From assembly GCF_000092125.1 (NCBI RefSeq), contig NC_014212.1, positions 1,508,001 to 1,572,000 on the forward strand: 64,000 nucleotides of DNA, written 5' to 3'. Source of the stretch: Allomeiothermus silvanus DSM 9946. GTDB taxonomy: Bacteria > Deinococcota > Deinococci > Deinococcales > Thermaceae. Numbering within the stretch: the first letter of the stretch is position 1; each line of letters starts with the position of its first letter. The position numbers were made by a program, and so were the translations under genes. Under the pieces are notes generated by a model. The model ran no database searches. It was not told where the DNA came from and saw only the letters and a list, made by a program, of their open reading frames with translations. Shown one piece after another: positions 1 to 64,000 of this stretch.

Positions 1-479
1 AAGTTCAAGCAGGGGTAGCGCCGCTTCTTGAGGGGAACCCCGGAGTTTTTGCGGATGGGGAAGATGCGGTCGATGAGGCGTTTGATCCGCCGCACCGCGC
101 CTCCGTCGGGAAAGGGCCCCCAGTAGCGGGCTCCGTCGTTATCCACCCGCCGCACGATGAGCAAAATCGGGTAGGGTTCGTTGGTCAGCTTGAGGAAGGG
201 GTAGTGCTTATCGTCCTTCATTAGGACGTTGTAGCGCGGGCGATGCAGCTTGATCAGGTTGGCCTCGAGTAAGAGGGCCTCTACTTCATCGCGGGTGACG
301 ATGAACTCGAGCCGGTCGGCCTCGCTCGCAATAGTAAGGGCCTTGCCCTCGCCGTGGAAGTAGCTGCTCACCCGGGCCTTGAGGCTTTTAGCCTTGCCTA
401 CATAGATGACGCTGCTTCCCTTCCACCACTGGTAAACCCCGGGGGCTTCAGGCAGAGGCGGCAAGTCCGCGAGGTGCAT
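1..479 (-). CDS. uvrC: UvrC, excinuclease ABC subunit C (N-terminal part)
   Basis: The reverse strand encodes the first ~159 residues of UvrC; the gene runs off the left edge. UvrC makes the dual incisions in nucleotide excision repair after UvrA/UvrB damage recognition. The GIY-YIG nuclease domain is visible: PGVYQWW (about residues 13-19), then [18 protein letters not shown], in which the tyrosine, glycine, lysine and arginine of the family are kept. [28 protein letters not shown] follows the usual UvrC pattern. The ATG at 479-477 gives [17 protein letters not shown], a normal UvrC N-terminus. The C-terminal RNase H-like nuclease and HhH domains lie outside the window. Confident by family motifs. 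Confidence 0.95.
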
Positions 480-480
480 G

Positions 481-670
481 GCTATTTATCCTAGAGGAAG
501 GGCAGGATTCCGGCAACGACATAACGCCCAATCGGGGGAGAAAGCAGGTCGTACGTCCAACGCGGTACGTCTTCGGTGGCTGCGTATTACCTATTTGCGT
601 ATCGCTAAACATCTCTGGCGATGTGCGATAAGCAATCTTTTGCCGTACGACGTAAGACTCCCTTCCCTGT
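481..670. repeat. Intergenic element rich in TACGT-type words (copy A)
   Basis: The 200-bp gap between the divergent uvrC and the next gene holds repeated words of the type CGTACGTC, CCAACGCGGTACGTC and CCGTACGACGTAAG. Related words (ACGCTNTACGT, CGTACGAC) recur in the gaps at 26076-26165 and 38189-38230. This suggests a degenerate dispersed intergenic repeat. No coding function is seen; the resemblance was judged by eye. Confidence 0.35.
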
Positions 671-676
671 TAGACT
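671..676 (+). promoter_or_regulatory. Leaderless-type -10 box (TAGACT)
   Basis: TAGACT ends 6 nt before the ATG at 683, with no Shine-Dalgarno sequence between. Transcription would begin at or next to the start codon. This is the same geometry as many genes in the window. Confidence 0.5.
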
Positions 677-682
677 ATTCCC

Positions 683-1096
683 ATGAGTGTTGCTCACCTA
701 ATCAACCATCACCACGACGAGATGCTGTATGACGCTTGGGTCCAGGTGCTCGAGTGGATGCGCCAGTATGCGGCCGAAAAGGGGGTGCGCTTCGAGAAAG
801 AGTCCGACTTCCCCGATTTCATCTATCGTATGGAGCGCCCCTATGAGCTACCCACTACCATCATGGCGGCTTCCTTGTCGGATGAGGCAGGAGAACCTTT
901 TCTTATCGCTTCGGTCTCACCCCGCCACGCCGAGATGAAGCGCATTGAGCTGCGGGTACCGGGGGCTATGCTGCACTGGCACGCCCACTGGGAAGACGGG
1001 CGGGGTCTGGTAATAGGTGGGAAGCTTCCGCTCGATAAGGTCCGGTTATACCAATTAGCAGACCGTGCTCGAGAAGCCAAGGGCATCCGCTCTTAA
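683..1096 (+). CDS. Conserved hypothetical protein, 137 aa
   Basis: I do not recognise a family for this protein. It is soluble, with no signal peptide or membrane segment. It begins MSVAHLINHHHDEMLYDAWVQ and has an amphipathic N-terminal helix followed by a mixed alpha/beta region with several strand-like stretches (EPFLIASVSP, KRIELRVPG, GRGLVIGGKL). Codon use matches its neighbours, a -10 box sits 6 nt upstream of the ATG, and a strong terminator follows 20 nt after the stop, so it is probably a real single-gene transcript. The HHHDE cluster near the N-terminus could bind metal, but that is speculation. Confidence 0.75.
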   Translation: MSVAHLINHHHDEMLYDAWVQVLEWMRQYAAEKGVRFEKESDFPDFIYRMERPYELPTTIMAASLSDEAGEPFLIASVSPRHAEMKRIELRVPGAMLHWHAHWEDGRGLVIGGKLPLDKVRLYQLADRAREAKGIRS

Positions 1097-1115
1097 GTTT
1101 GCTCGATCTTTGGCG

Positions 1116-1146
1116 GGCGGCCATCGGGGCCGCCTTTCTTCTTTCT
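1116..1146 (+). terminator. Rho-independent terminator
   Basis: GGCGGCC and GGCCGCC form a 7-bp GC stem with a 5-nt loop, followed by the pyrimidine run TTTCTTCTTTCT. It lies just after the stop codon of the 137-aa protein gene. Confidence 0.85.
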
Positions 1147-1204
1147 GAGGGACGGATGGCCCGATCGCCTGGCCCCAAGATAAGAAGCGTATGGGAATGC
1201 TGCC

Positions 1205-2029
1205 ATGATCGAACTGCTAGAGGCCAATCCGATCCTGCTTTTGTTTCTGGTAGCCGCTGTCGGTTTTCTGGTGGGCCAGCTTCGGGTGGGCGGGTTCAGC
1301 CTGGGGGTGGCGGCGGTGTTATTTGTGGGGCTGGGCTTTGGAGCGGTCTCTCCCGAGCTACGCCTGCCCGAATTCGTTTACCAGTTCGGTCTGGTGCTAT
1401 TCGTCTACACCATCGCCCTGGCCAGCGGACCGGGCTTTTTCACCGCGCTGGGGCGGCGGGGTATCCGGGACAACCTGCTGGTGTTGGGGGTTCTGCTGAC
1501 CCTAGGCATCCTGACTGCCTGGCTGGCTTACCTGTTTAGGCTCGAGTCCCCCTTTGCCAGCGGCCTCTTTGCTGGGGCGCTCACCAATACACCTGCCTTA
1601 GCCGGGGTACTCGAGACCCTCAAGGCGCAGGGGGCCCGCGATGCCGTCTTGGGCCAGCCGGTAGCGGCCTACGCCCTGGCTTACCCGATCGGGGTGATCG
1701 GGATGCTGTTGGCGCTACACCTGGCTTGGCGGATGTGGGGCCAAACCCCGCACCCGGAAGAGTCCGAAACCGAGAAACTCGAGTCCCGCACGCTTGAGGT
1801 CACCCATCCCGAGCTCACCGGGCTGACCCTCGACGAGCTGGTGCGGGCCAAGCGCTGGTACGTGGTCTTCGGACGGCACAAAAGCGGTGGGGTTTTGCAG
1901 GTAGCCCGGGGGGATGTGCGGCTCCAAGTCGGTGATCGGATCTCAGTGATCGGTTCGCCTGCTGAACTCGACCGCGTTGGAGAAGCCCTGGGACGCTTCG
2001 TGCCGGAGGCGCTCGAGCAGAGCCGCTAG
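1205..2029 (+). CDS. AspT/YidE-type anion exchanger, N-terminal half of an interrupted gene
   Basis: This is the first half of an aspartate:alanine exchanger (AspT/YidE/YbjL) family membrane protein. Full-length members have about 500-560 residues: five or so TM segments, two central TrkA_C (RCK_C) domains, then five more TM segments. Here 274 aa cover the first TM block (LLLFLVAAVGFLVG, LVLFVYTIALASGPGFF, GLFAGALTNTPALAGVL with the family GALTNTPA motif) and the first TrkA_C domain (LTLDELVRAKRWYVVFGR to VGDRISVIGSP). A TAG at 2027-2029 stops translation. The frame continues open afterwards, straight into the second half. A single T-for-G change (GAG to TAG) would explain it. Pseudogene, sequencing error or two-piece protein are all possible. 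Confidence 0.7.
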   Translation: MIELLEANPILLLFLVAAVGFLVGQLRVGGFSLGVAAVLFVGLGFGAVSPELRLPEFVYQFGLVLFVYTIALASGPGFFTALGRRGIRDNLLVLGVLLTLGILTAWLAYLFRLESPFASGLFAGALTNTPALAGVLETLKAQGARDAVLGQPVAAYALAYPIGVIGMLLALHLAWRMWGQTPHPEESETEKLESRTLEVTHPELTGLTLDELVRAKRWYVVFGRHKSGGVLQVARGDVRLQVGDRISVIGSPAELDRVGEALGRFVPEALEQSR

Positions 2030-2068
2030 GCGCTAGACTTCCGCCGGGTTTTTGTCAGCAGCCGTGAG

Positions 2069-2806
2069 GTGGCCGGGCGAACCCTGGCCGACCTCAACCT
2101 CCCAGGGCGGTTCGGGGTGGTGGTGACCCGGGTCCGGCGCGGCGACGTGGAGTTTCTGCCTAGCGAAAGCACTGTGCTGGAGCTTGGGGATCGGGTACGG
2201 GTGGTGGGAACCCGCGAGCGCATTCGTGAAGTGAGCCGATTCTTGGGTGATTCCTACCGGGCGCTCTCCGAGGTAGACATGCTCAGCTTTGGTCTGGGGA
2301 TCGCCCTTGGACTATTGCTGGGCAACGTCACCTTCCACCTGCCGGGCGGGGTGGAGTTCAAGCTGGGGATTGCTGGAGGACCGCTGGTGATGGGGCTGGT
2401 GCTGGGAGCCTTGAACCGTACTGGGCCGATCCTCTGGCAGTTGCCCTATAGCGCTAATTTGACCGTGCGGCAACTGGGGGTGATTTTGTTTTTGGCCGGG
2501 ATCGGCACCCGCTCCGGCTGGACCTTCGCCGAGACCCTAGCGCACGGCGGAGTGCTTACGCTGATCTTGGTGGGGGCGATCCTCACCGCAGGGGCGGCTT
2601 TGCTGACCCTGTGGATCGGTCACCGGGTGCTCAAAATTTCCCTGGGAACCCTTGCTGGGATTCTGGCCGGACTTCAGACCCAACCGGCGGTACTGGCGTT
2701 TGCGCTCGAGAAAGCCGGGAACGAGCGCCCGAATTTGGGATACGCCACTGTGTATCCGTTGGCGATGCTGCTCAAGATTTTGATTGCGCAATTGTTGTTG
2801 CGCTGA
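2069..2806 (+). CDS. AspT/YidE-type anion exchanger, C-terminal half of the same interrupted gene
   Basis: The reading frame is the same as that of 1205-2029 and is open from 2030 on, beginning ALDFRRVFVSSREVAGRTLADL, which is how the second TrkA_C domain of this family usually begins. It includes VLELGDRVRVVGT and then the second membrane block (LSFGLGIALGLLLGNV, FKLGIAGGPLVMGLVLGAL, LGVILFLAGIGTRSGWTF, LAGILAGLQTQPAVLAFALEKA, PLAMLLKILIAQLLL). The GLQTQPAVLAFA segment mirrors GALTNTPALAGVL in the first half, the internal duplication typical of the family. The first usable start after the TAG is GTG at 2069, without a clear ribosome binding site, so independent translation is doubtful. The best reading is the 3' part of a nonsense-interrupted gene. 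Confidence 0.65.
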   Translation: MAGRTLADLNLPGRFGVVVTRVRRGDVEFLPSESTVLELGDRVRVVGTRERIREVSRFLGDSYRALSEVDMLSFGLGIALGLLLGNVTFHLPGGVEFKLGIAGGPLVMGLVLGALNRTGPILWQLPYSANLTVRQLGVILFLAGIGTRSGWTFAETLAHGGVLTLILVGAILTAGAALLTLWIGHRVLKISLGTLAGILAGLQTQPAVLAFALEKAGNERPNLGYATVYPLAMLLKILIAQLLLR

Positions 2807-2826
2807 GACCCTATACTCAAGAAGTC

Positions 2827-3381
2827 ATGCGCGGGAGATTAATGGGTTGGGCATTGTTGGCGGGGCTGTTGGTTCAGGCGGGGGCGCAAGGGGAGTTTAG
2901 GGTCTCGAGCCCGGCTTTTACCCCTGGCGGCACCCTCAAGGCTGAGCAGGTCTATAACGGGTTCGGCTGTACTGGGGGTAACATTTCTCCTGAGCTTAGC
3001 TGGACCGGCGCACCGGCGGGCACCAAGAGCTACGCGGTGACCCTGTATGATCCCGATGCCCCCACCGGCAGCGGCTGGTGGCACTGGGTCATCTACAACA
3101 TCCCCGCGAGCGTCACCAAGCTCGAGGCTGGAGCTGGGGACCCCAAAGCGAACAAGGCTCCCGCGGGGAGCGTGCAGGGTCGTACCGACTTCGGTACCCC
3201 CGGTTACGGTGGCCCCTGCCCACCCCAGGGCGATAAGCCCCACCGCTACGTCTTCACCGTATTTGCCCTCAAGGTGGAAAAGCTGGATCTTCCCGAGGGC
3301 GCTACCGCGGCGTTCATCGGTTTCAACCTGAACGCAAACGCGCTAGCCAAGGCTACGCTAACGGCGATGTATGGAAGATAA
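2827..3381 (+). CDS. Secreted YbhB/YbcL-type (PEBP-like) protein
   Basis: A 184-aa member of the phosphatidylethanolamine-binding protein / Raf-kinase-inhibitor-like family (bacterial YbhB/YbcL type). The biochemical role in bacteria is poorly defined. The N-terminus MRGRLMGWALLAGLLVQAGAQG is a signal peptide, with probable cleavage after AGA or AQG. Family motifs follow: GGNISPELSW, YAVTLYDPDAPTGSGWWHWVIYNIP (the DPDAP and HW core of the ligand pocket), GKTD-like GRTDFGTPGYGGPCPPQGDKPHRYVFTVFAL. Two cysteines (in GFGCTGG and GGPCPP) could form a disulfide, which fits the neighbouring dsbB. The ATG at 2827 was chosen because it gives an intact signal peptide; a TATACT box lies 9 nt upstream. 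Confidence 0.88.
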   Translation: MRGRLMGWALLAGLLVQAGAQGEFRVSSPAFTPGGTLKAEQVYNGFGCTGGNISPELSWTGAPAGTKSYAVTLYDPDAPTGSGWWHWVIYNIPASVTKLEAGAGDPKANKAPAGSVQGRTDFGTPGYGGPCPPQGDKPHRYVFTVFALKVEKLDLPEGATAAFIGFNLNANALAKATLTAMYGR

Positions 3382-3382
3382 G

Positions 3383-3425
3383 CCTGAGACAAGGGGAGAG
3401 GATCGCCCCCTTGCCTTCTCTCAGG
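3383..3425. terminator. Hairpin between convergent genes
   Basis: CCTGAGA/TCTCAGG and CAAGGGG/CCCCTTG make a two-part stem separated by a short asymmetric bulge. It sits between the convergent PEBP-like gene and dsbB. There is no long T run, so terminator function is likely but not certain. Confidence 0.45.
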
Positions 3426-3469
3426 TGTCTTCGCCAATGCGCTGTGTCTGGCGCAACTTGCCTGGGAGT

Positions 3470-3895
3470 TTATCGCTTTGGGCTGCGGATCAGCAATAGG
3501 GCCAAGATGATAAGGGTAAAGGCGATAAAGGCCTGCAAAGGGATGGGAAAGCTGGGGATATACTCGCTGGTACAGGAGATGGGGCCTTTACAGGCTGCGG
3601 GAAAATGGTCAGGGAAGCGTTGTTCGAGGTTGTGGCGCAGGCTCACCAGCCAGCCGATCGCCGCGATGGGCAAGGCGTACAGGCGCACGTTGTAGTCGCC
3701 CCGCCAGGCGGCGATGCCCAGGATCACCGCCAGCGGGTACATGAAGACGCGCTGATACCAACACAGTTCGCAGGGCAAGAAGAGGCGGATTTCCGAATAG
3801 TACAGGCTTCCCAAGGTAGCGACTAAAGCTACCAGCCAAGCGAAGGCCAGTAGCAGGTTATTGCGTGCCTGGGTGGAAGGATGCTCGGCGGTCAT
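3470..3895 (-). CDS. dsbB: DsbB/BdbC-type disulfide bond formation protein
   Basis: A 141-aa membrane oxidase that would pass electrons from a DsbA-like thiol oxidase to quinone. Four hydrophobic segments are visible ([68 protein letters not shown]). The redox CXXC is CELC (C42, C45), followed by WYQR, a hallmark of the family. The second pair, C102 and C108 in AACKGPISC, lies in the second outer loop. The size is that of the short BdbC-like type. A TAAAAT box lies 6 nt upstream of the ATG, so the transcript is probably leaderless. Confidence 0.95.
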
Positions 3896-3901
3896 GCCGG
3901 T

Positions 3902-3907
3902 ATTTTA
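3902..3907 (-). promoter_or_regulatory. Leaderless-type -10 box (TAAAAT) for dsbB
   Basis: TAAAAT on the minus strand ends 6 nt before the dsbB ATG and overlaps the stop region of the upstream GNAT-like gene. Confidence 0.5.
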
Positions 3908-4573
3908 CGCACTGCGGGTGTAGCGGCGGTAAGTCGCGAGTACCTCGCCGGGGAACTCGGTGGCCGTGGTGCCTAAGCGCAAAAAGCGCGCGGGGTGAAT
4001 CCGTCCGATCAGGCTCTGCCCGACCCCCCGTTCCCGCCGCCCTGGCTCGACCCCCAGCAAAAGACCGGTTCCCTGGGAGACGATCACCGCCCCCACGGGT
4101 TCGTAATACAAGTAGGCGATGAAGCCTTGGCAGGCTCCTTGTCGGAGGGCTTTTCCCAGGGTTTGCGCAAACGGGTAGCGCCACTGGGGAGCGCCGTACG
4201 CTTCGGTGAGGATTTTACCCAGCGTCCAGGCTTCCGACCAGGGCACGTGCTCGGCCCAGGTGGCGCGGGCGCTCGGCTGGGTTGTGCACAGCTCGAGGGC
4301 TTCTTGGGCTCTAAACCCTGCACCACGCACCTCCTCGAGCCGGGGATGGTCGTCGGGGAGGATGAAGGCTAGGGGAGCCCCGATGGAGGAAAACCGCTGC
4401 TCCAATTCCTCCACGGCCGCAGGGTCGAAGTCAAAAGCGGCGTTTGCCAGTAGAAGGGGAAACTCCGGTTGGAGCAGGTAGCGCACACCCCTCACCGCCC
4501 CGGATTCGGCGGCTAAGGGCTGGTAGAGGGTCGGAAGGTCAATCATCGGCAGGTTTTGGCGCGCTTTGCCCAT
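3905..4573 (-). CDS. GNAT-like acetyltransferase-fold protein
   Basis: A 222-aa protein whose C-terminal part looks like the acetyl-CoA binding core of the GNAT fold: a strand GFIAYLYYEPVGAVIVSQG, then LLLGVEPGRRERGVGQSLIGRIH, which matches the GNAT motif A pattern (V-x-P-x-x-R-x-x-G-x-G/A-x-x-L). The N-terminal half (RYLLQPEFPLLLANAAFDF) is less conserved. The substrate cannot be predicted. An internal ATG (MIDLPTLYQPL, residue 10) is an alternative start, since neither has a strong ribosome binding site. It lies 9 nt upstream of dsbB and in the same direction. Confidence 0.7.
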   Translation of the reverse strand: MGKARQNLPMIDLPTLYQPLAAESGAVRGVRYLLQPEFPLLLANAAFDFDPAAVEELEQRFSSIGAPLAFILPDDHPRLEEVRGAGFRAQEALELCTTQPSARATWAEHVPWSEAWTLGKILTEAYGAPQWRYPFAQTLGKALRQGACQGFIAYLYYEPVGAVIVSQGTGLLLGVEPGRRERGVGQSLIGRIHPARFLRLGTTATEFPGEVLATYRRYTRSA

Positions 4574-4624
4574 CGAACGGTAGGGTTCGTAAACCCCTCC
4601 TTTGCCAGCTCACGTTAGGGTGGC

Positions 4625-5545
<921 letters not shown>

Positions 5546-5552
5546 AGCTCCA

Positions 5553-5558
5553 AGTCTA
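5553..5558 (-). promoter_or_regulatory. -10 box (TAGACT) for ftsY
   Basis: The minus-strand TAGACT ends 7 nt before the ftsY start. A GGAG also lies in the spacer, so the transcript may be leaderless or the gene may be translated from a longer gltX-ftsY transcript. Confidence 0.4.
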
Positions 5559-5572
5559 ACCGTATGGGCAAG

Positions 5573-7003
5573 CTAGGTATTCATGGCCCTGTCTAACCGG
5601 CTAAGCACCCGTTCCTTGCCTAAAAGGTGTAACACCTCAAACATCCCGGGGCTCTCGAGCATTCCGGTAAGAGCTGCGCGCAAGGGCTGCATCACCGCTC
5701 CCGCCTTGACCCCTTTTTCGGCGGCAAACTCCCGCAGCGCGCCCTCGGCGTATTCCTGGGTAACATCCGGGAGGGCGGCCAGGCGATGGCGCAGCTCAAG
5801 CAGGAGCGGGCGGGCTTCTTCCAGCGTGGCGCGGGCTTTTGCGTCAATGGGGTAGTCTTCGGTGAAGAAGTAGCGTGACCTCTCCACGAACTCCTGCAAG
5901 GTCTCGAAGCGTGGCCGCATGGCCTCGAGAACCTGTTTCAAATAGGTCTCGGAGGGCCAGCTAAGCCCGGCGCGCTCGAGGAAGGGCTGAACCCGAAGGG
6001 CCAGCTCGTCGAGCGTAAGCACCTCGCGGATGTACTTGCCGTTGAGCCACTTGAGCTTTTCGAGGTCGAATACCGGTGCCCCGAGCCGGATGTCTTCCAA
6101 GCGAAAGTGCTGGATCATGTCCTGCACGCTGAAGATTTCACGTCCATCGGGCATGCTCCAGGCCATCATGCCCAGGTAGTTGAGCAGCGCCTCGGGCAGG
6201 AAGCCTTGCGCTTTGTAGCTATCCACACTGGTGTCGGATTTGCGCTTGGAGAGCTTGGACTTGTCGGGGTTGCGCAGGAGGGGGGTGTGGCACCATACCG
6301 GCTCCTCCCAGCCGAAAGCCCGCAGGAGTAGCACGTGGAAAGGGGTGCTGGTAAGCCACTCCTCAGCGCGGATGACGTGGGTGACGCCCATCAGGTGGTC
6401 ATCCACCATAGCTGCGAGGTGGTAGGTGGGGTATCCGTCGGCCTTCAAGATCACCTTGTCATCGAGCTGGGCGTTATCGAACTCCACAGGACCGCGCAGA
6501 AGATCGTGGACGATGGTTTTCCCCTCGAGCGGCACCTTGAGCCGGATCACGAAAGGTTCTCCTGCTGCCGCGCGGCGGTCGGACTCCTCCTTGGGGTAGT
6601 CGCGGTAGCGGCGGTTGTACCCTTGTTCCTGCCTTCCTGCCTTGCGGGCTTCCTCACGCATGGCAGCCAGTTCCTCAGGGGTGTCGAAGGCTCGATAAGC
6701 GGCCCCTGAGTCCAGGAGCATCTGAGCGTGCCGCTGGTAGATGGGCAGGCGCTCAGACTGGATGTAAGGGCCGTTGGGGCCGCCTTTGGTGGGAGATTCG
6801 TCGGGGGGGAGTCCGATCCACTCGAGCATCTCTAAGATGCGCTGTTGTGAGGTGGGGTTATAGCGGGTGCGGTCGGTGTCCTCAATCCGCACGATAAACT
6901 TCCCCCCGTTCTGCTTGGCGAAGACGTAGTTGAACAGCGCCTGATAAGCCGTGCCCACGTGGGGGTCTCCGGTTGGAGAGGGGGCGATGCGGGTAACCAC
7001 CAT
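5573..7003 (-). CDS. gltX: Glutamyl-tRNA synthetase
   Basis: A 476-aa class I aminoacyl-tRNA synthetase that charges tRNA-Glu. The N-terminal Rossmann domain starts at MVVTRIAPSPTGDPHVGTAYQALFNY; HVG at 15-17 is the HIGH-type signature. Next come FIVRIEDTDRTR, the glutamate pocket region YPTYHLAAMVDDHLMGVTHVIRAEEWL, and the KMSKS-type loop KLSKRKS near residue 245. The C-terminal anticodon-binding helical domains follow. Length and motif order match bacterial GluRS closely. It is 28 nt upstream of ftsY on the same strand. Confidence 0.97.
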   Translation of the reverse strand: MVVTRIAPSPTGDPHVGTAYQALFNYVFAKQNGGKFIVRIEDTDRTRYNPTSQQRILEMLEWIGLPPDESPTKGGPNGPYIQSERLPIYQRHAQMLLDSGAAYRAFDTPEELAAMREEARKAGRQEQGYNRRYRDYPKEESDRRAAAGEPFVIRLKVPLEGKTIVHDLLRGPVEFDNAQLDDKVILKADGYPTYHLAAMVDDHLMGVTHVIRAEEWLTSTPFHVLLLRAFGWEEPVWCHTPLLRNPDKSKLSKRKSDTSVDSYKAQGFLPEALLNYLGMMAWSMPDGREIFSVQDMIQHFRLEDIRLGAPVFDLEKLKWLNGKYIREVLTLDELALRVQPFLERAGLSWPSETYLKQVLEAMRPRFETLQEFVERSRYFFTEDYPIDAKARATLEEARPLLLELRHRLAALPDVTQEYAEGALREFAAEKGVKAGAVMQPLRAALTGMLESPGMFEVLHLLGKERVLSRLDRAMNT

Positions 7004-7110
7004 AGCCTTACTAGATTATCAGAGCGTTAGACGCAGGTTTGACCTATGACGACCCCTCTTCCGGTTCCCATTCTCACTCCGGTCTAAGTGCTGGTGGTAC
7101 GCTGGAAGCA

Positions 7111-7893
7111 ATGGACACTGTACCCGAAGGCGTTTCCCGACACCCTACACCCCCTCTCATCTCTGCCCAGACCCGTTTGCAGACGCAAAACCTGGTCAAA
7201 CGCTACGGGCGGCGCGAGGTGGTGCGGGGGGTCAGCCTCGAGCTTTCCCGTGGGGGGATAGTGGCGCTTTTTGGCCCTAACGGGGCCGGGAAGACCACTA
7301 CCTTCTACATGGTCGTGGGGTTTATCCGACCCAATGCAGGGAGGATCTTTCTCAAAGGCCAGGACGTGACCCACCTGCCCATGTACAAGCGGGCTCGGCT
7401 AGGGCTAGGCTATTTACCCCAAGAGCCCTCGGCATTCCGGCGCATGACCGCTCTAGAAAACCTGCTAGCGGTGTTGGAGTTCCAACCTATCCCTAAATCT
7501 GAGCGCCAAGAGCGGGCCAGAGAGCTTTTGGACGAGCTAGGTATTTTGCATCTCAAAGACAAATACGCCTATACCCTCTCCGGGGGGGAGCGCCGCCGCT
7601 TGGAGATCGCCCGGGCGCTGTGCACCAACCCCGACTTTATTCTGCTGGACGAACCGTTTACCGGGGTGGATCCGAAAAACGTTCACGATATTCAGCGGCT
7701 GATCGAAGAGCTGCGCTCGAGGCGGGGGGTGGGTATCTTCATTACCGATCACTCGGTGCGCGAAACCCTGGCTATTGCTGATCGGGTATACCTGATGTAC
7801 GACGGCCAGGTGCAGTTTGAGGGTAGCGCCGAGGAGTTCGCCCGCGATGCTGGGGTGCGCACCCACTACTTGGGTGATGAGTACGAGCTTTGA
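7111..7893 (+). CDS. lptB: LptB-like ABC transporter ATPase
   Basis: A 260-aa ATP-binding subunit of the LptB type (lipopolysaccharide/outer-membrane glycolipid export; named YhbG in older work). Walker A is GPNGAGKTT (55-63), the Q-loop lies in [13 protein letters not shown], the signature is [15 protein letters not shown], Walker B is [13 protein letters not shown], and the H-switch is ITDHSV. The sequence [15 protein letters not shown] is typical of LptB. An extra ~20 residues precede the ABC domain. The ATG at 7111 was chosen because GGAAG lies just upstream; an earlier in-frame start at 7039 has no such signal. The DUF3084 gene follows 34 nt later. Partner permeases LptF/G are not in the window. 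Confidence 0.88.
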
Positions 7894-7927
7894 AAGACCC
7901 ATGGGTCTGTAGCTTAGAGTCTCGCTT

Positions 7928-9418
7928 ATGACCTTCTGGCTCATCCTCGCCCTGCTCGTCGTGGTCTCCGCCTTGGTGGCCTATACGGGCGATCTCGTGG
8001 CGAAGCGGGTGGGCAAGCGCCACTGGCGCTTTTTTGGACTGCGCCCCAGGACCACCGCGACTTTGGTAGCGACTTTGACCGGGGTTTTGATCGCTTTGGG
8101 GGCCTTTGCTACGTTCATGTTGTTGGTCGAGGATGCCCGCGAGACCATCCTGCAAGCTGAGCAGGTGCGCTACGAGCGCAACCGGTTGCGCGAAGAGGTG
8201 AAACGCCTGGGTGGTCAGCTCGAGGAGCTGCACGCAGAGATATCCACCCTCAAAAACGAGGTGGTGCGGGTGGATGTGGCCCGGCAGGAACTGGCCCGCG
8301 ACCGCGTCCGCTTGGAGGAGACCCTGACCCGGGCAGAGAGCCGTTTGCAACTTGCTAACCGCGAGCTAGCTCAGGCCCGGCAAAGCATCGAAACTGCTCA
8401 GGCTGAGCGGGACCGTTTACAAGGCGAGATCAGCCGGTATCAAAGCGAGATCGCCCAACTCAAGGACAACCTCAGCACCCAGAAGGCGGCACTCGACCAG
8501 GCGGTGCGGGCGGTGCAAACCCTGGCTGAGCAGCGTACCCGGCTCGAGGCTACCCAAAAAGCCCTGCAAGCCCAGGCCAAGGCCGCGCGTGCCAGGCTGG
8601 CCGCGCTCGAGGGAGCGCGCAAGAGCGCCGAGGCCAAACTTACTGCTTTGCAAGAGCGTACCCGCCAGCTCGACCAGGAAAAGCGGCGGCTTGAAGGGGA
8701 TGTGGCCTTCTTGAGCAGCCAATCCAAAGACCGAAAAAACCTGGATGCTGCCCGAAATCAGCTCGCCGAGCAGCTCGCGGCCTCCCGCCAAGAGGAAATG
8801 AGCTTGCGATCTCGCATAGCTGAGCTGGAACAGACCGTTAAGGGCCTCGAGGAGAGCCGCTCCCGCTTACAGAGCGGCCTCAGCAACCTGGTAGGGGAGA
8901 TCCTGCTGGCAGAGCAGCCGCTTACACCGGGACATGAAAAGCAAGCTTTGGAAGAAGCCGTGCGCCGGGCTGACCTGCGGGCCCGCCTGCTAGGATTGCG
9001 GGGAGCGCTGGCGGTGGAGAGCCCGGTGTTTGGCGATCCCATCCGCCAGGGCTTGCTCCTGGTAAGACCGGTGGGCGTGAGTGCTGATGGAAAGGTATTG
9101 GTGCGGGTAGAGTTCCGGGCCAAGGAGCGGCTTTTCGCCCCTGGCGAAGTACTTTCGGTGGGAGCTTTCAGCCTCCCGGCCAGCTCAGCGGAGATTCGCC
9201 GCCGCTTGGAGCGGCTCAAACGCGAAGCCGAAGAGAAGTTGGCCCGAGCTGGCTGGGTTCCCGAGAAGCTGGCCCAGGGCACTATTCCCTCCGAGGCGAT
9301 GTTGAGCTTTATGGACCAACTTACCCCGTTGCGCGGGGTGGTGCGGGTAGGGGTGGTGGCGACTAACGCTCTATACTCCACGGAAACCCCGGAGATCGCT
9401 TTCCAGCTCCTTCCCTAA
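7928..9418 (+). CDS. DUF3084 membrane-anchored coiled-coil protein
   Basis: A 496-aa protein with two N-terminal hydrophobic segments (FWLILALLVVVSALVAYTG and LVATLTGVLIALGAFATFMLLV) joined by the KRVGKRHWRFFGLRPR loop that marks DUF3084 proteins. Residues about 75-330 form one long coiled coil (repeats such as QLEELHAEISTLKNEVVRV, RTRLEATQKALQAQAKAARARLAALEGARKSAEAKL). The C-terminal third is globular (LLVRPVGVSADGKVLVRVEF). The function of DUF3084 is unknown. A fine-structure role at the envelope is plausible because the gene follows lptB by 34 nt, but this is inference. Its last bases overlap the convergent OCD-family gene by 4 nt. Confidence 0.88.
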   Translation: MTFWLILALLVVVSALVAYTGDLVAKRVGKRHWRFFGLRPRTTATLVATLTGVLIALGAFATFMLLVEDARETILQAEQVRYERNRLREEVKRLGGQLEELHAEISTLKNEVVRVDVARQELARDRVRLEETLTRAESRLQLANRELAQARQSIETAQAERDRLQGEISRYQSEIAQLKDNLSTQKAALDQAVRAVQTLAEQRTRLEATQKALQAQAKAARARLAALEGARKSAEAKLTALQERTRQLDQEKRRLEGDVAFLSSQSKDRKNLDAARNQLAEQLAASRQEEMSLRSRIAELEQTVKGLEESRSRLQSGLSNLVGEILLAEQPLTPGHEKQALEEAVRRADLRARLLGLRGALAVESPVFGDPIRQGLLLVRPVGVSADGKVLVRVEFRAKERLFAPGEVLSVGAFSLPASSAEIRRRLERLKREAEEKLARAGWVPEKLAQGTIPSEAMLSFMDQLTPLRGVVRVGVVATNALYSTETPEIAFQLLP

Positions 9419-10305
9419 AGCTGGCTCAGGGCCAGTCGGCTCGCAGCCAAGTCCCACAGGGCGTGCCCGACGCTTTTGAATACCACCGGGCCATGGGAGG
9501 GAGGAGCAAGGTCCAACACGTCGCCTAAGGCTCGTACCTGCCCCCAATCCACCCCGGCTTGGATCAGATCTCCGGCCTCGGCGCGCGCCCCCTCGAGCGT
9601 GTCCACGAAGAGGCGAGCCCGGCGCACTAGCGAAGCGGGCAACTCGGCCATATTGGGCCGGTAAGCTCCTACTGCTGCTACGAAAGCGTCCTCCCGCACC
9701 GCATCTGGAAGCACCGGGGTAGTGCTGGTAGTAGCAGTGACGACCAGGCTCACCTGCTCTACTATCCCCAGGGGATTTTCGATCGTTCGAGCCGTGATTC
9801 CTAGGCTCTGGGCGTATTCGGCTAGGGCTCGTGAACGTTCGGGGGTACGCGAATAGACATACACTTCGTTCACTCCCAGCCCTTGATGAAAGGCTTCCAG
9901 GTGCGACCGGGCCTGGACCCCTGCGCCTACGATTAGGAGGGGGCTGTTGGGATTAGGGGCTAATCGTTGGGCGGCAAGGAGCGATACCGCGGCAGTGCGT
10001 CTAGCAGTGACCACCGAGCCCTCCAGTAGCGCCACCCGCTCGCCGGAGGGGGTGTGCATCACCCAGACCTCGGCCCGCACGCTGGGGGTTTGGCCAGGGT
10101 GGACGGTGACCAGTTTGGTCACGGTCACCTGCGGATCAGCGGCGGGCATCAAAAGGAGGGTGCCTCCCCCGGGCAGCGGCAGCACCAGCCGCTCAGGAGC
10201 TTGAACCAGCCCGGCTTTTTGGTCGCCCAAGACCGCTTCGATGGCTTGGGCCAGCTGCGGGTAGGGGAGAAGACGGACGGTCTCCCTCTCCGAAAGCACT
10301 TTCAT
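9415..10305 (-). CDS. Ornithine cyclodeaminase / mu-crystallin family protein
   Basis: A 296-aa NAD(P)-dependent enzyme of the OCD/mu-crystallin family (ornithine cyclodeaminase, alanine dehydrogenase of archaeal type, pyrroline-2-carboxylate reductase). Visible features: VTKLVTVHPGQ with the active-site lysine, GSVVTARRTAAVSLLAAQRL (TxxRTAA is diagnostic), the dinucleotide-binding LLIVGAGVQARSHLEAF, VVTATTSTTPVL, and VGAYRPNMAELP replacing the usual GSxxPxxxEL. The exact substrate cannot be told from sequence. It is divergent from mutS with only 53 nt between starts, and has TACGAT 6 nt before its ATG. Confidence 0.88.
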   Translation of the reverse strand: MKVLSERETVRLLPYPQLAQAIEAVLGDQKAGLVQAPERLVLPLPGGGTLLLMPAADPQVTVTKLVTVHPGQTPSVRAEVWVMHTPSGERVALLEGSVVTARRTAAVSLLAAQRLAPNPNSPLLIVGAGVQARSHLEAFHQGLGVNEVYVYSRTPERSRALAEYAQSLGITARTIENPLGIVEQVSLVVTATTSTTPVLPDAVREDAFVAAVGAYRPNMAELPASLVRRARLFVDTLEGARAEAGDLIQAGVDWGQVRALGDVLDLAPPSHGPVVFKSVGHALWDLAASRLALSQL

Positions 10306-10311
10306 GTCATC

Positions 10312-10317
10312 ATCGTA
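10312..10317 (-). promoter_or_regulatory. Leaderless-type -10 box (TACGAT) for the OCD-family gene
   Basis: The minus-strand TACGAT ends 6 nt before the ATG at 10305. Confidence 0.35.
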
Positions 10318-10346
10318 GCCGGTTCGGGGGTGCCGGCAAATGCGGG

Positions 10347-10352
10347 TATCAT
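10347..10352 (+). promoter_or_regulatory. Leaderless-type -10 box (TATCAT) for mutS
   Basis: TATCAT ends 6 nt before the mutS ATG at 10359; there is no Shine-Dalgarno sequence. Confidence 0.45.
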
Positions 10353-10358
10353 GGCGGT

Positions 10359-12905
10359 ATGATCCTCAAGGGCCAAGGTAGCGGCCCCTTGCCGCCGCTG
10401 CTGCAGCAATACGTTGAGTTGCGTGACGCTTACCCGGATTACCTTTTGCTGTTTCAAGTGGGCGATTTTTACGAGGCTTTTGGCGAGGACGCCGAGCGGC
10501 TTTCCCGCGCTTTGGGGATCACCCTTACCCACAAAACCAGCAAAGACTTTACTACCCCTATGGCGGGAATCCCGATTCGATCCGCCGATAGCCACCTCGA
10601 GCGCCTCCTCAAGATGGGCTTCCGGGTCGGGCTGGCCGAGCAAACCGAGCCAGTAGAAGCTGCCGAGGGGTTGGTAAGGCGAGAGGTCACCCAGCTCCTC
10701 ACCCCCGGCACCCTGACCCGGGAAAACCTCCTTCGCCCGGATGCCAACTACCTGGCGGCTATTGCTACCGGGGAGGGGTACGGGGTGGTGTTTTTGGAAG
10801 TATCGACGGGGGAGTTTCGGGGAGTAGTGCTTTACAGCAAAAGCGCTCTGTACGATGAGCTTTTTCGCAACCGCCCCGCCGAGGTGCTGCTAGCTCCCGA
10901 GCTGTATGCTAACGAGGCCTTTCGCGAAGAGTTTCAGCGGCGCTTTCCGCTGATGGTCTCTTCGGGCAGCTTTGACCCGCAGGGGGCGCGAAGCGCGCTG
11001 GTGCAGCAGTTCGGGATGCTTCCCTCTGGGCTCGACCATCCCGCTTTGGAACGCGCAGCCGGGGCGGTGCTGGCTTACGCCCGAACCACCCAAGCCGGCG
11101 CGCTGCCCCAGGTACGCGGGTTCGCGCGTTACGATCCCAGCGCTTACATGCAGCTTTCTGAGACCACCCTGCGCACCCTCGAGGTCTACGACCCCAGCCC
11201 CGTGGGTTCGTACCTCCCCGTGGGGGAGGAGCGCACCCTGATGGGAGTGCTGGGGTTGACCCGTACCGCTCCGGGGCGGCGGCTCCTTAAGGCTTGGCTG
11301 CGTCAACCGCTCCTGGACGAAGGTCCTATCCAGGCTCGGCTAGACGCGGTGGAGGCCTTGGTGCGCGATAGCGTGTTGCGCGAGGCGGTGCGGCGGCTTT
11401 TGTACCGCATCCATGACCTCGAGCGCCTCGCTGCTCGGTTGGCTGCAGGCCGTTCCAATGCCCGTGATTTGGCTGCTTTGGCCCGCAGCCTGGGGCTTCT
11501 GCCCGAACTCCAAGGCCAATTGTTGGCCTGCGAGCCCTTGCGGGTATTGGCAGAGCGGTTGCCACTGCTCGCTGAGGTAGTTGAGCGCATTAGCGCCGCG
11601 TTGGTCGAGGAGCCTCCGCTCAAGATCACCGAGGGCGGGTTGATCAAAGATGGCTTCGACGCTACCCTAGACGCTCACCGTGAGCGGGCTGAGGCGGGGC
11701 GTAGCTGGATCGCCGGGCTCGAGGCCGCTGAGCGTTCACGCACCGGCATCCCCAGCCTCAAGGTGGGGTACAACCAGGTGATGGGCTACTACCTCGAGGT
11801 CACCCGCCCCTACTATGCACAAGTACCCTCGGACTGGCGTATTGTGGCTACCCTCAAAGACCGCCAGCGCTATACCCGTCCGGATCTGCGCGAAAAAGAA
11901 CGGGAGATCCTGCTGGCCGAGGAAGCCGGGCGCAAACGCGAGTACGAGGTTTTTCAGGAACTCCGGGAAGAGTTAAGCGGCCAGGCCGAGCGGGTGCGCG
12001 AGGCGGCCTTGGTGCTGGCGGAGCTGGATGTGTATGCGACGCTGGCCGAGGTGGCTGCCCGGCATGGCTATACCCGACCCCGTTTCAGCCCCGATCGTCT
12101 GTTCATTCGGGCAGGGCGGCACCCGGTGGTGGAGAGACACCTCGAGGGTAGGTTCATCGCTAACGACCTCGAGATGGGCCCTGAGGCCCGGCTGCTGATC
12201 CTTACCGGCCCCAACATGAGCGGTAAGTCCACCTACTTGCGCCAGACTGCGCTCATCGCTCTCCTGGGTCAGATCGGTTCTTTCGTGCCCGCCGAGGAAG
12301 CCGTACTGCCCATTTTTGACCGCATCTATACCCGTATTGGGGCTGCCGACGATATTGCGGGGGGGCGCAGCACCTTTATGGTGGAGATGGAAGAACTCGC
12401 TCAGATCCTCCAGGGGGCCACCGCCAGAAGCCTGGTCTTGCTCGATGAGATCGGGCGGGGAACCAGCACCTATGACGGTCTCAGCCTGGCTTGGGCGGCC
12501 AGCGAGTACCTGCATGACCGCATAAAGGCCCTAACCCTCTTTGCCACCCACTACTTCGAACTCACTGCCCTCCCCGAAACCCTCCCCGCAGCCCGCAACT
12601 ATCATGTAGCTGCCCGGGAGGAGGTTGGGGGGTTGGTTTTTTATCACCAGGTGTTGCCGGGTCCAGCTTCTAAGAGTTATGGCCTCGAGGTGGCCCGCCT
12701 GGCCGGGTTGCCGCCCGAGGTTTTGGGGCGGGCCGGACAACTGTTGGCGGGGCTCGAGGCCCGCCGGGACGACTGGAGCCAAGCCCTCGCGGAGGAACTG
12801 CTGGCCCTCGACCTCACCCGCCTCACCCCCCTGGAGGCCTTGCTCAAGCTCCAACAACTGCGGGAGAGACTCTACCCGGTGATGGTTTCAGAAGCCGCGG
12901 ACTAG
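10359..12905 (+). CDS. mutS: MutS, DNA mismatch recognition ATPase
   Basis: An 848-aa MutS that recognises mispairs and small loops and starts mismatch repair. The mismatch-binding Phe-Tyr-Glu lies at 37-39 in QVGDFYEAFGEDA. The connector, lever and clamp domains follow (RTAPGRRLLKAWLRQPLLD; YYLEVTRPYYAQVP). The ATPase domain has Walker A TGPNMSGKSTYLRQ (about 615-628), STFMVEMEELAQIL, Walker B SLVLLDEIGRGTSTYDGLSLAWA, and FATHYFELTAL. The C-terminal helical region is present. Length is normal. mutL follows 68 nt downstream in the same direction, which makes a MutSL unit likely. Confidence 0.98.
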   Translation: MILKGQGSGPLPPLLQQYVELRDAYPDYLLLFQVGDFYEAFGEDAERLSRALGITLTHKTSKDFTTPMAGIPIRSADSHLERLLKMGFRVGLAEQTEPVEAAEGLVRREVTQLLTPGTLTRENLLRPDANYLAAIATGEGYGVVFLEVSTGEFRGVVLYSKSALYDELFRNRPAEVLLAPELYANEAFREEFQRRFPLMVSSGSFDPQGARSALVQQFGMLPSGLDHPALERAAGAVLAYARTTQAGALPQVRGFARYDPSAYMQLSETTLRTLEVYDPSPVGSYLPVGEERTLMGVLGLTRTAPGRRLLKAWLRQPLLDEGPIQARLDAVEALVRDSVLREAVRRLLYRIHDLERLAARLAAGRSNARDLAALARSLGLLPELQGQLLACEPLRVLAERLPLLAEVVERISAALVEEPPLKITEGGLIKDGFDATLDAHRERAEAGRSWIAGLEAAERSRTGIPSLKVGYNQVMGYYLEVTRPYYAQVPSDWRIVATLKDRQRYTRPDLREKEREILLAEEAGRKREYEVFQELREELSGQAERVREAALVLAELDVYATLAEVAARHGYTRPRFSPDRLFIRAGRHPVVERHLEGRFIANDLEMGPEARLLILTGPNMSGKSTYLRQTALIALLGQIGSFVPAEEAVLPIFDRIYTRIGAADDIAGGRSTFMVEMEELAQILQGATARSLVLLDEIGRGTSTYDGLSLAWAASEYLHDRIKALTLFATHYFELTALPETLPAARNYHVAAREEVGGLVFYHQVLPGPASKSYGLEVARLAGLPPEVLGRAGQLLAGLEARRDDWSQALAEELLALDLTRLTPLEALLKLQQLRERLYPVMVSEAAD

Positions 12906-12973
12906 ATACCTGGACTGGGCTAGGTGTGCCCCGTTGCGCCGGCTTTTAGATTGCCAAGGAACTCGAACTAGAC

Positions 12974-14596
12974 ATGATCCGCAAGCTACCTCCTGAGCTC
13001 GTGCGAGAGATCGCCGCCGGTGAAGTAGTCACCGGGATCGCCGACGTGGTGCGGGAGCTGCTGGAAAACGCGCTGGACGCCGGGGCTAGTCGCATCCAGG
13101 TCGAACTCGAGGAGGGTGGTCTATCCCGGATTGTGGTCAGCGACAACGGTTTGGGCATTCCCAAAGACGAGCTGCCTCTGGCGGTGGAGGCCCACGCCAG
13201 CAGCAAACTCTTTGACCTGGCCCGCATCACCACCCTGGGGTTTCGTGGTGAGGGATTGTACGCGATCCGTCAGGCCGGACGTCTCAGGATCACCTCGAGA
13301 CCCCCCGGCCAACTGGGCGGAGCTACCCTAGAAGCCTTGGGCGATAGCATAACGCTTAGCGAACACCCCGCTCCTGCGGGAACCCGGGTAGAGGTGGTGC
13401 GCTTGTTCGAGCACCTTCCGGCGCGGCGACAAAGCCTCGAGTCCCCGGCCCAGGAGGCGCGCAAGGTGGCCCATCTTCTTTCCCGTTACCTACTCCACCA
13501 CCCTAGGCTTTGGCTCAAGCTCGTCGTGGATGGGGAAGAGCAGCTCACCCACGCGGGCGGGAGCTTTTCCGACGCGGCCCGGTTGGTGTGGGGCAGCGTG
13601 ACCGCCAACCGCCTGCTCAGCCTGGAGTTCGCCCAGGCCCCCTACCGGCTCTCGGGGCTGCTCTCCCGCCCCGAACTCTCGCGGCCTCGGCGGGACCGGC
13701 TTTTCCTGGCCATCAACGGGCGACCCGTGGAGTGGCCAGAGAACCTCGCCAAGACCCTCCTGGAAGCCTACCGCGAGCTCCTTCCGGTGGGGCAGTACCC
13801 GGTGGGCGTGTTAAACCTCGAGCTTCCACCCGAAAGCGTGCTGGTAAACACTGCCCCAGACAAGTCCCGCCCCCGGTTGTTGCAGCCTGAACCGGTGCTG
13901 GATTTCCTGGCCCGAGCGGTGCAGGGTTTGCTCTCGGCTCACCCCCTAGCCCGAACCCTCCCCGAGCCCAGCCCCCCGTTTGGTCCGGCCCCAACTTCGG
14001 GCGCTTTCCCGAAGCTTCGCTACCTGGGGGTTTTCCGCGAACTATACCTGCTGGCCGAGGCCGATGACCAGCTGTACGTGGTGGACCAGCATGCCGCCCA
14101 CGAGCGGGTGATTTACGAGGAACTCGTGCGCCGCTACCGCGAGGAACCCCACGTCGAACTGGCCCACCCCGAACTGCTCACCCTGAGCGTGGATGAGGAG
14201 ATGAACTACGCCGAACGCTCGGGTGAACTCGAGGCCGCTGGGTTGGTACTCGAACCCTTCGGCTCGGGGCGCTACCGGGTGCGCACTATTCCGGCCTTCC
14301 TGGCCGCTCACCCCAACCTGGTCGGTGAGGTCGCTAAGGGAGCCCTGAGGGGCCCTGGTTTTGTGGAGGCGTGGCGCACCGTGCTGGCCCGGCTGGCTTG
14401 CTTGCCCGCGATCAAGGCTGGACACCCGCTTTCCCAGGTCTCGGCCCAGGCCCTCCTGGATCGACTGGCGGCCTGTGAGCTACCCTGGGTCTGCCCGCAC
14501 GGGCGACCCACTGCCCTGGTCCTAAGCGAACTCGAGCTGGCCCGGCGTTTCGGGCGGCGGGGTACTCGGGCCGTACCCGTTCGCAAAAGCGAATAG
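12974..14596 (+). CDS. mutL: MutL, mismatch repair ATPase/endonuclease
   Basis: A 540-aa MutL. The N-terminal GHKL ATPase has EIAAGEVV, ELLENALDAGASRIQVEL (motif I), DNGLGIPKDELPLAVEAHASSKL (motif II) and LGFRGEGLYAI (motif III). The C-terminal domain holds the metal-binding endonuclease motifs known from MutL of bacteria without MutH: DQHAAHERVIYEE (the DQHA-x2-E-x4-E motif), ACLPAIKAG and CPHGRPT. It would therefore nick DNA itself. The linker is proline-rich and short (PEPSPPFGPAPTSGAFP). The start MIRKLPPELVREIAAGEVV is canonical. Confidence 0.98.
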   Translation: MIRKLPPELVREIAAGEVVTGIADVVRELLENALDAGASRIQVELEEGGLSRIVVSDNGLGIPKDELPLAVEAHASSKLFDLARITTLGFRGEGLYAIRQAGRLRITSRPPGQLGGATLEALGDSITLSEHPAPAGTRVEVVRLFEHLPARRQSLESPAQEARKVAHLLSRYLLHHPRLWLKLVVDGEEQLTHAGGSFSDAARLVWGSVTANRLLSLEFAQAPYRLSGLLSRPELSRPRRDRLFLAINGRPVEWPENLAKTLLEAYRELLPVGQYPVGVLNLELPPESVLVNTAPDKSRPRLLQPEPVLDFLARAVQGLLSAHPLARTLPEPSPPFGPAPTSGAFPKLRYLGVFRELYLLAEADDQLYVVDQHAAHERVIYEELVRRYREEPHVELAHPELLTLSVDEEMNYAERSGELEAAGLVLEPFGSGRYRVRTIPAFLAAHPNLVGEVAKGALRGPGFVEAWRTVLARLACLPAIKAGHPLSQVSAQALLDRLAACELPWVCPHGRPTALVLSELELARRFGRRGTRAVPVRKSE

Positions 14597-14637
14597 CCCT
14601 ATGCCTGATGCCCTGCCCAACTTGCCTGCCCGGATGC

Positions 14638-14643
14638 TAGGCT
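14638..14643 (+). promoter_or_regulatory. Leaderless-type -10 box (TAGGCT) for purU
   Basis: TAGGCT ends 7 nt before the purU ATG; the spacer is G-rich (TGGGGGA), so a weak ribosome binding site is also possible. Confidence 0.35.
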
Positions 14644-14650
14644 TGGGGGA

Positions 14651-15514
14651 ATGAGCCGCGAGACCCTGGCCCGACTCCTGATCACCTGCCCCGACCGCCC
14701 CGGCATCGTGGCGGCGGTGTCGACTTTTCTCTTCAACCACGGAGCTAATATCACCGATTTGCAGCAGCACTCCACCGACCCCGAGGGAGGCACCTTCTTT
14801 ATGCGCCTCGAGTTCCAGACCCCCCACCTCGACGTCTCGCGCGGGGTGCTCGAGCGAGCCTTTGCTGAGGCCGTGGCCGAGCGCTTCGCGATGGAGTGGC
14901 GCTTCGCCTATGCTGAAGAGCCTAAGAAGATGGCGCTCTTGGTCTCCAGGTATGATCACGCCCTCTTGGAGGTGCTGTGGCGCTGGAGCCGGGGCGAACT
15001 CCCTGCCAAGGTTAGTATGGTCATTTCTAACCACCCCGACCTGGAGCCTGCCGTGCGGGCTTTTGGCTTGCCCTACCATCACGTTCCGGTGAGCAAGGAA
15101 AATAAAGCCGAGGCTGAGGCGAGCATCCTGGAGTTGCTTGAAGGCCAGGCCGATCTGGTGGTGCTGGCTCGCTATATGCAGATCCTCTCCGCCGATTTCG
15201 TCTCCCGCTTCCCCCACCGCATCATCAACATCCACCATTCCTTTCTCCCAGCTTTCGTAGGTGCTTCCCCCTACCGCCAGGCCTACGAGCGGGGAGTCAA
15301 GCTCATCGGGGCCACTGCCCATTACGTCACCGAGGAACTTGACCAGGGGCCAATCATCGAGCAGGACGTGGCTCGGGTATCGCACCGACACTCCGTGGAG
15401 GATTTGGTGGAACTGGGGCGGGACCTCGAGCGCCAGGTCCTGGCCCGCGCGGTACGCTGGCACCTGGAGGACCGCATCATCGTGCATGGGAATAAGACCG
15501 TAGTGTTCAGTTGA
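14651..15514 (+). CDS. purU: PurU, formyltetrahydrofolate deformylase
   Basis: A 287-aa enzyme that hydrolyses 10-formyl-tetrahydrofolate to formate and tetrahydrofolate. The N-terminal ACT domain (about 1-80) begins [34 protein letters not shown]. The C-terminal formyltransferase-fold domain has [115 protein letters not shown]. The catalytic Asn-His-Asp set is kept (NIHHSFLP and the D in ELDQGPI). PurN, encoded at 25472, shares this C-terminal fold but lacks the ACT domain. Confidence 0.96.
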
Positions 15515-15632
15515 GGCTGATGGCTAGGGGCATTTCTTCATGAGAACTCCACAGATAAGCCCTAAGCTTTTGTTAGCGCCTTCATACGGGGTTAACTCCG
15601 AACTCCCAGACTGAAGGCTAGGAGGTTAGGAA

Positions 15633-16898
15633 ATGTCGCTAAAAGCATCCTCGGTAGCTTTGGTCGCGGTGGCCGCCCTCTCGGGCGGGGTGTTGTGGTG
15701 GGGGATCAGCAGCAGCCAGACCCAAGCTCCTCAGGCACAGACCCAAATTCAGGCGCAGGCCCAGACCGCCCAGGACCAACGCGCCTTGCTCGAGAACGAG
15801 CGCAACACCGTAGATCTGGTGCAGCGTTTTGGGAACGGGGTGGTGTATGTGGCGGTGCGCTCGGTTCCGCAAGCCCAATCGCAGCGCTTACCCTTTCCTG
15901 GCTTTGACTTCTTTTTTGGCCAGCCGCGGCCCCGGGAGGGCTTGGGTTCGGGCTTCGTGATCGATAAAGAAGGGTATATCCTGACCAACTTCCACGTGGT
16001 TCAAGGGAGCAACCCCCAGATTACGGTTCGTTTCCACAACGACCCCAAACCATACAAAGCCACCGTGGTCGGTACTGCCGAGCCGCTGGACTTGGCCCTG
16101 ATTCGGGTGCAAGGCGTGCCGGCACAACGCCTGGTCCCGCTGGTCCTGGGGAACTCCGATCAGGTGCTGGTAGGACAAAAGGCCATCGCTATGGGGAACC
16201 CCTTCGGCCTGGAGTTCACCGTCACCGAAGGGGTGGTATCGGCGGTGCGGCAGAACCGGGGTGCGGTTGCCGGTGCGGTGGGGGACTCTTCGGGCTTGGT
16301 GCCCACCATCATCCAGACCGACGCCGCCATCAACCCTGGCAACTCGGGGGGGCCGCTCCTCAACTCGAGGGGTGAGGTTATCGGGATCAACACCGCCATC
16401 CTGAGCCCTTCTGGGGCCGTGATCGGCGAAGGGCAGTTTGCTGGGGTCGGCTTCGCTATTCCCATCAACTTGGCTAAGCAATATCTTCCCGATCTGAAAG
16501 CGGGAAAGAAACTCGATGCTGCCGAGATTTCCCGTCGCCAGCCGCGTATAGGGGTTACGGTTGCTACCTTGAGCAACTACCCCGATGCCATCATCCAGCG
16601 CAACCGCCTGCCCGAGCAGGGCTTGATGATCATGAGCGTAGAGCCGAACAGCCCTGCGGCCAAAGCAGGTCTGCGAGCTGCGACCCGCAGCGTAACCTTG
16701 CAGCTACAGACCGGTGAGACGGTAGATCTGGGCATTAACGGGGACGTGATCATCGAGGCTGACGACCAGCCTATCCAGGATATCTTCGACCTTCGGGCGG
16801 TGCTCAACTCCAAGCCTGGGCAGCCGGTAAATCTCAAGATCTGGCGTGACGGCAAAGAGGTCACCCTCCAGGTCACTCCCCAGGTCCAACAGCGCTGA
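15633..16898 (+). CDS. DegP/HtrA-type serine protease with PDZ domain
   Basis: A 421-aa exported S1C protease for quality control of envelope proteins. An N-terminal signal anchor (SSVALVAVAALSGGVLWWGI) is followed by a Gln/Ala-rich linker. The trypsin-like domain has the triad H121 (NFHVVQG), D153 (PLDLALI) and S238 (NPGNSGGPL). One PDZ domain follows (RIGVTVATLSNYPD, GLMIMSVEPNSPAAKAGLRA, DVIIEADDQPIQDIFDLRAVLNSKPGQPV). The start has a good ribosome binding site (GGAGG, 9 nt upstream). A strong hairpin follows the gene. A single PDZ domain places it closer to DegS/HtrA of the Gram-positive type than to the two-PDZ DegP. Confidence 0.95.
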   Translation: MSLKASSVALVAVAALSGGVLWWGISSSQTQAPQAQTQIQAQAQTAQDQRALLENERNTVDLVQRFGNGVVYVAVRSVPQAQSQRLPFPGFDFFFGQPRPREGLGSGFVIDKEGYILTNFHVVQGSNPQITVRFHNDPKPYKATVVGTAEPLDLALIRVQGVPAQRLVPLVLGNSDQVLVGQKAIAMGNPFGLEFTVTEGVVSAVRQNRGAVAGAVGDSSGLVPTIIQTDAAINPGNSGGPLLNSRGEVIGINTAILSPSGAVIGEGQFAGVGFAIPINLAKQYLPDLKAGKKLDAAEISRRQPRIGVTVATLSNYPDAIIQRNRLPEQGLMIMSVEPNSPAAKAGLRAATRSVTLQLQTGETVDLGINGDVIIEADDQPIQDIFDLRAVLNSKPGQPVNLKIWRDGKEVTLQVTPQVQQR

Positions 16899-16965
16899 GG
16901 CTGAAGGGCGCCCTTTGGATTGGCCCAAGCCCTCTGATCCGAGAAGCTGGCTTTATCGCGTTTTA

Positions 16966-16994
16966 CCCCACACGGCCAACCGGGCCGTGTGGGG
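16966..16994. terminator. Hairpin between convergent htrA-type gene and mqnA
   Basis: A perfect 12-bp stem (CCCCACACGGCC with GGCCGTGTGGGG) and a 5-nt loop lie between two convergent genes. Neither side has a full T run, but the position and strength suggest a bidirectional terminator. Confidence 0.7.
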
Positions 16995-17011
16995 TATTCG
17001 TGGGCACCGCT

Positions 17012-17827
17012 CTACACGTCCCAGTAGTCGTCCGGGTAAGCCAGACCAACAGCCTCCGCGAAGGCTTGCAGTCCCAGGCGGTCCGGGGCCTCGAGCTGAT
17101 AACGGAAATTCCACAAATAGTGCTGCATCAAGGGCTGGGGAACGCCGAGCCGTCGGGCCTCGGCCAGCGAAACGGTCTCCAGATTACCCAGCCCCTTCTG
17201 CCGGGCGGCCCGCAGCTTGCGCACCACCGCAGGTGGGGGGGGTTCGTCCTTGCGGGTGGCCCAGACGGCGAATACGAAGGGCAGCCGGGTACGCTCGTAC
17301 CATTTCATGGAAAGATCCGTGACCTGCACCCCGCCCACCTGCCAGGGCACTTGGTGCACTGACTCAGGCAGGGCCGGGAGCAACCCGGCGTAGGTCTGGA
17401 TGGCTCGGTCCCCGATCAGCAATACGCCGTCATAGCGCTCCAGAAGCTCGAGCCCCCCTGCTTCCGACGTGTATTCTACGCGTAATCCATCGGCCTCGAG
17501 CAGATAGCGCAGCAACCTCACCGAGGTCGCGCTCTCGGTGGTCAGCGCGACCCGTTTGAGCCGGTCCCAGGGAACCTTGTGGAACAGATTCACCGAGTAC
17601 ACCGGCCCCAGATCAGCGACCGAGAAATCCGGCAGGGGTCTGAGCCGGTCGGCGTTCGCTAGGTAAAAATAGGACGAGACCAGCGAGAGGTCCACGCTGC
17701 CCTCGAGCAGCCATTGGTTCAGCTCGGTGGGCACGCCGTAGCGAAACTGTAGCTCCTCGCTCTCCTGCAGAAAGTGGTAAAGCGGCGAGGTGTTGGCGTA
17801 GCGCGGAACCCCTAGCACGTAACTCAT
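17012..17827 (-). CDS. mqnA: MqnA, chorismate dehydratase (futalosine pathway)
   Basis: A 271-aa protein of the periplasmic-binding-protein-like fold used by MqnA, which dehydrates chorismate to 3-enolpyruvyl-benzoate, the first step of the futalosine route to menaquinone. Family landmarks: GVPRYANTSPLYHFL at the N-terminus, the GxVDLSLVSSYFY segment, VALTTESATSVRLLRYLLE, GVLLIGDRAI, and DLSMKWYERTRLPFVFAVWA. It lacks a signal peptide and is cytoplasmic. The gene follows mqnE by 35 nt on the same strand, which supports the pathway assignment. Confidence 0.95.
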   Translation of the reverse strand: MSYVLGVPRYANTSPLYHFLQESEELQFRYGVPTELNQWLLEGSVDLSLVSSYFYLANADRLRPLPDFSVADLGPVYSVNLFHKVPWDRLKRVALTTESATSVRLLRYLLEADGLRVEYTSEAGGLELLERYDGVLLIGDRAIQTYAGLLPALPESVHQVPWQVGGVQVTDLSMKWYERTRLPFVFAVWATRKDEPPPPAVVRKLRAARQKGLGNLETVSLAEARRLGVPQPLMQHYLWNFRYQLEAPDRLGLQAFAEAVGLAYPDDYWDV

Positions 17828-17862
17828 CGACTACCGCTACTTTGGCCTGAGGGGATGGGGGT

Positions 17863-19053
17863 TTAGGCCTTGGCCCCCTGGTTGGCGGATCTCGAGACCT
17901 TCACCTGCTCGCGCTGCAGGGCTGGGGTAGGCTGCGCCCAGACCTTGACCACGTTATATACCGCGTCGCGCTCAATGGGGGTGCGGCCCGCCGCCTGGAT
18001 GAAAGCTGCTAGCGCCTCTTTGCTGAGGCCCTGCGGAGTGGGGCTTCCCGCCGCGTGGACGATGCGCTCTTCGATCAGGGTGCCGTCTACGTCGGTCACA
18101 CCCCAGTCCAGCGAGACCTGGCTCACTTCGGGGGTCAGGGTGGCCCAATACCCCTTGATATGGGGGATGTTGTCGAGGTAGATACGGGCTACGGCCAGGT
18201 TGCGTAAGTCGTCGACCCCGGTGGTGAACTCGTGCTTGCCGAGTTCGGCAGCGAGGCGGTTTCCGTCGGGTTGAAAGGCCAATGGGATAAAGCTCATGAA
18301 GCCCTTTGCTCCTTTGGCCAGCGACTCATCCTGCAACTCGCGCAGGCGATTCATATGGTCAAGCCGCTCCTCCAGGGTCTCGATGTGCCCGTAGAGCATG
18401 GTGGCGTTGGTGGGGATTCCCAGTTCGTGGGCGGTGCGGTGCACCTCCAGCCACCCTTCGGCCTTTACCTTGGCCCGGGCGATCTGGGTGCGTACCCGTT
18501 CGGAGAAGATCTCCGCCCCACCTCCTGGCATCGCATCCAGCCCGGCTTCTTTGAGCGCGGTAAGCACCTCGCGGTAGTTCATCTTGGCGATCTTGCTGAA
18601 GTGGTGGATCTCCGCGGCGGTCCAGGCTTTGACCTGGACACCGGGGAAGTTCTTCTTGAGCGCTGAGACCAGCTCGAGGTAGTAGCTGAAGGGCTTCTTG
18701 GGGTGGTGGCCGGAGGAGATATGGATCTCGGTGAGGCCGGGCTGGTACTTGCTCCGCACCCACTCGATGGCTTCGTCTACTTCCCAGTCCCAGACCCCCT
18801 CCTCGCCGAACTTGCGCTGGAAGGCGCAGAAGGTGCAGCCCACGTAACAGATGTTGGTCTGCGAGAAGCGCAAGGAGTGCACGAAGTAGGTGTCCTGGCC
18901 GTGTTTGCGCTCGCGCACCAGATTCGCCAGGCGCATCAGGCTAGGGATATCCGGGGTGCGGTAGAGCACCATGCCCTCGTCGAAGGAGAGCCGTTCGCCG
19001 GCCTCAACCTTTTCTACGATGGGCAGCAGGGCGGGATCGCGAACCCATTTCAT
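17863..19053 (-). CDS. mqnE: MqnE, aminofutalosine synthase (radical SAM)
   Basis: A 396-aa radical SAM enzyme that joins 3-enolpyruvyl-benzoate to SAM-derived adenosyl to form aminofutalosine. The [4Fe-4S] cysteines are C69, C73 and C76 in NICYVGCTFCAF (CxxxCxxC). GLDAMPGGGAEIF distinguishes MqnE from MqnC (which reads GGGEIL-like at this point). Other landmarks: EIHISSGHHP, VKAWTAAEIHHFSKIAKM, TNATMLYGHIET, FMSFIPLAFQPDGN. With mqnA this gives two consecutive steps of the pathway; mqnB, mqnC and mqnD are not in the window. Confidence 0.95.
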   Translation of the reverse strand: MKWVRDPALLPIVEKVEAGERLSFDEGMVLYRTPDIPSLMRLANLVRERKHGQDTYFVHSLRFSQTNICYVGCTFCAFQRKFGEEGVWDWEVDEAIEWVRSKYQPGLTEIHISSGHHPKKPFSYYLELVSALKKNFPGVQVKAWTAAEIHHFSKIAKMNYREVLTALKEAGLDAMPGGGAEIFSERVRTQIARAKVKAEGWLEVHRTAHELGIPTNATMLYGHIETLEERLDHMNRLRELQDESLAKGAKGFMSFIPLAFQPDGNRLAAELGKHEFTTGVDDLRNLAVARIYLDNIPHIKGYWATLTPEVSQVSLDWGVTDVDGTLIEERIVHAAGSPTPQGLSKEALAAFIQAAGRTPIERDAVYNVVKVWAQPTPALQREQVKVSRSANQGAKA

Positions 19054-19060
19054 CAGCCCA

Positions 19061-19066
19061 ATCCTA
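19061..19066 (-). promoter_or_regulatory. Leaderless-type -10 box (TAGGAT) for mqnE
   Basis: The minus-strand TAGGAT ends 7 nt before the mqnE ATG; no ribosome binding site is seen. Confidence 0.4.
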
Positions 19067-19221
19067 ACACCTGCCTTATGTGAAGCTTGGAACTTGGGCT
19101 ACAGGAAGAACCACGATGGGCCAAGGGCTAAAACACTTGGGTACTAGCCAGCTAAGCAGGTTCGAAGGAATTCGCCCGCGGTATCTAGCTCGTTTGGCCT
19201 TTGAAGGGCTAACGGTAACTT

Positions 19222-20256
19222 TTATGGAATATAGGCCGGGGTTGGAAGGCCGGTTGAGGCCCGCTCGAGCAGGGTTGGCTCGAAGCGGATAGCCCTGGGC
19301 GTACCTCGGTAGCCGTGGATGCGCTCCATCAGCATCCGGGCAGCCTGAGCGCCCATCGCCTCCACCGGCTGGGTGAGGCTCGAGAGCCCCCGGGTGGCCG
19401 TCCAAGGCTGCCCGTCGAAGCCCAACACCCGCACGTCCTGGCCGATACGTAAGCTGTGAGCCTCGGCCTCCTCGAGCACCCCCAACGCGATTAGGTCAGC
19501 CCCGGCGAAGATGTTGTAGGGTGGCTCGGCCTGAGCCATGAAGTGCTGTAGGGCCAGCCGGCCCCCCTCGGCGGAAAAGCGCGTCTTGAACACCTGCCCG
19601 CTCCTCAAGGGCCGCCCGGCCTCGGCAGCAGCGTCGCAAAAGCCCTCGAGCCGCTCGGCGAACACCGTCTGTGAGAGGGCCAGGTCGATCTCCTCCTCGA
19701 CCTTGATGGCATAAAGCCCTCCGGGAAAGCGCGCCAGGTACTCCGCCGCCAGGTGGCCCCCCAACCGGTTATCCATATACACTGAGTCGTAGCGGGGACT
19801 TTTGGCATCTACCAGCACCACCGGACGGTCGGTAGGGAGTTGTCCGCCCGGATATAGCTCCGATAGGTCGAACGAGGCCATAATCAGCCCGTCGGTTTGG
19901 TAGGCCAGGGTGTGGCTTTTGAGATAGCGCTCGAGCCGGCTTTGCGAAAGCAGCGGGAATACCGCCACATCGTAGCGCTCCTCCAGCAGCACCCCCTCAA
20001 TGCCTTCCAGGAGCCGGGTGTAGAACTCGGTTGCCACGAAGGGCAGCATGATCGAGACCGTATAGCTCTTGCCCCCAGCTACCCGCCGGGCGTGGGGGTT
20101 GGGGCTATAGCCCAGGTTTTCCATCGCTGCCAGCACCCTCGAGCGGGTCTCTTCCCGCACCGAAGGATGGTTGTTAAGCACCCGGCTCACCGTACCGATG
20201 CCCACTTCGGCCATACGGGCCACTTCGTGAATGGTGGGCTTGCGTTTATGTACCAC
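19222..20256 (-). CDS. LacI-family transcriptional regulator
   Basis: A 344-aa repressor. The N-terminal HTH reads TIHEVARMAEVGIGTVSRVLNNHPSVREETRSRVLAAMENLGYSPN, with the hinge helix RRVAGGKSYTVSIMLPF. The sugar-binding-protein-like core follows: LLEGIEGVLLEERYDVAVFPL, DGLIMASFDLSE, NIFAGADLIALGVLEEAEAHSLRIGQDVRVLGFDGQPWT, LSSLTQPVEAMGAQAARML. The GTG at 20256 was chosen because it places GGAGG 5 nt upstream and starts the protein three to five residues before the HTH, as usual; a longer frame reaches 20313. No sugar genes are adjacent, so the effector and target are unknown. Autoregulation at an upstream palindrome is possible. Confidence 0.9.
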   Translation of the reverse strand: MVHKRKPTIHEVARMAEVGIGTVSRVLNNHPSVREETRSRVLAAMENLGYSPNPHARRVAGGKSYTVSIMLPFVATEFYTRLLEGIEGVLLEERYDVAVFPLLSQSRLERYLKSHTLAYQTDGLIMASFDLSELYPGGQLPTDRPVVLVDAKSPRYDSVYMDNRLGGHLAAEYLARFPGGLYAIKVEEEIDLALSQTVFAERLEGFCDAAAEAGRPLRSGQVFKTRFSAEGGRLALQHFMAQAEPPYNIFAGADLIALGVLEEAEAHSLRIGQDVRVLGFDGQPWTATRGLSSLTQPVEAMGAQAARMLMERIHGYRGTPRAIRFEPTLLERASTGLPTPAYIP

Positions 20257-20350
20257 CTTGACCTCCGCCCCCTCACAGGGATATACGCTCAGTGGGACCC
20301 TCGGGTTGCACAACGCCTTGGATCTTCCAACGATTTTACCCTAGGCCGCG

Positions 20351-20360
20351 CCCTATAGGG
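20351..20360. promoter_or_regulatory. Palindrome CCCTATAGGG upstream of the LacI-type gene
   Basis: A perfect 10-bp palindrome lies about 95 nt upstream of the chosen start of the LacI-family gene. LacI-family operators are palindromic with a central CG more often than TA, so operator function is a guess. Confidence 0.25.
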
Positions 20361-20554
20361 GCATGGTTTTCAGGCTTTTATCACCACCCTCGGACTAGCC
20401 TCAGTAGAGCTTTGGGATCAGCCGAGAACTTTGGCCACCTTTTGAGATGCAAGTTGACGCAGTCCCTGCGTTAGCAGTGGTTCAGGATCACATCCCGAGC
20501 CCCGCCGCCCTCTTGCGGCTGCGGGAGGCATCTTCTCCCAACACCGTGTCTCGT

Positions 20555-20910
20555 TTAGCGATTCTCTACCTCCCAGTCTCCCCGCCACAGGGCATAGGCG
20601 GTCTCCTCCCGTGGCTCCCCGCCATTCTTGCGTACCACCCTCCGTCGCATCCGCAAGCCCTGCCAGCCGCTCACCGCCTCCGGCAGGGGGAGCCCTTCCA
20701 GGTGCCATATCCCCGAACCTGGTGCTGGATGCTGGCAAAGGCCCACTGGATCAGTTCTTGAGCTTTGCCGGGTTCTCTTTGACGCTGAACAGATACCCCC
20801 CTGGCGGTCGCTAAAGCGAGCCCTCTTTTGCTCCACCACCGAGGCCGCATCCCCCACAGTACCCAGTCCACCCCCAGCCCCAAGACCAGCGCCTCTTCCC
20901 CTCGCCGCAA
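20555..20910 (-). pseudogene. Decayed transposase remnant, ISAs1-like
   Basis: Minus-strand fragments in three frames line up as one broken protein. In order these are DAASVVEQKRARFSDRQGG, then GYLFSVKENPAKLKE, then LIQWAFASIQHQVRGYGTWKG, then LPEAVSGWQGLRMRRRVV followed by RKNGGEPREETAYAL. The order DA...GGYLFSVKENP...W-GL-R---RRVVRKNG-----E-AYAL resembles the second half of ISAs1-family (IS4 superfamily) DDE transposases. Several frameshifts and the lack of a start make it non-functional. Family assignment is from memory of the motif pattern. The rest of the 0.9-kb gap (20314-21245) shows no intact gene; part may be more of the same element. Confidence 0.5.
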
Positions 20911-21245
20911 GGCCTTGAGTACCTCCTGGCCCCAGTAAGGCCTTTTGCAAGGGTTCTGGGTCCTTGCTCAAGGACCAAAAGGGGCGGTAGAGGGTGGCTT
21001 GCCCGGGTAGTTGGCGCTCACCCCGGACGATCCCCTCTTGGGACGGGCTAGCGCCCGTACACCGAGCGGGTACGGATGTGCCGTTTCGAACCCACCACCA
21101 TCAAGCGGATCAGCAGCAGGTCCTGCCAGCGATGCTGGATCTTCAGGTATTCGCGGGCCGCAAAGGAGAGGGAATGGAAGCAGTTTTCATATGGCTTTAT
21201 GATAAAAGCCTGTTATGACGCTAAATCTTTAGAGGGAGAAAGGCC

Positions 21246-21809
21246 TTGGACTTCTTACTGGTGCTAGGAGCTTATCTAATTGGTTCGCTGGTGTTTGGGA
21301 TCATCGCGGGGAGGTTGCGCGGCATTGACTTGGCCAAGCGCGATATGCCTGGGGCTTCGGGGGCATTCCGCCAGTTCGGGGCTATCTGGGGATTTTCTGT
21401 CGCACTGGCCGATATTGCCAAGGGGGTTGGGGTCGGCTACCTGACCCATTTCGCCTCCAGTCCCTGGACCCCGGTGCTGATGGGAGCAGCGCTAGTGGCG
21501 GGACACCTCTGGCCGATCTACTTCCGTTTTCGCGGGGGGGGTGGGATTGCCCCTACCGTAGGGTTTTTCCTGTGGCTTCACCCCGGCTTGACCACGCTGG
21601 GTATCGCCATCGGGTTGGCGGTAGCTGGGATTTACTGGCAGCTTTACTGGCGCAAGCACCGCCGTGGCTGGTATCCGATTCCGGTAGGGGCAGTGGTGGG
21701 CTACATCTTTGGCTTAGTTGTCTTGTGGAATCAGCCGAGCTTTTGGGCCCTCTTGGCCATTAGCGTGTTGGTGGCGGTACGGGGATTGCGCATGGTGCGC
21801 TCCGGATAG
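21246..21809 (+). CDS. Divergent PlsY-like membrane acyltransferase homologue
   Basis: A 187-aa integral membrane protein with five or six hydrophobic segments. Its layout is that of PlsY, which makes lysophosphatidate from acyl phosphate and glycerol-3-phosphate: GAYLIGSLVFGIIAGRLRGIDL (motif 1 region), DIAKGVGVGYL (motif 2), GHLWPIYFRFRGGGGIAPTVG (motif 3). The usual GSGNxGATN is replaced by DMPGASGAF and the GGKG of motif 3 by GGGG, so activity may be changed or lost. The TTG start has a purine-rich AGAGGGAGAAAGG upstream. The ABC-F gene follows 17 nt downstream. A second, canonical plsY elsewhere in the genome would be expected. Confidence 0.75.
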   Translation: MDFLLVLGAYLIGSLVFGIIAGRLRGIDLAKRDMPGASGAFRQFGAIWGFSVALADIAKGVGVGYLTHFASSPWTPVLMGAALVAGHLWPIYFRFRGGGGIAPTVGFFLWLHPGLTTLGIAIGLAVAGIYWQLYWRKHRRGWYPIPVGAVVGYIFGLVVLWNQPSFWALLAISVLVAVRGLRMVRSG

Positions 21810-21813
21810 CGGG

Positions 21814-21819
21814 TACACT
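21814..21819 (+). promoter_or_regulatory. Leaderless-type -10 box (TACACT) for the ABC-F gene
   Basis: TACACT ends 7 nt before the GTG at 21827; no ribosome binding site lies between. Confidence 0.4.
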
Positions 21820-21826
21820 ACTGTTC

Positions 21827-23725
21827 GTGCGGGTGCTCTACGCTGAAAACCTCGAATACCACCTGGGCGGGCGCGACCTGTTGGATAAGGTATCGCTCGA
21901 GCTTCGCCTGGGCAAACGGGTGGCTTTGGTGGGGGCCAACGGGGCAGGGAAAACCACCCTGCTGCGGCTGCTCTCGGGGGAACTCGAGCCCAGCGCGGGC
22001 CGTATACACCGCGCCCAGGATGCCTACTTGGCGCTGCTCCCGCAAGACCCTCAGTACGGGCCGGAGGTGACCATCGCAGCGGTGCTCAAATCCGGGTTTG
22101 AGCGGCTAGAGCGGCTCGAGCGGGAATTGGCCGCGCTCGAGCAGGGTTTGGCCGACCCGGAAATCTACCACCGCTGGGAGGAACTCCACGCCCGCTTCGA
22201 AGCCCTGGGGGGGTACACCCGCCGTTCGCGCTACGAAGCCGTGCTGAAGGGTTTGAACTTTGCCGGGCGAGAAAGGGAGGAGGCCCGGGTGCTGTCGGGC
22301 GGGGAGGCCCGGAGGCTGGCGCTGGGGGCAGTGCTACTCAGCGGGGCCGATGCGCTTCTTTTAGACGAGCCTACCAACCACCTCGATCTGGAGATGCGCG
22401 CGTGGTTGGCCGAATATCTGCGCAGCTATGGCGGGGCTTTGGTATTGGTCTCCCACGACCGGCACTTCCTCGATGCGCTGGCTCGGGAAGTAGCCATGCT
22501 CAAAGAGGGTAAGCTGCGCCTCTACGAGGGAAACTACTCGGCCTTCTGGCAAAAGCGCCGCCTCGAGCGCGAAGAGGAGGAGCGCCGCTACCAAACCTGG
22601 CTGGACGAAGAAAAAAGGCTCAAGGCCATCCTCGAGCAGGCCAAAGCCTGGGCCCACTCCTCCGAGAAGCACGCCATCCGCAAGCTTGCGGTGGAGAAGC
22701 GCTACGAAAAGTTCCTCGAGACCCGGCCCGCACCCCCCGAACGTGACACCAAGGCCTTGGGGATGCGCTTTCCCGCCCTGCCGAGCCCGGAGCGGGTGCT
22801 GGAAGCGCTCTGTCTGGAGAAAAACCTTGCCGGGCGGAGGCTCTTTCGCCTCGAGAGCCTGGTGGTCCGCCGGGGTGAGCGCATCGCCTTGATCGGCCCC
22901 AACGGGGCGGGCAAGACCACCCTGCTCAAGGTGCTGCTGGGCTTGCTCCCCTCGGATGACCCGGCGGGGCGGGTGCGCACCGGTATAGGCATCAAAGTCG
23001 GCTACTACGACCAGCAACTCTCCGGTTTCGACCCCAACCTCACCCTCTACGAAACCCTGTACCGGATGTTGGGAGAAGAGGCCCACGCTGCGCTGGGGGC
23101 CTGGCGATTTCCTTTTGATGCTCAATACAAGAAAGTCGCCCACCTTTCCGGCGGGGAGCGAGCCCGGCTGGCTTTGCTCTCGCTTTCCTTGCAGGAAGCC
23201 AACTTGTTGGTGCTGGATGAGCCCACCAACCACCTCGACCTCGAGACCGTAGAAGCTTTGGAAGAAGCCCTGGGGCGTTACGAGGGAACCTTGATCCTGG
23301 TCTCGCACGATCTATTCTTCCTCGACCGGTTGGCCAGCCGTACCTGGCACTTGCAGGGTGGGGTCTTCACCAACCATCCCGACACACCAAGCGCTTTGCT
23401 GGCCCGCCTTAGGCAACCGACAATGGAGCCACCCGCCTACCGCCGCGAACCTGAGCCACCCAGGGCTAAACCCCTTGAACCAAGCCGGGATAATCCCAGA
23501 AAGATAAAGGGGCGCTGGCACAAGGAACGTGAGCGCGAGAGGCTAGAGGCTTCGATCGGCGAACTCGAGGCCCGCCTCCAGGCCCTCCACCTGCGGGCCA
23601 ACACGCCGGGGCTAGGGCCCCAAGAGTATGCTGAGATCGCCGAGGAGCAAACCCGGCTCGAGTCCGACCTAGAGGCCCAATATGCCCGCTGGGAAGCCGT
23701 GAGCCTGGAGCTGGAAGAGGGCTAA
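21827..23725 (+). CDS. ABC-F family ATPase
   Basis: A 632-aa protein with two ABC domains and no membrane segments, so an ABC-F ribosome-associated or resistance-type ATPase rather than a transporter. The first domain has VGANGAGKTTLLRLLSG, LSGGEARRLALGAVLL and LLLDEPTNHLDLEMRAWL; the second has [33 protein letters not shown] and LVLDEPTNHLDLETVEAL. The inter-domain linker (about 230-310) is charged and helical (LEREEEERRYQTWLDEEKRLKAILEQAKAWAHSSEK), as in the P-site tRNA interaction motif. A C-terminal coiled coil (RERERLEASIGELEARLQALHLRA) resembles Uup. It could be Uup-like, but subfamily assignment needs a tree. Confidence 0.92.
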   Translation: MRVLYAENLEYHLGGRDLLDKVSLELRLGKRVALVGANGAGKTTLLRLLSGELEPSAGRIHRAQDAYLALLPQDPQYGPEVTIAAVLKSGFERLERLERELAALEQGLADPEIYHRWEELHARFEALGGYTRRSRYEAVLKGLNFAGREREEARVLSGGEARRLALGAVLLSGADALLLDEPTNHLDLEMRAWLAEYLRSYGGALVLVSHDRHFLDALAREVAMLKEGKLRLYEGNYSAFWQKRRLEREEEERRYQTWLDEEKRLKAILEQAKAWAHSSEKHAIRKLAVEKRYEKFLETRPAPPERDTKALGMRFPALPSPERVLEALCLEKNLAGRRLFRLESLVVRRGERIALIGPNGAGKTTLLKVLLGLLPSDDPAGRVRTGIGIKVGYYDQQLSGFDPNLTLYETLYRMLGEEAHAALGAWRFPFDAQYKKVAHLSGGERARLALLSLSLQEANLLVLDEPTNHLDLETVEALEEALGRYEGTLILVSHDLFFLDRLASRTWHLQGGVFTNHPDTPSALLARLRQPTMEPPAYRREPEPPRAKPLEPSRDNPRKIKGRWHKERERERLEASIGELEARLQALHLRANTPGLGPQEYAEIAEEQTRLESDLEAQYARWEAVSLELEEG

Positions 23726-23797
23726 GCGCGCTCCATACACCGAAAGACCGTCACCTTTTCCCCACCACGGGGACATTTTCCAGACCTGGCCAAGGGG

Positions 23798-23803
23798 TAT
23801 ACT
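23798..23803 (+). promoter_or_regulatory. Leaderless-type -10 box (TATACT) for the FAH-family gene
   Basis: TATACT ends 6 nt before the ATG at 23810. A weak -35 (TTTTCC) lies 16 nt upstream of it. Confidence 0.55.
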
Positions 23804-23809
23804 CGGGCC

Positions 23810-24553
23810 ATGCTGATCGTGAGATTCAATCAGGGAGGTTGGGGGGTTTTAGAAGGTGAGCACGTGATCGAGACCGATGGCCCGGGGGGTAACCCTACTG
23901 GGCGACAGTTCGAGTTGCCAAGCGTCCGGTTGCGGGCTCCCGCCACCCCCAGCAAGATCGTCTGTGTGGGAAGAAACTACCTCGACCACATCAAGGAGAT
24001 GGGAAACGACAGCGGGGATCTGCCCAAGGAGCCGGGCATCTTTCTCAAAGGGCCCAATACCCTGGCTGACCCCGACGAGGCGGTGCCCTACCCCCACTTC
24101 ACCGAGAACCTGCACTATGAGGGCGAGCTAGCGGTGATCATCGGGCGACGGATGAAGAACGTTTCCGAGTCCGAGGCCCTGGATGGTGTGCTGGGTTATA
24201 CCTGTGCCCTCGATCTCACCGCCCGTGACCGGCAGAAAACCGACCTGCAGTGGGTGCGGGCCAAGTCCGCCGACAAGTTTTTGCCGCTTGGGCCCTGGAT
24301 CGAGACCCGCCTGGACCCCCAGGACACCGTGCTACGCACCTACGTTAACGGGGAGCTGCGCCAGGAAGCCCACACCAGCTTGATGATCTTCCCGGTAGCC
24401 AAGGTACTTGCCTACGTTTCCGAGTTCATGACCCTGGAACCAGGAGATGTGCTCATCACCGGAACCCCCGAAGGGGTAGGGCCCCTCCAGCGGGGGGACC
24501 GAGTGGAGGTGGCGATCGAAGGTGTGGGAACCCTACATACCCGCATCGTGTGA
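23810..24553 (+). CDS. Fumarylacetoacetate hydrolase (FAH) family protein
   Basis: A 247-aa enzyme with the FAH C-terminal fold, which cleaves or tautomerises beta-diketo acids in a Mg-dependent way (fumarylpyruvate, acylpyruvate or oxaloacetate type). Landmarks: [81 protein letters not shown] (the ExE metal ligands), [49 protein letters not shown]. The short N-terminal region is like YcgM/FAHD1. The substrate cannot be fixed from sequence. Confidence 0.93.
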
Positions 24554-24569
24554 TGCTTGGCCTTACGGG

Positions 24570-24575
24570 TAGAAT
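24570..24575 (+). promoter_or_regulatory. Leaderless-type -10 box (TAGAAT) for the MBL-fold gene
   Basis: TAGAAT ends 6 nt before the ATG at 24582. Confidence 0.5.
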
Positions 24576-24581
24576 CCGGTC

Positions 24582-25475
24582 ATGGTTCAGCTCATCGATC
24601 TGCACTACGGCAGGCCGCGCACCATCGCTTCGTACGTGCTCGAGGGCTCCGATGGCCCGGTGATCATAGAGACCGGCCCGGATTCCTGCTATTCCCGCCT
24701 CGTAGAGGGTTTAGCCCGCCTGGGCTACGATCCCACCGATGTGCAGCACGTATTTGTGACCCATATTCACCTCGACCATGCCGGAGCGGCGTGGCGCTTC
24801 GCCCGGCACGGGGCCAAGATCTATGTGCACCCCCTAGGAGCCCCTCACCTCATCGATCCCAGCAAGCTCTGGGCCAGCGCCACCCGCATCTACGGTGACC
24901 AGACCGAGCCTTTGTGGGGCCGCGCTGAACCGATCGCGCCCGAGCAGGTGGTAGTGCTCGAGGATAGCCAGACGGTAAAGTTTGGCCCGCTCGAGATCCA
25001 AGCCCTCGAGACCCCCGGCCATGCCCCTCACCACTTCGCCTACCGGGTGGGGGACGCGGTGTTTACCGGGGACGTGGGGGGGGTGCGGATCGGGCAGGGG
25101 CCGGTGTTGCCGCCCTGTCCGCCGCCGGATATCCACGTCGAGCGGTGGCAGCAGTCCATCGCCCGCCTCCGCGACCTGAACCCCGCTCGGCTCTACCTTA
25201 CCCACTTTGGCGAGTACACCGACGCACGGGAGCACCTCGACCGGCTCGAGGCCAAGCTGCTGGAGTATGCAGCCTGGATCAAAGACAAGCTGCGGCAGGG
25301 GCTTAGCCAGGAGCAGATGGTTCCCCTTTTCGAGCAGATGCTAAACGGCGACCTCGAGCGCTCCGGGCTCGACGAGGAGGGCCTGGCCGACTACGAGAAG
25401 GCCGACCCGGCCTGGATGAGCGTGGCTGGCCTTTCGCGCTACTGGCAGAAGCACCACCCCGAAGCGCTGCAATGA
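24582..25475 (+). CDS. MBL-fold metallohydrolase
   Basis: A 297-aa metallo-beta-lactamase-fold hydrolase. The metal motif is THIHLDHAGAAW (HxHxDH). Further ligands are H in ETPGHAPHHFAY, D in VFTGDVGGVRIG and H in YLTHFGEYTD. The C-terminal helical extension (LDRLEAKLLEYAAWIKDKLRQGLSQEQMVPLFEQML) resembles single-domain hydrolases of the glyoxalase II-like group that act on thioesters or lactones. The substrate is unknown. Its stop overlaps the purN start (ATGA), so the two are translationally coupled. Confidence 0.9.
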   Translation: MVQLIDLHYGRPRTIASYVLEGSDGPVIIETGPDSCYSRLVEGLARLGYDPTDVQHVFVTHIHLDHAGAAWRFARHGAKIYVHPLGAPHLIDPSKLWASATRIYGDQTEPLWGRAEPIAPEQVVVLEDSQTVKFGPLEIQALETPGHAPHHFAYRVGDAVFTGDVGGVRIGQGPVLPPCPPPDIHVERWQQSIARLRDLNPARLYLTHFGEYTDAREHLDRLEAKLLEYAAWIKDKLRQGLSQEQMVPLFEQMLNGDLERSGLDEEGLADYEKADPAWMSVAGLSRYWQKHHPEALQ

Positions 25476-26065
25476 GTGGCTTCCCCTTAGGTCGCCCAGC
25501 CCGGATCGCGGTGTTCGCCTCGGGGCGGGGGTCCAACCTGGAGGCGCTGCTCGAGGCTTTTCCCCCCGAGAACCCCTTGGGGCATATCGTGCTGGTGGTC
25601 TCCGACAAGGCCGATGCGGGGGCGCTAGAGAAAGCGGTGCGGGCTGGGGTCGAGGCCGTGCATATCCCCTGGCCCAAAGGCGGGCGGCAACTGTTCGAGC
25701 AGGCGGCTTTGCAACTCCTCGCGGAGAGACACGTGGATCTGGTGCTGTTGGCGGGCTTCATGCGGCTGTTGTCCCCAGCATTCGTGGAACCCTGGATGGG
25801 ACGGATCCTCAACATCCACCCTTCGCTCTTGCCGAATTTCCCTGGGCTACACGCGCAAAAACAGGCGCTCGAGGCCCGCGTCCAAGAGTCGGGGTGCACG
25901 GTTCACTTCGTGGACACTGGGATGGATACCGGCCCGATCATCCTCCAGCGCCGGGTGCCGGTATTCCCTGACGATACGGAGGAAACCCTCTCAGCCCGCA
26001 TCCTGGCCGAGGAGCACCAGGCTTACCCGGAGGCGGTGCGGAGGGTACTGATGGGGCAGAAGTAA
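25472..26065 (+). CDS. purN: PurN, phosphoribosylglycinamide formyltransferase
   Basis: A 197-aa enzyme for the third step of purine synthesis, using 10-formyl-THF. Motifs: RIAVFASGRGSNLEALLEAF (phosphate binding), VVSDKADAGALEKA, VDLVLLAGFMRLLSPAFVEPWMGRILNIHPSLLPNFPGLHAQKQALEA (catalytic Asn-His in NIHPSLLP), and GCTVHFVDTGMDTGPIILQRRVPV with the catalytic Asp. It overlaps the MBL gene by 4 nt; purD lies 154 nt downstream. Confidence 0.96.
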   Translation: MSGFPLGRPARIAVFASGRGSNLEALLEAFPPENPLGHIVLVVSDKADAGALEKAVRAGVEAVHIPWPKGGRQLFEQAALQLLAERHVDLVLLAGFMRLLSPAFVEPWMGRILNIHPSLLPNFPGLHAQKQALEARVQESGCTVHFVDTGMDTGPIILQRRVPVFPDDTEETLSARILAEEHQAYPEAVRRVLMGQK

Positions 26066-26075
26066 AGTCCTACCT

Positions 26076-26165
26076 CGAACGCTGTACGCCCAACGCTACA
26101 CGTAAAACAAGATCCCAGTACCCGCGCCGACTGTAAGGCCCCTCGACGTACGGCATATGACGTAC
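26076..26165. repeat. Intergenic element rich in TACGT-type words (copy B)
   Basis: The purN-purD gap contains CGAACGCTGTACG, CCAACGCTACACGTAAAACAAG, and CGACGTACGGCATATGACGTACGAC. ACGCTAYACGT followed by AAAACAAG is shared with 38198-38232. The function is unknown. Confidence 0.4.
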
Positions 26166-26207
26166 GACCTTTAGTCCCGCTCATGACAAACCCCTTGCCC
26201 GGTGGCA

Positions 26208-26213
26208 TAAAAT
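26208..26213 (+). promoter_or_regulatory. Leaderless-type -10 box (TAAAAT) for purD
   Basis: TAAAAT ends 6 nt before the purD GTG; ATGACA at 26183-26188 could be a -35, though the 19-nt spacing is long. Confidence 0.5.
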
Positions 26214-26219
26214 ACCGAC

Positions 26220-27491
26220 GTGAAAGTCCTGGTAGTGGGTTCGGGAGGACGGGAACACGCCCTCTGTTGGAAAGCCAAGCAGTCGCCCCGCGTTCACCGG
26301 CTTTACGCCGCCCCCGGCAACCCGGGGATCGCCGAGCTGGCTGAACTGGTGGCCTGGAGCGGGGAAATCTCCGAGCTGGCCGACTGGGCCCAAACCAACC
26401 AGATTGATTTGGTGCTGGTGGGGCCGGAAGCCCCCTTGGTGGAGGGCCTGGCCGACGCGCTGGAAGAGCGCGGTGTGAGAGTCTTTGGCCCCCGCGCTAA
26501 GGCGGCCATGATTGAAGGCTCTAAGGCTTTTGCTAAGAGCGTGATGGAGCGTTACGGTATCCCTACCGCCCGTTACCGAGTCTTCCACGACGCCCTCGAG
26601 GCCCTGGAGTACCTCGAAAAAGCGGGGACCCCCATCGTGGTCAAGGATTCTGGGCTCGCGGCTGGAAAGGGAGTGACGGTGGCGCACACCGTCCATCAGG
26701 CCAAACAGGCGGTGGCCAACATTCTGGGTCCTGCCGACGAAGCCCGTAGCGGGGAGGTAGTGATCGAGGAGTTCCTCGAAGGCCCCGAGGTGACGGTCTT
26801 GGCCGTGACCGATGGCACCACCATCAAGCCTTTAATCCCCTCGCAGGACCATAAACGCCTTCGAGATGGCGACGAAGGTCCTATGACCGGAGGGATGGGC
26901 GCGGTAGCCCCGTACCCCTTGGGCGAGGCGTTGCTGGCGGAGGTACAACATCGGGTGCTTGAGCCCCTTATTGCCGGGATGCGTGCCGAGGGGGTGGTAT
27001 ACAAGGGGGTAGTCTACGCCGGAATCATGCTTACCCAGGATGGCCCCAAGGTGCTGGAGTTTAACGCCCGCTTCGGCGACCCTGAATGCCAGACCCTCAT
27101 GCCCTTGTTAAAAACCGACCTGATCGAGCTGGCTTTGGCAGTAGCGGAGGGACGGCTGCACACACTGGAGCTAGAATGGCACTCCCAGGCCTCGGCCTGT
27201 GTGGTCATGGCTGCCCCCGGCTACCCAGACGCTCCCAAAAAGGGGCTGCCCCTAAAGCTGCCAAAGACCCCCCCTCAGGGAGTCCTTTACTTCCAGGCCG
27301 GAACCAAGCAAACCTCGGGAGGCTTGGTGACCAACGGGGGGCGGGTGCTCAGCGTGGTTGGCCTGGGGGCGGATTTGCCCGAGGCGCTCGAGCGGGCCTA
27401 TGCTGGGGTGGAGGCGGTGGACTTTCCCCAAGCCCAGTACCGGCGAGACATAGGGCGAAAAGTACTGAGCAGAACCTTCCTCTCAGAATAG
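26220..27491 (+). CDS. purD: PurD, phosphoribosylamine-glycine ligase
   Basis: A 423-aa ATP-grasp ligase for the second step of purine synthesis. N-domain: [23 protein letters not shown] and [16 protein letters not shown]. The central ATP-grasp part has [82 protein letters not shown], and [12 protein letters not shown]. Metal ligands lie in [20 protein letters not shown]. The GTG start gives the canonical N-terminus. A carboxylesterase remnant begins within about 15 nt after the stop. Confidence 0.97.
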
Positions 27492-27501
27492 TAAGCACGC
27501 A

Positions 27502-27888
27502 GACGCAACCAGTTTCTTAGCCCGTCTAGCCAAAGCTCCGGTTCCCACTTACCGCTTCACCCACGCCCCCGCGGTGAGCCTCTGGCCCAACGTAGCACGG
27601 TGCCAGGGGAAAGCTTGTCACTCCGATGGCCTCCCCTTTTTGTTCGGTACTCTTGACCGGATGGGCAACCGCAACCCCGACGACCAGGCCCTAGCCCGCG
27701 AGATGTCCGAGTACATCGGCCAGTTCGTGAAGGGGCAGCCCCTCACCGGGACGACGGGGCTCGCTTGGCCTGCCTATACCAGCCCGAACCGAACCTACCT
27801 GCGTTTTGACATTCCTACCCAAATCTTCCAGCCACAAAACCCCAACTGTGCCTTCTTGGACGGGATCGGCTACCAGCGCCCCCACTGA
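27502..27888 (+). pseudogene. C-terminal remnant of a type-B carboxylesterase
   Basis: The open frame after purD reads ATSFLARLAKAPVPTYRFTHAPAV, then ARCQGKACHSDGLPFLFGTLD, then EMSEYIGQFVKGQPL and LAWPAYTSPNRTYLRFD. This is the C-terminal end of a type-B carboxylesterase/lipase: the catalytic-His region CHGxELPFVFG appears here as CHSDGLPFLFG, followed by the usual WPAY block. The nucleophile elbow GESAG, the Glu region and about 400 N-terminal residues are missing, and no start codon with a ribosome binding site is seen. The junction with purD is abrupt. It is a deletion remnant rather than a gene. Confidence 0.75.
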
Positions 27889-27946
27889 TCGGCTGGAGCG
27901 ATTTCCCCTAAGCTGCACTTAAAGCCGTCACAGAGCAGCGAGCGGC

Positions 27947-28723
27947 TCATCGCCCGTGGAGCGTGTCGAGGAGCTGCTCATGAATCTTCCCGTTGCTGGC
28001 TACCAAGTAGCGGTTTCCTAGCCGGTAAGGCTCGCCCTGGATGCCGCTCACGGTTCCGCCCGCCTCGGTGATGAGGAGCCAGCCCGCGGCCACGTCCCAG
28101 GGGTTGAGCTTGACCTCCCAGAAACCCTCCAGCCGCCCTGCCGCCACGTAAGCCAAATCCAGCGCGGCGGCTCCGGGGCGGCGCACGGTAAGGCCTTTGG
28201 CAAGAGCCCGCTGGAAGTAGGTCAGGTTCTCGGCGTCCTTGGCCACATCGTAGGGGAAGCCGGTTGCCAGCAGGCTTCCGATGAGGGTCGCGGTGCTCGA
28301 AACGCGAATGGGGCGTCCATTTTGGAATGCTCCCTCTCCTTTGAGGGCGGTAAACAGCTCGCCCCGTGCGGTGTCCAGCACTGCCCCCACCACGACCTCG
28401 CCCCCCACCTCGAGGGCGATGCTTACCGCGTAGAAGGGGAAGCCGTGGGCGTAGTTGACCGTGCCGTCGAGCGGGTCCACGATCCAGCGAAAATCGCTGT
28501 GGCCTTCCTGCCCACCTTCTTCACCCAGCACCACATGATCGGGGAAGCGCTCGAGCAGTAAACTCCGGATAGCTTCTTCGCTCTCCCGGTCGGCTTGGGT
28601 GACCAAGTCGGTGGGACTGGTTTTGCTCTCCAGGGCGAAGCCTTTTTCGCGGTAGTAGAGGTGGATGCCTCGAGCCAAGTACGCAGCATCGAGTGCGGCT
28701 TCCAAGTAGCGTTGCAAGTCCAT
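27947..28723 (-). CDS. suhB: Inositol monophosphatase family protein (SuhB-like)
   Basis: A 258-aa Mg-dependent phosphatase. Motifs: DLVTQADRESEEAIRSLL, GEEGGQE (motif with metal-binding Glu), WIVDPLDGTVNYAHGFPFYAVSIAL (DPLDGTxN, metal ligands Asp-Asp), and PWDVAAGWLLITEAGGTVSGIQG (WD motif). Substrates of this family include inositol-1-phosphate and related phosphates; which applies here is not known. It is the last gene of the minus-strand block that begins with rpmH, 57 nt after prmC, but has its own TAGTCT box 6 nt upstream of the ATG. Confidence 0.9.
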   Translation of the reverse strand: MDLQRYLEAALDAAYLARGIHLYYREKGFALESKTSPTDLVTQADRESEEAIRSLLLERFPDHVVLGEEGGQEGHSDFRWIVDPLDGTVNYAHGFPFYAVSIALEVGGEVVVGAVLDTARGELFTALKGEGAFQNGRPIRVSSTATLIGSLLATGFPYDVAKDAENLTYFQRALAKGLTVRRPGAAALDLAYVAAGRLEGFWEVKLNPWDVAAGWLLITEAGGTVSGIQGEPYRLGNRYLVASNGKIHEQLLDTLHGR

Positions 28724-28729
28724 GTGCCT

Positions 28730-28735
28730 AGACTA
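28730..28735 (-). promoter_or_regulatory. Leaderless-type -10 box (TAGTCT) for suhB
   Basis: The minus-strand TAGTCT ends 6 nt before the suhB ATG. Confidence 0.4.
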
Positions 28736-28780
28736 AGGGTTCGGACATCGCGCGTCTAACCTCGAGCGCACTCAAAAAGC

Positions 28781-29647
28781 TTAGGCATGGGCTTTACGCG
28801 CGGTCAGGTAGCGGGGCCGCCCGGCCAAGTCGCGATGTACCTGCACCGCCTCCCAACCGGCCCGCTGGGCTTCTTCGGCTAGGGTGTGCACGTTGCTTTC
28901 GGCTAGCTCGAGCGCCAACGCTCCTCCTGGCTTGAGCGCTCTCCAGGCATGGCGCAACAACTCCCGCGGCATGTCCAGCCCCTCCGGGCCGGAATACAGT
29001 GCTTGGGGGTTTTCGTAGGAAAGCTCGGGCGGAGCTTCTTGGCGGTAGCTCTCCGGCAGATACGGCGGGTTCGATACGATCAAGTCGAGCGCTTTGAGAT
29101 GGGCGGTGAAGGGCGCGAGCAACACCTGAACCTCGAGCCCAGCGCGCCGGGCGTTCTCGCGGGCCAGCGCAACAGCAGCCGGGTCAATCTCGGTGGCCCA
29201 GACCTCCGCTTTAGGACACCGCCGTTTTAGGGCTAAGGCGATGGCCCCGCTGCCGGTGCCCACATCCAGCAAGCGGCCCGTGAAGGAGCGCTCAGCGGAA
29301 AGTAACCCCAAAGCAAGTTCCACCAGTCTCTCAGTTTCGGGCCGGGGGATCAGCACACCCGGTCGAACCTCGAGCCTTAAGTAACCGCCCTCATCTTCTT
29401 TCAAGCCCGGCACGTAAAACAGGCTGTAGCCCAAGATGAGCTGGAGGGGATACCCCTGGCGGCGTTGCATAAGCCACCCCTCCATCTGCTCGGCAATCCC
29501 TTTAGGCGCTGCCTTATAAAGCCCCCGCAGGAGATCGGCGTCTTCCAACCCTAGGGCGTGGGCCAAAAGCCAGCGGGCTTCCTGGGAGGGAAGCCCGGCC
29601 TCGCGGAAACGGCGTTCAAATTGTCGGAGCAGCTCGAGCCGGGTCAT
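28781..29647 (-). CDS. prmC: PrmC, release factor glutamine methyltransferase
   Basis: A 288-aa SAM-dependent methyltransferase that N5-methylates the GGQ glutamine of release factors. The N-terminal helical domain (about 1-75) is followed by LEVRPGVLIPRPETERLVELAL (the PRPET motif), the SAM motif LLDVGTGSGAIALALKRRCP, and LDLIVSNPPYLPES with the catalytic NPPY. SYENPQALYSGPEGLD and YLTARKAHA end the protein. It lies 106 nt after jag on the minus strand. Confidence 0.96.
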   Translation of the reverse strand: MTRLELLRQFERRFREAGLPSQEARWLLAHALGLEDADLLRGLYKAAPKGIAEQMEGWLMQRRQGYPLQLILGYSLFYVPGLKEDEGGYLRLEVRPGVLIPRPETERLVELALGLLSAERSFTGRLLDVGTGSGAIALALKRRCPKAEVWATEIDPAAVALARENARRAGLEVQVLLAPFTAHLKALDLIVSNPPYLPESYRQEAPPELSYENPQALYSGPEGLDMPRELLRHAWRALKPGGALALELAESNVHTLAEEAQRAGWEAVQVHRDLAGRPRYLTARKAHA

Positions 29648-29752
29648 TGTGCAACAGCCACGGATGACTACATCGGAATATGCCTGGGATTTGGCGACGC
29701 ACCCGGGGAATCCCCTACCACACAGGTGCCGGTTGCTATTTGCCGGGGTAGC

Positions 29753-30364
29753 TTATGCTTCCTCCGGCTCGATGTGTATGTCGTCGCTGCGAGGAATCAC
29801 GATCACGTGCCGCTCCTCGCCTTCGCCCACCGAGGTAGTAGTGACCTTGGGGTGCTGTTTGAGGAGTAGGTGGATGATTCGGCGTTCGCCCGAACGCATG
29901 GGGGGGAGTTCGACTGGCTGGCCGCTTACCTCGACTTGCAAAGCCGCGTCCATGGCCAGCCGCTTGATGCGCTCCTCCTGCCGTTTGCGATACCCCGCCG
30001 CATCGAGCACCACCCGGTACTCCCCACCGAACTGCTTGGCCATGTAGACGTTAGCCAGGAACTCCACCGACTTGAGGGTGCGCCCCTCCTTGCCGATAAA
30101 CCGGCCTAAGTCGCCCCCCAACACCTCGGCGCGCAGGAGTTCGCCTTCCTGGCGCACGTCCACCGAATAGGCCGGGTCCAGGCGCAGGAGTAGCCCAACC
30201 AGAAAGTGCTCGAGGGCTTCCTTGGGTCCTTGCTCGGGATGGGCAGGTTTAGCTACCACCGGGGCCTGGGGTTCTTCGGTGATCACCGGGCTCGGTGGCG
30301 CTTCCTCTTCCCCGATGCCCATATCGGAAAGCAGGTCATCCAGACCTCGTTTCTTCTCGTCCAT
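29753..30364 (-). CDS. jag: Jag/KhpB RNA-binding protein
   Basis: A 203-aa SpoIIIJ-associated (Jag/KhpB) protein. The acidic N-terminal 50 residues form a linker in place of the longer Jag_N domain. Then a KH domain: EVLGGDLGRFIGKEGRTLKSVEFLANVYMAKQF with the GKEG loop. A C-terminal R3H domain follows: ELPPMRSGERRIIHLLLKQHPKVTTTSVGEGEERHVIVIPR. It binds RNA and is usually encoded next to yidC, as here. A TAGACT box and a 9-bp hairpin lie just upstream, so it may be transcribed separately from yidC. Confidence 0.93.
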   Translation of the reverse strand: MDEKKRGLDDLLSDMGIGEEEAPPSPVITEEPQAPVVAKPAHPEQGPKEALEHFLVGLLLRLDPAYSVDVRQEGELLRAEVLGGDLGRFIGKEGRTLKSVEFLANVYMAKQFGGEYRVVLDAAGYRKRQEERIKRLAMDAALQVEVSGQPVELPPMRSGERRIIHLLLKQHPKVTTTSVGEGEERHVIVIPRSDDIHIEPEEA

Positions 30365-30371
30365 GTTCCAT

Positions 30372-30377
30372 AGTCTA
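30372..30377 (-). promoter_or_regulatory. Leaderless-type -10 box (TAGACT) for jag
   Basis: The minus-strand TAGACT ends 7 nt before the jag ATG. Confidence 0.4.
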
Positions 30378-30388
30378 ATACCAAGCTT

Positions 30389-30416
30389 GGGTAGATACTC
30401 CGGGGACTATCTACCC
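30389..30416. other. Hairpin upstream of jag
   Basis: GGGTAGATA (30389-30397) and TATCTACCC (30408-30416) are a perfect 9-bp inverted repeat just upstream of the jag -10 box. It could be an operator or a terminator for yidC; there is no T run. Confidence 0.4.
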
Positions 30417-30436
30417 TGACCGAAGGGAGTCCACTG

Positions 30437-30481
30437 GGCTTCACAAAGATGTACCGCTGATGGGATTATCTTGGTGAAGCC
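30437..30481. other. Second inverted repeat in the yidC-jag gap
   Basis: Fourteen-bp arms (GGCTTCACAAAGAT and ATCTTGGTGAAGCC, one mismatch) flank a 17-nt loop. It lies between yidC and jag, and its role is unknown. Confidence 0.4.
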
Positions 30482-30571
30482 GGTATGACAAGACGCTGGA
30501 GGCGCGCCATGCCCAAAGGTTCATGTGTGGCCCTATCCGGCGGTCACAAGGCACCGCGTAGTGGATTTGGG

Positions 30572-31936
30572 CTACTTCGCTGCGACCGGTCGTGCGGCCA
30601 AGCTACGGTTGATCAGCACCTGTTGGCCCAGGCTGATCAGCGTGGAGAGGATCCAGTAGATGGTTACGCCGGAGGGAAACTGCAAGACCAGGAAGATAAA
30701 GATCAGGTTGATGAAGATACCCTGACGGATAGCGCTCTGGTTGCCATGGGCACTAAGCCAGGTAGAAGCGATCATCGAGGCCACGTAGAGCACCGGCAGG
30801 ATGTAGTAGGGGTCGGGGAGGGCTAGGTCTGGCAGCCAGAGGAAGCCCTGGCTGAACTCGTAGTTGGAGATCACCTTCCATAGCACAAACAAAATGGGCA
30901 TCTGCAAGAAGAGCGGCAGACACCCTGCCGCCGGGTTCACCTTGTGCTCTTGGTAGAGCTTCATGGTGGCCTCGGTGCGTTTTTCCTGGTTGTCCTTGTA
31001 CTTTTTGTTGATCTCTTCAATAAGGGGCTGGATGCGCTGGATTTCGGCCATGCTCTTGTACTGCTGGTGCATCAAGGGCCATAGGAGCAGGCGCACCAGA
31101 ATGGTCAGGAACACGATGGCCAAAAACCAGCTGCCCGTGTAACGGTGGCCGGTCTCCATCACCCACAAAAGCCCCAGCGAAAGCCGTCCCCAAATATCTG
31201 GGGTGAAGAGGCCAGGGAGTTCCAGAAGACGTTCGACGTGCAGGCGTACCATCTCGTTTTGCCCACCGTACACTTTGAAGTCCTCGCCTCCGGCAGGAAT
31301 TTGGATCTGGGCTATACCCGCGCCATTTTGCACATTCAGGCTAATGGGGGTGATGTCGCGCGGAATCAGCACCAAGGCGTAGCCTTTGGTGGGCTGGGTC
31401 TGCCAAGAGACGTAGCGAGCTGCCCCGGAGCCGGAGTTCGTTGGCGTGGTGCTTCCTTGACCGAGCCACTTGGTCACCGGGGTATCGGTGCCGCCTATGC
31501 CGCTCCAGGTGAGGGTGCGCGGGGTGGGGGTTTTGACCTCTAGGTCTAGGGTCAGCAGCCGGGGGTGAATGGTGTAGGTGACGGTGGTGTCCCCCTGGGT
31601 GAAGCGGGCGATGAGGTCGCCGTTGGCCCCTACTGCGAAGTCGGCATTTTCCGGGTTGAAGCCAGAGAGGGTACCGGGCGCGCTCACACCGGGGCGTACT
31701 AAGTTGGGGGCACGGTCGTAGTTGCCTCCGAAGCTCGAGCCCCGGTACTGTTTGACGTACCAGCCGACGATCTGCCCCTGCTGGTTGAAGGCGATATCGG
31801 CTAGATAGGTGATGGCAACGTGCTCGGTTTTACCGTCCTTGTTGACATCGATTTCTTGCCAGCCCGGCTGTACTGCGGCCAGGGCGGGCAAAAGCAAAAA
31901 GGCCAGGGGCACGATAAACCGAAGGGCGCTTTTCAT
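30572..31936 (-). CDS. yidC: YidC membrane protein insertase
   Basis: A 454-aa insertase that places proteins in the inner membrane alone or with SecYEG. The N-terminal MKSALRFIVPLAFLLLPALA is a signal sequence, then comes a periplasmic domain of about 200 residues. The conserved YidC core follows: WFLAIVFLTILVRLLLWPL (with the groove arginine), a cytoplasmic helical loop (SMAEIQRIQPLIEEINKKYKDNQEKRTEATMKLYQEHKVNPAAGCLPLFLQMPILFVLW), and three more TM segments. The ATG at 31936 was chosen because GAGGAG lies 7 nt upstream. The gene overlaps no neighbour but begins 11 nt after the yidD stop. Confidence 0.95.
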   Translation of the reverse strand: MKSALRFIVPLAFLLLPALAAVQPGWQEIDVNKDGKTEHVAITYLADIAFNQQGQIVGWYVKQYRGSSFGGNYDRAPNLVRPGVSAPGTLSGFNPENADFAVGANGDLIARFTQGDTTVTYTIHPRLLTLDLEVKTPTPRTLTWSGIGGTDTPVTKWLGQGSTTPTNSGSGAARYVSWQTQPTKGYALVLIPRDITPISLNVQNGAGIAQIQIPAGGEDFKVYGGQNEMVRLHVERLLELPGLFTPDIWGRLSLGLLWVMETGHRYTGSWFLAIVFLTILVRLLLWPLMHQQYKSMAEIQRIQPLIEEINKKYKDNQEKRTEATMKLYQEHKVNPAAGCLPLFLQMPILFVLWKVISNYEFSQGFLWLPDLALPDPYYILPVLYVASMIASTWLSAHGNQSAIRQGIFINLIFIFLVLQFPSGVTIYWILSTLISLGQQVLINRSLAARPVAAK

Positions 31937-31947
31937 GGATCTTCTCC

Positions 31948-32271
31948 TCATTTCGTCCGGCGGAAACGTGGGGTAGGGGATGGTTCAGTTTTTTCTTGGG
32001 GATTCAGTGCGGGGCTCAGGATGCGCAAGGGAACCCGGATTCTGGGGGTATCCTGGGGCACTGGGTCAATCCCGCCGGGGTGCAGCGGGTGGCATTTCAA
32101 AATGCGTTTCACCGCAAGATAGCTGCCCCAGAAAGCCCCATGACGCTCGAGCGCTTCCACCGCGTAGTGGCTGCAGGTAGGATAAAAGCGGCAGGTGGGC
32201 GGCTTCAGCGGCGAGAGAAACCGCTGGTAAAACCGTACCAAACCGACCAGGAAAAACCGCACGAGCCTCAT
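31948..32271 (-). CDS. yidD: YidD membrane protein insertion efficiency factor
   Basis: A 107-aa YidD (DUF37) protein. It starts [67 protein letters not shown]. The three cysteines and the [11 protein letters not shown] and RILKCHPxxPGGxDPVP motifs are diagnostic. An amphipathic N-terminal helix associates with the membrane and assists YidC-dependent insertion. Its ATG overlaps the rnpA stop (4 nt), so the two are coupled. The C-terminal 25 residues are a charged tail. Confidence 0.95.
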
Positions 32272-32654
32272 TGTACCAACCCTGCTTTCTTAAGTGCCTG
32301 AGTGAGGTCACGTAATAGCTCGGCAAAGCTGGCACCGGCAGCCTCAGGTTGGGCTACCACCACCAGCTCGCAAGAGGGCAGGTGCATCCGGCGCAAGATC
32401 TCGCGCAATCGGCGGCGGACTTTGTTGCGCACTACGGCCTTGCCCACTTTCTTCGAGACCACGATTCCGACCCGCACCTCAGCTTTGTAGGGGGGGGAGG
32501 GCTCGAGCTTCGATGGGCGCTCCTTAGCGTTAGGACGGACGGGTGGAGGGGAGCTTAGCGGCATCCAGCGCACAGCAACGAGGCGGCCCCTGCCGGGCCG
32601 CCCCTTCCTGAGCCGTTGAAATGCTCGGTCTCCCCGTAGGGATCTCAGTACCAC
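32268..32654 (-). CDS. rnpA: RnpA, protein subunit of RNase P
   Basis: A 128-aa protein that helps the RNase P RNA cleave 5' leaders from pre-tRNAs and the tmRNA precursor. [22 protein letters not shown] is the canonical N-terminus. A short insert rich in Pro ([22 protein letters not shown]) precedes [31 protein letters not shown], which carries the family RNR motif ([12 protein letters not shown]). The start is GTG at 32654. The upstream in-frame codons run back to the rpmH stop, so rnpA cannot extend over rpmH as it does in Thermus. Confidence 0.95.
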
Positions 32655-32690
32655 TCCGCCACCATGCTCCAGAAGACGTCCTCGCCTGGT

Positions 32691-32825
32691 TTAGACGGTA
32701 AGACGCTCGCGGCCTTTAGCACGGCGGCGCTTGATGACCTTGCGGCCTCCGAGGGTCTTCATGCGGGCGCGAAAGCCGTGGGTCTTGACCCGCTTGCGCT
32801 TATTGGGTTGCCAGGTGCGTTTCAT
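32691..32825 (-). CDS. rpmH: Ribosomal protein L34
   Basis: A 44-aa L34: [22 protein letters not shown] then [22 protein letters not shown]. This fits the family consensus (TxQPxxRKRxxxHGFRxRMxTxxGRxVlxrRRxKGRxxL). The ATG at 32825 has GGAGG about 8 nt upstream. It is the first gene of the minus-strand rpmH-rnpA-yidD-yidC group. An IS481-like element sits about 130 nt upstream. Confidence 0.97.
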
Positions 32826-32925
32826 CTTCGTTCCTCCGAGGGCTATGGGGTTATCGGTTGGTAGGACGACGATAACCGCTATACACAAAAGAGACCGGCA
32901 CGAAGCCGGAGCCAAAAAAGTGTAT

Positions 32926-32931
32926 CATACC
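32926..32931 (-). promoter_or_regulatory. Candidate -10 box (TATGAT) upstream of rpmH
   Basis: The minus-strand GGGGGTATGATACAC lies about 100 nt upstream of the rpmH ATG and 23 nt inside the left edge of the IS. No clear -35 is seen; the IS insertion may have replaced it. A second candidate, TATAGC, lies closer to rpmH, next to a small CCGGC/GCCGG hairpin. Confidence 0.3.
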
Positions 32932-32945
32932 CCCGGCAGCTTCGT

Positions 32946-34016
32946 CTAGGTTGTGTAATCGGTCAACACATTTGAGACTCTTTGAGGAACCGACTCCTCT
33001 TGCATCTTAGCCAAAAACTCCAGCGGAGCAAGACCCCCCAGGGCCATGTGAGGCCTTCGGCGGTTGTAGTAGTCCAGGTAGGTATCCAGCTCTGCCTGCA
33101 GCTCGCTGAGCGGGGTGGGCAAAGGCCGGGTGTAGAACTCCTCCTTGAAGGTCCGCTGCATCCGCTCCACGTGACCATTGAGTTTAGGACTCCTCGGCGG
33201 TAGCACAAACAAGGCAATCCCCAGAGCACAGCAGGCCTCCTCAAACTCGGCCATGAACTCGCTGCCCCCATCCACCTGGATGGCCCGGATGGGAAAAGGG
33301 GCCCTGGCCAGAAGCAAGGACAAGAACCCCTCAGAAAGCTTAGCCGTGGCCCGGCTGTGCACCTCCGCCAGGACAAACCGGCTATGGAGGTCAATCGCCG
33401 AGAAGTGCTTGACCATGCTTCCCGGTCCTAAGGTCAGGGTGAGGGTGTCCACCTGGACCAGGTCCCCAGGAGCCCTGGCCTCGTATCCTCGGGGCTTCCT
33501 TTTGGCGTAGGGCCGGTTTACCCTTCGCTTTAGCTTCCCTCTTTGAGTCCGGGCCAGGTAGCCGGCCACGCTCTCGATACGTCGGTGCTTCTCCAGGTAG
33601 GCCAGGATGCGCCCCACCGTGCGTTCGCTCATCTGGAAACCCTCCTTGCGGAGGGTAAGCCAGATGGACCAGCGTCCCCAGGTGGGGTTTTCCTTGCGGA
33701 GAGTTTCTATTCTAATGAGCAGCCCTGGGGTCCAGTGGACCTTTGTGCGCAGGTGCTTAGGGCGGCGGGAGCGGGGTTTGAGTCCAGCCAGGCCCTTTTC
33801 TTTTAGGGCTTTTTGCCAGCGGTGGTAGGTGGCCCGGCTGATCCCGACCAGGTCCTGGATCTCCTTCCAGCTCTTTTTACTTTCACGCAGGGCTTTGACC
33901 AGTCGGAGCTTGCGCAGACGTTCCTGGACCTCTGGGTCGCTTGCGTTGGCCTCGGCCAGCCTCTGTGCTTGTCTAGCGCCTCTCCATATCTCTCGGCCAA
34001 CGGTGGTAAACTGCAC
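32946..34016 (-). CDS. IS481-like DDE transposase, copy 1
   Basis: A 356-aa transposase. The N-terminal HTH region is RKLRLVKALRESKKSWKEIQDLVGISRATYHRWQKALKEKGLAGL, followed by a second HTH (GRWSIWLTLRKEGFQMSERTVGRILAYL). The catalytic core has VQVDTLTL (first Asp), AIQVDGGSEFMAEF (second Asp) and HVERMQRTFKEEF (Glu). GTG at 34016 has a strong GGAGG upstream. The element itself has no stop codon: the frame runs through the left inverted repeat (GAT TAC A) and ends at a TAG in flanking DNA at 32946-32948, adding two Thr codons partly from the target duplication. Confidence 0.93.
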   Translation of the reverse strand: MQFTTVGREIWRGARQAQRLAEANASDPEVQERLRKLRLVKALRESKKSWKEIQDLVGISRATYHRWQKALKEKGLAGLKPRSRRPKHLRTKVHWTPGLLIRIETLRKENPTWGRWSIWLTLRKEGFQMSERTVGRILAYLEKHRRIESVAGYLARTQRGKLKRRVNRPYAKRKPRGYEARAPGDLVQVDTLTLTLGPGSMVKHFSAIDLHSRFVLAEVHSRATAKLSEGFLSLLLARAPFPIRAIQVDGGSEFMAEFEEACCALGIALFVLPPRSPKLNGHVERMQRTFKEEFYTRPLPTPLSELQAELDTYLDYYNRRRPHMALGGLAPLEFLAKMQEESVPQRVSNVLTDYTT

Positions 34017-34093
34017 CTGGGGAACCTCCTTTCCTGGTCGGTTCCCCTCTTTTTATCCCAGCTTAGAGTCTCACATGTGTTTGTCCGGGTTCA
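32954..34093 (-). mobile_element. IS481-like insertion sequence, copy 1 (1140 bp, intact)
   Basis: The element is bounded by imperfect ~27-bp inverted repeats: the left end begins TGTAATCGGTCAACACAT and the right end, read inward, begins TGAACCCGGACAAACACAT; both continue to TGAGACTC. A 5-bp target duplication GGTTG flanks it (32949-32953 and 34094-34098). It carries one transposase gene. The same 1140-bp unit recurs at 51947-53086. TG...CA ends, one HTH-DDE ORF and 5-bp target sites fit IS481 family; the group is inferred from motif pattern. Confidence 0.93.
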
Positions 34094-34480
34094 GGTTGGC
34101 CAGAAATCCAGGGGCGCGGGAACGTGGTTACCGTCGGAGATGGCGAAGGGTGAACCCCGTGTCAGAGCCAGACTCATAGATAAAAGGCCAGTGCTGCTAT
34201 ACCTGTTGCCAGGAACGCATACGGACAGGTTCTGTCGTACAATATATAGAATAGTTCCCATATAATCTTGCCCGGTGGGGGGCCAGGTAGCCCTTTCCCA
34301 ATAGACGGGTATAATTTACGTCAGCGGCACTCAATATCCTCATCTAACGGTTTTCTTCTGATCTGGCGGGAATGCGTTTGACAGAGCCATCAGGCCTCCG
34401 TATACTCCGGCAAACACACGCTAGCTCCAGGATGAATGCTTCTTGGCCAGCTTTAAACAGGGACTCCCGAGGAGGATGAA
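34094..34480. promoter_or_regulatory. Gene-free stretch with candidate promoter region for the liv-type cluster
   Basis: No gene was found in these 387 bp. Two TATAAT hexamers (34261-34266 and 34310-34315) and an AT-rich CAATATATAGAATAG segment make it the likely promoter zone for livG and downstream genes, about 165-220 nt ahead of the start. No good -35 is placed at 17 nt from either. No DnaA-box cluster is seen. Confidence 0.4.
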
Positions 34481-35248
34481 TTGGCACAACTTGCGGTAGA
34501 GAACGTCACCCTGAGCTTTGGCGGCCTCAACGCTCTGAGTGGAGTGTCGCTCGAGGTCAACTCAGGAGAACTGGTCTCGGTGATCGGCCCTAACGGGGCG
34601 GGGAAGACCAGCCTGCTCAACTGTATCTCTGGGTTCTACCATCCCTCCCGAGGCCGCATCGAGTTCGAGGGCCACGACCTCACCCATGCTTCGCCCCACA
34701 CCGTCACCCATTACGGGGTAGCCCGCGCTTTCCAGAACATCGAACTCTTCACCGGGCTGACCGTGCTGGAAAACCTGATGCTGGCCCGGCACACCTATAC
34801 CCACTATGGCCTGTTGGCCAACCTCTGGTTCTACGGCAAGGCGCTCAAGATCGCCGTAGAAAACCGTAAGGTCGTCGAGGAAGTGATCGACTTCATGGAG
34901 CTCGAGGCCTACCGAAAAGCCCTGGTGGGGGACCTTCCCTATGGGGTGCGCAAACGGGTGGAAGTGGCGCGGGCGCTCTCGCTCTCGCCCAAACTTCTAC
35001 TTCTGGACGAACCGATGGCCGGTATGACCCTGGAGGAGAAGGAAGACATGGTGCGTTTTATCCTCGATATCCGGGCCGAGCGGGGAACCACCATCATCCT
35101 CATAGAGCACGATCTGGGCGTGGTGATGGATATCTCCGACCGGGTGTACGTGCTGGATTTCGGTCAGGTGATCGCGGTGGGAACTCCTGAGGAGGTGGCC
35201 CAAAATCCCCGGGTGCAAGAGGCCTACGTGGGGGTGGAGCATGCTTAG
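34481..35248 (+). CDS. livG: Branched-chain-amino-acid-type ABC transporter ATPase (LivG-like)
   Basis: A 255-aa ATP-binding subunit of a HAAT-family importer. Walker A is [17 protein letters not shown], then GRIEFEGHDLTHASPH, the Q-loop region VARAFQNIELFTGLTVLENLMLARH (very typical of LivG), a modified signature DLPYGVRKRVEVARALS, Walker B LLLLDEPMAGMTLEEKEDM and the switch IEHDLGVVMDISDRVYVLDFGQVIAVGTPEEV. The signature lacks the usual LSGGQ glycine pair, as in many LivG proteins (LPYGxQR). Start TTG with GGAGGA upstream. First gene of the cluster. Confidence 0.9.
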   Translation: MAQLAVENVTLSFGGLNALSGVSLEVNSGELVSVIGPNGAGKTSLLNCISGFYHPSRGRIEFEGHDLTHASPHTVTHYGVARAFQNIELFTGLTVLENLMLARHTYTHYGLLANLWFYGKALKIAVENRKVVEEVIDFMELEAYRKALVGDLPYGVRKRVEVARALSLSPKLLLLDEPMAGMTLEEKEDMVRFILDIRAERGTTIILIEHDLGVVMDISDRVYVLDFGQVIAVGTPEEVAQNPRVQEAYVGVEHA

Positions 35249-35319
35249 GGGTGCGGGTAGTGCTGGCATGCTCGGCGGTATACGCCAGTTCTTCGGTGCT
35301 AGAACAGGCGAGGTGCTTC

Positions 35320-37275
35320 ATGATCATCCAGCCTACTCCTGAACTGAAGCGCTACACGCTGCCCCAGTTGTTGCGCGCAAGGGCCCGGCACGAAGGGAGC
35401 CGGGTGGCGTTGCGGCAGAAAGACTATGGGATCTGGAACGAGATTACCTACGCCGAGTATTACCAGAAGGTTGTGGGTTTTGCCCATGGGCTACTAGCCT
35501 TAGGGTTCCAACCGGGGGAGCGTTTGGCGATCATAGCCGACAACATCCCAGAGTGGCTTTATGCCGAACTGGGGACCCAGGCCATAGGCGGCATCTCGGT
35601 GGGGGTTTACCAATCTTCGTTGCCTGCGGAGATTGCCTACGTGTTGGACTATACCGGGGCAGCCTTGGTACTGGCTGAAGATCAAGAGCAGGTGGATAAG
35701 TTGCTAGAAATTCGCTCGGAGATCCCTGGGGTGCGTAAAGTAATCTATGAAGACCCCAAGGGTATGCGCGCATACGCCGGCGACCCCTGGATCATCGGCT
35801 TTACCGAGGTTTTACGATTAGGGGAAGAACACGCCCGGGCCAATCCGGGTGCGGTAGAGACCCTAATCGAGAAGGGCAAACCCGAAGATGTCTGCCACCT
35901 CTCGCTCACCTCGGGTACTACCGGCAGGCCCAAAGCGGCTATGCTCATGCATAAGAACCTCATCCACATGGGAGTAGCGCTGCAACAGGTTGACCCCCTA
36001 AAGCCTACCGACGACTACCTCTCCTTTCTCCCCCTGGCCTGGATCGGCGAGCAGATGATGTCGGTAGGGATGGCTTTGGCTGGGGGCTTCGCGGTGAATT
36101 TCCCGGAGTCGGTAGACACCGCCATGGCTGACCTCAAGGAGATTGGCCCTCACGTGATGTTTGGCCCACCTAGGATTTGGGAAGGTATCCAGAGCAGCAT
36201 CTGGGTGCGCATCTCCGAGACCTATGCGTTCAACCGCTGGGTCTACCGAAGGCTGCTCGAGGTGGGTTACCGGGCTGCCGAGTACCGCATGCGCGGCCAA
36301 GCTATGCCCCTGGGGTTACGGCTAGCCTACGGGTTAGCTGACCAGGTTTTATTCAAGCCCCTGCGCGATCAGCTCGGCTTCTTGCGCTTGCGCCGGGCGT
36401 ATACCGGAGGGGCTGCCCTAGGTCCGGACGTATTTCGCTTCTACCACGCCATCGGGGTGAATCTCAAACAGATCTACGGCCAGACCGAGATCATCGGCAT
36501 CGCCTTCGTGCACCGCGATGGGGACGTGCGCGCCGACACGGTGGGGAAACCCCTTCCTGGCGGCGAGGTGAAAATCGCTGAGAATGGAGAGATTCTAGCC
36601 CGCTCGGATGCGGTTGTGGCGGGTTACTGGGAAAAGCCAGAGGCTACCGCCGAGACCTTCGCCGACGGCTGGCTGCACACGGGCGACGCGGGTTACCTTA
36701 CCGAGGACGGCCATCTGGTGGTGATCGACCGGGTATCGGACGTGATGCACACCGCCTCGGGGCAGATGTTTAGCCCGCAGTTTATCGAGAATAAGCTGAA
36801 ATTCTCGCCCTACATCAAAGAGGCGGTGGTCTTTGGGGATCAGAAGCCTTATCTGACGGCTTTTATCAACGTGGATCCCCAGACCGTGGGCAAATGGGCC
36901 GAGGACCGGGGCATCGCCTACACCACCTACATCGACCTCTCGCAGAAGCCCCAGGTGGCTGAGCTCATTCGCAAGGAGGTCAAGGCGGTCAACGACTCAC
37001 TGCCTGAGCACTTGCGTATCCAGCGTTTTGTGCTCCTCTACAAGCTCTTAGATGCTGACGACGACGAGCTGACGCGCACGGGCAAGGTGCGGCGCAAGTT
37101 CGTCATGCAGCGCTACCAGCCCATCGTGGACGCGCTCTACAGCGACGCGAAGACGGTGCGGGTGGAGGCCGAGTTCAAGTACCAGGACGGCTCGGTGCAG
37201 AAGGTGGCGACCGAGGTGAACGTGCTCGAGGCCGCCCCCCTCGCCGGGGCCCCGGGCAGCTACGTGGCCCGCTGA
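35320..37275 (+). CDS. AMP-forming acyl-CoA ligase (long-chain fatty acid type)
   Basis: A 651-aa member of the ANL adenylate-forming superfamily, which activates a carboxylate as acyl-AMP and then forms acyl-CoA. Motifs: LSLTSGTTGRPKAAML (P-loop), YTGGAALGPDVFRFYHAIGVNLKQIYGQTEIIG (A5 region), GWLHTGDAGYLTEDGHLVVIDRVSDVMHTASGQMFSPQFIENKLKFSPYIKEAVVFG, and TRTGKVRRKFV with the catalytic Lys. Length and order match FadD15-like long-chain ligases. The ATG at 35320 was chosen because GAGGTG lies 7 nt upstream; the open frame reaches 35251. Its place inside a liv-type transporter cluster suggests it activates the imported acid. Confidence 0.9.
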   Translation: MIIQPTPELKRYTLPQLLRARARHEGSRVALRQKDYGIWNEITYAEYYQKVVGFAHGLLALGFQPGERLAIIADNIPEWLYAELGTQAIGGISVGVYQSSLPAEIAYVLDYTGAALVLAEDQEQVDKLLEIRSEIPGVRKVIYEDPKGMRAYAGDPWIIGFTEVLRLGEEHARANPGAVETLIEKGKPEDVCHLSLTSGTTGRPKAAMLMHKNLIHMGVALQQVDPLKPTDDYLSFLPLAWIGEQMMSVGMALAGGFAVNFPESVDTAMADLKEIGPHVMFGPPRIWEGIQSSIWVRISETYAFNRWVYRRLLEVGYRAAEYRMRGQAMPLGLRLAYGLADQVLFKPLRDQLGFLRLRRAYTGGAALGPDVFRFYHAIGVNLKQIYGQTEIIGIAFVHRDGDVRADTVGKPLPGGEVKIAENGEILARSDAVVAGYWEKPEATAETFADGWLHTGDAGYLTEDGHLVVIDRVSDVMHTASGQMFSPQFIENKLKFSPYIKEAVVFGDQKPYLTAFINVDPQTVGKWAEDRGIAYTTYIDLSQKPQVAELIRKEVKAVNDSLPEHLRIQRFVLLYKLLDADDDELTRTGKVRRKFVMQRYQPIVDALYSDAKTVRVEAEFKYQDGSVQKVATEVNVLEAAPLAGAPGSYVAR

Positions 37276-37293
37276 GGGCTTCAGGGGTGCAGC

Positions 37294-38187
37294 GTGAGCG
37301 ACTTCTTCCAGTTCCTCATCTCCGGCATCGCGGTGGGCTCGATCTACGCCCTCGCGGCGCTGGGCTTCGTGCTGATCTACAAGTCGAGCCGGGTGATCAA
37401 CTTCGCCCATGGCCAGTTCATCGCCATAGGGGCCTTCGCCGCCTACGCCTTGGCGACTTGGGCCAAGCTGCCCTTCTGGCTGGCGGCTTTGCTGGCGATC
37501 CTGGCTACAGCTTTTCTGGGGTTCGCAGTGGAGAAGATCTTTCTCAAGCGCATGGTAGGTCAGCCCATCATCTCGGTAATCATGGTGACGATCGGCCTAG
37601 CCTCGGTGCTCGACGGGCTGATGTACCTCACCCCCTTCGGCTCGGGCAACTTCAGCTACCCGGCCTTTCTGCCGCAGGAGCCGCTGCGCCTGGCGGGCAT
37701 CACCATCTCCTACCCCCAACTGCTGGCCATCGGCTTCACCGCGCTGTTCCTGCTGCTGTTCGGCTGGTTCTTCCAGCGCTCGACGCTGGGCATCTCCATG
37801 CGCGCGGTGGCCGACGACCAGATGGCCTCGATGAGCGTGGGGGTCTCGGTGGAGCGGGTCTTCGCCCTGGCCTGGGCGGTGGCGGGGCTCACCGCCGCGG
37901 CGGCGGGCATCGTGGTGGGGACGGTCTCGGGGCTCAACCAGGACGGCCTGATCGGGATCGGGTTGGCGGTGTTTCCAGCGGTGATCCTGGGTGGGCTCGA
38001 CTCCATCCCAGGGGCGGTAGTGGGCGGCGTCACCATCGGCGTGTTGCAACAACTTGCCGCCGGATACCTCAACCAGTACGTTCCTGGGGGCGGCACCGAG
38101 TACGTACTGCCCTTCGTGGTGTTGTTGGTGATGCTCTGGTTCAAGCCCTACGGGCTTTTTGGCATTGAGGAGATTGAGCGGGTATGA
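37294..38187 (+). CDS. livH: Branched-chain-amino-acid-type ABC permease (LivH-like)
   Basis: A 297-aa inner-membrane permease with about eight hydrophobic segments. The start SDFFQFLISGIAVGSIYALAALGFVLIYKSSRVINFAHGQFIAIGAFAAY is the LivH signature (GxxxGxxYALxALGxxLIY and NFAHGxxxMxGA). The EAA-like cytoplasmic loop is MRAVADDQMASMSVGVSVERVFALAWAVAGLTAAAAGIV. VFPAVILGGLDSIPGAVVGGVTIGVLQQL is also typical. GTG start 18 nt after the ligase stop. A 183-bp gap with short repeats separates it from livM. Confidence 0.93.
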   Translation: MSDFFQFLISGIAVGSIYALAALGFVLIYKSSRVINFAHGQFIAIGAFAAYALATWAKLPFWLAALLAILATAFLGFAVEKIFLKRMVGQPIISVIMVTIGLASVLDGLMYLTPFGSGNFSYPAFLPQEPLRLAGITISYPQLLAIGFTALFLLLFGWFFQRSTLGISMRAVADDQMASMSVGVSVERVFALAWAVAGLTAAAAGIVVGTVSGLNQDGLIGIGLAVFPAVILGGLDSIPGAVVGGVTIGVLQQLAAGYLNQYVPGGGTEYVLPFVVLLVMLWFKPYGLFGIEEIERV

Positions 38188-38188
38188 G

Positions 38189-38376
38189 GAGTCGTCATAC
38201 GTCGCACGCTATACGTTTTGCGCAAAACAAGGCCCCTGGGCTGGGGCTCGAGGCGGGTATGACTACAGACCACGGGCCTCGAGCGGCTTTTGCGCTTCGA
38301 CATCCCGTAGGCATCTTTTCGCCGAGGCGTATTTTCGCCGAGCGAAGCGAGGGGTGCCGAGCGAGGAGGGGTGCCT
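38189..38376. repeat. Repeat-containing gap between livH and livM
   Basis: This gap inside the cluster carries direct repeats of TTTTCGCCGAG (38316-38326, 38332-38342) and GAGGGGTGCC (38349-38358, 38366-38375), and a TAGGCA/TGCCTA inverted pair near its right end. Its left part (ACGCTATACGT ... AAAACAAG) resembles the intergenic element at 26076-26165. It looks like an inserted small intergenic element; the right repeat supplies the ribosome binding site of livM. Confidence 0.5.
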
Positions 38377-39453
38377 ATGCGTAACCCCTGGGCACAAAGC
38401 GGCAACTACCGCACTCGCTACGAGCAGGACGTGACGATCTTTGCCAATTACCGGGAGATTGTTTCGGTAGTTTTGCTATTGGTAGCGCTTGGCTTGTTGC
38501 CGCTATGGCTCGAGCGCTCCCAAGTTCTGGTGCTCAACTTCATCTTCATTTACGCCATCGCGGTGCTGGGGCTCAACATCACCACTGGCTACGCGGGCCT
38601 CATCAGCGTGGGTCAGGCCGCCTTTGTAGGGGTGGGGGCGTACACGGCGGCTTTGACGGCTCCCTACTTGCCTTTTTGGTTGACCGTGCCTATGGGTGGG
38701 TTGGTCGCAGCGGGGATTGGCTGGATTGTAGGGCTCCCTAGCTTGCGGGTCAAACACCTCTACTTGGCCCTGGCCACCCTGGCTTTCCAGGAAATTTTCG
38801 TCTGGTCGGTGGGGCGCATGCCGGCGTTGGCCCAAGGGGCAGCCATCCCGGTGGAGATGCGCAACTTCCTAGGCTACGAGATCAATTTCCGCAACCACAA
38901 CTTCTTCTGGTACTACGTGATCCTTTTGGTATTGGTGCTCATGGTGATCGCCTGGCGCAACCTCCTGCGGGGGAAGTATGGGCGGGCCTTAATCGCCGTG
39001 CGCGACAACGACCGCGCCGCCGACGCGATGGGTATGGACCCTGGGCGTACCAAGCTTTTGGCCTTCGCTTTGGGAGCTTTTTACGGGGGCATTGCGGGGG
39101 GGCTCCTGGCTTACTTCCAGCGGGCAGTGGTGATCGAAGAGTTCACCCTGGCCAAGTCGGTGACCTTTTTGGCCATGGCTATCGTGGGAGGCTTGGGCAC
39201 GGTAGTGGGAAGCCTTCTCGGTCCGGCTTTCATCGAGTACCTGCGGCTTTGGATGGAGCGGCTTTCCGAGGCCATTAAACATAACCCTTCCGTCCAGCAG
39301 GTGATCCCCGCAGGGGTGGACCTGGCCTCGGCCTTGCTTCCCCTGGCTTTTGGGTTGGTGATCGTGCTTTTCCTGATTTTCGAACCCAGGGGCCTTTATA
39401 ACTGGTGGCGGCTCATCCGCAGCTACTTCCGGACGTGGCCGTTCAAGTATTGA
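38377..39453 (+). CDS. livM: Branched-chain-amino-acid-type ABC permease (LivM-like)
   Basis: A 358-aa permease, the LivM partner of the upstream LivH. Hydrophobic segments include IVSVVLLLVALGLLPLWL, VLNFIFIYAIAVLGLNITTGYAGLISVGQAAFVGVGAYTAAL (the LNLxxGYxGxxSxGxAxFxGxGAY signature) and WYYVILLVLVLMVIAW. The cytoplasmic coupling loop is RNLLRGKYGRALIAVRDNDRAADAMGMDPGRTKLLAFALGAFYGGIAGGLLAYFQR. The ATG at 38377 was chosen because GGAGGGG sits 6 nt upstream; a GTG at 38371 is the alternative. Confidence 0.93.
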   Translation: MRNPWAQSGNYRTRYEQDVTIFANYREIVSVVLLLVALGLLPLWLERSQVLVLNFIFIYAIAVLGLNITTGYAGLISVGQAAFVGVGAYTAALTAPYLPFWLTVPMGGLVAAGIGWIVGLPSLRVKHLYLALATLAFQEIFVWSVGRMPALAQGAAIPVEMRNFLGYEINFRNHNFFWYYVILLVLVLMVIAWRNLLRGKYGRALIAVRDNDRAADAMGMDPGRTKLLAFALGAFYGGIAGGLLAYFQRAVVIEEFTLAKSVTFLAMAIVGGLGTVVGSLLGPAFIEYLRLWMERLSEAIKHNPSVQQVIPAGVDLASALLPLAFGLVIVLFLIFEPRGLYNWWRLIRSYFRTWPFKY

Positions 39454-39558
39454 GGCAAGATGCTTACGGTGTATGGTCAGGCAATCCAACCATGGGATAC
39501 GAAATCGCGGCAACACCGCGCTTCGCGCGTTGCAAAGAGAGAAATCCGAGGAGGAACT

Positions 39559-40773
39559 ATGAAGCGAGTGCTGATGTTGGGGATGGTTGCAGCTTTGAGC
39601 TTGGGGAGTGCCCAGCAAACCAAGACGGTCAACCTGCTGTGGTCGGGGGCTATTACCGGGCCGACTTCCGATGTGGGGGGGCCTTATGGGGCTGGGGTGG
39701 AGGACTATTGCAAGTACGCCAACGAGCAAAAACTGATCCCTAGCTTCACCATCAACTGCACGGTGCGCGATGACCAGTACCAAAACCCCATTACCCAACG
39801 CATCTTCGAGGAGGCCTTGGACCGGGCTAAACCGGCCATATATCTAGGGTACAGCACGGGGGCAATGCTCCAGCTCAAGCCGCTCATCCAGGAAGTCAAG
39901 ATGCCGACTATCCCGGCTTCGGCGCATATCGGCCTTATTGAACCGCCCAACAACACCTACATCTTCTTGCCGGTGAGCAGCTACTCCGAACAGATCGTAG
40001 CCCTAATGGAGTATATCCACCGCGAACTCAAGAAGAATGCCCGCATCGCCCTGGTGGTGAACCCTAGCCCCTTCGGACGGGCGGTGGTAGACCACGCCAA
40101 GCGGGCTGCTCAGCGTTTGGGACAGACCATCGTCGCGGTACAGGAGGTGGGCGCTAACAACCTTGACAACACCGCTTTGCTGCGCAACCTTGATTCGCAG
40201 AATGTAGAGTTTATCCTGCACCAGAACGTGGCCGGGCCGGTGGCGAACATCCTTAAAGATGCCAAGCGCCTAGGGCTCGACAAGAAGATCCGCCAAATGG
40301 GCGCGGTTTACACCGGCGGTTCGGATTTGATCCGGCTGGCCGGGGATGCTGCGGAGGGCTACTTGTGGGCCTCGAGCTACTACACCCTCGACGAGAACGT
40401 TCCCGGTATCACCTTGCAAAAGCAGCTTGCGCAGAAATACGGGCGCAGCACGGATATCCTGGGCAGCACCAACTACACCGCCGGGATGCTGGCTGCAGCC
40501 ATCGCAGTGGAGGCCATGAAGCGGGCGGCTCAGCGCTTCAACGGGCGCATCGATAACGAGACGGTCTACCAGGCGATCATCGGGATGAACGGTCCCAACG
40601 CCTTCAAGCCGGGTTTTGCGGTTTCTACCAAGTCCGGAATCGAGATCGACTTTACCAAGAGCGAACAGACCGGGGCAGAGGGCTTACGGGTGCTCGAGGC
40701 CAAGGGCGGAAAGTTTGTGCCGATCACCGAGCCCTTCACCTCGGCGCTTTTCCGGCAGGTAAGAAATCCCTGA
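39559..40773 (+). CDS. livK: ABC transporter substrate-binding protein (LivK-like)
   Basis: A 404-aa periplasmic-type binding protein (ligand-binding receptor family) for the HAAT importer. MKRVLMLGMVAALSLGSAQQ is a signal peptide with cleavage near SAQ. The mature protein has VNLLWSGAITGPTSDVGGPYGAGVEDYCKYANEQ, IYLGYSTGAMLQLKPLIQEVKMPTIPASAHIGL, and GRSTDILGSTNYTAGMLAAAIAVEAMKRAAQRF. Ligand specificity cannot be read from the sequence; large members of this group bind aromatic or other hydrophobic acids as well as leucine. ATG at 39559 with GGAGGAAC upstream. Confidence 0.9.
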   Translation: MKRVLMLGMVAALSLGSAQQTKTVNLLWSGAITGPTSDVGGPYGAGVEDYCKYANEQKLIPSFTINCTVRDDQYQNPITQRIFEEALDRAKPAIYLGYSTGAMLQLKPLIQEVKMPTIPASAHIGLIEPPNNTYIFLPVSSYSEQIVALMEYIHRELKKNARIALVVNPSPFGRAVVDHAKRAAQRLGQTIVAVQEVGANNLDNTALLRNLDSQNVEFILHQNVAGPVANILKDAKRLGLDKKIRQMGAVYTGGSDLIRLAGDAAEGYLWASSYYTLDENVPGITLQKQLAQKYGRSTDILGSTNYTAGMLAAAIAVEAMKRAAQRFNGRIDNETVYQAIIGMNGPNAFKPGFAVSTKSGIEIDFTKSEQTGAEGLRVLEAKGGKFVPITEPFTSALFRQVRNP

Positions 40774-40834
40774 AATACCCAGGGTAGGGGTCGAGGGCTT
40801 GACCTTCGACCCTCATCCCTTCCAAGGAACCTCT

Positions 40835-41665
40835 ATGTCCACCCTTTCCGCCCGCCCCGAAGACCTGGGTCCGATCCTGCTCGAGGTCAATAACATCGAG
40901 GTCGTGTACAAAGACATCATCCAGGTCTTACGGGGGGTCTCGCTTAAGGTTCCCGAGGGATCCATCACCGCGCTCCTAGGTCCCAATGGAGCGGGAAAGA
41001 CTACCACCCTGAGGGCCATCAGCGGCCTCTTGGTTCCCGAGGACGGTGAGGTGGTATCGGGGACGATCACCTACCAGGGCCACAACATCGCCAACCAGCC
41101 CCCGGAGCGGATCGTACTTAAGGGGATCGTCCAAGTGCCTGAGGGGCGGCGGGTATTCAAGCACCTCACCGTGGAGGAAAATCTGCGGGTGGGGGCCGCA
41201 ACCCGGCGCGACAGCAAAGTCCGGGAGGACTTGGAACGCATCTATCACTACTTTCCCAAGCTGGGGATGCTCAAAAACCGCCTAGCCGGGTACTGCTCAG
41301 GGGGAGAGCAGCAGATGTTGGCCATTGGACGGGCCCTACTGGCCAAACCCAAGCTCCTTCTCCTCGACGAGCCCAGCCTGGGGTTAGCCCCCCTGTTGGT
41401 GCGGGAGATCTTCGAGATCGTGCACCGCATCAACGCTGAGGAGGGTACTACCGTGTTGGTGGTCGAGCAGAATGCCCGCGTCGCGCTGAGCGTGGCCCAC
41501 TACGGGTACATCATGGAGTCGGGGAAGATCGTGCTCGAGGGGACCCGCGCCTACCTCGAGCAAAACCCCGACGTGAAGGAGTTCTATCTGGGGGTAGCGA
41601 AGTCAGGAGGGCGAAGGTCCTTCCGCGACGTGAAATCCTATCGACGGCGCAAGCGGTTTATGTAA
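40835..41665 (+). CDS. livF: Branched-chain-amino-acid-type ABC transporter ATPase (LivF-like)
   Basis: A 276-aa second ATPase of the cluster. Walker A is [19 protein letters not shown], then GIVQVPEGRRVFKHLTVEENLRVGA (the VPEGRxxF motif of LivF), signature CSGGEQQMLAIGRALLAKPKLLLLDEPSLGLAPLLV, and the switch VVEQNARVALSVAHYGYIMESGKIVLEGT. A basic C-terminal tail (SGGRRSFRDVKSYRRRKRFM) extends beyond the usual length. An ATG at 40835 with AAGGA upstream was preferred to a GTG-type start 36 nt earlier. Completes the livG-ligase-livH-livM-livK-livF set. Confidence 0.92.
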   Translation: MSTLSARPEDLGPILLEVNNIEVVYKDIIQVLRGVSLKVPEGSITALLGPNGAGKTTTLRAISGLLVPEDGEVVSGTITYQGHNIANQPPERIVLKGIVQVPEGRRVFKHLTVEENLRVGAATRRDSKVREDLERIYHYFPKLGMLKNRLAGYCSGGEQQMLAIGRALLAKPKLLLLDEPSLGLAPLLVREIFEIVHRINAEEGTTVLVVEQNARVALSVAHYGYIMESGKIVLEGTRAYLEQNPDVKEFYLGVAKSGGRRSFRDVKSYRRRKRFM

Positions 41666-41671
41666 CGGCAG

Positions 41672-42106
41672 TCATAAAAACCCGCACCCGGTGGGGGGGC
41701 GCGGGGCTTCGGCTAGAAACCAGTTGCCGGATTGGGTCTGAGCGGCGGTGAAGAAGATATGGCCGTAATCCTTGGTGTTTTTACTGCTGGCCAGGGTGAT
41801 CTCGAGGCCCCGGCACTCCTCCGCATGACCATAGATGGTGTAGGTAGTCTGCGCCCTGGGCATGTCGCTCAGGCTGAAGCCGGGGGAGAGCGAGACCCAG
41901 TTATAGAGCTTGAGGCTGAGCTTGCAGCGGCCTTGGGGCAGTCCCTCTACCGCGTTCACGTAGCCGAAGCCGCTATAGCTACGGGTGTAGACCTGGGGTT
42001 CGTTACTGCGCAGGGTATCCAGTGCGTAGCTCACGCCCAAAAAGCCACCCACCCCCACCAGGACGGCTACGCCTAAGCCTAGCACCACCTTCAGCACCCA
42101 CGCCAT
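41672..42106 (-). CDS. Membrane-anchored or secreted hypothetical protein, 144 aa
   Basis: I do not recognise the family. The N-terminus MAWVLKVVLGLGVAVLVGVGGFLGVSYALDTL is a strong single membrane anchor or uncleaved signal. The outside part has short strand-like stretches (SYSGFGYVNAVEGLP, KLSLKLYNWVSLSPGF) and three cysteines. The gene is convergent with livF (6 nt between stops). A TATCAT box lies 7 nt upstream of the ATG. Confidence 0.7.
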   Translation of the reverse strand: MAWVLKVVLGLGVAVLVGVGGFLGVSYALDTLRSNEPQVYTRSYSGFGYVNAVEGLPQGRCKLSLKLYNWVSLSPGFSLSDMPRAQTTYTIYGHAEECRGLEITLASSKNTKDYGHIFFTAAQTQSGNWFLAEAPRPPTGCGFL

Positions 42107-42113
42107 CCTTTCG

Positions 42114-42119
42114 ATGATA
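42114..42119 (-). promoter_or_regulatory. Leaderless-type -10 box (TATCAT)
   Basis: The minus-strand TATCAT ends 7 nt before the ATG of the 144-aa protein gene; an AAAGG in the spacer is an alternative weak ribosome binding site. Confidence 0.35.
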
Positions 42120-42162
42120 AAAGATTGACCGGGTTTGAAAGGTGAAGCGGGGGCCAGGCGGG

Positions 42163-42180
42163 CGATTCTGAAGAATCGCT
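42163..42180. other. Perfect inverted repeat GCGATTCT-GA-AGAATCGC
   Basis: Eight-bp arms around a 2-nt centre lie in the 173-bp gap between the mutase gene and the 144-aa protein gene. It may be an operator-like site or part of a terminator; nothing else is recognisable in the gap. Confidence 0.4.
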
Positions 42181-42279
42181 AAAGGAAAGCGATCGTCCGA
42201 CTCCGTGACGCTTTGCGCCGCGGTCGGCGATCCAGTTCTGGCTGCGCACCTTCGACAGACCAGCGTTTCGCGCTCAGCC

Positions 42280-43833
42280 CTAATACGCAGGCTGATACTC
42301 CCCCCACTCCTCGCGCAGCACCCCGCAGACCTCGCCCAAAGTAGCCCGGCGGCGGAAGGCCTCGAGCACGTATGGGAAGAGGTTTTCCGTCCCCCTGGCG
42401 GCGGTGCGCAGGGCCTCGAGCGCTATCCTCACACTCTGCCCGTCGCGTGCCTCGCGGAAGCGGCGGATCTCTTCTTGGCGGGTCCGGTTGATGGCATCGT
42501 CGATGCGCTGGATGGGAGTGGCTTCCTCCAGGGGGCTATTGGGGCTGACAAACTTGTTGACCCCGACGATGATGCGTTGGCCTGTCTCGACCTCGCGCTG
42601 AAACTGCCAAGACGCTTCCTCAATTTCCCGCTGGAAGAATCCGACCTCCACCGCCGCCACCGCCCCGCCCAGCCGCTCCACCTGTTCAAGGTAATCTTGG
42701 GCTTGGGCCTCGAGGGTGTCCGTGAGGTGCTCGACGTAGAAGCTCCCGCCCAGTGGATCTACCGCTCGGGTTATCCCAGACTCGTAGGCCAAGATCTGCT
42801 GAGTACGCAAGGCCAACAAGGCGCTTTTCTCCGTGGGAAGCCCCAAAGCCTCGTCGTAGGCGTTGGTGTGGAGGCTCTGGGTTCCCCCCAGTACCGCCGC
42901 CAGGGCTTCGAAAGCCGTGCGCACCACGTTGTTAAGGGGTTCTTGAGCAGTGAGGGTGGAGCCGCCGGTCTGGGTGTGGAAGCGCAGCATCCAGCTTTTG
43001 GGGTCTTGGGCCCCGAACTCCTCGCGCATGATCCTAGCCCACATCCGCCGCGCGGCGCGGAACTTGGCGGCTTCCTCCAGGATGTCCGAGTGGGCGGCGA
43101 AGAAAAAGGAGAGCCGGGGGGCGATCCGATCTACTGCGAGCCCGGCCTCGAGGGCGGCTCGCACGTAGGCTTTGCCATCGGCCAAGGTAAAAGCGATCTC
43201 CTGCGCGGCCGTACTACCGGCCTCGCGGATGTGATAACCAGAGATGCTGATGGTGTTCCACTTGGGCACATGCTCCGCACAGAAGGCGAAGATATCGGTG
43301 ATGAGCCGCATCGAGGGCTGGGGGGGATAGATATACGTGCCCCGCGCGATGTACTCTTTGAGGATGTCGTTTTGAATGGTGCCGCCCACCTGGTCCCAGG
43401 GAACCCCTTGCTCCTCGGCGGTGAGCAGGTAAAAAGCCAGCAGCATCATTGCTGGAGCGTTGATGGTCATGCTGGTGGTGACCTTATCCAGCGGGATCCC
43501 GGCGAAGAGGGTTTTCATGTCCTCCAGCGTGGCGATCGACACCCCCACCTTGCCGACCTCCCCTACCGCCAGCGGGTGATCGGGATCCATACCGAGTTGG
43601 GTAGGCAGGTCAAACGCCACCGAGAGCCCGGTCTGACCCTGGGAGAGCAGGTATCGGTAACGGGCGTTGGATTCCCGGGCGGTGCTGAACCCGGCGTACT
43701 GGCGCATCGTCCAGGGGCGGTCAAGGTACATCCGGGGGTAGATTCCCCGGGTAAAGGGATACTCGCCCGGACGGCCTAAACGTTCCTTATAGCCTTCGGG
43801 GAGCGATTCGAAAAGAGGCAGGGTTTCGACCAT
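42280..43833 (-). CDS. Methylmalonyl-CoA mutase-type catalytic subunit (no B12 domain)
   Basis: A 517-aa acyl-CoA mutase large subunit. It has [116 protein letters not shown] (conserved substrate-side His), [68 protein letters not shown]. It ends before the cobalamin-binding domain, so a separate B12 subunit must exist elsewhere, as in split archaeal/thermophile mutases. The ATG at 43833 has GGAGG 5 nt upstream. Substrate could be methylmalonyl-CoA or isobutyryl/2-hydroxyisobutyryl-CoA; the first is most usual. Confidence 0.9.
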
Positions 43834-43872
43834 AGAAACCTCCGGGATACCGAGGAGCTGAGAGGGCACACC

Positions 43873-44019
43873 TTAGCGGGACATCCAGCCGAAGATCAGC
43901 ACCACCAGACCAATCGACCCGAATATCAGCAGCACGGGCAACAGCAACACCTGATAGGCCGCGATCACCAACGCCAAGAAGTCTTTCCAATCCGGCTTGA
44001 TCTCGGGTTCGGGGTTCAT
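43873..44019 (-). CDS. Small membrane protein, 48 aa
   Basis: The minus-strand ATG at 44019 opens a 49-codon frame: MNPEPEIKPDWKDFLALVIAA, then a long hydrophobic stretch (YQVLLLPVLLIFGSIGLVVLIFGW), then MSR and stop. It has a charged cytoplasmic-looking N-terminus and one or two TM helices. A TACACT box ends 6 nt before the ATG, the same leaderless geometry as other genes here, and codon use matches the genome. It ends 39 nt before the mutase start on the same strand. I do not know a family; a small regulatory or assembly peptide is possible. Confidence 0.65.
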   Translation of the reverse strand: MNPEPEIKPDWKDFLALVIAAYQVLLLPVLLIFGSIGLVVLIFGWMSR

Positions 44020-44025
44020 GGCTTT

Positions 44026-44031
44026 AGTGTA
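44026..44031 (-). promoter_or_regulatory. Leaderless-type -10 box (TACACT) for the 48-aa protein and mutase
   Basis: The minus-strand TACACT ends 6 nt before the 48-aa ATG and is probably the promoter for it and the mutase gene. Confidence 0.5.
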
Positions 44032-44153
44032 CCGCCAAGAGCTTGGGAATACCCTTCGAGGTTCGACCTTATTTCTGGTTTGGGCGAGAGGTGGCCCGCT
44101 CCCAGGTATGGGACAGTGTTAGCCATATTACCGCAAAATTCTATAGTAACGTG

Positions 44154-44163
44154 ATAAGCTTAT
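44154..44163. promoter_or_regulatory. Palindrome ATAAGCTTAT at the HxlR-like promoter
   Basis: A 10-bp perfect palindrome lies just before the ATG at 44171, downstream of a TATAGT -10-like hexamer at 44142-44147. It could be the autoregulatory operator of the HxlR-like protein. Confidence 0.35.
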
Positions 44164-44170
44164 AGCAGTT

Positions 44171-44467
44171 ATGGGGCACGATACCCGTACACGCGAGATT
44201 CTGCGGGCGGTTTCCCGGCAAGCGGGCTGGGAAATTTTGCTGGCTTTACGCCAGGGCCCTACCCGCTTTAGTGAACTCGAGGAAGGCACCCAAGTGAGCC
44301 CCCGCACGCTTTCGGAAAGATTGCGCGAGCTAGTAGAGCTGGGGTTAGTTGGGCGAAGAGCTTTTGCCGAGGTTCCGCCTCGGGTCGAATACACCCTCAC
44401 CCCGCTAGGGCTCAAGCTGCTAGAGGCCTTAGAGGGTCTCGAGAGCCTCCTCGAAGAGCATGCGTAA
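44171..44467 (+). CDS. HxlR-like winged-helix regulator
   Basis: A 98-aa DNA-binding protein, close to the size of the HxlR family. The winged helix reads GWEILLALRQGPTRFSELEEGTQVSPRTLSERLRELVELGLVGRRAFAEVPPRVEYTLTPLGLKLLEALEGL: helix-turn-helix, then the wing with RVEYTLTPLG, as in HxlR (xxxYxLTxxGxxL). HxlR regulators answer to varied signals. The N-terminal cysteine of redox-sensing members is absent. It stands alone between the mutase region and minD. Confidence 0.85.
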   Translation: MGHDTRTREILRAVSRQAGWEILLALRQGPTRFSELEEGTQVSPRTLSERLRELVELGLVGRRAFAEVPPRVEYTLTPLGLKLLEALEGLESLLEEHA

Positions 44468-44550
44468 GATGGAATTCGGATGCATGGTTCTTCGAACCGA
44501 ATGGGCCAGAGTAAAATCTGCTTAAGTCAAGCGAGGGTCAATAATGTGCT

Positions 44551-44556
44551 TATACT
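44551..44556 (+). promoter_or_regulatory. -10 box (TATACT) for minDE
   Basis: TATACT lies 27 nt before the minD GTG and upstream of its GGAGG ribosome binding site; the -35 is weak. Confidence 0.45.
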
Positions 44557-44582
44557 AGGGCGAGCATGATGTAGGAGGCATT

Positions 44583-45386
44583 GTGAACGCACGGGCCATT
44601 GTGGTGACTTCCGGGAAGGGCGGGGTGGGCAAAACCACCACCACCGCCAATGTAGGTGCGGCCCTCGCCAAGCTCGGCGAGAAGGTCGTAGTAATCGACG
44701 TGGACGTGGGGCTTCGCAACCTCGACGTGGTGATGGGGCTGGAGGGGCGGGTGGTCTTTGACTTGATCGACGTGCTCGAGGGCCGCTGTAAGCTGCGCCA
44801 GGCTATCATCAAGGACAAGCGCATCGAGTCCTTACACCTGTTGCCCGCTTCCCAGACCAAGGACAAGGAGTCGCTCGACCCGGCCCGCTTCAAGGAAACC
44901 GTCAAGTTGCTGCTCGAGGAAGAGGGCTTCGACCGGGTGCTCATCGACTCCCCCGCGGGTATCGAGATGGGCTTTCAGACCGCCGCCACCCCGGCAGAAG
45001 GGGCTTTGGTGGTGGTCAACCCGGAGGTCTCGAGCGTGCGGGACGCCGACCGTATCGTGGGGCTCCTGGAGGCCCGTGAGGTGCGGGAGAATCGGCTGGT
45101 GATCAACCGCTTGCGGCCCAAGATGGTGCAGCGCGGGGACATGCTGAGCGTGGATGACGTGGTGGAGATCCTAGGGCTCAAACCCATCGGAATCGTCCCG
45201 GAAGATGAGCAGGTGCTGGTTTCCACCAACGTAGGGGATCCGCTGGTGTTGCGCAACGGCTCGCAAGCGGGGCTGGCCTTTATGGACATTGCCCGCCGCA
45301 TTCGCGGGGAAGAGGTTCCTTTCCCTAGCTTCGAGGAAAAGGCCGGTTTCTTCGGCGCGTTGCGCAAGCTCTTTGGGGGTAGCTGA
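44583..45386 (+). CDS. minD: MinD, septum site-determining ATPase
   Basis: A 267-aa deviant Walker A ATPase that binds the membrane and recruits MinC/MinE. The P-loop is SGKGGVGKTTTTANVGAAL (10-28), then VVIDVDVGLRNLDVVMGLEGRVVFDLIDVLEG, DRVLIDSPAGIEMGFQTAATPAEGALVVVNPEVSSVRDADRIVGLL, and GIVPEDEQVLVSTNVGDPLV. The C-terminal amphipathic membrane helix (KAGFFGALRKLFG) is present. GTG start with GGAGG upstream. minE starts at the last base. minC is not in the window. Confidence 0.97.
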   Translation: MNARAIVVTSGKGGVGKTTTTANVGAALAKLGEKVVVIDVDVGLRNLDVVMGLEGRVVFDLIDVLEGRCKLRQAIIKDKRIESLHLLPASQTKDKESLDPARFKETVKLLLEEEGFDRVLIDSPAGIEMGFQTAATPAEGALVVVNPEVSSVRDADRIVGLLEAREVRENRLVINRLRPKMVQRGDMLSVDDVVEILGLKPIGIVPEDEQVLVSTNVGDPLVLRNGSQAGLAFMDIARRIRGEEVPFPSFEEKAGFFGALRKLFGGS

Positions 45387-45610
45387 TGTTCTGGTTTCGC
45401 AAAAAGAGCAAGGACACCCTCAAGGAGCGGCTCAAGCTGACTCTGGCCTACGATCGTGCCCAACTTCCCCCCGGTAAAGTCGAGCAGCTCAAGAACGATC
45501 TGATCGAGGTGCTCCAGCGCCACTTTCCTGCCGAGCAGGAAGACCTCGAGGTCGAACTCGAGCAGCGGGGCGAAAAGATGGTGTTGGTGGCGAATATTCC
45601 TCTACGCTAA
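45386..45610 (+). CDS. minE: MinE, cell division topological specificity factor
   Basis: A 74-aa MinE. N-terminal MFWFRKKSKDTLKERLKLTLAYDRAQLPPGKVEQLKNDLIEVLQRHFP contains the MinD-interacting segment and the conserved RL-x-L-x-x-D-R. The C-terminal topological-specificity part is DLEVELEQRGEKMVLVANIPLR. It overlaps minD by one base (TGATG), so the two are translationally coupled. MinE turns over MinD ATP and drives Min patterning. Confidence 0.95.
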   Translation: MFWFRKKSKDTLKERLKLTLAYDRAQLPPGKVEQLKNDLIEVLQRHFPAEQEDLEVELEQRGEKMVLVANIPLR

Positions 45611-45698
45611 CGGCAAATCCCTACCGCTTGGGGAGGCTGTTGGCTGTGTCCCGAGTTTTCCCACCCCAGATTCACCCTTTTGGGCTAGGCTGGCGGTG

Positions 45699-46772
45699 AT
45701 GGTTCGCCGGGTCTCCCTACTCGCCTATGACTGGACGCTCATCGTGTTGGTGCTGGCCATCCATACGGTGGGTCTGATCACCTTGCGCAGTGCCTCCCCG
45801 GGGGAGTTCGCTCAGCAGGTCTTCTTCTCGCTAGCAGCCATCAGTGCGGCAGTGCTTTTGCAGCTCTTGAGCCGTCGGCAGATCGTCTCCTGGGCTTTTT
45901 TGCTCTACGGGCTGGCGATCGTGCTGCTAGGGCTAGTGCTGGTGGTAGGCCGGGAGGTGAACGGGGCCAAGGCATGGTTCGTGCTCGGCCCGGTGCGTTT
46001 CCAGCCCAGCGAGTTAGCCAAGCTGGCCCTGATCCTGACCCTGGCCCGTTGGCTGGCGGTGCGCCCCTTGCAGGGTCTGCTCGATTACATCCTGCCGGGA
46101 ATGCTGCTGCTACCTTTGATGGGCCTCATCGTGATCCAGCCCGATCTGGGGGGCACCTTGGTGCTCATCGCCATCTGGATGGGAGTTCTCTTCGTGCGGG
46201 GACTGCCCTGGAAGCACATCTTGGTGGGAGTGGTGCTGGCGGTGCCGCTGTCCTATTTTGTGGTTTGGCCTCACCTCAAGCCCTATCAGCAAGAGCGCAT
46301 CCTGGCCGGTTTCGACCCCAGCCGCGACCCTTTGGGCTCGGGTTTCCAGGTCACCCAGTCTAAGATCGCCATCGGCTCGGGGGGACTCTTTGGCAAGGGC
46401 TACGGGGAGGGTACCCAGACCCAACTAGGCTTCGTGCCCGAGCGTCAGACGGACTTCATCTACGCAGTGCTCTCGGAGGAATGGGGATTCGTAGGGGCGG
46501 TGGGGCTTTTAGCGCTTTATGCCCTTTTGTTTTGGCGGTTGGCCGCGATGGCCCTCGAGTGCAGCCGGCTCGAGGACCGCCTGATCATCGCCGGGGTGCT
46601 GGCTATGCTGTCCTTCCAGGTCATGGTGAATATTGGGGTCACTTTGGGTTTGGCTCCGGTCACCGGTTTGACCCTTCCCTTGGTTTCCTATGGAGGCAGC
46701 AGCCTGCTCACTACGTATATCGCGCTGGGACTGGTGCTCTTGGTGCACAGAGATCGCTACCGGGACATATAG
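45699..46772 (+). CDS. rodA: RodA, rod-shape SEDS peptidoglycan polymerase
   Basis: A 357-aa SEDS-family membrane protein with about ten hydrophobic segments. Landmarks: RVSLLAYDWTLIVLVLAIHTVGLITLRSA, VVGREVNGAKAWFVLGPVRFQPSELAKLALILTLARWL (the GAxRW-xxPSExxK motif), IVIQPDLGGTLVLIAIWMGVLFVRG, GEGTQTQLGFVPERQTDFIYAVLSEEWGFVGAVGLLALY (the QxxxxxPExxxDFIF motif), and GLTLPLVSYGGSSLLTTYIALGLVL. FtsW and RodA are related; the short length and the chromosomal place after minDE fit RodA. A GTG at 45696 is an alternative start. Confidence 0.93.
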   Translation: MVRRVSLLAYDWTLIVLVLAIHTVGLITLRSASPGEFAQQVFFSLAAISAAVLLQLLSRRQIVSWAFLLYGLAIVLLGLVLVVGREVNGAKAWFVLGPVRFQPSELAKLALILTLARWLAVRPLQGLLDYILPGMLLLPLMGLIVIQPDLGGTLVLIAIWMGVLFVRGLPWKHILVGVVLAVPLSYFVVWPHLKPYQQERILAGFDPSRDPLGSGFQVTQSKIAIGSGGLFGKGYGEGTQTQLGFVPERQTDFIYAVLSEEWGFVGAVGLLALYALLFWRLAAMALECSRLEDRLIIAGVLAMLSFQVMVNIGVTLGLAPVTGLTLPLVSYGGSSLLTTYIALGLVLLVHRDRYRDI

Positions 46773-46780
46773 AGATTGCA

Positions 46781-46799
46781 AGCCTTGCCAGCAAAGGCT
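46781..46799 (+). terminator. Weak hairpin after rodA
   Basis: AGCCTT/AAGGCT stem with a 7-nt loop lies 9 nt after the rodA stop. There is no T tail, so it is at best a weak terminator. Confidence 0.3.
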
Positions 46800-46812
46800 C
46801 AGGCTTTGGCGC

Positions 46813-46818
46813 TATACT
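46813..46818 (+). promoter_or_regulatory. -10 box (TATACT) for tatA
   Basis: TATACT lies 19 nt before the tatA ATG, upstream of an AGGAGG ribosome binding site; TTGCCA at 46785-46790 is too far (22 nt) to be a good -35. Confidence 0.4.
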
Positions 46819-46837
46819 CAAAAGCAGGAGGCATAGC

Positions 46838-47014
46838 ATGAACCTAGGGCCGGTTGAGCTGATTTTGATCTTGGTGGTGATATTGCTGCTATTCGGGGCG
46901 CGCAAACTCCCCGAGCTGGCGCGGGGGCTAGGCCAGTCGGCGCGCGAGTTCAAGAAGGGTATCGCTGAAGACAAGGACACCGTCGAAGCGCCGAAGGAGA
47001 ACAAGCCCAGCTAG
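46838..47014 (+). CDS. tatA: TatA/TatE-type twin-arginine translocase subunit
   Basis: A 58-aa TatA-family protein. A short N-terminal TM helix (NLGPVELILILVVILLLFG) precedes the hinge and amphipathic helix (ARKLPELARGLGQSAREFKKGIAED), with the conserved FG(A/P)xKLPELA motif here LFGARKLPELA. The charged tail ends EAPKENKPS. It forms the protein-conducting pore with TatC for folded exported proteins, such as cofactor-loaded enzymes. Start ATG at 46838 with CAGGAGG upstream. No tatC is nearby. Confidence 0.95.
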   Translation: MNLGPVELILILVVILLLFGARKLPELARGLGQSAREFKKGIAEDKDTVEAPKENKPS

Positions 47015-47029
47015 CGCGCGGTACCTACC

Positions 47030-48055
47030 CTATCCTTCAGGCATCAGATGAAGGTAGCGCGGATCGAGCGCTACCTCTACGGTTTGGCCTGCCTCGAGCG
47101 CCAACTCGTCTCGGACACGGCGGGGTAGCAGCAGGTCGAGTTCCAAAACCCCGACAAACCTTCCTCGCAGCGCTACCCCTTCGGGCTTCAAAAAAGCCAA
47201 TCTTCCCCGCAAGATATTTTCCTTTGGGCACAAGCCCTCCGTGTAGCCAGGGTGTGCTATGGCTACCTCTTCCGAGCGGATCCCTACCACTACCCGCTTT
47301 CCTGGGCTTGTCCAAGAGGGAGCTACGGCCTGCAGCCTCACCTCCTGGCAGCGCACCCAGGCGATCCCTTGCACTATGACCTCTATCTGGCCTGGCAGAA
47401 GGTTGCGAAATCCCACCAGCCGTGCCGTGGCTAGGTTGGCCGGGCGGGCAAAGACTTCCAGGCCGCTGCCTTGCTGTACCAAGCCGTTGCGATCGAGTAC
47501 GCCTACCCAATCGGCTTGTTGAGCCAGCCAGGGGTCATGGGAGGCCGCCAGTGTCGGTATCCCCAGGGTACGCAGGCGCTCGAGCACCCCTCCGAACACC
47601 TCTTCGCGGGTGGCCACATCCAAGGCGCTGGTGGGCTCATCGAGTAGGAGCAGTTGGGGTTCGCGGGCCAGGGCTCGAGCCAGCGCTACTCGCTGGGCCT
47701 GCCCTCCGGAAAGCTCTCTGGGATACCGCTCAGCCAGGGCTGCAATACCCATGGCCTCCAGGAATTCTAGGCTGCGTTTGCGATGGCGTGGGTGCACCTG
47801 CCCCAGGGCAAAGGCCACGTTCTGCCAGGCTTTGAGGTGGGGAAACAGCGCGAATTGCTGTGGCAGATAGCCTACCGGGCGCTGCTCGGGCGCGAGAGCG
47901 GCATAGGGTTCGCCGCGGGCGGGCAGTAGTCCCGCCAAGGCCCGCAACAAGCTGGTCTTGCCGGTGCCGCTCTCGCCCAGCAGCACGGTAAAGCCCCGCA
48001 CCTCGAGGTCTACTTGGAGGGAGACTGGGTGGCTAAGCGTATAACGGATTTCCAC
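47030..48055 (-). CDS. modC: ModC, molybdate ABC transporter ATPase
   Basis: A 341-aa ATPase of a molybdate/tungstate importer. Walker A GESGTGKTSLLRALAGLLPA, Q-loop GYLPQQFALFPHLKAWQNVAFAL, signature LSGGQAQRVALARALAREPQLLLLDEPTSALDVATREEV, and ASHDPW switch. The C-terminal region (GFRNLLPGQIEVI, VVVGIRSEEVAIAH, LEAGQTVEVALDPRYLHLMPEG) looks like a TOBE/MOP-type sensor domain. It overlaps modB by 46 nt and is the last gene of the operon. Tungstate or another oxyanion is possible, but ModA and the Mop protein favour molybdate. Confidence 0.9.
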   Translation of the reverse strand: MEIRYTLSHPVSLQVDLEVRGFTVLLGESGTGKTSLLRALAGLLPARGEPYAALAPEQRPVGYLPQQFALFPHLKAWQNVAFALGQVHPRHRKRSLEFLEAMGIAALAERYPRELSGGQAQRVALARALAREPQLLLLDEPTSALDVATREEVFGGVLERLRTLGIPTLAASHDPWLAQQADWVGVLDRNGLVQQGSGLEVFARPANLATARLVGFRNLLPGQIEVIVQGIAWVRCQEVRLQAVAPSWTSPGKRVVVGIRSEEVAIAHPGYTEGLCPKENILRGRLAFLKPEGVALRGRFVGVLELDLLLPRRVRDELALEAGQTVEVALDPRYLHLMPEG

Positions 48056-48687
48056 CGGGCCTCCAGTTGCCGGATTGCGTACATCAACACGAAGGAGATC
48101 ATAACCAGAACCAAAGCGGCTAGGTTGGCCTCTTGCAACCGTAAGGCCTGGGTAAGCTCGTAAATATAGATACTCACCACCTGGGTCTCACCGGGCAGGC
48201 TACCGCCGATCATCAGCACCACCCCGAAATCGCCGAAGACATTGGCAAAGACCAGCAAGGTGCCTGAAAGCAGGCCGGGTGCGGCTAAGGGTAGGATAAT
48301 CTCGCGCCAAACCCTCCAGGGAGGGGCTCCCAGGGTACGGGCGGTCTCGAGCAAGGTGGGATCAATGGCCCGGAAGGCCTCGCGGTAGTTGCTGAGGGCA
48401 AACGGCAGGTTAAAGAGCACCAACCCTACCAGCACCCCCTCAAAGGTGAAGGCCAGGCTGAAACCGAACCACTGCTGCAAGGGGCCGTTTTTCCCTAGCA
48501 GGAGCAGGATGTAAAACCCCAGCACGACTGGCGGCAGCACCAGCGGGAGCAGCAACAACGTCTCCAGGATAGCCTTTCCCCGAAAGTCCTTGCGGGCAAA
48601 AAGCCAACCCAGCGGCGCTGCGAAGAGCAGCAAAGTCAGGCAGGTAAGAAAAGCCAGCCGGACGGTGAGCAGCAGGGGCTCGAGCAT
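48010..48687 (-). CDS. modB: ModB, molybdate ABC transporter permease
   Basis: A 225-aa permease with five or six TM segments. Landmarks: LLLTVRLAFLTCLTLLLFAAPLGWLFA, LPLVLPPVVLGFYILLLLG (the PPxVxGxxLL motif of ModB), ALSNYREAFRAIDPTLLETARTLGAPPWRVWREIILPLAAPGLLSGTLLVFANVFGDFGVVLMIGGSLPGETQVVSIYIYELTQA (EAA loop and the typical tail). The gene follows modA by 32 nt. Confidence 0.94.
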   Translation of the reverse strand: MLEPLLLTVRLAFLTCLTLLLFAAPLGWLFARKDFRGKAILETLLLLPLVLPPVVLGFYILLLLGKNGPLQQWFGFSLAFTFEGVLVGLVLFNLPFALSNYREAFRAIDPTLLETARTLGAPPWRVWREIILPLAAPGLLSGTLLVFANVFGDFGVVLMIGGSLPGETQVVSIYIYELTQALRLQEANLAALVLVMISFVLMYAIRQLEARWKSVIRLATQSPSK

Positions 48688-48719
48688 AAGTTGCAGCTTG
48701 CGGGACCTGAGCCAGGCTC

Positions 48720-49466
48720 TTAGGGTACCTGGTAGCCAAAGGCTTTCAGTATAGTTCGCGCTTTATCCCCTTGGATGTAGTCGTACAGGGCCTTGACCTC
48801 GGGGCGGTTGCGGCCTTTGATGATCACGTAGGCTTGCTCGAGCGGGGGGGCCAGCCGTTCGGGAACCACCCAGACCTTACCCTGTCCTTTGACCGATGCG
48901 GTGAAGGTCAGCGAGTAGGCGGTGAACCCGGCGTCGGCCGCCGCTAGTATGAGCTGCGTAGCTTGGGAGATGTCCTGACCGAAGACCAGCTTGCTGCGCA
49001 GCTTCTCCAACAGCCCCGCCCTTTGCAAGGCTTCTATGGCCGTCCGGCCATAGGGGGCTGTTTCAGGGTTGGAGATGGCGATGCGGGCGATCTTGGGATC
49101 TAGGAGGACGCTCAAGCTGCTGGGGCTAAGGCCTACGCGGTTGGGGATCAGCAGGGCTAGGCGGCCTTTAGCGTACACTCTGAGGGTCCCCGGCTCGGTC
49201 AGGTTGTTACGCTCCAGCGCCTGCGGGAAGCTGGTGTCGGCAGCCATAAACACATCGAAAGGAGCCCCCTGGGTGATTTGCTGGACGAAACCGCCCGAGG
49301 AGCCGAAGCTGGGGGTAACCTTGATATTCGCGTTGTCCTGATTGAAGGCTCTGACGATATCTATAAAGACGTCGCGCAAATTGGCGGCCACCGCGACCCG
49401 CACCTCGGCTTGCTGGGCTGCGGCCAAACCGAGCATCACCACCGCGCTTACAAGAAGTTTTCGCAT
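48720..49466 (-). CDS. modA: ModA, molybdate-binding protein
   Basis: A 248-aa periplasmic-type binding protein. MRKLLVSAVVMLGLAAAQQA is a signal peptide. The mature N-terminus EVRVAVAANLRDVFIDIVRAFNQDNANIKVTPSFGSSGGFVQQITQGAPFDVFMAADTSFPQAL has the classical ModA AAANL...SSGxLxxQIxxGAPxDVFxSAD pattern, although the Ala-Ala-Ser of E. coli differs slightly. IARIAISNPETAPYGRTAIEALQRAGL carries the second oxyanion-binding part. The ATG at 49466 has GGAGGTGAGAGG upstream. The upstream Moco-fold gene ends 4 nt before. Confidence 0.94.
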   Translation of the reverse strand: MRKLLVSAVVMLGLAAAQQAEVRVAVAANLRDVFIDIVRAFNQDNANIKVTPSFGSSGGFVQQITQGAPFDVFMAADTSFPQALERNNLTEPGTLRVYAKGRLALLIPNRVGLSPSSLSVLLDPKIARIAISNPETAPYGRTAIEALQRAGLLEKLRSKLVFGQDISQATQLILAAADAGFTAYSLTFTASVKGQGKVWVVPERLAPPLEQAYVIIKGRNRPEVKALYDYIQGDKARTILKAFGYQVP

Positions 49467-49470
49467 CCTC

Positions 49471-49977
49471 TCACCTCCTTTGTGAAGAACCATCGGCGTC
49501 GCGAACCTCGAGCCGGATCACCCCGCTGACATAACGCCCGCCCCGCTTATCGCCGGGAACCACCAAACGGAAGGGTCCTCGCTCCCCCTGCAAGGGCTTA
49601 CCGTCTTCCTCCCAGGCCAAGAGCACGGGCTGGGCGCCGAACTCGGGATCTAGCTCAGCCCAAGAGAAAATCACCGTGTAGCCGTCTTTGGCTGTAGCAA
49701 GTACGAACTTGCGCAGCTTGTCGTTTTTTCGGTTCTCCAGCTCAAGCCCCGCCTGCTGGAGCAGGGCAGCTAGCCGCACCCCTTTGTAGGTGTGCTGCTC
49801 GAGGCCTTGGCCAGATAAAAAGCTCACCGTTAGGGTTTCAGCCGCAAACCTTTGCAGATCGGTTAGGGAGAGCTTTGCAGGCCGCTCGACCAGCCCGGTC
49901 AGCTCTACCGTATCGCTGCTTTGTGCTATAGCCAGCGCCGAGAAGACCAAAACAACAACCGATAGCAGCCGCTTCAT
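49471..49977 (-). CDS. Exported molybdopterin-binding-fold protein, cysteine-free
   Basis: A 168-aa protein with a signal peptide (MKRLLSVVVLVFSALAIAQ). The mature part resembles the sulfite-oxidase-like Moco-binding domain: VELTGLVERPAKLSLTDLQRFAAETLTVSFLSGQGLEQHTYKGVRLAALLQQAGL, then TAKDGYTVIFSWAELDPEFGAQPVLLAWEEDGKPLQGERGPFRLVVPGDKRGGRYVSGVIRLEV (the GPxRLVxPGDxRxxRxVxxVxxIEV pattern). No cysteine is present, so the Mo-coordinating Cys of sulfite oxidases is missing. It may bind the cofactor or molybdate differently, or act as a scaffold. It sits between mop and modA in the operon. Confidence 0.85.
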   Translation of the reverse strand: MKRLLSVVVLVFSALAIAQSSDTVELTGLVERPAKLSLTDLQRFAAETLTVSFLSGQGLEQHTYKGVRLAALLQQAGLELENRKNDKLRKFVLATAKDGYTVIFSWAELDPEFGAQPVLLAWEEDGKPLQGERGPFRLVVPGDKRGGRYVSGVIRLEVRDADGSSQRR

Positions 49978-50001
49978 AGCTTCCTCAGGGGGTAGCGATC
50001 A

Positions 50002-50181
50002 TCATTTAATCACCACGATCACCTCTTTGCCCGGCTCCAGGCCTAAAGATTCAGCGGCGGTGCGGGTAATGGCGGAGACGATCTGGTGCTCGCCCACCCG
50101 CACGGTTACTTCCGCCATCACCTCGCCATACTTGACCGATTGCACTGTACCGGGTAGCTGGTTGCGCGCGCTGATTCGCAT
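50002..50181 (-). CDS. Molbindin-like Mop/TOBE protein
   Basis: A 59-aa single TOBE (Mop) domain: MRISARNQLPGTVQSVKYGEV followed by MAEVTVRVGEHQIVSAITR and TAAESLGLEPGKEVIVVIK. The family pattern SARNxLxGxVxxVxxGxVxAxVxVxxxGxxxxAxITxxSxxxLxLxxGxxVxAxIK is clear. Such proteins oligomerise and store molybdate in the cytoplasm, or sense it. The ATG at 50181 has GGAGG 5 nt upstream. First structural gene after the operator. Confidence 0.93.
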   Translation of the reverse strand: MRISARNQLPGTVQSVKYGEVMAEVTVRVGEHQIVSAITRTAAESLGLEPGKEVIVVIK

Positions 50182-50191
50182 AGGGCCTCCG

Positions 50192-50229
50192 ATAGTCACA
50201 CTGTAACCTAAAAGTTACACTGTGACTAT
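50192..50229. promoter_or_regulatory. 16-bp-arm inverted repeat, putative operator of the molybdate operon
   Basis: ATAGTCACACTGTAAC (50192-50207) and GTTACACTGTGACTAT (50214-50229) are inverted copies with one mismatch, separated by 6 nt. The repeat lies directly upstream of the mop ribosome binding site and overlaps the TAG stop of the PadR-type gene. The position and symmetry suggest an operator for the mod operon. It does not match the usual E. coli ModE site (TATAT-rich). Confidence 0.7.
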
Positions 50230-50789
50230 AGCCGGGAGGAACCCTCCGCCAAAAGCCGCTCGACGAAACGTAACCCCGCCCTGGCGTTCTCGAGCCGCCA
50301 CAACAAGGCGATCCGTCCCACCCCTTTTTCTTGGGGTTCCTGCGCCTCGAGGGTATCCAGGGCTTTTTGGTAGTGCTCCCGTTGGGCCAACAGCAGCGGT
50401 TTCCAGTCGGCCCCGCTCCTGGACAAGAAGGCCAGCTTAAGCCGCAGGTCGCTGCGTCCTAGGCGCAGACGGGTCACCGGCGCATACAGCCAGGCCCTTA
50501 CGGCCTTTCTCCCCGCCGGGGTCAGCGCGAACACCGTGCGCTGTGGACCGCTCAGCCCAGGCTCCTGGCGGACAGCCTGGGCTAGTCCGGCCTCGGTGAG
50601 GTGTTCGAGGGTACGGTACACCTGGGGGCGCTGGATCTTCCAGATCTCCCCCAACCCGCCCCCAGCAGCAAAGAGGCTCGCTATTTGAAAGCCGTGGGAT
50701 TCTCCTTCAGCGAGCGCGGCGAGCACCGCCCAATCGCTGGTGGATAGGTTGGAGAGGACCTGTTTTTGCGGCTTTTTTAGGGACTTCAT
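50226..50789 (-). CDS. PadR-type transcriptional regulator
   Basis: A 187-aa winged-helix protein. N-terminal LSTSDWAVLAALAEGESHGFQIASLF (the PadR xxxxxxLGLLxxGPxHGYxI pattern), then IWKIQRPQVYRTLEHLTEAGLAQAVRQEPGLSGPQRTVFALTPAGRKAVRAWLYAPV. The C-terminal helical part (LKLAFLSRSGADWKPLLLAQREHYQKALDTLEAQ) is the dimerisation domain of the PadR-s2 class. Its gene is directly upstream of mop on the same strand, and its stop codon is inside the inverted repeat. It is a good candidate for the regulator of the molybdate operon, but no direct evidence is available. Confidence 0.9.
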   Translation of the reverse strand: MKSLKKPQKQVLSNLSTSDWAVLAALAEGESHGFQIASLFAAGGGLGEIWKIQRPQVYRTLEHLTEAGLAQAVRQEPGLSGPQRTVFALTPAGRKAVRAWLYAPVTRLRLGRSDLRLKLAFLSRSGADWKPLLLAQREHYQKALDTLEAQEPQEKGVGRIALLWRLENARAGLRFVERLLAEGSSRL

Positions 50790-50827
50790 CCTTGTAGCCT
50801 AGCAAAAAGCCCCTAACCTATAGAAGG

Positions 50828-50833
50828 TACACT
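50828..50833 (+). promoter_or_regulatory. Leaderless-type -10 box (TACACT) for trmO
   Basis: TACACT ends 6 nt before the trmO ATG. The longer word TACACTGT is also present in both arms of the operator at 50192-50229. Confidence 0.45.
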
Positions 50834-50839
50834 GTATCT

Positions 50840-51325
50840 ATGCGGGAAACCGTTTCGTACACCCCCATCGGGGTGGTGCGATCCCCCTTTTCTGACGAGG
50901 CGGGTATGCCCATCCAGTCGGTGGCTGCGCCAGGGGTAAGCGGGCAAGTGGAGGTCTTCGAGGAATTTGCTGAAGGTCTTCAAGACCTCGAGGGCTTTTC
51001 CCACCTGATTTTGCTCTGCCATCTGCACCGTATCCGCGAGGGTGCTTTGCGGGTGGTGCCGTTTTTGGACACCCAGCCGCGCGGGGTCTTCGCTACCCGT
51101 AGCCCCAAGCGGCCTAACCCCATCGGGTTCACCATCGTTCGCCCAGAGCGCCTAGAGGGGCGAGTGCTGCACATCCTCGAGCACGATCTTTTGGACGGAA
51201 CCCCAGTGCTGGACATCAAGCCCTACATGCCCCTATTTGACGTGCGGCATACCGAACAGATCGGCTGGTTCAGGGATCGGCTCTACGCACTTGGGAAGGT
51301 GCGTTCAGATGACCGCTTCAAATAA
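50840..51325 (+). CDS. trmO: TrmO, tRNA t6A37 N6-methyltransferase family
   Basis: A 161-aa TsaA/YaeB/TrmO-family enzyme that methylates t6A37 in tRNA-Thr to m6t6A in E. coli. Landmarks: YTPIGVVRSPFSDEAGMPIQS, FEEFAEGLQDLEGFSHLILLCHLHRI, GVFATRSPKRPNPIGFTIVRPERLEGRVLHILEHDLLDGTPVLDIKPYMPLFD. RSPxRPNPIG and DGTPVLDIKPYxP are diagnostic. The short C-terminus (FRDRLYALGKVRSDDRFK) lacks the long extension of the E. coli enzyme, as in archaeal and thermophile homologues. Strong terminator follows. Confidence 0.93.
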   Translation: MRETVSYTPIGVVRSPFSDEAGMPIQSVAAPGVSGQVEVFEEFAEGLQDLEGFSHLILLCHLHRIREGALRVVPFLDTQPRGVFATRSPKRPNPIGFTIVRPERLEGRVLHILEHDLLDGTPVLDIKPYMPLFDVRHTEQIGWFRDRLYALGKVRSDDRFK

Positions 51326-51326
51326 A

Positions 51327-51346
51327 AGAGGCCCCGCCGGGCCTCT
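51327..51346. terminator. Bidirectional terminator between trmO and cytochrome c
   Basis: An 8-bp stem (AGAGGCCC/GGGCCTCT) with a 4-nt loop lies between convergent genes. On the minus strand it is followed by TTTTATTT, so it terminates the cytochrome c gene; it may also serve trmO. Confidence 0.85.
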
Positions 51347-51365
51347 GCTGGGAAAATGTATCCCC

Positions 51366-51809
51366 TTACTGCAAGCCCAGTGCCTTACGCGCGGCGTTGA
51401 CCTGGGCAGCGGTGAGGGGTTTGGCCCGCTGGGCCTTGACCTCGGCGGCAGTAAACTCCTTCTGCCCTGCTGGGAATTTGTTGCCCCACTGGGTGCTGAT
51501 ATGGTTGAGGACGGCGGCGATGTCTTCGTCCTTGAGTTGCCCGTAGGCCGGCATGGCACCGTTGTATTTGGCACCCTTGACGCTGATCTCACCGGTCAGG
51601 CCATATAGCAAAACATGAATAATGTACTCGCGGCCCCCCTTGGCGGCCAGAATTTCAGGGACGTGCCCGGCCAGCGGAGGGAAGACCCCGGGGATCCCAG
51701 CTCCGGTGGGCTGGTGGCAGCCCTGGCACTGCTGGTAGACGCTGGCGCCAGATTGGGCCAGGGCTAAGCTGGTCAGGGCGATAAGACCCGCGAGCAAAAT
51801 TTTCTTCAT
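51366..51809 (-). CDS. Cytochrome c, single heme
   Basis: A 147-aa exported c-type cytochrome. The N-terminal MKKILLAGLIALTSLALAQ is a signal peptide; the heme motif CQGCH lies at 28-32, followed by PTGAGIPGVFPPLAGHVPEI. The axial Met is in YNGAMPAYGQLKDEDIAAVLNHISTQWGN. The GTG/ATG context GAGGTGAAGAGCATG puts the start at ATG 51809. It is a clear paralogue of the cytochrome at 53097-53555 (shared FPPLAGH, GEI-VK---Y-G-MP-Y-QL-DE-IA--LN pattern). The two genes probably once lay side by side before the IS entered between them. Likely an electron carrier to a terminal oxidase or dehydrogenase. Confidence 0.93.
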   Translation of the reverse strand: MKKILLAGLIALTSLALAQSGASVYQQCQGCHQPTGAGIPGVFPPLAGHVPEILAAKGGREYIIHVLLYGLTGEISVKGAKYNGAMPAYGQLKDEDIAAVLNHISTQWGNKFPAGQKEFTAAEVKAQRAKPLTAAQVNAARKALGLQ

Positions 51810-51863
51810 GCTCTTCACCTCGAGTACAATTCTATCACCCTGCCTCTAAGGATCACAAGACGG

Positions 51864-51946
51864 TGTAATCGGTCAACACATTTGAGACTCTTTGAGGAAC
51901 CGACTCCTCTTGCATCTTAGCCAAAAACTCCAGCGGAGCAAGACCC
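51864..51946. repeat. 83-bp duplicate of the IS left end
   Basis: These 83 bp (TGTAATCGGTC... to ...GCAAGACCC) match the first 83 bp of the IS and lie directly before the full copy at 51947. The 5-bp target duplication GACGG lies outside this fragment (51859-51863) and after the right end (53087-53091), so the fragment is part of the inserted unit. Confidence 0.92.
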
Positions 51947-53009
51947 TGTAATCGGTCAACACATTTGAGACTCTTTGAGGAACCGACTCCTCTTGCATCT
52001 TAGCCAAAAACTCCAGCGGAGCAAGACCCCCCAGGGCCATGTGAGGCCTTCGGCGGTTGTAGTAGTCCAGGTAGGTATCCAGCTCTGCCTGCAGCTCGCT
52101 GAGCGGGGTGGGCAAAGGCCGGGTGTAGAACTCCTCCTTGAAGGTCCGCTGCATCCGCTCCACGTGACCATTGAGTTTAGGACTCCTCGGCGGTAGCACA
52201 AACAAGGCAATCCCCAGAGCACAGCAGGCCTCCTCAAACTCGGCCATGAACTCGCTGCCCCCATCCACCTGGATGGCCCGGATGGGAAAAGGGGCCCTGG
52301 CCAGAAGCAAGGACAAGAACCCCTCAGAAAGCTTAGCCGTGGCCCGGCTGTGCACCTCCGCCAGGACAAACCGGCTATGGAGGTCAATCGCCGAGAAGTG
52401 CTTGACCATGCTTCCCGGTCCTAAGGTCAGGGTGAGGGTGTCCACCTGGACCAGGTCCCCAGGAGCCCTGGCCTCGTATCCTCGGGGCTTCCTTTTGGCG
52501 TAGGGCCGGTTTACCCTTCGCTTTAGCTTCCCTCTTTGAGTCCGGGCCAGGTAGCCGGCCACGCTCTCGATACGTCGGTGCTTCTCCAGGTAGGCCAGGA
52601 TGCGCCCCACCGTGCGTTCGCTCATCTGGAAACCCTCCTTGCGGAGGGTAAGCCAGATGGACCAGCGTCCCCAGGTGGGGTTTTCCTTGCGGAGAGTTTC
52701 TATTCTAATGAGCAGCCCTGGGGTCCAGTGGACCTTTGTGCGCAGGTGCTTAGGGCGGCGGGAGCGGGGTTTGAGTCCAGCCAGGCCCTTTTCTTTTAGG
52801 GCTTTTTGCCAGCGGTGGTAGGTGGCCCGGCTGATCCCGACCAGGTCCTGGATCTCCTTCCAGCTCTTTTTACTTTCACGCAGGGCTTTGACCAGTCGGA
52901 GCTTGCGCAGACGTTCCTGGACCTCTGGGTCGCTTGCGTTGGCCTCGGCCAGCCTCTGTGCTTGTCTAGCGCCTCTCCATATCTCTCGGCCAACGGTGGT
53001 AAACTGCAC
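51873..53009 (-). CDS. IS481-like DDE transposase, copy 2 (extended C-terminus)
   Basis: Identical to the copy-1 transposase through residue ~354 (...VSNVLTDY), with the same HTH region, DDE triad and GTG start with GGAGG. Because the element has no stop codon of its own, the frame runs on into the 83-bp duplicate of the left end, in a different frame (RVLLRWSFWLRCKRSRF and so on), and stops at 51873. The total is 378 aa. Whether the extra tail affects activity is unknown. Confidence 0.9.
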   Translation of the reverse strand: MQFTTVGREIWRGARQAQRLAEANASDPEVQERLRKLRLVKALRESKKSWKEIQDLVGISRATYHRWQKALKEKGLAGLKPRSRRPKHLRTKVHWTPGLLIRIETLRKENPTWGRWSIWLTLRKEGFQMSERTVGRILAYLEKHRRIESVAGYLARTQRGKLKRRVNRPYAKRKPRGYEARAPGDLVQVDTLTLTLGPGSMVKHFSAIDLHSRFVLAEVHSRATAKLSEGFLSLLLARAPFPIRAIQVDGGSEFMAEFEEACCALGIALFVLPPRSPKLNGHVERMQRTFKEEFYTRPLPTPLSELQAELDTYLDYYNRRRPHMALGGLAPLEFLAKMQEESVPQRVSNVLTDYRVLLRWSFWLRCKRSRFLKESQMC

Positions 53010-53086
53010 CTGGGGAACCTCCTTTCCTGGTCGGTTCCCCTCTTTTTATCCCAGCTTAGAGTCTCACATGTGTTTGTCCGGGTTCA
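51947..53086 (-). mobile_element. IS481-like insertion sequence, copy 2 (1140 bp)
   Basis: Same length and same protein frames as copy 1 at 32954-34093. The right end is followed by GACGG (53087-53091). The matching GACGG is not at 51942-51946 but at 51859-51863, before the extra 83-bp left-end fragment. The insertion lies between the two paralogous cytochrome c genes, 10 nt after the stop of the upstream one. Confidence 0.93.
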
Positions 53087-53096
53087 GACGGCGGGC

Positions 53097-53555
53097 TTAG
53101 CGTAGGTTAATCCGACGGCGGTTCTCGTACACCTGTAGGGGGGTGAGCCGTCGCGACCGCTCGGCGGCGACTTCGGCAGCGCTGATGGGCCGGTAACCTG
53201 GGGGGAGCAGCTTATCGTTACCCCAAGCCTCCAGCACAAAATTCAACAGGCTGGCAATCTCCTCGTCGCGTAATTGTGCGTAGCCAGGCATAACCCCCGC
53301 ATAGCGCTGGTCCTTGACAATGATCTCTCCTTGGAGGCCGAAAAGTACGCTCTGGATCAGAACTGCACGTCCTGCTGGGCTGGTTGCTAGCTCCACGCTG
53401 TGACCCGCTAGAGGGGGGAAGGCGCCGGGGCGGCCCTGTCCGGTTTCGCCGTGACAGAAAGCACAGTTTTTCTGATAAAGGCTGCTTCCGTTTTGGGCTA
53501 GAGCGAAACCGAACAAACTCAGAGCGGCAACCAGGCCCAACAAGGTTTTTTTCAC
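53097..53555 (-). CDS. Cytochrome c, single heme (paralogue)
   Basis: A 152-aa exported cytochrome c. Signal MKKTLLGLVAALSLFGFALAQ; heme motif CAFCH at 31-35 in YQKNCAFCHGETGQGRPGAFPPLAGH. Axial Met is in YAGVMPGYAQLRDEEIASLLNFVLEAWGN. The C-terminal extension PISAAEVAAERSRRLTPLQVYENRRRINLR corresponds to FTAAEVKAQRAKPLTAAQVNAARKALGLQ in the paralogue. GTG start at 53555 with TAGAAT 6 nt upstream. Its stop lies 10 nt from the IS right end. Confidence 0.93.
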   Translation of the reverse strand: MKKTLLGLVAALSLFGFALAQNGSSLYQKNCAFCHGETGQGRPGAFPPLAGHSVELATSPAGRAVLIQSVLFGLQGEIIVKDQRYAGVMPGYAQLRDEEIASLLNFVLEAWGNDKLLPPGYRPISAAEVAAERSRRLTPLQVYENRRRINLR

Positions 53556-53561
53556 AAAGCC

Positions 53562-53567
53562 ATTCTA
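53562..53567 (-). promoter_or_regulatory. Leaderless-type -10 box (TAGAAT) for cytochrome c
   Basis: The minus-strand TAGAAT ends 6 nt before the GTG at 53555. Confidence 0.45.
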
Positions 53568-53597
53568 GCGAATTGGAAGGAGGCTTTGGTTTATTAG

Positions 53598-53622
53598 GGG
53601 TTAGGGGGTATTAATCTAACCC
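53598..53622. other. Inverted repeat GGGTTAG / CTAACCC in the potD-cytochrome c gap
   Basis: Seven-bp arms with an 11-nt loop lie between the potD stop and the cytochrome c start. It could be a terminator for the pot operon or a regulatory site of the cytochrome gene. Confidence 0.35.
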
Positions 53623-53663
53623 TGCTCAATAAAACAGGAAACCCTGGGCCTGACTCCCAGTAT

Positions 53664-54704
53664 TTATTGGGCCCGAACCTCGGCCCAAATCTTGTTGTAG
53701 AGGTCGGCGGCGGGACCTAAGTCACCCAGGAACTCGAGCTTTTTTCGCACCTCGGCGCTCGGGTAGATGATGGGATTGTCGCGGGCCTCGATCATCGGGA
53801 GCGCTGCCGGGACCGGGGTGCCGTAACCGATCCCGTTGGAGACTTTGGCTGCTACTTCGGGCTCGAGCAGGTAGTTGATGAACTTGTAGGCCAGTTCGCT
53901 GTTTTTGCTCTTGCTAAGGATGGTCAGTACGTCACTCCAGATGGTGCCACCCTCACGTGGGATCACGTACTTGACCTTGGGGTTTTCCTCCATGGCGCGG
54001 AAGGCGTCGCCGGAGTAGGCTACCGCCACCGCTACGTTGCCCGAGAGCACCTGTTGCACTGCGTCGGTCCCCCCGGCGAAACCCTGGCTGCGGCGTTTGG
54101 CGTCAATCAAGAGCCGCTTGGCCCGCTCGAGCGTGGCTGGGTCGGTGGAGTTGACCGAAGCCCCCAAGTAGCGCAGCGCAGCCCCCACCTGCTCGCGCAT
54201 CTCGGTGAGGAGCAAAAAGCTTCCTACGCTCTTGGCCGGGTCGAAGAGTACCGCCCAGCTATCCACTGGTCCCTTGACCAGGTCCTCGCGATAGGCGAGC
54301 CCGGTGGTGCCCCATTGGTAGACGACCGAGTGCTTGCTGCCGGGGTCGTAGGCGGGGTCGGCAAAGCTGGGGTCGAGGTTCTTGAAGTTGGGGATCTTGG
54401 ACTTGTCCAGCTCGAGGATGGTTCCCCGCTGGGCCAGTTGTCCCACCAAATAATCCGAGAGGATTACCACGTCGTATTCACTGTCGCCCCCAGCTTGCAG
54501 TTTGGAGACCATCGCCTCGGGGTCATCGTAGGTGTCCAGCACGATCTTGGCGTTCTCACGCTTCTCGAAGTCCTGGATGACTTCCTCGGGCATGTAATCC
54601 GACCAGTTGTAGATGCGGAGTTCATCTCGGGTTTGCTGCTTGGGGCAGGCGGTGAGTAAAGGCAACAGGAACACCAACGCCACCACGGTTGCAAATTTTT
54701 TCAC
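53664..54704 (-). CDS. potD: PotD-like polyamine-binding lipoprotein
   Basis: A 346-aa spermidine/putrescine-type binding protein. GTG at 54704 (GGAGGG upstream) gives MKKFATVVALVFLLPLLTAC with lipobox LTAC, so the mature protein is anchored through Cys20. The mature part begins ELRIYNWSDYMPEEVIQDFEKRENAKIVLDTYDDPEAMVSKLQAG, typical of PotD/PotF (LxxYNWxxYxxPExxxxFE). Later landmarks are VYQWGTTGLAYREDLV and VAVAYSGDAF. Its start overlaps the potC stop by 4 nt (GTGA). It is the last gene of the operon. Confidence 0.95.
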   Translation of the reverse strand: MKKFATVVALVFLLPLLTACPKQQTRDELRIYNWSDYMPEEVIQDFEKRENAKIVLDTYDDPEAMVSKLQAGGDSEYDVVILSDYLVGQLAQRGTILELDKSKIPNFKNLDPSFADPAYDPGSKHSVVYQWGTTGLAYREDLVKGPVDSWAVLFDPAKSVGSFLLLTEMREQVGAALRYLGASVNSTDPATLERAKRLLIDAKRRSQGFAGGTDAVQQVLSGNVAVAVAYSGDAFRAMEENPKVKYVIPREGGTIWSDVLTILSKSKNSELAYKFINYLLEPEVAAKVSNGIGYGTPVPAALPMIEARDNPIIYPSAEVRKKLEFLGDLGPAADLYNKIWAEVRAQ

Positions 54705-55486
54705 TTTGTCCCTCCTTTGCGCCAAAAGAGCCAGCCTAGGAGCAAAACCAGGATCGTGCTTCCCACCATGAGCGTGGAGAGCGCATGGATATCGGGAGTG
54801 ATGCCGGTTTTCACCTTGCCATAAATATAGAGCGGAAGGGTGGTAGACCCCGAACCAGAGGTGAAGAACGTTACTACGAAGTCATCCAGGGAGAGGCTAA
54901 AGGCCAGCAGGGCTCCCGAGACCACCCCGGGTGAGATCAGAGGCAGCGTAACCTCGCGAAAAGTGCGCCAGCCAGTGGCCCCTAAATCTTGTGCGGCTTC
55001 TTCCAAGGCGGGATCTAAAAGCATCAGCCGGGCCCGTACCACCAGCGTAACGTAGGCCACCTGAAAGCTCACGTGGGCCAGGATGATGGTGAGCAGGGAG
55101 AGCCGGGGCCAACCGATGGCGTCGCGTAGGGTGTTGAACAACAGCAGCAGCGAGATCCCCATCACTACATCAGGAACCACTACCGGGACGTATAGCAGAT
55201 AGCGCAGAAGGCTCTTGAGCCGAAACTCGTAGCGCACCAACCCAACCGCCAGCAGGGTTCCAATCGTTGTCGCAAGCGCCGTCGAAACCACGGCCACGAC
55301 AAGGGTGTTGCCGAGGTACTCGAGCACCCGCTCATTAGCGAAGAGCCGGTTGTACCAATCCAAGGTAAACCCAGTCCAGCTCACTCCGAAACGGCTTCGG
55401 TTAAACGACAACACCGCAATTACCAAAATCGGCAAGTATAAGAAGGCGAAGATTGCCCATGAGTAAACCGCCAGGAGTCGCTTCAT
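54701..55486 (-). CDS. potC: PotC-like polyamine ABC permease
   Basis: A 261-aa permease with six TM segments. MKRLLAVYSWAIFAFLYLPILVIAVLSFNRSRFGVSWTGFTLDWYNRLFAN is the PotC N-terminus (FLYxPIxxLxxxSFN...xWxGFxxxWYxxL). The EAA loop is LEEAAQDLGATGWRTFREVTLPLISPGVVSGALLAFSLSLDDFVVTFFTSG. The ATG at 55486 has GGAGG 11 nt upstream; the open frame continues to 55534. It overlaps potD by 4 nt. Confidence 0.94.
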   Translation of the reverse strand: MKRLLAVYSWAIFAFLYLPILVIAVLSFNRSRFGVSWTGFTLDWYNRLFANERVLEYLGNTLVVAVVSTALATTIGTLLAVGLVRYEFRLKSLLRYLLYVPVVVPDVVMGISLLLLFNTLRDAIGWPRLSLLTIILAHVSFQVAYVTLVVRARLMLLDPALEEAAQDLGATGWRTFREVTLPLISPGVVSGALLAFSLSLDDFVVTFFTSGSGSTTLPLYIYGKVKTGITPDIHALSTLMVGSTILVLLLGWLFWRKGGTK

Positions 55487-55559
55487 GGTCGGCTTCGCCT
55501 CCACTTCAGATCGGACCACTGGCGCAGCACGCAACCGAACCCCGTGTATAACCGGTTGC

Positions 55560-56423
55560 TCATACCAGCTCGTCCAGCCCCCTTTCGCCTTGAGACCGGG
55601 CGTATAGCCATAGACCCAGCAGCACCAGGCCCATCAGGATCATGCTGCAAGCCGCGCCAAAAGCCCAGTTCTGGGCTGCGCCGAACTGCTGTTGGATGAG
55701 GTTGCCGATCAGGATGACCTTCCCCCCGCCTAGCAAATCGGCGATCACAAAGGTTCCTACCGCGGGGATAAAGGTGAGCAAAAACCCGGCTAAAAGCCCC
55801 GGCAAGGTTTGGGGGAAGATGGCCTCCCAAAAACCCCGCAGCGGGCCTGCCCCTAGGTCGTAGGCGGCCTCCAGCTGGTTCCACTCGATCCGCTCCACCG
55901 CTGCGTAGAGGGGCAGCACGAAAAAAGGCAAATAGGTGTAGACGGTGGCGAGATAGACCGCAAAGCTCGAGGGGAAAAGCTCCGCAGGCGGCAGGCCGAA
56001 GGCGGTAATCACCGCGTTCACCACCCCTTCGCGCTGCAACAGCACGATCCAGGCGTACACCCGGATCAAGAAGTTGGTGAAAAAGGGGATGATCACCAGC
56101 AGCAGCAGGAACTGTTTGTGGCGGTGCTGGGCGATATAAAAGGCCAGTGGGTAGCCCAGCAGCACCGTCAGCACCGTGGCCCAGAAGCCGATCCACAGGC
56201 TCCTGCCCACGATCTCCCAAAAAAGCGGCTCGGTGAAGAAGCGCACGTAGTTGTGCAGCCCCAAGGGTGGGGCGAGCTGGCCGAAGCTGCCCCGGCTCAT
56301 CAGCGAAGCGATCAGGACCAGCACAGAGGGGAGGAGCACGAAGGCAAACAGCCACAAAGCTCCTGGCCCTACCGTCAGCAAAAAGCGCAGCAGGTTTCGC
56401 CGAAGAGAAGCTGCCTCCCTCAC
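55560..56423 (-). CDS. potB: PotB-like polyamine ABC permease
   Basis: A 287-aa permease: GPGALWLFAFVLLPSVLVLIASLMSRG, IVGRSLWIGFWATVLTVLLGYPLAFYIAQHRHKQFLLLLVIIPFFTNFLIRVYAWIVLL (typical PotB/PotC P-L-A-Y and RxYAW), YTYLPFFVLPLYAAVERIEWNQLEAAYDLGAGPLRGFWEAIFPQTLPGLLAGFLLTFIPAVGTFVIADLLGGGK. GTG start with GGAGGGA 6 nt upstream overlaps the potA stop by 4 nt (GTGA), so potA and potB are translationally coupled. Confidence 0.95.
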   Translation of the reverse strand: MREAASLRRNLLRFLLTVGPGALWLFAFVLLPSVLVLIASLMSRGSFGQLAPPLGLHNYVRFFTEPLFWEIVGRSLWIGFWATVLTVLLGYPLAFYIAQHRHKQFLLLLVIIPFFTNFLIRVYAWIVLLQREGVVNAVITAFGLPPAELFPSSFAVYLATVYTYLPFFVLPLYAAVERIEWNQLEAAYDLGAGPLRGFWEAIFPQTLPGLLAGFLLTFIPAVGTFVIADLLGGGKVILIGNLIQQQFGAAQNWAFGAACSMILMGLVLLGLWLYARSQGERGLDELV

Positions 56424-57556
56424 GGCTCTCCCTCCGTTTGGCCCGTCCCTACCACCACTAGTTTCTCCGGGGTCATCGCCACCCAGACCACTTCGTCGTA
56501 GGTGAACTCATCGTGGCCGGGCTCGAGGATGTCCTGGTTGAGGGTGTCGACCACCAGGGTCATCCCCCCGGCCTTGAGCAGGTATTGGTTCTCCGAGCCG
56601 GTATAGATGATGTCGTCCACCTGGGCTTGGAAGACGTTGGGAAGCTGGGGGCGTTCGCGAAAGAGGCGGATCTTTTCGGGCCGGATCGAAAGCAACACCT
56701 CCTGCCCTGGCGTAAGGGCGTCCTCCTCGTCCAGCACGAACTCGCCTAGCGGGGTGCGGACCCGGCGGGGCTCGAGCGCGGTGGCGGGGATCAGGTTGGA
56801 GTCGCCCAAAAACTTCGCCACAAATGGGGTTTTGGGCAGCTCATAGACTTCTTCGGCGGGGCCTACCTGCTCTACCTTGCCCCGGTTCATCACTGCGATC
56901 CGGTCAGACATCACCAAAGCTTCTTCCTGGTCGTGGGTGACGAAGATAAAGGTGATGCCGAGCTGCTCCTGCAGGTTCATCAGCTCTACCCGCAGCTCCT
57001 GCCGCAGCTTGAGGTCGAGCGCGGAGAGCGGTTCGTCCAGCAAAAGCACCTCCGGTTCATTGACCAAGGCTCTCGCCAACGCGACCCGCTGCTTCTGTCC
57101 GCCGGAGAGTTGGTGGGGACGGCGGGTCTCGAGCCCCTGCATGTTCACCAGCTCGAGCGCCCAACCCACCCGCTTGGCGATCTGGTCCTTGGGCATTCGC
57201 TTCATCCTGAGTCCAAAGGCGATATTTTGCTCGACGGTGAGGTGGGGAAACAGGGCATAGTTCTGAAACACCGTGTTGACCGGGCGGCGATAGGGAGGAA
57301 CTCCCCGCATGTCCTGGCCTGCGATCAGAATGCGCCCCTCGTCGGGTGTGTCGAAGCCAGCGATCATCCTAAGCAGGGTGGTCTTGCCGCAGCCCGAAGG
57401 CCCTAGCAGGCTGAAGAACTCCCCGCTCTTAATCTCCAGATCTACTCCCGCTACCGCCACGGTATCGCCGAAGCGCTTGCGAACGCCCTCGAGGCGAACC
57501 GCAATCCCGTCAGCCAGTCTCCGCTCTCGGCGTCCCCGAAATAGGGCTTGTTCCAC
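56420..57556 (-). CDS. potA: PotA-like polyamine ABC transporter ATPase
   Basis: A 378-aa ATPase for spermidine/putrescine import. Walker A LGPSGCGKTTLLRMIAGFDTPDEGRI, Q-loop TVFQNYALFPHLTVEQNIAFGLRMK, signature LSGGQKQRVALARALVNEPEVLLLDEPLSALDLKLRQELRVELMNLQEQLGITFIFVTHDQEEAL, then the C-terminal TOBE_2 domain (SIRPEKIRLFRERPQLPNVFQAQVDDIIYTGSENQYLLKAGG). GTG start at 57556 with no ribosome binding site but a good promoter 6 nt upstream, so leaderless. First gene of potABCD. Confidence 0.96.
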   Translation of the reverse strand: MEQALFRGRRERRLADGIAVRLEGVRKRFGDTVAVAGVDLEIKSGEFFSLLGPSGCGKTTLLRMIAGFDTPDEGRILIAGQDMRGVPPYRRPVNTVFQNYALFPHLTVEQNIAFGLRMKRMPKDQIAKRVGWALELVNMQGLETRRPHQLSGGQKQRVALARALVNEPEVLLLDEPLSALDLKLRQELRVELMNLQEQLGITFIFVTHDQEEALVMSDRIAVMNRGKVEQVGPAEEVYELPKTPFVAKFLGDSNLIPATALEPRRVRTPLGEFVLDEEDALTPGQEVLLSIRPEKIRLFRERPQLPNVFQAQVDDIIYTGSENQYLLKAGGMTLVVDTLNQDILEPGHDEFTYDEVVWVAMTPEKLVVVGTGQTEGEP

Positions 57557-57562
57557 GGCACG

Positions 57563-57591
57563 AGTGTACGGTTAGACCCCCCCAGGGGCAA
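57563..57591 (-). promoter_or_regulatory. Promoter of potABCD (TTGCCC-17-TACACT)
   Basis: On the minus strand TTGCCC (57591-57586) and TACACT (57568-57563) are 17 nt apart, and TACACT ends 6 nt before the potA GTG. This is the best example in the window of a full promoter placed for leaderless transcription. Confidence 0.65.
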
Positions 57592-57609
57592 GTATACGGG
57601 CGCTTTTTC

Positions 57610-57638
57610 TTGTCCGAAGCGAGAAAATCTGCTATACT
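57610..57638 (+). promoter_or_regulatory. Promoter of ssrA (TTGTCC-17-TATACT)
   Basis: TTGTCC at 57610-57615 and TATACT at 57633-57638 are separated by exactly 17 nt. The predicted start (about 57645) is some 34 nt before the mature tmRNA 5' end, which would be made by RNase P. Confidence 0.8.
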
Positions 57639-57678
57639 GGGTTTTACCTCGAGCGGTAAATGCCGCGGGGTACAACAC

Positions 57679-58032
57679 GGGCGCGACCTGGCTTCGACGG
57701 GGGTCGCCAAAGGTGTGGTGGCGTGCCGAGGTGGTCGGTGGCCTCGTAAAACACCGGCAAAGCCATAACTGGCAACACTCAGCGTTCTTACGCTCTCGCT
57801 GCTTAAGTCAGCGACGTTCCTAGCAAGCCCCGCCGTTGGCTCGGCTAGCGAACGACCTAAAAACGGCTAGCCCGCGCGAGGCTCCGTAAGCGTTGGGCGA
57901 AACTTTACGGAGCTTGGCCTAGAGTCCCTGCTGATGGGGAAACTCCAGGCGAGAATCTAAACATCAGCTACGCACGTAGAAGCCCACTGGAGGGACTTTC
58001 GGACGGGAGTTCGATTCTCCCCGCGTCCACCA
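57679..58032 (+). ncRNA. ssrA: tmRNA (ssrA)
   Basis: A 354-nt transfer-messenger RNA for ribosome rescue. The 5' end GGGCGCG pairs with CGCGTCC before the encoded ACCA at the 3' end, giving a 7-bp acceptor stem; the 3' T arm GGGAGTTCGATTCTCCC and the 5' GGCTTCGACGGGGGTCGCC match tmRNA consensus. The tag reading frame ends ...TACGCTCTCGCTGCTTAA (57771-57806 if it resumes at GGC), encoding GNTQRSYALAA; the YALAA end is the usual degradation signal. Several pseudoknot-like complementary runs follow (e.g. GCTCCGTAAG with CTTTACGGAGC). Confidence 0.95.
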
Positions 58033-58038
58033 AGATTG

Positions 58039-58069
58039 CGCTCCGCTTGTGCGGAGCGTTCTCCTTTTC
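58039..58069 (+). terminator. Terminator of ssrA
   Basis: CGCTCCGC and GCGGAGCG form an 8-bp stem with a TTGT loop, followed by TTCTCCTTTTC. Confidence 0.92.
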
Positions 58070-58145
58070 AGCGTCGTGCTGAGGGATTGGGGGTAGCTTT
58101 CATGTCCCTGCCAACTCCAGGACGGCTAAACCGGCGCTGCGGGGT

Positions 58146-60377
58146 ATGTATGCGAACAGGGTCGCATTTAGCTCATCTCTTAGCTTCAATAATCGAAGGG
58201 TGAGGATCTTGCGGGCGGGGGTCATGATGCTGCTGCTCTTGGCCGCTTGGGGGCCCACTGTGCCGCTCCGCCCGGCACGCACCGTAGTCGTGCTTGACCA
58301 AAGCCCCTCGGCGTGGGAGGCCACGGCGCGGTTGGCCCCGCAACTGGAGCTTCCCGGAGCGCGATACCTGGCCTTCGCCTCGAGGCCCCAGCCTATTGCC
58401 ACCCCCACCGCCCGCCGTACCGATTTAGGCCAGGGCACCGACCTCGAGCGCGCCCTGGAAGCCGCCCAAGAACTCCGGCCCGACCGTATCGTGGTGGTCT
58501 CGGACGGACTTTGGCAGACCCGGGTTCTTCCGCCCTCGGTGCCCGTATATGCCCTGCCCGTCGCGCCGAGCCCCAACCTCTCGGTCTCGTTGTTGCCCCC
58601 CGCTTACCCGATGAGGGGCGAGACGGTGGAAGTGCGGGTTTTGCTCGAGTCCACCACCTCTACAGAGGCCCGACTGGTTCTGGAAGGCCCTGCCGGGCGG
58701 TTGACCCGCGAACTGAAGGTCGAGCCGGGGCGGCAGAGCCTAGGCTACCGCTTTCCTCTAGAAGGTCCCACGAGCGTGCGGGCTATCCTGCAAAGCCCTT
58801 TAGGAACCAAACAGGCCCGGCTCGAGGTGGCCCCTACGGACCAGGTGCGGGTCTGGGTGCTGGGGGATCCGGCGCTAGCCCGTTACTTGGAGGCCCAGGG
58901 CTTCGCCGTAGAAGAGCCCAAACACATCACCCTGCCCATTAGAGCCGAGGTAGTGGCTCTGGGCAAAAGCGCCCTCGAGCTTTCCCCTGCTGAACTGGAC
59001 GCGCTGCAAAGCTTTCTGGCCCAGGGGGGGAGCTTGTTGTGGACCGCGACCCCCAAGGGCCTCTTCTTTGGGGGTTGGGAGCGCAGCAGCCTGGCCGACG
59101 CCATCCCGCTCGAGCCCCTGCAAGAAGACGGCGGGGTGGGGCTGGTGTTGGTGCTGGATGTTTCGGGCAGCATGCTCGAGGCGGATAAGCTGGGGCTGGC
59201 CGTGGCCGGGTCATTAGAGCTGATCCGCTCGGCCCGCGACCAAGACTATATCGGGGTGGTGGCTTTCTCGAGCAGCGCTCGCTGGGTCTTTCGGCCTCGC
59301 CCCATGACCCCACAGGGACGGCGCGAGGCGGAAAGCTTGCTCCTATCGGTTCGTGCCGGGGGTGGAACCGAGATCGGCGAGGCCTACGCCGAAGCTCTGC
59401 AAGCGCTGCGGGGGCTTAAGACAGAGGACAAGCAGGTGCTGGTGCTTACTGACGGGCTGGTGCAAGACCCCACCCTGCCCACCTTGCAAGCGGCCCACCA
59501 GGCCCAGGCCAACAAGATCCGCACCAACGCGGTGGCTCTCGGCTCGGATGCGGACCGCGCCTTTCTGCGCGAGCTGGCCAAGCAGGGGGGAGGGACCTTT
59601 TACGATGTGCCCAGCCCAAAGGATTTGCCGCGCTTTTTCCTCGAGGAGGCCCAGCGGGCCTTCCAGCGCGAGGCCCTGGTGGGGAACTTCCCGCTCTCTC
59701 TGCGCCCCCACCCCATCACCCGCCAAGAATCTCCGCCACCCCTTGCAGTGATCCTTCCGGCCAAGGCCAAACCCTGGGCCCAGGGGTTGCTCTACTCGGG
59801 GAGCCGGGCCGTGCTGGCGGTAGGCGAGGCGGGGCGGGGGCGAGTGGCGGCCTTAGCTACCGACCTCTCGCGCTCGTGGCAAAACTGGCCGGGGGCCAGC
59901 GGATTCTTGGGGGGGGTGGTGCGCTGGCTAGCCCAAACCCCGGCCCGCCCCCGCATCGAAGCCTTACGCCAACCAGACGGGGTGCGGGTGGTGCTGGAGG
60001 GCCAGTTCGAACGCCCCCGGTTGCGCTACGCCGGTTCCGAGCAGGCCATGCTTCCCTCCGGGCCCCTCCGCTATGAGGCGACCCTGCCTGCGGACTCGAG
60101 CGGGGAAGCGGTAGTACTCGAGGGCGACCAGCCCCGCCTTAGCCTGCGCTTGCCCGAGCCCCCCGAGTGGCGCTTGGAAGACGGGCGGGCCAACCTGGCC
60201 ACGCTAGCCGAAGCCAGCGGGGGGCGACTTCTGACGAGCCCCGCCGAACTCCGGCAGCTCCCTACCCGCGCCGACCTCCCCACCCGGCCGTATCTGCTGG
60301 GGTTGGCCATCCTGCTGTTTTTGCTCGAGCGGTACCTCGAGCGGCGCACCTATACGCCCCGATCTGTTGCTATCTAG
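58146..60377 (+). CDS. VWA-domain membrane protein
   Basis: A 743-aa protein. An N-terminal TM segment (GVMMLLLLAAWGPTVPL) and a C-terminal one (YLLGLAILLFLLERYL) frame a large extracytoplasmic part. A von Willebrand A domain starts near residue 330: VGLVLVLDVSGSMLEADKL (MIDAS DxSxS), IGVVAFSSSARWVF, GGGTEIGEAYAEALQAL and VLVLTDGLVQDP. The flanking regions (e.g. ALQSFLAQGGSLLWTATP, GEAGRGRVAALATDLSRSWQNW) resemble the glutamine-amidotransferase-like segments of large BatA/DUF-type proteins. Exact role unknown; adhesion or envelope assembly is possible. A GTG at 58200 is an alternative start. Confidence 0.85.
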   Translation: MYANRVAFSSSLSFNNRRVRILRAGVMMLLLLAAWGPTVPLRPARTVVVLDQSPSAWEATARLAPQLELPGARYLAFASRPQPIATPTARRTDLGQGTDLERALEAAQELRPDRIVVVSDGLWQTRVLPPSVPVYALPVAPSPNLSVSLLPPAYPMRGETVEVRVLLESTTSTEARLVLEGPAGRLTRELKVEPGRQSLGYRFPLEGPTSVRAILQSPLGTKQARLEVAPTDQVRVWVLGDPALARYLEAQGFAVEEPKHITLPIRAEVVALGKSALELSPAELDALQSFLAQGGSLLWTATPKGLFFGGWERSSLADAIPLEPLQEDGGVGLVLVLDVSGSMLEADKLGLAVAGSLELIRSARDQDYIGVVAFSSSARWVFRPRPMTPQGRREAESLLLSVRAGGGTEIGEAYAEALQALRGLKTEDKQVLVLTDGLVQDPTLPTLQAAHQAQANKIRTNAVALGSDADRAFLRELAKQGGGTFYDVPSPKDLPRFFLEEAQRAFQREALVGNFPLSLRPHPITRQESPPPLAVILPAKAKPWAQGLLYSGSRAVLAVGEAGRGRVAALATDLSRSWQNWPGASGFLGGVVRWLAQTPARPRIEALRQPDGVRVVLEGQFERPRLRYAGSEQAMLPSGPLRYEATLPADSSGEAVVLEGDQPRLSLRLPEPPEWRLEDGRANLATLAEASGGRLLTSPAELRQLPTRADLPTRPYLLGLAILLFLLERYLERRTYTPRSVAI

Positions 60378-60439
60378 TTAACTGCCTGGGCTAGGCTACT
60401 AATTTTTCTCTGGGGGTTCTCACCTACACTGGCAAAGAT

Positions 60440-62410
60440 ATGCGTCTGGCTCTTTTTGTGCTGGCATTGGGCCTGGCGGCCTGCTCACAGCGGGGCGCCC
60501 CGCCCTCCCAGATTCGCCTCGACTATAGCGGTCAGGGCACGCTGGACTTAAACGTCAGCTATTCCACTGCCTGGAAGCTCCTCTCCACCAGCAACTGGCT
60601 GACCGCCACACCCGCCGAGGGGCTGGGGCCGGCCCGGGTGAGCTTGCAGGCTAAGCCGGCGGATGTTCCCGAAGCGCCCACCATTAGCGCCGACCTGCAA
60701 CTTTCCGGGGATCTCCAGGGGAATGTCAAGGTAACCCTCCCGCTGGTCAAGCTCAGCGGCCAGGTCCAGTCGCTTCCGTCGCAAACCTCTTTTCCTCTCG
60801 AGGCGGGCGCCGTTCCCCTGCATGGCAAGCCCCAAAACCTCTCGACCGGTGAAATTCTGGTCAAGTACCGCTCGAGCGCGCTGCGGGGAACCCGTGCCGC
60901 TCTTCCCGAGCTGGCCGAGATGGTCCCCCAGGGGGCCGAGCTGCTCTTTAGTGACCGCCTCAACCGGCTGGTCAAGCTTCGGGCCGCCGACCTCCAAGCC
61001 ACGCTGCGCCGCCTGCAAAGCGATCCCCGGGTGGAGTGGGCCGAACCTAACGGCATCGTTTGGGCCCTGGGCGAACCCGCTGACGAGTTCTACCCGCTGG
61101 AGGGGCACCTGCGCCTGACCGGGGCCCGATTCAGCTACCTGGGTTCTTATCCAAATCCAGTGACGGTCGCGGTGGTGGATACCGGGGTGCGCTACGATCA
61201 CCCCGACCTGCAAGGACGATTGGTGCTTCCCGGGGAGGGTGCGCTCGACCTGGTGGAGGGCGACCTCGATCCCACCGATACTGGTGATATGGCCTACCCC
61301 GATAAGGGCAGCCACGGCACCCACGTGACCGGCATCATCACTGCGCGCGTAGGAACCAACCCTCTTCCGGCTAGCTGCACCGAAGACGGGAAGCTTACCT
61401 GTAGTGAGAGCGGCGTCGTGGGGGTGGCGGGCTTGGCCCCGGTCAAGGTGCTGCCGATCCGGGTACTCGACGAGAGCGGCAACGGCACCTTTGAGGCGGT
61501 AGCGGCGGCGATCCGTTATGCCGCCGGTATTCCGGTGGAGTTCGAGGGGAAAAGCTATACCAACCCCCAGCCGGTCTCGGTGATCAACCTCTCTCTGGGC
61601 TCCACAGCACAATCCCAGGCCATGTGTGAGGCCGTAGCTGAGGCGACCGCGCGGGGTGTGGCGGTGGTAGCTGCGGCGGGGAATGGGGGCGGAACCGCCT
61701 ACTTCTACCCGGCCTCCTGCCCCGGGGCGATCAGCGTGGGCGCCACCGATTACAACTTTGGTGGGGTTCCACGCCCGGCCTGGTATTCCCAGCAAAATGA
61801 CCGCGTGAGTGTCTCCGCCCCCGGTGGGGACACCGCCCAGTTTACCAGCGGCCTGGTATGCCGCAACAAGCGGACCGGTGACGAGCGCCCCTGCCCAGAT
61901 GGTATCCTCTCGACTACCTGGGATTTCACTTTCAAGGACCCTATCACGCAGAAGGTAGTAGGTCGCCCCAACTACGCCTTTTACATGGGCACCTCGCAGG
62001 CTGCTCCTCAGGTGGCGGCAGCGCTGGCCCTGCTCATCTCGAGCGGGCAAGCCAGCAATGGTCAAGCCGCTTGGGAACAGCTTAAGAGCCACCTCACCGA
62101 CCTGGGCCCGGCCGGTAAGGACGACGCTTACGGCCTGGGGTTTCTCAACTTACCGGGGGCGCTGGGTCTAAAGCTTCCGCCGGGGCCTTATGTGCTGACC
62201 CTGGAGGGGCCCACCCCCCGCATCCTCAAACCCGATGCCTCTGGGCATTTCGAGACTTACGTGATGGCCGGGGAGTATGACCTCAAGTCTTGCCGCGACG
62301 ACTCCCAGAACGGTTTGTGCGACGCTGACGAACCCCACCTCACGCAGCACCTGCGGGTTCCCCCCCAAGCCGGGTTCAGCCTGGGATTGCAGTTCGTAGG
62401 AACCCCCTAG
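60440..62410 (+). CDS. Subtilisin-like serine protease (S8), lipoprotein
   Basis: A 656-aa exported protease. MRLALFVLALGLAACSQ is a lipoprotein signal with lipobox LAAC. A BACON-like beta region and a propeptide (LSTGEILVKYRSSALRG ... VEWAEPNGIVWALG) precede the S8 domain, in which the triad is D247 (VAVVDTGVRYDHPDL), H292 (KGSHGTHVTGII) and S519 (MGTSQAAPQVAAALAL). GIPVEFEGKSYTNPQPVSVINLSLGS and VVAAAGNGGG (oxyanion Asn) are also present. A short C-terminal beta domain follows. Propeptide and layout resemble fervidolysin- or islandisin-type proteases of thermophiles. Substrate unknown. Confidence 0.93.
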   Translation: MRLALFVLALGLAACSQRGAPPSQIRLDYSGQGTLDLNVSYSTAWKLLSTSNWLTATPAEGLGPARVSLQAKPADVPEAPTISADLQLSGDLQGNVKVTLPLVKLSGQVQSLPSQTSFPLEAGAVPLHGKPQNLSTGEILVKYRSSALRGTRAALPELAEMVPQGAELLFSDRLNRLVKLRAADLQATLRRLQSDPRVEWAEPNGIVWALGEPADEFYPLEGHLRLTGARFSYLGSYPNPVTVAVVDTGVRYDHPDLQGRLVLPGEGALDLVEGDLDPTDTGDMAYPDKGSHGTHVTGIITARVGTNPLPASCTEDGKLTCSESGVVGVAGLAPVKVLPIRVLDESGNGTFEAVAAAIRYAAGIPVEFEGKSYTNPQPVSVINLSLGSTAQSQAMCEAVAEATARGVAVVAAAGNGGGTAYFYPASCPGAISVGATDYNFGGVPRPAWYSQQNDRVSVSAPGGDTAQFTSGLVCRNKRTGDERPCPDGILSTTWDFTFKDPITQKVVGRPNYAFYMGTSQAAPQVAAALALLISSGQASNGQAAWEQLKSHLTDLGPAGKDDAYGLGFLNLPGALGLKLPPGPYVLTLEGPTPRILKPDASGHFETYVMAGEYDLKSCRDDSQNGLCDADEPHLTQHLRVPPQAGFSLGLQFVGTP

Positions 62411-62446
62411 TGCATGCAGCATAGCCAGGAGCCGGTACACTAAGCA

Positions 62447-63604
62447 TTGGTGCGACGGTTTGTATGGGTTTTACTGTTGGTCCCTCTGGTAGCCTTGGGT
62501 TACTGGGCTTTTCCCTTCTTGCAGGCCTTCTTCCGCTACGGTGGCCTCCCGCGGAATCTCAGCCAGCCCCTCAACGTGCTGGTGCAGGGGGTGTCGCCGG
62601 AGTATTCCGGCTATCACACCCGCGCTCCGGAGAATTTCCGCGGCCACGCCGATACCTTGCTCTTGGTTCGCTTCGATCCTGCGCAAAAGCGGGTGGTGGC
62701 GCTCTCCATTCCCCGCGACACCTACACGGTGATTCCGGGTCGGGGCTACCGCAAGATCAACGAGGCCAACGTGCTGGGAGGCCCTGAACTAGCCAAGCAG
62801 GTGGTCTCGAGGCTGGTGGGGGTTCCGGTGGATGCGTATGTTTCCATTAGCACAGAAGCCTTACGCCAAGCAGTAGACGCCTTGGGTGGGGTAACGGTGT
62901 GTGTGGAGCGCCCCTTGCACTACCGCGACACCGCGGCTCAGCTCGAGATCAACCTCGAGCCCGGCTGCCAGCGGCTCGATGGGAAGAACGCCGAGGCTTA
63001 CCTCCGCTTCCGCAAGGACGCTCTGGGCGACATTGGGAGGATCCAGCGCCAACAGGCTTTTTTTCAGGCCTTGCGCGAGCAAGCGTTGAGCCCGGCGGGG
63101 GTGGTGCGGCTGCCGCAAGTGGTGGCTGCGGTAGAGGCTAACCTCCGCACTGACCTGAGCCGCGCCCAGATCGGGCAGTTGGTGGGGTTCGCCATGCAGC
63201 GGCCCGATCTGGTGAGCCTGCTGCTACCCGGCGGTTTTGGTGGGGGTTGGGAGGTGGACCCAGCGGGGCTCGAGGCGCTGGTGAACCGCTACTTCAAAGA
63301 CCAAGGAGCCGAGCAGGCCGTCTCGGTTCAGGATCTGCGGGGCCGGGTAGCTTCGGTGATCTACGCCGCTGAGCAGTGGGAGCAAGCCAAGGGAGTGCGT
63401 GATACCCTCCACCGATTGGGGATGCGGGTGATTCTGCGCGAAGTGGACGCCGCCCCCGAACGCAGCGAGGTGCTCTCCAACGGGGATTCAGGTTTGGCTC
63501 AAGCCTTGGCGGGCCAACTGGGAATCCCCTGGCGCATCTCCGGGGAGACCACTTTGGGGGCCGACCTCACCGTGCGGCTTGGCGCAAGCCGCAAGAATCC
63601 GTAA
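62447..63604 (+). CDS. LytR-CpsA-Psr (LCP) family protein
   Basis: A 385-aa LCP protein, which in other bacteria transfers glycopolymers from lipid carriers to the cell wall. One N-terminal TM segment (FVWVLLLVPLVALGYWAFPFL). The LCP domain has LNVLVQGVSPEYSGYHTRAPENFRGHADTLLLVRFDPAQKRVVALSIPRDTYTVIPGRGYRKINEANVLGGP (D and R residues of the pyrophosphate site), VGVPVDAYVSISTEALRQAVDALGGVTVCVERPL, and DGKNAEAYLRFRKDALGDIGRIQRQQAFFQAL. The C-terminal ~100 residues fit a LytR_C domain. The start is TTG at 62447 or GTG at 62450; TACACT lies 5-8 nt upstream. Confidence 0.92.
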   Translation: MVRRFVWVLLLVPLVALGYWAFPFLQAFFRYGGLPRNLSQPLNVLVQGVSPEYSGYHTRAPENFRGHADTLLLVRFDPAQKRVVALSIPRDTYTVIPGRGYRKINEANVLGGPELAKQVVSRLVGVPVDAYVSISTEALRQAVDALGGVTVCVERPLHYRDTAAQLEINLEPGCQRLDGKNAEAYLRFRKDALGDIGRIQRQQAFFQALREQALSPAGVVRLPQVVAAVEANLRTDLSRAQIGQLVGFAMQRPDLVSLLLPGGFGGGWEVDPAGLEALVNRYFKDQGAEQAVSVQDLRGRVASVIYAAEQWEQAKGVRDTLHRLGMRVILREVDAAPERSEVLSNGDSGLAQALAGQLGIPWRISGETTLGADLTVRLGASRKNP

Positions 63605-63627
63605 AATGCGTAACGCTGTCTATCTGT

Positions 63628-63713
63628 GCCGGGGTGGCGGAATGGTAGACGCTACGGACTTAAAATCCGTTGGGGGAAACCCCGTGTGGGTTCGAGTCCC
63701 ATCCCCGGCACCA
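63628..63713 (+). tRNA. tRNA-Leu (anticodon TAA)
   Basis: An 86-nt class II tRNA with encoded CCA. The acceptor stem GCCGGGG pairs with CCCCGGC, the anticodon arm is ACGGA-CTTAAAA-TCCGT with anticodon TAA at 63661-63663, a long variable arm (GGGGGAAACCCC) marks a leucine tRNA, and the T loop is GGTTCGAGTCCC. Confidence 0.97.
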
Positions 63714-63719
63714 AGGCGT

Positions 63720-63747
63720 AAGACCCCGGTGTATGCCGGGGTCTTTT
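63720..63747 (+). terminator. Terminator after tRNA-Leu
   Basis: AAGACCCCGG and CCGGGGTCTT make a 10-bp stem with a 6-nt loop, followed by TTTT. Confidence 0.95.
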
Positions 63748-63899
63748 CCTCGCCAAGCTGGCTACGCGCCGATGGGTTTCCCAGGGCCTCGAGCGGGAAG
63801 CTTTCCAGCACCGCTGATTTTGCTCAAGCGGATGTGGTTGCGTATACGGCACCGCGCTTTCCGTGGGGGCCCTAAGATGGGGGAAACTCCACGGGAGCC

Positions 63900-64000
63900 T
63901 TAGTCCTCTGGGGTTTGCGCTGCGTTGTTCGTGGCCCGGTTGGCTATCTCCGCCGCCGATTGCCGCACGGTGGCGATGAACTGACGGGTAGCCTCGTCTA
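63900..64000 (-). CDS. 3' end of an unidentified gene
   Basis: The minus strand encodes the last 32 residues of a protein that continues beyond the right edge: DEATRQFIATVRQSAAEIA then NRATNNAAQTPED and stop (TAA, 63902-63900). It looks helical and polar, with an Ala/Asn-rich tail. Codon use fits the genome. Too little is present to name a family. Confidence 0.6.
   Translation of the reverse strand, partial: DEATRQFIATVRQSAAEIANRATNNAAQTPED

Follow-up and report, generated by a model that had tools for sequence, protein, structure and literature searches.

Genome comparison indicates that a PadR-family regulator encoded beside the molybdate transport (mod) genes of Thermaceae probably represses them through a palindrome at their promoter, consensus TAGTTACANTGTAACTA, with molybdenum status as the signal and in the role that a Moco riboswitch fills in other members of the family. 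Bacterial molybdenum control rests mainly on ModE and the Moco riboswitch, and if a PadR protein acts through a defined operator on mod, on molybdoenzyme genes and on those of a second transporter, it would join them as a further class of molybdenum regulator. Inferred in this account are the binding of PadR to DNA, the repression, the identity of the signal and the direct binding of a ligand by PadR. That this PadR clade itself binds a molybdenum species, replaces the Moco riboswitch and governs, within Deinococcota, a small regulon of mod, a sulfite dehydrogenase and a MolABC-like transporter is a tentative proposal, to which we give slightly less than an even chance.

The window, that is, the whole stretch of DNA analysed, spans 64 kb (G000:C1:1508001-1572000) and comes from a genome whose three contigs total 3.72 Mb. 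On its minus strand, padR (50226..50789), which encodes a winged-helix regulator of 187 aa (PF03551, 39.6 bits, cut-off 27), is followed by mop (50002..50181), with an ATG start and a 59-aa Mop/TOBE product (TIGR00638, 70.0 bits, cut-off 55), by the gene for a PF00174-domain protein of 168 aa that looks exported (49471..49977), by modA for the molybdate-binding protein (48720..49493; TIGR01256, 187.3 bits, cut-off 62.5), by modB for the molybdate permease (48010..48687; TIGR02141, 209.3 bits, cut-off 182.6) and by a modC-type ATPase gene (47030..48055; PF00005, 90.2 bits; TIGR02142, 140.4 bits, below the cut-off of 285.05). The C-terminal TOBE match of the ATPase is marginal (22.5 bits versus a cut-off of 22.3). 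The divergent trmO (50840..51325, plus strand; TIGR00104, 131.6 bits) lies outside the conserved arrangement. The PF00174 protein has no Mo-co dimerisation match and no cysteine in its translation; in normal molybdoenzymes of PF00174 type molybdenum is bound via a cysteine, and with both features absent the protein is probably no normal molybdoenzyme.

The AlphaFold2 model of the PadR protein (mean pLDDT 92.4) shows a winged helix with C-terminal helices, and its nearest folds are PadR proteins. The best structural match is Rv1176c of the PadR family (8ioi; Z 15.3, rmsd 4.6, 170 aligned), and Bacillus subtilis PadR with operator DNA (5x11) is alike in fold (Z 13.4, rmsd 1.8, 91 aligned); a PF03551 winged helix with a helical C-terminal region is common to the family, including B. 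subtilis PadR, VanR, AphA and Rv1176c. Searches at E <= 0.001 gave no match of the protein to the ModE model (TIGR00637) in NCBIfam and none to HTH_1 or TOBE in Pfam. The locus resembles a ModE system in outline, with a regulator, an operator before modABC and more targets at molybdoenzyme genes, but ModE combines a LysR-like ModE domain with TOBE, whereas the regulator here belongs to the PadR family.

A sequence-only reading of the window had claimed a 38-bp inverted repeat with 16-bp arms and one mismatch, lying over the padR stop and beside the mop ribosome-binding site, and this is what we find. The arms (50192-50207 and 50214-50229, 16 nt each) are 15/16 complementary around a 6-nt spacer, the repeat (50192-50229) overlaps the padR stop codon at 50226-50228, and the GGAGG of mop (50186-50190) sits just downstream of its end. 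It is the sole inverted repeat of the 64 kb with arms of at least 15/16 and a loop of at most 20, and one of equal quality arose in 1 of 100 first-order Markov-simulated windows. Both arms are palindromic in themselves, around GTNACANTGTNAC, a motif matched with at most one mismatch at two places in the window, namely the two arms, against 0.40 expected, a count of two also being reached by 7 of 100 shuffles. Because each arm is palindromic, the repeat is better seen as two adjacent operators than as a single long one, and the natural reading is two putative 17-bp operators of consensus TAGTTACANTGTAACTA, 19 bp apart: a mop-proximal one at 50193..50209 (TAGTCACACTGTAACCT on the plus strand; 13/16) and a second at 50212..50228 (AAGTTACACTGTGACTA on the plus strand; 14/16), which overlaps the padR stop and the predicted -10 box of mop-mod.

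Three 17-mers in the window have at least 12 matches to the operator consensus, the third being AAGGTACACTGTATCTA in the gap between padR and trmO (50824..50840; 13/16), a score reached at a frequency of 0.0002 in 20,000 composition-matched random stretches. It overlaps the -10 box of trmO in TACACT-N6-ATG, an arrangement typical of leaderless promoters. The third core proposed at 50828-50835 is present and statistically notable, but it is weak and confined to the two genomes of the genus; the corresponding site of the sister genome G001 scores 11/16 (frequency 0.01), and trmO itself was found at E <= 1e-20 in 2 of 50 Thermaceae genomes, both of this genus. The site could act as an additional weak operator, or it could be chiefly a -10 box.

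The mop-modABC promoter is predicted from consensus matches only, with a -10 box TATAGT at 50225..50230 and a -35 box TTGGCG at 50247..50252, both on the minus strand with a 16-bp spacer, the -10 box overlapping operator 2. Of the 19 padR-mod loci in Thermaceae, 15 have the same TATAGT-like box lying over the first bases of their operator. Two others (G007 and G014) have instead a TATAAT starting 15 nt upstream of the operator, so that transcription would start at or next to it, and the remaining two (G001 and G035) have neither. This geometry fits repression by blocking of RNA polymerase: PadR, probably as a dimer, would bind the 17-bp palindrome, which overlaps the -10/+1 region of the mod operon, and would thereby block transcription. 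Most Meiothermus have one perfect operator, in place of which the window's genus appears to use two weaker tandem ones, and their distance of 19 bp is as expected for adjacent binding by two PadR dimers. The signal would most likely be molybdenum status, read as molybdate, tungstate or molybdenum cofactor, with uptake shut off when molybdenum is sufficient. Autoregulation of padR does not seem general, given that 18 of the 20 genomes, all but G000 and G001, have no operator match of at least 11/16 in the 120 nt upstream of padR; the 10/16 site of G035 also lies upstream of padR, since padR and modA are divergent there.

Conservation of the repeat upstream of mod had been named as the check on the sequence-only reading, and it came out in favour. 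A PadR relative occurs in 20 of 50 Thermaceae genomes, and a search by alignment across 111 Deinococcota genomes found 25 with a PadR match at E <= 1e-10, five of them new. Three of the five (G057, G089 and G090; profile hits at E 4e-11 to 3e-18) were excluded as by eye not mod-adjacent, and their best operator score is 11/16; a weak second PadR of G005 (E 1.5e-5) was left out of the count as well. This gives 22 PadR genomes, the 20 Thermaceae plus G096 and G107, of which G019 is untestable, its contig ending inside padR; a close modB match was not found elsewhere in this fragmented assembly. In all 21 genomes where the sequence runs past padR, 19 of them Thermaceae, padR neighbours modA (or mop ... 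modA), and the operator, letter-perfect in 14, occupies the gap that separates padR from the operon's first gene, although the 21 are not independent, because most loci come from one genus and shared ancestry inflates the counts. Among the 19 Thermaceae sites, 13 score 16/16 and that of G009 15/16, G000, G005 and G011 pair a best site of 14/16 with a second 19-22 bp away, and G001 has two 12/16 sites 19 bp apart. The last, between the divergent padR and modA of G035, is weak at 10/16, which is background level (unrelated, site-free upstream regions score 7-10), and it was counted on inspection by eye, having the right position between the two genes, a preserved core and complementarity at 6 of its 8 arm pairs. 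Outside Thermaceae, G096 (16/16) and G107 (14/16) have padR, site and modA in the same order; modB follows modA in G107, and tblastn detected none near modA within the 10 kb extracted from G096.

A paired-change test drew on 19 distinct sites, whose arms show complementarity in 119 of 152 pairs; the five two-sided complementary arm changes are no excess, a number reached by 801 of 5,000 shuffles. Beyond the phylum, no PadR relative at E <= 1e-20 was found among the eight candidates scored per genome in 390 genomes. Searching a contig database for the PadR locus returned 11 loci, ten from Meiothermus and one from a Thermaceae bacterium, and a plasmid search gave nine records with distant PadRs of at most 46% identity.

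The operator also follows padR at the scale of whole genomes. Allowing at most two mismatches, 50 Thermaceae genomes contain 26 sites in 18 genomes, all with PadR (G001 and G035 have PadR and no operator at this threshold), while 0 of the 30 PadR-less genomes has one and the reversed-pattern control gave 0 sites in the 50. G002 and G003 have a close modB and neither PadR nor an operator, and G018, a genome of genus g3, has neither PadR nor a close modB and keeps SorT at 92% identity, with no operator upstream of the gene (best 10/16). In the wider phylum, genomes without the padR-mod pair hold seven operator matches in five genomes (G072, G073, G092, G097 and G110), fewer than the 12 sites of the reversed pattern there; viewed by eye in three of the five (G073, G092 and G097), the matches have no molybdenum neighbour.

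Where PadR is absent, an RNA switch is often found in its place. The Moco riboswitch (RF01055) immediately precedes modA in 9 of 10 PadR-less loci scanned with Rfam in genus g4, which we infer to be Thermus, and it is present in the named control Thermus composti. Overall, 24 of 50 Thermaceae carry it (23 of 27 g4 genomes and the single g5 genome), and in each of these a copy shares a contig with the modB match and sits about 1 kb to its 5' side. Across 111 Deinococcota it was found in 27 genomes and in 0 of the 22 with PadR, the searches of more than 40 genomes having used stricter filters with which weak matches may be lost. It was not found above the gathering score in the window or in the rest of its genome. 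In G035, a g4 genome, RF01055 was not found and PadR and the palindrome occur instead; six genomes (G002, G003, G018, G034, G040 and G041) have neither riboswitch nor PadR. From this complementary distribution the PadR protein switch seems to replace the Moco RNA switch at the mod operon, doing the job that the riboswitch would do before mod in most g4 genomes. The two occupy corresponding places upstream of modA and differ in kind, one being an RNA aptamer in the leader and the other a putative protein switch at the promoter. Deinococcus-Thermus members are noted in the available part of an earlier report on the Moco riboswitch (PMC2408646).

Of the 26 Thermaceae sites, 17 are at padR-mod and nine are remote. 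Six of the nine stand in front of a SorT-like sulfite dehydrogenase gene, beginning 74-103 nt ahead of its inferred start; that of G015 is divergent (50% identity) and still carries the operator. The one protein examined by profile libraries, from G013, combines PF00174 with a Mo-co dimerisation domain, matches the SorT model at E 7e-74 (248.9 bits, under the cut-off of 570) and has sulfite oxidase 6y0k as its best solved match (E 8e-148); its gene is followed by a cytochrome c gene with a sub-cut-off SorB match. A further site, in G005, precedes an operon for a binding protein, a FecCD permease and an ATPase, ending 14 nt short of the earliest candidate start. The permease is nearest to HI1471 (2nq2; 215 bits, next 162), and for the binding protein HI_1472 ranks third among solved matches at 53 bits, the first being 4pag at 128 bits. 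We take these two Haemophilus proteins to be the molybdate/tungstate transporter components MolB (HI1471) and MolA (HI_1472), so that this remote site would precede a MolABC-like, molybdenum-related transporter. The other two, at the start of an SDR gene in G000 and on G012:C3, have no evident molybdenum link. Taken together, conservation at mod and remote copies at molybdenum-related genes support the PadR-linked operator before the molybdate operon.

The sorT branch of this regulon is patchy, because nine PadR genomes with SorT-type genes (G004, G006, G007, G008, G010, G014, G016, G017 and G021) have no operator there, their upstream regions scoring 10/16 or less. In G000, G001 and G011 the sulfite-oxidase relatives are all distant and lack the operator, and the same scan produced no hit in the G005 stretch. 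All six operator-bearing sorT promoters (L075, L076, L077, L078, L079 and L080) share a second inverted repeat, ATACC-N6-GGGTA, at a fixed distance, starting 22 nt before the operator and ending 6 nt from it. Its exact form is absent from 13 other sorT-type upstream regions scanned, and a related TATACCC...GAGTATG stretch occurs in the sorT alignment in G004, G006 and G018. The repeat is reminiscent of CsoR/CstR-type operators, so that sulfite oxidation may be under double control.

The prevalence of sulfite dehydrogenase genes among the targets bears on the nature of the signal. PadR could control mod through the operator and yet respond to a signal other than molybdenum, such as redox state, a sulfur species or an aromatic compound, in which case sulfite oxidation would be the real theme. 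Six of the nine remote sites stand at genes that are also sulfur genes, and the ligands named for PadR proteins in the accessible parts of two reports are phenolic acids and polycyclic and azaaromatic compounds, that is, phenolic or planar aromatic molecules and not oxyanions (PMC9971707, PMC4793209). However, every one of the 21 testable genomes keeps the molybdate transporter as the target, a MolABC-like transporter lies behind one of the remote sites, and the corresponding place in 24 other Thermaceae holds a Moco riboswitch. We therefore regard a non-molybdenum signal as unlikely.

As to which protein would sense molybdenum, Mop had been put forward as the partner of PadR, which the distribution does not bear out: a Mop-family match (TIGR00638) occurs in 2 of 50 Thermaceae genomes against 20 of 50 for PadR, ruling Mop out as an obligatory partner. 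A broader version, in which Mop or the TOBE domain of ModC senses molybdate and passes the signal to PadR by protein contact, can point to mop as the first gene of the operon in the window's genus and to the marginal TOBE match of the window's ModC, but PadR and operator persist without Mop, and we consider it barely plausible.

The statement that the locus has no ModE holds for the locus itself and not for the genome, which encodes a standalone ModE-N-like protein of 115 aa about 0.9 Mb away (G000:C1:642280-642549; L083:3730-4077), far from mod and without a TOBE match. It scores 71.6 bits against TIGR00637, under the cut-off of 98.5, and similar matches of 62-75 bits, all below that cut-off, occur in 21 of 50 Thermaceae genomes. 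Such a protein might bind the palindrome and leave the adjacent padR incidental, and its presence in so many Thermaceae, the window's genome among them, would allow this; yet G005 and G035 have PadR and the site with no TIGR00637 match at E <= 0.001, whereas G002, G003 and G018 have the ModE-like protein and no site. With a distribution that does not match that of the operator, the ModE-N-like protein was rejected as the palindrome binder, a role we hold to be very improbable for it. Since Mop is dispensable and the ModE-like distribution is mismatched, the sensor of molybdenum status would be PadR itself or some partner.

A molybdenum signal would, if true, be a type of ligand unlike those named for PadR proteins in the parts of the literature available to us; the named ligands are aromatic, whereas padR here is linked to molybdate transport and molybdoenzyme genes. 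Searching the open-access literature by title and abstract opening, we found no paper tying PadR to molybdate uptake. The nearest parallel is the azaaromatic yjdF riboswitch, for which the accessible part of PMC4793209 gives a PadR gene as the commonest element where the riboswitch is absent, read as takeover by a protein; the case is also found in the review PMC9971707. The likeness lies in a PadR in place of a riboswitch; the mod case differs in the gene, the riboswitch class and the aromatic nature of the yjdF ligand. The mod operon would offer a compact natural substitution between protein and riboswitch at one operon, among close relatives and in cultured thermophiles, and the consensus TAGTTACANTGTAACTA makes the regulon directly searchable.

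Other features of the window include an integrase-type transposase ORF (51873-53009), which adjoins a cytochrome gene, and a stretch of about 80 bp at the end of this ORF (around 51866-52030) that by eye is doubled in tandem. The window also holds a tmRNA at 57679-58032 and a tRNA gene at 63628-63710.
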